DNA from: Chrysochromulina parva
Lineage: Eukaryota; Haptophyta; Prymnesiales; Chrysochromulinaceae
Direction: 5' to 3'
Length of the DNA stretch: 12,282 nucleotides
NCBI GenBank assembly: GCA_002887195.1
Contig: PJAB01001773.1
Location: forward strand, 1-12,282
In this document: piece after piece, positions 1 through 12,282 of the stretch
Layout: every line of letters starts with the position of its first letter
Numbering within the stretch: position 1 is the stretch's first letter
The notes under the pieces: generated by a model
Database searches by the model: none
Told to the model about the DNA's origin: nothing
The model's input: only the letters and a program-made list of their open reading frames with translations
Position numbers and translations under genes: made by a program

Positions 1-1040
1 CACCTCGAGCTCTTCCCGGCGCAGATGCACGAGGGCGTGCTCAAACGCCCAACGCTGACGCGCGGAGCGCTCAAGGTCAACGGCGTCGCGATCGGGTACG
101 ACAAGGAGGCCCGCGCCGAGGTCATCCACGCGCAGGTGCGCGCACACGAGCTCAAGCTCAAGACGCTCGAGGCGCTCCGGCCGTCGCTCGGCGCGCAGAC
201 GACCCAGCGACGGCGAATGGATGCACGAGATGCAGGGCTACCTCAACCACCCCAAAGGCGCCATCTCCCTCGAAACGAGATGCACCGGCCTCGAGAAGCA
301 TGCGTGCATCTACCACGCGACCAAGCTGATCGGCACGCCGCCGTGCTCGATCGGCGTGAGCCGCGTCGGCACACCGCGCACCCTGACGGTCTACGAGCAC
401 ATGAACGGGACGCATAGGGACGCACTTTGACGGTTGCAACTACGGAGGTGGGCTCGCAGTCGGGCACACGGCACTCAACGACCTGGTCAGGAAAATCGCG
501 ACAGCCTGCGGAGCAGCCGCCCGAGTCGCCGAGATCAGGCTCGGGCCCAAGGACCCGAGCCGGCCGATGCACCCGACGAACAACAAGAACCAGAAAGCCG
601 ACGGGCTATTCAGCAACTGGACAACCTCCGCAAGCACCGTGGTGTGGGACGGCACGATCGTCACGGCGGTGCCATTCCACCAGACCATCCTCAACCAGCT
701 CGCGAGAGGCGACAAGCTCGCAACAGACCTCGCGGAGATCGCGAAGAACGGGCAGAAGGCGAAGGCGGCCAAGGCGTGCAACTACGAGTTCCTGCCGTGG
801 GCAGTCAGCTCGCGCGGAGGCATGGGCAGCGCGGCCGCCGACGTCTTCACCAAGGCGTTTGCCGAGAAACTCGCCAACGCCGAGCACGAGGGCGACAAGT
901 GGCGCATCCGGAACGAGCGCAAGCGCTTCCTTCAGCAGCTTTCAGCTCTCGTCGCGCGGCGCAACTATGCCATCTTCAACAACGCGTGGCCGCGCCGCGG
1001 CGGCGAGGCACCGGCTGCGCCGCCCATCGACTTCGAGTGA
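1..1040 (+). pseudogene. 3' remnant of a non-LTR retrotransposon ORF (RT C-terminus with restriction-like endonuclease), frameshifted
   Basis: Three overlapping open segments on the + strand read as one protein only if the frame changes twice: frame of nt 1 (about 1-200), frame of nt 2 (about 200-422), then the frame of nt 423, which runs to a TGA at 1038-1040. The last segment carries a CNYGGG...GHTALNDLV stretch, which resembles the C-x2-GGG-x-RHN-x-LRD motif that follows the reverse transcriptase in R2/CRE-like elements. After it come KADGLFSNW and VVWDGTIVTAVP, which fit the P-D...D-x-[TV] core of the C-terminal restriction-like (PD-(D/E)xK) endonuclease, then a K-rich helix, FLPWAVSSRGGMG and a terminal LQQLSALVARRN helix, typical of this tail. 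The polymerase palm itself is not in the window. Two frame breaks argue for a decayed copy, though sequencing error is possible. It could instead be an unrelated lineage-specific gene; family assignment is from motif recall only. Confidence 0.5.
423..1040 (+). mobile_element. Intact C-terminal segment of the retroelement ORF (HN motif + endonuclease-like domain)
   Basis: This is the longest uninterrupted piece of the remnant, 205 codons ending in TGA at 1038-1040. A first in-frame ATG is at 567, but meaningful sequence starts upstream at the HFDGCNYGGG motif (from 423), so the ATG is not a real start. Candidate nuclease residues are the Asp of KAD (near 601), the Asp of VVWDG (near 650) and lysines in the following helix (near 738-775). 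Nothing here has a promoter or start of its own. The 9-bp tandem repeat begins 10 nt after the stop, a position where non-LTR elements often carry simple repeats. Confidence 0.45.
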
Positions 1041-1050
1041 ATCAAGGCAC

Positions 1051-1095
1051 AGTCAAGGCAGTCAAGGCAGTCAAGGCAGTCAAGACAATCAAGGC
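1051..1095. repeat. 9-bp tandem repeat, unit AGTCAAGGC, five copies
   Basis: Five contiguous 9-mers run from 1051 to 1095; the first three are perfect, the fourth reads AGTCAAGAC and the fifth AATCAAGGC. A partial copy (TCAAGGCA) sits just before at 1042-1049. The array lies directly after the stop codon of the retroelement-like ORF and may be its 3' tail. Because 9 is a multiple of 3, it can be read as an Val-Lys-Ala type repeat, which makes a false ORF here. Confidence 0.85.
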
Positions 1096-2218
1096 AGCCC
1101 GAGCTCTCCCCACCCAGACACCCGCTAATGCACGGCGCAGCACGGGACCTGGAGACGGATACGGGACGCTCTACCACATGGGCTGCACAGTCAATGGCAG
1201 CATCGCGCTACCAGGTACCACGCTGGTAGCGGGCAGCACAGTCACTGGCTGCAGGGGGAGGATAAGAGTCGGCCTTAGCGTAGCCTAGGCGTTTGCAGCT
1301 GGCCCTTGCGGGTCGGCGGCCGAGTGGCGGCGGTGCAAAGTCAAGGGCACTGTCGCACGTCTCTAACCTCCAGAACCCGTTTTTCTTTTCGGAGCACGGC
1401 GCGACCGTTGCGTGGAGGATCAGACAGGATGCGGAGGACCGGTCGGATGGCACGGGGCTGATGATGAGTGACGTGAGACTGATTGGATGGGATCGATTGC
1501 CTGAGCACTACAGAGAGGAGCCGGGGCTGCACGATCCAGCGGTAGGGGCCGTAGCGAGGACGAAGGGGCCACTATTCTCCGGCTGTAGGCAGCCCGCGCG
1601 TCTCTATTATTGAGCGCGCCGAGGAGACGCCAGTGGAGCACCCCTTCACATGTCCTAAATCTGCTACTGGTCGCCGAAACATGACGTGTCGCTACCCCTC
1701 TCAGTGGTGCGAAGGGTGGGTGCGATTCCGAGTGGAGCGAGTGATCGATTCTGAGTGCATGAGTAGCTGTTGGATGGTGTGATCGAGGAGGAGGCCGAGA
1801 CCTGTGGTGGTTATAACTAAGGTATCCGAAAAAAAAAAGGGTCCGCCGGCCAAAACCTATCGGGTCGCGCGCGCGCTATTTTCACGCGGGCGGTTAATCT
1901 CAGAGGCTTCCCTCCCGGTGTTCCAACGGGGGTGGGGAAGAATGCCTCCTTGTGCTCGCTGCACAGCTTCATCGTTCGGAGCTCTTCGCCTCTCGGTTTT
2001 ATTACTACAACCGCTTCCCAATCAGTACACCGTGGCGGGCGACGACCCGCGGCGGACGGGCGGGGCCGACAGCCCATGCGACAGCGCGTCACGTTCTCTT
2101 CCGTCACGCGTCGTGCAGCGGCGTGACACGCGTCTTGTTTTCCGGTGCACGCGCAACGCGGCCAATCGGAGTCGGCGCGCGGACATTCGGCGCGCGGATC
2201 TTCATCAATGCAAGCCTG
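1096..2218. other. Gene-poor stretch, no convincing coding region
   Basis: About 1.1 kb with only short ORFs on both strands that show no family motif and overlap each other. It holds a 9-bp stem hairpin at 1206-1231, a ten-A run at 1829-1838, a CG-dinucleotide-rich patch around 1866-1875 and a 12-bp direct repeat (TCGGCGCGCGGA) at 2172-2183 and 2187-2198. The right end must contain the 3' UTR of the minus-strand lumen-protein gene that stops at 2219. The left part could be the 3' UTR of the retroelement remnant. I see no tRNA, rRNA or snRNA signature. Confidence 0.5.
1206..1231. repeat. Perfect 9-bp inverted repeat (hairpin, 8-nt loop)
   Basis: CGCTACCAG at 1206-1214 is the exact reverse complement of CTGGTAGCG at 1223-1231, with the loop GTACCACG between. 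The next outer bases (G/G) do not pair. It lies downstream of the retroelement-like stop codon and could be a 3' UTR structure; function unknown. Confidence 0.6.
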
Positions 2219-3031
2219 TCAATTTGTCGCACCGCCATATTTGAAGCCATCCCCTAAGTAGCCGGCCGACGCATTCTCTGGCTGGTCCTCGCCCTCCTCA
2301 CACTTGCTCGAGTCGATCTCACACGGGTCGAAAGTGTTGAACGTCTTCTCGATGCCCGCATTGCGATACACGCCTTTGAAGCCGCCAAACCGGAAGGGTC
2401 GCGGGGACCGCTGCTGCACAGCAACATAGAAGCTGACCGTCTTCGACTCGCCCTTAGGGATGTTGATCGGAATGCTCGCAAGGGGAGACCCCTTGGTCGT
2501 CGGATCGAGCGCTGTGGACGCGGCCGCAAAGCCCTCAGCGTCGAACAGGAACCCGAAGATCTCGATGGCGCTTGTCGTCTTCCGACGGCCCTGCTCGGTG
2601 AGCGAATCGAACACGCACGGCACAGCATCTCAGCGCCGCGCGAAAGTGTGCAGTACGAGCTGATGCTGAGCCATTTTCCTCACGTTGTTCGTCGCAACGC
2701 ATGTGACCTCGAGGCAGGACCAAGGGCCGCCCTTGGATGGGACGAAGAAAGCACTCGGACATGCGGGGAGCTCCTTGTAGGACTGCTCCGAAATGAGCAC
2801 CTCCACGCCGCTGCCCGTAATCGAAGGCCCTATGTCGTTCCGCAGCGCACCGCTGAAGCCAATCTCATTGGCCTGGCCGTCAACGGCAAAAACAGCGGTC
2901 GGGAGCAGCGGCAGAAGAGCAATAGATGCAGCGCCGTGGAATGCCGAGCGGCGGCTGACGGACTCTAGCCGAGGACTCACATTCCCTGGCGTGAGCGCAA
3001 GCGCCAGCGAAAGGAGGCTGAGCCCGATCAT
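2219..3031 (-). CDS. Predicted thylakoid-lumen protein of a complex plastid (two exons, 239 aa)
   Basis: Exon 1 is 3031-2684 and exon 2 is 2590-2219 (TGA stop), joined in phase 0 across a 93-nt intron. The start at 3031 was chosen over an upstream in-frame ATG at 3115 because the protein then begins with a hydrophobic ER-type signal (residues 2-13, MIGLSLLSLALAL). A polar transit-like stretch follows, then a twin-arginine signal: R27-R28, hydrophobic core about 33-47 and an AVFA49 cleavage site. This order (ER signal, transit region, Tat lumen signal) is expected for nuclear-encoded lumen proteins of algae with red secondary plastids. The mature part (about 190 aa) has five cysteines (C91, C106, C111, C206, C213), which could form disulfides, and reads as a beta-rich domain (IPINIPKGESKTVSFYVAV). 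I do not recognise the family; no PsbO/P/Q/U motif is visible. It shares a 132-bp divergent promoter region with the TPR gene. Confidence 0.75.
2591..2683 (-). other. Spliceosomal intron of the lumen-protein gene (93 nt, phase 0)
   Basis: On the minus strand the donor is AAC|GTGAGG (G at 2683) and the acceptor CACCGAGCAG|GGC (last G at 2591). CTCAC just before the acceptor fits the yUnAy branch consensus. Removing it deletes an in-frame TGA (2630-2632) and keeps the frame, since 93 is divisible by 3. It joins VATNN to GRRKTTSAIEIFGF. The donor is the same GTGAGG used in the PI3K gene. Confidence 0.75.
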
Positions 3032-3163
3032 GTCGGAGATTGGAAGTTTCTTGGAAGGATGACGCCCGCACTCACTCAGCACAACCATCTGATCTCGTGC
3101 CTGAAGAGCAGTCAATTGATAGACTCTTCATCATTCACTACCGCGAGGTATTGACGAATTCGG
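3032..3163. promoter_or_regulatory. Head-to-head (bidirectional) promoter region
   Basis: Only 132 bp separate the lumen-protein ATG (3031, minus) from the TPR-protein ATG (3164, plus), so both 5' UTRs and core promoters must lie here or overlap the genes. No canonical TATA box is visible. The clearest structure is TGAAGAG (3102-3108) facing CTCTTCA (3124-3130), a 7-bp perfect inverted repeat around a 15-nt AT-rich spacer with CAATTG at its centre. A symmetric element in a shared promoter could serve both directions. Confidence 0.5.
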
Positions 3164-4321
3164 ATGTCCGACGACGCCTCGGAAGACGACGTGCGAAGGG
3201 ACCTTCCATCGGCCTCGATCGTCAAGGCCAAGTACCGTGCGGATGGGGCACCCGAGTTCGATGCTGCCGACTTCAAGGAGATGGAGGCCCGCGCGCGTGG
3301 GCCAGACGTGCTGACGCCGCAGGAGATGGCAATCGTCCTCGAGGCCAAGGAGGAGGGCAATGCCAAGTTCAAGGCTGGCCGTGTAGAGGAGGCCTGCCAG
3401 AAATACAACTGCGCTCTTCAGACCTATGCTAATCGGCCTGGCGGCACACCCGATCAGCGCCGTGAAAAGAGCAAGCTGTACGCCAACCGCGCCGAGTGCC
3501 TGCTGCGGCTCGAGCAATGGCAGGCGGCGGAGCAGGCAGCATCAAAGGCCATCCAGCTCGACGCGGACAATGTGAAGGCACACTACCGCCGTGCGCGCGC
3601 ACTCGAGGTACTTGGCGGCGATGAGCACCTCGAGGCAGCATTGGAGGCGCTGGGCCGCATCGAGGCTCGAGGCGGCATGGAACCAGAGTCGGAGAAGTTG
3701 CGCCGCCGGCTGCATGCAGCTCGTGACGAGCTGCGGCTCGTGCGCCGGCGCGACGCGGGCTGTCTCCGCAGGGCCTTCGTATCGGGTGACCTCAAGCTCA
3801 CACGTGAAGAGTACGCGTCCTCGACCTCAGCGAGCGCGTCGGTCGACGCGCCCGCGCCGGCGACCGTGCCGAGCTGGCAGCTCCCTATGATCTCCAAAGG
3901 AGCTGAGACGCAGCGCCGCTACCTGATCGACGTGTATCGCACCGCCGTCGAGGACGCGCGCCAGGCCGGCACGCCGGGCCGCGCTGCTCATGGTTTGGGC
4001 GCGCCGAGCTACTCGCCTGCGAGCTTGCTCATGGACTTTCTCATCTTCTGCAAGCTGCTCCGGGATCGCGGCGTGCTGCCGTCGGAGCCGCCGTGGGATT
4101 GGGATGCATTCCTGACGCAGGCGGCGCCCTTGCTACTCCGCCATTTCCACCCGGAGAAGTCGCAGCCGGCCGCGCTCTACGGCCCCGAGGCTGGCTCCGC
4201 CCGGGCGATTCGAGCGCTTGTGGCCATTATCTACGACTGCGCTGATGGCGGTGGCGGGAGCGGCGACGTGGACGGGAGCGGGAGCGGCGGTGACAGGGCT
4301 GGTGGCGTCGGCGTCGGCGGC

Positions 4322-4352
<31 letters not shown>

Positions 4353-4675
4353 ATGGCAATGGACGTGAGGAAGGCGGCGGTGAGGAAGGCGGCGGTAGCT
4401 TGGCTGGACGCAGCAGCAGCGCACGATCAACCAAGCAACCAACCAACAAACGGCGCACCACGTCGCGTTCTTTTGGGGAGCTGCGTGAAGAGTGGATGCG
4501 CGCCGTTGGTTACGTCGACCGGGCCGGTGGTGACGGTGACGAGGACTCGTCTGTGGCGCCACGCCTTCACCTACTTAGCTTTGATCGCAGCCCAGCGATG
4601 TTCAATGACGTGGGCGGCCTCCTTCCATGGCGCCGCCTGCTGAACGATCTTGCACAGGCTACGGGCCGTTTGTAG
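3164..4675 (+). CDS. TPR co-chaperone-like protein with carboxylate clamp and unknown C-terminal domain (503 aa, single exon)
   Basis: The start is the first ATG after an in-frame TGA (about 3152); the stop is TAG at 4673-4675. An acidic N-terminus (MSDDASEDD) leads into three tetratricopeptide repeats at about residues 56-165. All five two-carboxylate-clamp positions are present with Hop-like spacing: K62 and N66 in TPR1, N108 in TPR2, K138 and R142 in TPR3. In TPR1/TTC4/Hop-type proteins this clamp binds the C-terminal EEVD of Hsp90 or Hsp70, so a cytosolic co-chaperone role is likely. Residues about 236-360 and 434-503 form a second conserved-looking region (WQLPMISKGAETQRRYLID, DFLIFCKLLRDRGVLP, ending FNDVGGLLPWRRLLNDL) that I do not recognise. 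It is split by a low-complexity Gly/Ser/Glu linker (361-433). There is no J, PPIase or CS domain. The Gly run is GGC-rich and probably length-variable. Confidence 0.82.
4245..4395 (+). repeat. GGC-rich low-complexity tract coding poly-Gly linker
   Basis: Imperfect GGC/GGT/GGG codons encode residues about 361-410 of the TPR protein, including an uninterrupted run of twelve Gly (residues 385-396) and two GREEGGGEEGGG-like copies. It divides the unknown C-terminal region into two parts and behaves like a disordered spacer. Confidence 0.7.
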
Positions 4676-4694
4676 AGCCATTGGTAGACTGGGG

Positions 4695-4725
4695 CTCGTT
4701 GCGCGGAACGCGTTGGGGTAAGCAT
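4695..4725. repeat. 31-bp direct repeat, copy 1
   Basis: The segment from CTCGTTGCGC to GGGGTAAGCATT recurs at 5136-5166 with three mismatches; the 3' half (CGCGTTGGGGTAAGC) is almost fully conserved. Spacing between copies is 441 bp. It lies just downstream of the TPR stop codon. Two such copies in one intergenic region suggest a dispersed repeat or a duplicated 3'-end element. Confidence 0.6.
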
Positions 4726-5135
4726 TCGCAAACATTCGCACACGCAATTGATGATTTTTCGATTCCAAATGTTTCGAAAGACCGCATCCGCGCGCATACG
4801 CGACTTTATTTTCGTCGCGTCCTCACGCGACAACCGACTATCTTTCGTCCTCGCGACCTAACGTAAATGCACACGGAAAGGAATGTATCGTGCGAGCTAG
4901 GGGATTACCTCTACGCTTGCTGAGGGAGTTCTGAGGGAGGAGAAGGCTCGGGACGCCCCCTGTGCTAGTCTATACCTCTCTCAGAGCCCTGGACAGCACC
5001 TTCTGGTTTACCTCTCACAGGCCGTCGTCGCCGACTCGCCGTGCGAGAATGAGTCGCCGCTTTTTTCGCCGTCAGTCGCCGAGAAAGCATTGAGGATTTT
5101 CCAGCACGTGTGATTCGGTGATCGCTTTTTCAATC

Positions 5136-5166
5136 CTCGTTGCGCAGAGCGCGTTGGGGTAAGCGT
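5136..5166. repeat. 31-bp direct repeat, copy 2
   Basis: Second copy of the motif at 4695-4725, differing at two bases in the GCGC(A/G)GA(A/G)CGCG part and one base after GGGGTAAGC. It lies about 118 bp beyond the PI3K stop codon, so it would fall in that gene's 3' UTR on the minus strand. Confidence 0.6.
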
Positions 5167-5283
5167 TAGGGAAGCTTTCGCTCACAACTCGACGCTCTCG
5201 CCGTGCCGACCCCATGGCCGTGCGCCCCACCCAGCGCCCCCAGCCTCACCCCCGCCGCCACTTCTGGCGCTTGGGCGCACCGT

Positions 5284-8200
5284 CTATCCGTGGGCCAGAA
5301 TGTGCACGGCGTTGTTGAGCTGGGTGGTGCGCGTATGGAGCGCGACGGTGATCCGGTTGGCAAAGTGGGTGGAGGCGCTCTCCTCCGAGTGGCCGATGAG
5401 CATGCACTCGCGCAGCCAGTTGATATCCTCGGCCCTCTGAAGCTCGGGAATGCCCGTCGAGAGCATGAGCTGGAAGAGGTTGATGAACTCGTTCGCGTGC
5501 GCACGGATGACGTTGTACGCCCGGCCGCACAGGTCACTGAAGCGCGCGTAGTCATCCGCGCCCTTCTCTCCAAGCACATACGCAAAGTCGGGCGTGAACA
5601 CGAAGGGGGCGCGCTCACGCCTGATGCCAAACTTCGACTTGAAGTTGCCCAAAAAGTGGCCAAAGTCGATGTGGAAGAGGTGGCCTGTGCGTGCGAGCAT
5701 GATGTTGTCATTATGCCTGTCGCCGATGCCCATGACATACGTGGCAACGCAGTAGCCCGCGAGCGAGACTAGGAAGGTGTCGACCGCCCGGCGGTACGCG
5801 TCGGGCGTCGGGTTGTGTTCGCGCAGGTACATAGCCATCGGTTCCTTGGAGAAGGCGCCGCTGGCGCCACCCGAGTAAGTCTTGGTGATGTCTGCTGTAG
5901 TCGTCGAGTTGAGTACCACCTCGATGAAGCCGAGCTCGTTGCCCGTGGCGACGCACCGATAGGCCGAGAGCTGCAGATCGAGCCCCGCGCGCTCCCAGCG
6001 ACGCTCCATGATGCGCAGGATCTGGAGCGTGAGCTGGTCCTGGCGCAGGTCGTCGCCGCACTTGAAGATGACGTACAGGTCGGCACCGATTGGGTCGGCG
6101 TTCGAAAAGACGAGCCAGAGCGGAACCTTCTTTGAGTCCATCGTCTTGCACTTCTCGATGCGAAGCCCGGAGCACTCGAAGCGCGGCGAGAGCGGCAGCG
6201 TGAATTTGAGTGGGAACGCGACCTTGGCGAGCTCGGCTTGGAGCGCCCGCTTGCGCTCAGGCTTTCGGATGGTCTTAACGAGCTCGGCCGAGGCGACGAG
6301 CATGGACTCAACGCGGCACTGCAGCTCGAGCTCCGACCGTTGCTCTCCACAGCAGCGCAGGTACTCCTGCAGCAGCAGCCCGAAGCGCTCGCACACCTCG
6401 GGCGCGTGCATCCCTGCCTTGAGGCACCAAAAGAACTGGTGGCCAACTTGGTGCGGCGACGAGAGTGCGCGGCGCAGCAGGAAGCGTGCGAGTGCCGAGT
6501 CGTGCCGCGCCTCATACTTGAGCACCTGCATGCAATGAGGGGCACAATCAGCATGCACTCATCGAGAGGGAGCGCCTCATACTTGAGCACCTGCACGAGC
6601 TGCAGCACGTACAACTCGAGGTCGGTGTCCGAAAAGTCCTCGAGGCATCCTACGGCATACTCGCGGATGCGTGCGTCCGCAAACTTAGCATCGAGCAGCT
6701 CGAGTGCAGCCACCGGCTTGAGCGGCGCCCAACGGCCAAGCAGCGCATGCATCTCGGCGACCTGGCGGTGATCTGCCCATGAGATGCTCTGCAGGAACTT
6801 GGGTAGCGCGATGGGCGACGAGAGGATGAAGTGCCGGTGCGTCCAGAGGATCTGCTTGTCATCTTGCGTGAGGTCGGCGAGAGGATCCTGCTCGATGAGT
6901 ACCTTGAGCCGCTTGATCACACCGGGCGATGGCATGCGCTGCGCGTCCGCGCCGCCGCCGCCGCCGGCCTCGGCGACCGCGAGCGGGCGAGGTAGGACGA
7001 GGGGCGCTACGAAGTTCTCGAATTGGACAAAGAGCACCGGCGTCTCAGACCCGTACGTGGACACGTTCTCGGTCGCCGCTCCGATCGGGTTTGCCTCGGC
7101 GCCTGGCCAGAGGCGCAGCTGGTACACTCCGGAGGCGAGCCGATTCTCGTGGTCGTACAGGGGCAGCCCCACCCATCCGAGCGGCACGGGCGTGAGCTCC
7201 CTACGAGCTCCGATGTGATCTCGCGTGACCTCCCTACGAGCGCTGGCGGGCCGGCCGTACACGGTGAAGCAAGCCCGCCCCGCCTGGGGAGCGTGGCACA
7301 CGGGTAGGTCGAAGGCGAGCCATTCATTCCACTGCGGGTTGGAGCCTTCATCGGCGCTGAGCAGGCTTGTCTGGCGCGGGGCGCACAGCGGCACGCCGCC
7401 ATGGTACAGTGCCGCGCCGACGTGCAGCGACCACGTGGATAGGGCGGCAGCCGCCCGGCCCTTGACGAACCAGGTGAGGAGCTGGGCGGCGGCGCGCATG
7501 TTCTCAAGCGCCACGATGCGAATGCGCAGCTTCGTATGCGGCGAGAGCGCCAACACAGAAGGGAAAGCCGACGGATTGAAGGGGACATTGAGTGGCGGTA
7601 GCGGCACGTGTTGCGAGGCGGGCGGCGGCGGCGCTGGCGGCAGTGGCGGTGCAGAGAGCCACGGGTGTGGGAGGAGGCGCAGCTGTATCTCCTGGGAGCG
7701 CTTGAGGCAGTAGCGCACCGTCGAGTAGTCGATCAACTCTCCGCCGACGAGATACTCATTCACGCCCAGGAACTTGAGCACCATCTGCTCGGGTCTGAGC
7801 GACTCATCCTTGAGGGCGCGCACATAGTGGCCGTGCGCGAGGGCTCGCAGCTCGGAGACCTTTTGGCTCTTGGTGGCCATGTAGCCCTTGGCAATGTCCT
7901 GGCCGAGGAGGAAGATCTTGACCAGGAAGCGCGAGGGGAGCGTGGCAAGCGGTGGCGTCGGGTCGGTGAACGTGGGCAGCTCGCGGTTCACCTTGGCTGC
8001 CTCGTACTCAGCAAGCACCGTCGGGCGCAGCAGCATCATCGCTCGCCGGAAGTGCAGCACCTCCATCGACTCGGAGGACCAAACGAGAGGATGGCCGAGC
8101 AATGCATGCACGACCTCCTCCGCCTCGGCCAGCGGAGGAACGAGGGCGTCGCGGTACTCGGCGGCGTCCGTGGCACGGCACAGCCGCAGGATGGGCACAC

Positions 8201-11200
8201 GCCGGTGCTCTAGGAAGGATCGCACATACTGGGCCGTCTGCAGCATCGCCTTGCCCCCGGACGAAAGAACTTCCCCCGTTGTGGGCACCTGCAACACCCA
8301 GCCACTCTCGCTAGGCGAGCCCTCGGAGGCGCCCGGACCCGCGCCATGGCCGAGACCGCCGGTGCGCGCCGCATGGCCGAGGACGGCGAGAACAGCGCGG
8401 CCGATGCTGTGCTCGTGCGTGAACGTGTGCAGGCGCGAGGCGCCTTCAGGCAGCAGCACCCGGCACAAGAACGTGGGCGGCAGCGGCTCGCCGCTGTTGG
8501 CCACCTCGGCCGCAAGTGCGCCGCCCATTGTCTTGGAATGGCGCAGCCTCCGGTAGAGATGCTCAGCTTGGGTCTCATCGATCAGGCAGCGCGCCTTTGA
8601 GGGCCAATCTTGCGCCTCCTGCTCGGCGATCACCGGAGCGAGCTTACGCGACGGGAGGACGAAATCTCGCGAGGTCTCACCCACGAGCTCGGAGGTGAGC
8701 TCACCCGACAGCTGGCCCTTCTTGATGTGAACGTACATCAGGCGAGCGAGCAGAACAATCAGCTTTCGAGCGCCTGCATCCTCGGCGAGGCTGAGCGACG
8801 AGAGCTCGGCATACGAGATAACGCCCACATACGCGGGCGTCGCGCCGAGCACGTCCGCCTCGCGCCCCCCTCCCTGGAAGAGGGGAACGTAGCCGAGCGC
8901 CGTGCCCGGGCGCAGCGTGCGCGTCACGGGCGCCTGGGTGCCGTCATGGGCACGGGCACCGACAGGACGATGGTGCACCTCAAGAGAGCCTTCGAGCAGG
9001 AGGGCCACGAAGCTCGCCTCTTCCCCCGCCTTGAGGAGCGGCGAGCCCACGCCGAGGCGCACGACCGCGAGGGCGCGGGAGAGCAGCGCGAGCTCCGAGA
9101 GGCTGAGCTCGCCGCGCATCCAGTCCGCCTTGCGCTCCGCCAGGCGCAGCAGGCGCAGCGCCTGGGCGGTGGGCGTGGGCGAGGGCAGGAGATTGCGAAG
9201 GAGATTGCGAAGCATGGGCACCGTGCTGCCACCGCCTGCCGCCGCCGCAAGCTCGGCTTCTCGCTCGTCCCTGTTTAGGGCATCTCCCTCGCTGTGGAAC
9301 AGGCTTGCACTCCCACCAAGGGGCCTGGAGGGGCTCCGCCCCCCTCGTCGCTCGTCTTTCGGGAAGGAGCTTGCACTCACACGCCCGGCGGCACAGTCGG
9401 CGCCTCCGAGCTCCAGGTGTGCGTGGGTCACGGCCGTGGTACGCATCCGCACTATGAATGTTTCGAGGGGCAGGCAGGCCGCACGCTGCGAGGCGCCAGA
9501 TGAGTGGAATCTCTGCACGAGCAACGACGCCGAGAGCGGCTGCTCGTCACTCCCACTGTGAACATTCCCAGGCGGCTCGTCACTCCCAGGACGGTCGGCC
9601 CCGGCGGGAATGGACACGTCACTCCCACTGTGAACATTCCCAGGGCGGTCGGCCCCGGCGGGAATGGACATGTCATCGGCGGGCGCGGCGGCGGCAGCAG
9701 CGTCGGCGTAGGCGGCGGCCATCGCACCGAGGAGCGTGTGGGCGAGGGCTGGTGTCTTGGATGCGATGCGGGGCAAGTCGGCCAACGAGAGCATGCCCAC
9801 TATCCCGTCCTCAAGAGCGACGATGTCACTCAGTCGCGCTGGTGCCGTTGAGAAGAGAGCAGCCTCGCCTACGAACTCCGTCGCACCGCGCACCACTAGC
9901 TCCCCGCTGTCAGCTTGGCCGAACTCAGCACACGAGCCCGAGAGTATAAGCCCCACCCACATTGCCGCCTCACCCTGTGCAAAGAGCACCTCGCCTGCGA
10001 GGAAGGGCGCCGCGGCAAGCGCCGTCGTGAGCGCCTGGGTGAGCTCCGGGCTGAGGGTACTGAGCCAGCCGCCGCCGGCGGCCATGCCGCCGCCGGCCAT
10101 GCCACCCGCCATGCCACCCGCCATGCCGCCCGCCATGCCGTGACCGATCTGAAGACCGATGAGATACTCAAGCACCTTCTCCGACGTGAGCGAGGTAGGC
10201 AAGGACGAGTACGTGCGCACAAGCGCGTCGACCCCTCTGCGCGCCGAGGTGATGGGCACGAGGGGTGGTGATGTCGTGGGCAAGCTGACAATCGCATTGG
10301 TCGACGACATCGGGGAGGCGCTCACGTCGGGAGCTTTGATTGAGCGCGGTGCTCGCGTCGCGTCGGGCTCGTTGGACGATTTGGACAGCTTGACCTGCTC
10401 ACAGAGGCGGGAGGGCGGCGAGCGCAAGGATGGGCTCACTTGATGGATCAAGCAGGTACTAGGCAGGAATGGACCTGGCAGCGCCTCACCTTGGGGGTAC
10501 CTGAGGTGCGGCGCGAGGGGTCGTCGAGGTCCTTGCGCCGGGTGGACGCTTTCGATGCCTTGCGCAGCAGTGACTCCTGCTTCTTGAGGTCCAAAGGTGT
10601 ATTGGCGTCCCACCCTTGCTGCGCCTGCTTGGCAAGCAACTCACGCACGCCATGCTGTCGCTGCTGCTCACTTACGCGCGAGAAGTCGATGCCATCGGAC
10701 TCAAACTGCTTCTCGAGCGCGGCATTTGCGAGCTGCGTGTTCAGCTTCGTCGCGAGCGTTGGATTGGACTTCTTGAGCCGCTCGAGCTGTGTGAACGGCA
10801 CGACTGCGAGATACCCGTCCTCGGATGCCACAACCGACACGTTCCGCGTACCGCCCGAGAATAGGCTCATCTCGCCGATGATGTCGCCAATGCCACGCAA
10901 CGCGCCCACTGGCACATCACCGATCATCGGCGTGAGGACGCCCTTTAGCAGCACGCCGAAAAAGGTGGCCGGCTCGCCTTGAAGAAGGACCGTCTCGCCC
11001 TCCTTGAAGTAGAGAATGGTGAGCTCGTGCACGAGGTCGAGCAGTTGTTGGAAGTCGAAGTCCCTAAAGTACTTGCTGCACTCCTGCGTCTTTGCGAGCA
11101 GCTCGATGGCCTGCAGGCGGCAAAGGATGGGATGTGTGACATTAGCCATCATCGAGGGACGAGGGAGCAGCACTGAAGCCCACCTGCTCTTCGGACACGT

Positions 11201-11237
11201 CGCTCATCTCGGCTGAGAGCGGCATTACGAGCGGCAT
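5284..11237 (-). CDS. Class I phosphoinositide 3-kinase fused to three cyclic-nucleotide-binding domains (four exons, 1906 aa)
   Basis: Exons 11237-11184, 11110-10490, 10394-6591 and 6525-5284 (TAG), all joined in phase 0. Domain order: CNB1 (about 30-140), CNB2 (about 336-450), CNB3 (about 650-780), an ABD-like region (about 864-965, with YVRSFLEHRRVPILRL), Ras-binding domain (about 1046-1135, MVLKFLGVNEYLV), Pro-rich linker (1140-1160), C2 (about 1180-1355, ALYHGGVPLC and NPQWNEWL), helical/PIK domain (about 1386-1540, ILWTHRHF, VQVLKYE) and lipid kinase (about 1600-1906). Catalytic residues are intact: ATP-binding K1648 (IFKCGDDLRQD), GDRHNDN at 1761-1767 and DFG at 1780-1782. The activation loop KSKFGIRRERAPF (1789-1801) has the basic boxes of class I enzymes, which make PI(3,4,5)P3 from PI(4,5)P2. 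The N-terminal CNB fusion is not part of any class I architecture I know; it suggests cAMP or cGMP control of the kinase. Start choice among three in-frame ATGs (11237, 11225, 11207) is uncertain. Confidence 0.85.
6507..6530. repeat. 24-bp perfect direct repeat, copy at the 3' splice junction
   Basis: The + strand 24-mer from GCGCCTCATA to GAGCACCTGCA is identical at 6507-6530 and 6572-6595, offset 65 bp, equal to the intron length. This copy spans the acceptor AG and the first codons of exon 4 (VLKYEA). Confidence 0.95.
6526..6590 (-). other. Intron 3 of the PI3K gene (65 nt, phase 0), flanked by a 24-bp direct repeat
   Basis: Donor GTGCAG|GTGCTC (G at 6590); acceptor ATTGCATGCAG|GTGCTC (last G at 6526). 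CTGAT about 22 nt upstream of the acceptor can serve as branch site. Splicing restores LQLVQ|VLKYEARHDS, the conserved helical-domain motif, and switches to the frame of the kinase domain. The first 20 nt of the intron plus four exon bases repeat at the downstream junction (6572-6595 and 6507-6530). Confidence 0.88.
6572..6595. repeat. 24-bp perfect direct repeat, copy at the 5' splice junction
   Basis: Partner of the repeat at 6507-6530. This copy spans the end of exon 3 (…TGCAG) and the first 19 nt of the intron, so the intron's 5' end would encode VLKYEA if retained. Confidence 0.95.
9044..9389 (-). other. Linker between CNB2 and CNB3 (part), low complexity
   Basis: Residues about 561-676 of the fusion protein begin with Ser/Arg/Gly-rich sequence of no recognisable fold and enter CNB3 at about residue 650 (SLSELALLSRALAVVRLG). 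There is no in-frame stop, and the surrounding domains are in the same frame, so this is coding and not an intron. Confidence 0.5.
9546..9668 (-). repeat. Coding minisatellite in the PI3K fusion protein
   Basis: Encodes residues 468-508, where SIPAGADRPG occurs twice (468-477, 486-495) and GNVHSGSD twice (477-484, 501-508). At DNA level, a CGGTCGGCCCCGGCGGGAAT block and a CACTCCCACTGTGAACATTC block each occur twice, almost perfectly. It lies between CNB2 and CNB3, keeps the frame and probably varies in copy number. Confidence 0.8.
10065..10136 (-). repeat. 12-bp coding repeat, Met-Ala-Gly-Gly units
   Basis: Residues 312-335 of the fusion protein are four MAGG units followed by a degenerate GGMAAGGG. 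DNA units are near-identical 12-mers (GCCATGCCACCC type on the + strand). The tract precedes CNB2 and is likely a flexible linker. Confidence 0.8.
10395..10489 (-). other. Intron 2 of the PI3K gene (95 nt, phase 0)
   Basis: Donor CCCAAG|GTGAGG (G at 10489); acceptor CCTCTGTGAGCAG|GTC (last G at 10395) after a pyrimidine-rich stretch. Splicing joins TSGTPK to VKLSKSSNEP and moves from the exon 2 frame to the exon 3 frame, which then stays open for 1268 codons. Without splicing, exon 2 would end at a TAG at 10448-10450. Confidence 0.85.
10490..11110 (-). other. Exon 2: first cyclic-nucleotide-binding domain (CNB1) and basic linker
   Basis: Exon 2 encodes residues 19-225. CNB1 shows FKEGETVLLQGEPATFFGVLLKG, the usual first half of the CNB beta-barrel, and a phosphate-binding cassette IIGEMSLFSGGTRNVSV with G97, E98 and R107. 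The Glu-Arg spacing of nine equals that of PKA regulatory subunits. Glu and Arg contact the ribose and cyclic phosphate, so this site is predicted to bind cAMP or cGMP. A Lys/Arg/Gln-rich segment (about 150-225) follows. Confidence 0.8.
11111..11183 (-). other. Intron 1 of the PI3K gene (73 nt, phase 0)
   Basis: Donor GAAGAGCAG|GTGGGC (G at 11183); acceptor ATCCTTTGCCGCCTGCAG|GCC (last G at 11111) with a good pyrimidine tract and a GCTAATG branch-like site. It joins MSDVSEEQ to AIELLAKTQ. Alternative: no intron and a start at the ATGATG at 11152-11147, which gives MMANVTHPILCRLQAIELL. I prefer the intron because of the strong splice signals and the acidic MSDVSEEQ terminus. Confidence 0.65.
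11217..11237. repeat. 12-bp duplication at the PI3K start codon
   Basis: GAGCGGCAT on the + strand occurs at 11217-11225 and 11229-11237, so the minus strand reads ATGCCGCTC twice and gives MPLVMPLSAEM. It supplies two alternative in-frame starts before the ATG at 11207. Confidence 0.7.
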
Positions 11238-11502
11238 TGAAGTCGTGTGAACGACAAGGGCCGTCCAATCGTTGACAAGGGAAGACAAGGCAAGTCAAGA
11301 GTCAAGTCAGTCTTTACAAGTCAAATCGTCGCGGTCGAGTAAACCTCTCCTCTCCCAAAATTGCTCGCAAAAATGATGACGATGAGGTGTGAAGAGATGG
11401 GCTGTGAAACGTGTTCATAGGACTTTTCGCGCGACCCTGTCGGCTTCGTGCCCTGCGGAGCAGCGGGAGGTGGTGGTTCATCAGGTGGCCTGAATTCCTA
11501 TA
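11238..11502. promoter_or_regulatory. Divergent intergenic region between PI3K (-) and helicase (+)
   Basis: 265 bp carry the 5' regions of two diverging genes. The segment 11274-11326 is rich in CAAGTCAA/GACAAGG words (GTCAAG-type units at irregular spacing). CCTATA stands just before the helicase ATG (11496-11501), too close to act as a TATA box for that start. No other clear signal is visible. Confidence 0.45.

Positions 11503-12282
<780 letters not shown>

Follow-up and report, generated by a model that had tools for sequence, protein, structure and literature searches.

Class I PI3Ks take their control from Ras proteins and regulatory subunits that are separate molecules, and the effectors of cyclic nucleotides are different proteins. 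The gene on the minus strand at positions 5284 to 11237 of the window (the whole 12,282-nucleotide stretch of Chrysochromulina parva DNA analyzed here) raises the question of whether an alga has joined the two in a single polypeptide, as its predicted product combines three cyclic-nucleotide-binding (CNB) domains with a PI3K. From the sequence, we lean toward a PI3K that is gated by cyclic nucleotide at CNB1 and CNB2, with CNB3 serving as a structural coupler.

Gene model and coding frame

The rebuilt spliced frame, which opens with an ATG at 11237 and whose stop codon ends at 5284, comprises four exons interrupted by three phase-0 GT-AG introns and specifies a product of 1906 aa (Table 1). 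Its domain order as determined by Pfam, CNB1-CNB2-CNB3-ABD-like-RBD-C2-PIK-kinase, agrees with an earlier sequence-only reading of this DNA, which had proposed one frame running from the CNBs through the kinase. The residue numbering of that reading was likewise reproduced, with the CNB1 cassette (G97, E98, and R107) and the kinase motifs (K1648, DRHNDN at 1762, and DFG at 1780) found intact, as it had described them. The label "ABD-like" is based on position, and the borders of CNB1, CNB2, CNB3, the ABD-like region, RBD, and C2 were set by us.

Because CNB2, CNB3, RBD, C2, and part of PIK are located in one open exon, the join between the CNBs and the PI3K is independent of splicing. Judged solely by base composition, an open frame of 1268 codons, as in this exon, has a chance probability of approximately 1.6e-12; in 11 of its 12 blocks of 100 codons, G+C was lowest at the second codon position. 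An origin of intron 3 through assembly duplication was considered and set aside, since the JGI protein P0001, which differs by approximately 1%, also reads through the identical inserted stretch.

Table 1. Features of the CNB-PI3K gene, with positions in the window
Feature	Position	Strand	Basis
Introns	11111-11183, 10395-10489, 6526-6590	(-)	each GT-AG, phase 0
Exon 1, 18 codons, ATG at 11237	11184..11237	(-)	splice model; homology or RNA support: none
Exon 2, 207 codons, with CNB1 and the beginning of the linker	10490..11110	(-)	splice model and Pfam
CNB1 domain, residues 22-155 (Pfam match 52-133)	10700..11101	(-)	Pfam cNMP_binding, E 7.8e-11
CNB1 phosphate-binding cassette (residues 97-107), with Gly-Glu and Arg	10844..10876	(-)	sequence
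Exon 3, 1268 codons, single open frame: CNB2, CNB3, ABD-like, RBD, C2, PIK part 1	6591..10394	(-)	ORF, splice model, Pfam
CNB2 domain, residues 335-458	9696..10067	(-)	Pfam; genome scan; 4-copy profile
CNB2 cassette (residues 401-412), with Gly-Glu and Arg and one additional residue	9834..9869	(-)	sequence
CNB3 domain, residues 645-785	8715..9137	(-)	E 1.0e-5 in genome scan; 4-copy profile
CNB3 cassette, residues 726-736, Glu to Tyr, Arg retained	8862..8894	(-)	sequence
ABD-like domain, residues 862-970	8160..8486	(-)	conserved in 5 sequences
RBD, residues 1041-1138 (Pfam match 1094-1133)	7656..7949	(-)	PI3K_rbd, E 2.5e-5; modest match
PI3K C2 domain, residues 1176-1345	7035..7544	(-)	Pfam PI3K_C2
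PIK (helical) domain, first part	6591..6914	(-)	Pfam PI3Ka
Exon 4, 413 codons and stop: remaining PIK and kinase	5284..6525	(-)	splice model and Pfam
PI3/4-kinase catalytic domain	5437..6072	(-)	Pfam PI3_PI4_kinase; solved-sequence alignment
Catalytic loop DRHNDN, 1762-1767	5704..5721	(-)	sequence
DFG at 1780 with the basic activation loop of class I type, to residue 1801	5602..5667	(-)	alignment to p110 gamma

The cyclic-nucleotide-binding array

Exon 3 matched Pfam cNMP_binding at E 3.5e-17, split over two stretches, and a whole-genome cNMP_binding scan returned the three CNB stretches of the gene at E 7.7e-10, 2.3e-9, and 1.0e-5, all above the cut-off; CNB3 of P0001, scanned within its own protein, was under it (23.8 versus 27.5 bits, E 4.5e-5). 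In profile searches, the closest solved chains to CNB1 were PKGs, and profiles of four copies each of CNB2 and CNB3 also hit PKG structures first (whole-chain E 1.9e-18 and best single stretch 1.3e-4 for CNB2; 7.2e-17 and 4.5e-6 for CNB3). Profile comparison gave a 98% probability of kinship between CNB2 and CNB3. Among the best 60 of 108 solved sequences matching exon 3, none had its best-matching stretch within the CNBs.

The three CNB domains of the sequence-only reading thus all match cNMP_binding, but the third lacks the cassette Glu, the ribose-binding residue. Gly-Glu and Arg of the cassette are retained in three of three copies of CNB1 and four of four of CNB2, while in CNB3 the Glu is replaced by Tyr in all four copies, with Arg retained and the domain itself 49 to 50% conserved. 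The Tyr substitution had been absent from the sequence-only reading. On these residues, CNB1 and CNB2 look competent for ligand and CNB3, without the Glu, does not; its loss in every copy despite such conservation makes a non-binding role likely for CNB3. Relative to the homologs P0003, P0006, and P0008 (see below), identity is 37 to 54% across the CNB domains (for CNB1, 54% over 74 of 134 residues in P0006 and 53% over 96 of 134 in P0008) versus 21 to 32% across the two inter-CNB linkers; the CNBs are conserved better than the linkers separating them.

It is possible, although less likely in our judgment than gating, that the fusion is real and the array represents a structural or docking module which has lost cyclic-nucleotide sensing, or which senses another small molecule, such as the nucleosides that are ligands of trypanosomatid PKA. 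The conserved but Glu-less CNB3 is consistent with such a module, as are the non-standard residues following the cassette Arg, namely, Asn in CNB1 and Leu in CNB2, where PKA has Ala and PKG has Thr or Ser. Furthermore, when the best 30 other CNBs among the genome's 101 CNB matches were screened by text pattern for Gly-Glu followed after 5 to 10 residues by Arg, 21 retained the pattern and 9 had lost it; an intact cassette is common in this genome and, therefore, no proof of function. Against a purely structural array stand the retained Gly-Glu and Arg of CNB1 and CNB2, within domains conserved at the level given above, and the presence of cyclases and phosphodiesterases (PDEs) in the genome. 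With 10 nucleotide-cyclase, 11 PDE, and 2 PTEN-type C2 matches, both ends of the proposed route from cyclic nucleotide to PIP3 are encoded.

The PI3K core and the ABD-like region

The features of a class I catalytic subunit, RBD, C2, PIK, and kinase, are present in order. Exon 3 matched PI3K_rbd, the weakest of these (E 2.5e-5; 24.8 bits against a cut-off of 22), PI3K_C2 (3.1e-18), and PI3Ka (1.4e-35), and exon 4 matched PI3_PI4_kinase (1.9e-59) and the remainder of PI3Ka. The catalytic Lys, DRHNDN, DFG, and a class I basic activation loop are all present, and the loop, which had been called class I from the sequence, indeed aligns with that of p110 gamma across the basic stretch. By Pfam, the domain layout differs from that of Vps34 (class III). 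The catalytic core is class I-like by its motifs.

The region preceding the RBD is less readily assigned. The ABD-like domain proposed for it is borne out as a conserved domain at the ABD position but not as the p85-binding domain PF02192, which had no Pfam match in exon 3 and, with E values up to 10 allowed, in none of the five sequences aligned over the region, a setting at which HMMER filters drop most weak matches. Two of these five gave a weak PI3K_rbd match (best E 0.0018), the better of which lies in P0002 or P0003, since the region of the window protein had no Pfam match and the P0006 and P0008 pieces had none up to an E value of 1. A profile built from the ABD-RBD region found the RBD of p110 gamma only (best E 0.03; 21 sequences in total). 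AlphaFold models of exon 2 with P0006 and P0008 (mean pLDDT 49.6) and of a 1200-residue part of exon 3 together with seven relatives (mean pLDDT 41.3) were too low in confidence for fold comparison or for contacts, including the contact of the ABD-like region with the CNBs that the sequence-only reading had suggested. The low-confidence exon 3 model shows a strand-helix-strand pattern in the ABD-like region, which is suggestive only. By sequence, the region is a conserved domain at the ABD position that lacks the class IA mark, and no inhibitory element was recognized by eye between the CNBs and the PI3K core.

The missing PF02192 match also bears on the product of the enzyme, as it would suit a protist PI3K of class II-like or undivided class I/II type, yielding PI3P or PI(3,4)P2 instead of PIP3, with the CNBs as regulators, a reading that is compatible with cyclic-nucleotide gating and that we regard as unlikely. 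A published survey places bikont homologs in class I/II, with RBD, C2, PIK, and kinase only (PMC4617754). The alignment of the activation loop with p110 gamma argues against this assignment, as does a kinase with no PX-C2 extension C-terminal to it, the mark of class II, in the Pfam results. The best 60 of 147 solved sequences matching the kinase part are also class I by name, in a listing in which class I constructs are numerous and class II is without direct comparison.

Relatives and the proposed switch

Searches in which the best 7986 to 7994 candidates were scored identified the same CNB-PI3K fusion in P0003, P0006, and P0008, with 46 to 53% identity over the searched PI3K part. P0006 and P0008 each carry CNB1, CNB2, CNB3, and the PI3K core in one protein (only the second half of CNB1 in P0006), and P0001, 99% identical where aligned, spans CNB3 to the first part of PIK. 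Relatives were found via the PI3K half because a query of the N-terminal 1150 residues returned P0001 as its sole match; P0006 as a query added no further relatives, and none was found among viral contigs. P0009 to P0012 are RBD-type PI3Ks with 28 to 33% identity over the searched part, and their precomputed Pfam lists contain no CNB; rescanning P0009 and P0010 revealed none either.

In a tree of PI3K cores trimmed by eye, from which P0001 (near-identical) and P0012 (kinase incomplete) were omitted, 8 of the 13 rows formed a 100/100 clade that includes the window protein and Calcidiscus leptoporus. The position of the gene among haptophytes is thus supported by this clade of a single gene. CNB-bearing rows fall on two distinct 100/100 branches within the haptophyte clade. 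Of its eight rows, the four extending far enough upstream (window, P0003, P0006, and P0008) all have CNBs, the other four being too short there.

That the CNB1 exons, or all of the CNBs, belong to a neighboring gene, a possibility that the sequence-only reading had itself raised, is highly improbable: although exon 1 and intron 2 are based on splice-site reading alone, CNB2 and CNB3 lie in the same unspliced frame as RBD, C2, and PIK, the fusion recurs in P0003, P0006, and P0008 (the last two single predicted proteins from CNB1 to the core), and P0001 joins CNB3 to PIK. Conservation of the fusion in relatives suggests a one-molecule switch from cAMP/cGMP to PIP3.

In the gated PI3K that we favor, cAMP, cGMP, or a related nucleotide would bind CNB1 and CNB2 and shift the helices following each CNB barrel. 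This shift would alter the hold of the N-terminal array on the ABD-like/RBD/C2 face of the core, relieving inhibition or presenting the core to Ras and the membrane, where PIP2 would be converted to PIP3. CNB3 would most likely act as a fixed structural coupler between sensors and core, performing in cis some of the work of p85-type subunits in trans. More broadly, though at something short of an even chance, haptophytes may possess a self-contained cyclic-nucleotide-gated class I PI3K, in which a single polypeptide would link cAMP/cGMP to PIP3 in the combined role of cyclic-nucleotide effector and p85-type regulatory subunit.

If the alga has no other class I-like PI3K, as two genomic PI3K_C2 matches suggest, all of its PIP3 signaling would be under cyclic-nucleotide control. 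The second match lies in a Vps34-like gene, in which a scan of 728 residues found no RBD; the claim is based on the PI3K_C2 scan, in a genome that has 18 PI3_PI4_kinase matches, and a whole-genome PI3K_rbd scan gave zero matches, missing this gene too, and is thus uninformative on further RBD-type PI3Ks. If the reading is correct, the protein would be a novel kind of cyclic-nucleotide effector and a novel PI3K switch, offering a handle on haptophyte PIP3 signaling and a natural design in which a CNB array holds a lipid kinase. According to an expression study of Phaeocystis globosa, genes raised during colony formation include components of the PI3K-Akt pathway and a cAMP/cGMP-dependent kinase, cyclic-nucleotide-binding PI3Ks being unmentioned in the accessible part of the report (PMC6766888). 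An open-access literature search found no description of a CNB-PI3K fusion, consistent with the earlier statement that this domain order is undescribed.

Among known systems, class I p110 alpha, beta, gamma, and delta share the RBD-C2-PIK-kinase order, DRHNDN, DFG, the basic activation loop, and a domain at the ABD position, whereas the algal protein alone bears three N-terminal CNBs and is without the p85-binding Pfam match. P0009 to P0012 share the same core without CNBs. The algal protein shares tandem CNBs with Gly-Glu...Arg cassettes with apicomplexan PKG and PKA regulatory subunits, PKGs being the closest solved chains to each of its three CNBs, and apicomplexan PKG likewise mixes intact and degenerate CNBs; the output there is a protein kinase rather than a lipid kinase, and the cassette-adjacent residues differ. 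The chains of PKG and Epac include a protein kinase and a GEF domain, respectively, and PKA regulatory subunits inhibit a protein kinase; Pfam found neither a protein kinase nor a GEF domain in the 1906 aa of the algal protein. Epac and Dictyostelium GbpC/GbpD also combine CNBs with a Ras/Rap-PI3K pathway enzyme in a single polypeptide, the output being a GEF (and, in GbpC, also a protein kinase), whereas in the alga it is the PI3K itself that bears the CNBs.

Gene structure and domain order

A single chain of Chrysochromulina parva combines two plausible nucleotide sites and one degenerate cyclic-nucleotide-binding domain (CNB) with a lipid kinase of class I-like type. Its gene, rebuilt as four spliced exons of 1906 codons plus a stop, was located where the sequence-only reading had placed it, and the residue numbering of that reading was recovered from the rebuilt frame. 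The introns, of 73, 95 and 65 bases, are all GT-AG and all phase 0. The probability that the exon 3 frame would remain open by chance is approximately 1.6e-12 (base composition alone; stop frequency 2.1% per codon), and G+C content is lowest at the second codon position in 11 of its 12 blocks of 100 codons each, the exception being the first.

Exons of the CNB-PI3K gene
Feature	Position	Strand	Remark
Exon 1	11237-11184	minus	spliced frame
Exon 2	11110-10490	minus	spliced frame
Exon 3	10394-6591	minus	1268 codons, one open frame
Exon 4	6525-5284	minus	spliced frame, ends in stop

Intron 3 (6526-6590, minus strand) is flanked by a 24-base direct repeat across both splice sites, as if it had originated through tandem duplication of an exon stretch. 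Its 65 bases occur once in the genome, and in P0001, a database protein from JGI data, this stretch is translated through in the wrong frame.

The same reading had proposed that CNBs precede PI3K domains in one spliced frame, and Pfam returned this order along exons 2 to 4: a CNB in exon 2 (E 7.8e-11); two CNB stretches (3.5e-17 combined), PI3K_rbd (2.5e-5) and PI3K_C2 (3.1e-18) in exon 3; PI3Ka (1.4e-35), which starts in exon 3 and is completed in exon 4; and PI3_PI4_kinase in exon 4 (1.9e-59). Among solved structures, the part spanning C2 and the helical domain (PIK) matched p110 alpha, beta, delta and gamma (best 60 of 108 matched sequences), and the kinase exon matched enzymes that are class I by name (best 60 of 147), with p110 gamma foremost (1e-107). 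The latter alignment spans the catalytic lysine, DRHNDN, DFG and the basic activation loop of exon 4, in agreement with the kinase motifs and class I activation loop originally described. PKGs were the closest solved chains for CNB1 (whole-chain E 5.2e-12, best single stretch 0.0014) and for four-sequence profiles of CNB2 (1.9e-18 and 1.3e-4) and CNB3 (7.2e-17 and 4.5e-6), the whole-chain values summing several CNBs of one PKG. Profile comparison relates CNB2 to CNB3 with 98% probability.

Relatives and age of the fusion

With the first 1150 residues of the spliced protein as query, P0001 was the sole match (99% identity over 46% of the query); it starts upstream of CNB3 and contains it, a new Pfam scan giving this domain E 4.5e-5, a score short of the cut-off. 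The part comprising the Ras-binding domain (RBD), C2 and PIK matched 13 proteins, among which Pfam identified CNB stretches in P0003 (1528 aa, 53% identity; two), P0006 (1775 aa, 46% identity; three) and P0008 (1941 aa, 52% identity over 72%; three). P0002, P0004, P0005 and P0007 start downstream of the CNB position and are uninformative in this respect, and CNBs are absent from the Pfam lists of P0009 to P0013. As a query, P0006 matched only itself, P0008 and P0003.

In a tree of 13 rows, which included the genome's own Vps34-like protein and omitted P0001 and P0012, eight rows (the window protein and P0002 to P0008, the haptophyte Calcidiscus leptoporus included) formed a 100/100 clade. The placement of this one gene indicates a haptophyte source genome. 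Within it, the window protein and P0003 occupy one branch and P0006 and P0008 another, both 100/100, and CNBs are present in all four clade rows that extend upstream, the window's own among them. Because CNB-bearing rows thus sit on two separate, fully supported branches, the fusion predates their split, unless it originated twice. Only the clade was read from the tree, since some of its deeper forks are unsettled and the Vps34-like protein sits on a very long branch.

Nucleotide sites, constraint and the ABD-like region

The phosphate-binding cassette of CNB1 (residues 97-107), earlier described as intact, indeed reads Gly-Glu...Arg, a pattern also present in CNB1 of P0006 and P0008, the first halves of which are cut or interrupted. 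All four copies of CNB2 carry it, the copy in the window protein being longer by one residue here, and CNB3 carries Gly-Tyr...Arg in all four. As a yardstick, of the 30 highest-scoring CNB domains elsewhere in the genome, drawn from 101 matches (the window's three included), 21 have Gly-Glu...Arg. Selectivity for cAMP or cGMP in PKA and PKG is set by the residue following the cassette Arg; in the window protein this residue differs from the PKA/PKG type and therefore singles out no ligand.

Identities of the window protein to P0003, P0006 and P0008, over aligned positions and with domain borders set by the analyst, were 37-54% across all CNBs (CNB1, 53-54%, part of the domain only; CNB2, 37-45%; CNB3, 49-50%), 21-32% in the two inter-CNB linkers, 31-42% in the linker after CNB3, 44-55% in the RBD, 50-57% in C2 and 70-77% in PIK and kinase. 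From these values it follows that CNB1 and CNB3 are constrained at approximately the RBD level and CNB2 slightly less, all three exceeding the inter-CNB linkers. We propose that nucleotide would bind CNB1 and CNB2, that CNB3 may relay this binding to the ABD-like/RBD/C2 face, and that the relay would there relieve inhibition or aid membrane capture. The main rival explanation is that the CNB array is retained for structure or for a different ligand.

The ABD-like region (residues 862-970) is conserved across five sequences (35-54% to the window protein, P0001 aside), and the linker right after it strongly so (51-76%). None of the five members matched the p85-binding family PF02192, and two gave a weak PI3K_rbd match; two PI3K_rbd stretches were found by Pfam scan in P0010, whose source name starts with "Mayor" and which we take to be from the amoeba Mayorella. 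We read the region as a putative second ubiquitin-like domain that occupies the place of the ABD, not as one demonstrated to bind p85; the earlier ABD-like assignment is retained for a conserved domain in that position, without PF02192 membership. According to one survey (PMC4617754), class IA acquired PF02192 in an ancestor of the animal lineage.

Genomic setting and known systems

Counted as matches by exon rather than as genes, in a genome which may be incomplete, there are 10 cyclase-domain, 11 PDE, two PTEN_C2 and two PI3K_C2 matches, the last being the CNB-PI3K gene and one further gene, on contig 2009. C2, PIK and kinase are present in the latter, no RBD was found in the 728 residues scanned, and its catalytic and activation loops are recognisably of class III type. 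The CNB-PI3K gene may be the only RBD-type PI3K of the genome; a PI3K_rbd scan of the whole genome did not recover even this gene and so does not bear on the number of such enzymes. An extra CNB domain (contig 2009, 101-349; E 3.5e-18) lies on the same contig as the Vps34-like gene, on the opposite strand. The 101 CNB matches in 45 Mb, with three or four per frame on certain contigs, suggest an expanded repertoire.

Elsewhere in the window, a divergent neighbour frame (11494-12282, plus strand) encodes a DEAD-box helicase domain (E 3.4e-13) and, where the contig ends, runs into 135 bases of AGC repeat (polyserine). A 506-codon frame (3155-4675, plus strand) has weak TPR matches, all under Pfam cut-offs, and a glycine-rich stretch encoded by GGC-type repeats. 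A 211-codon frame (405-1040) has no Pfam match, and a nine-base tandem repeat of about five copies (1050-1097) lies shortly downstream of it.

Provisionally, no description of a CNB-PI3K chain was found in titles and abstract openings among the open-access matches listed, a scope outside which most subscription journals fall. The accessible portions of two papers on PI3K evolution (PMC4617754, PMC3024228) mention neither haptophytes, Emiliania nor cyclic nucleotides. As far as the excerpted text of PMC2837644 extends, cNMP_binding and PI3_PI4_kinase are both listed as PX-associated domains, apparently not in one protein. In Isochrysis galbana, cyclic-nucleotide-binding-domain proteins, for which the sections available of PMC9138222 contain no PI3K link, are among the ten genes most raised at 6 days relative to 12 days.
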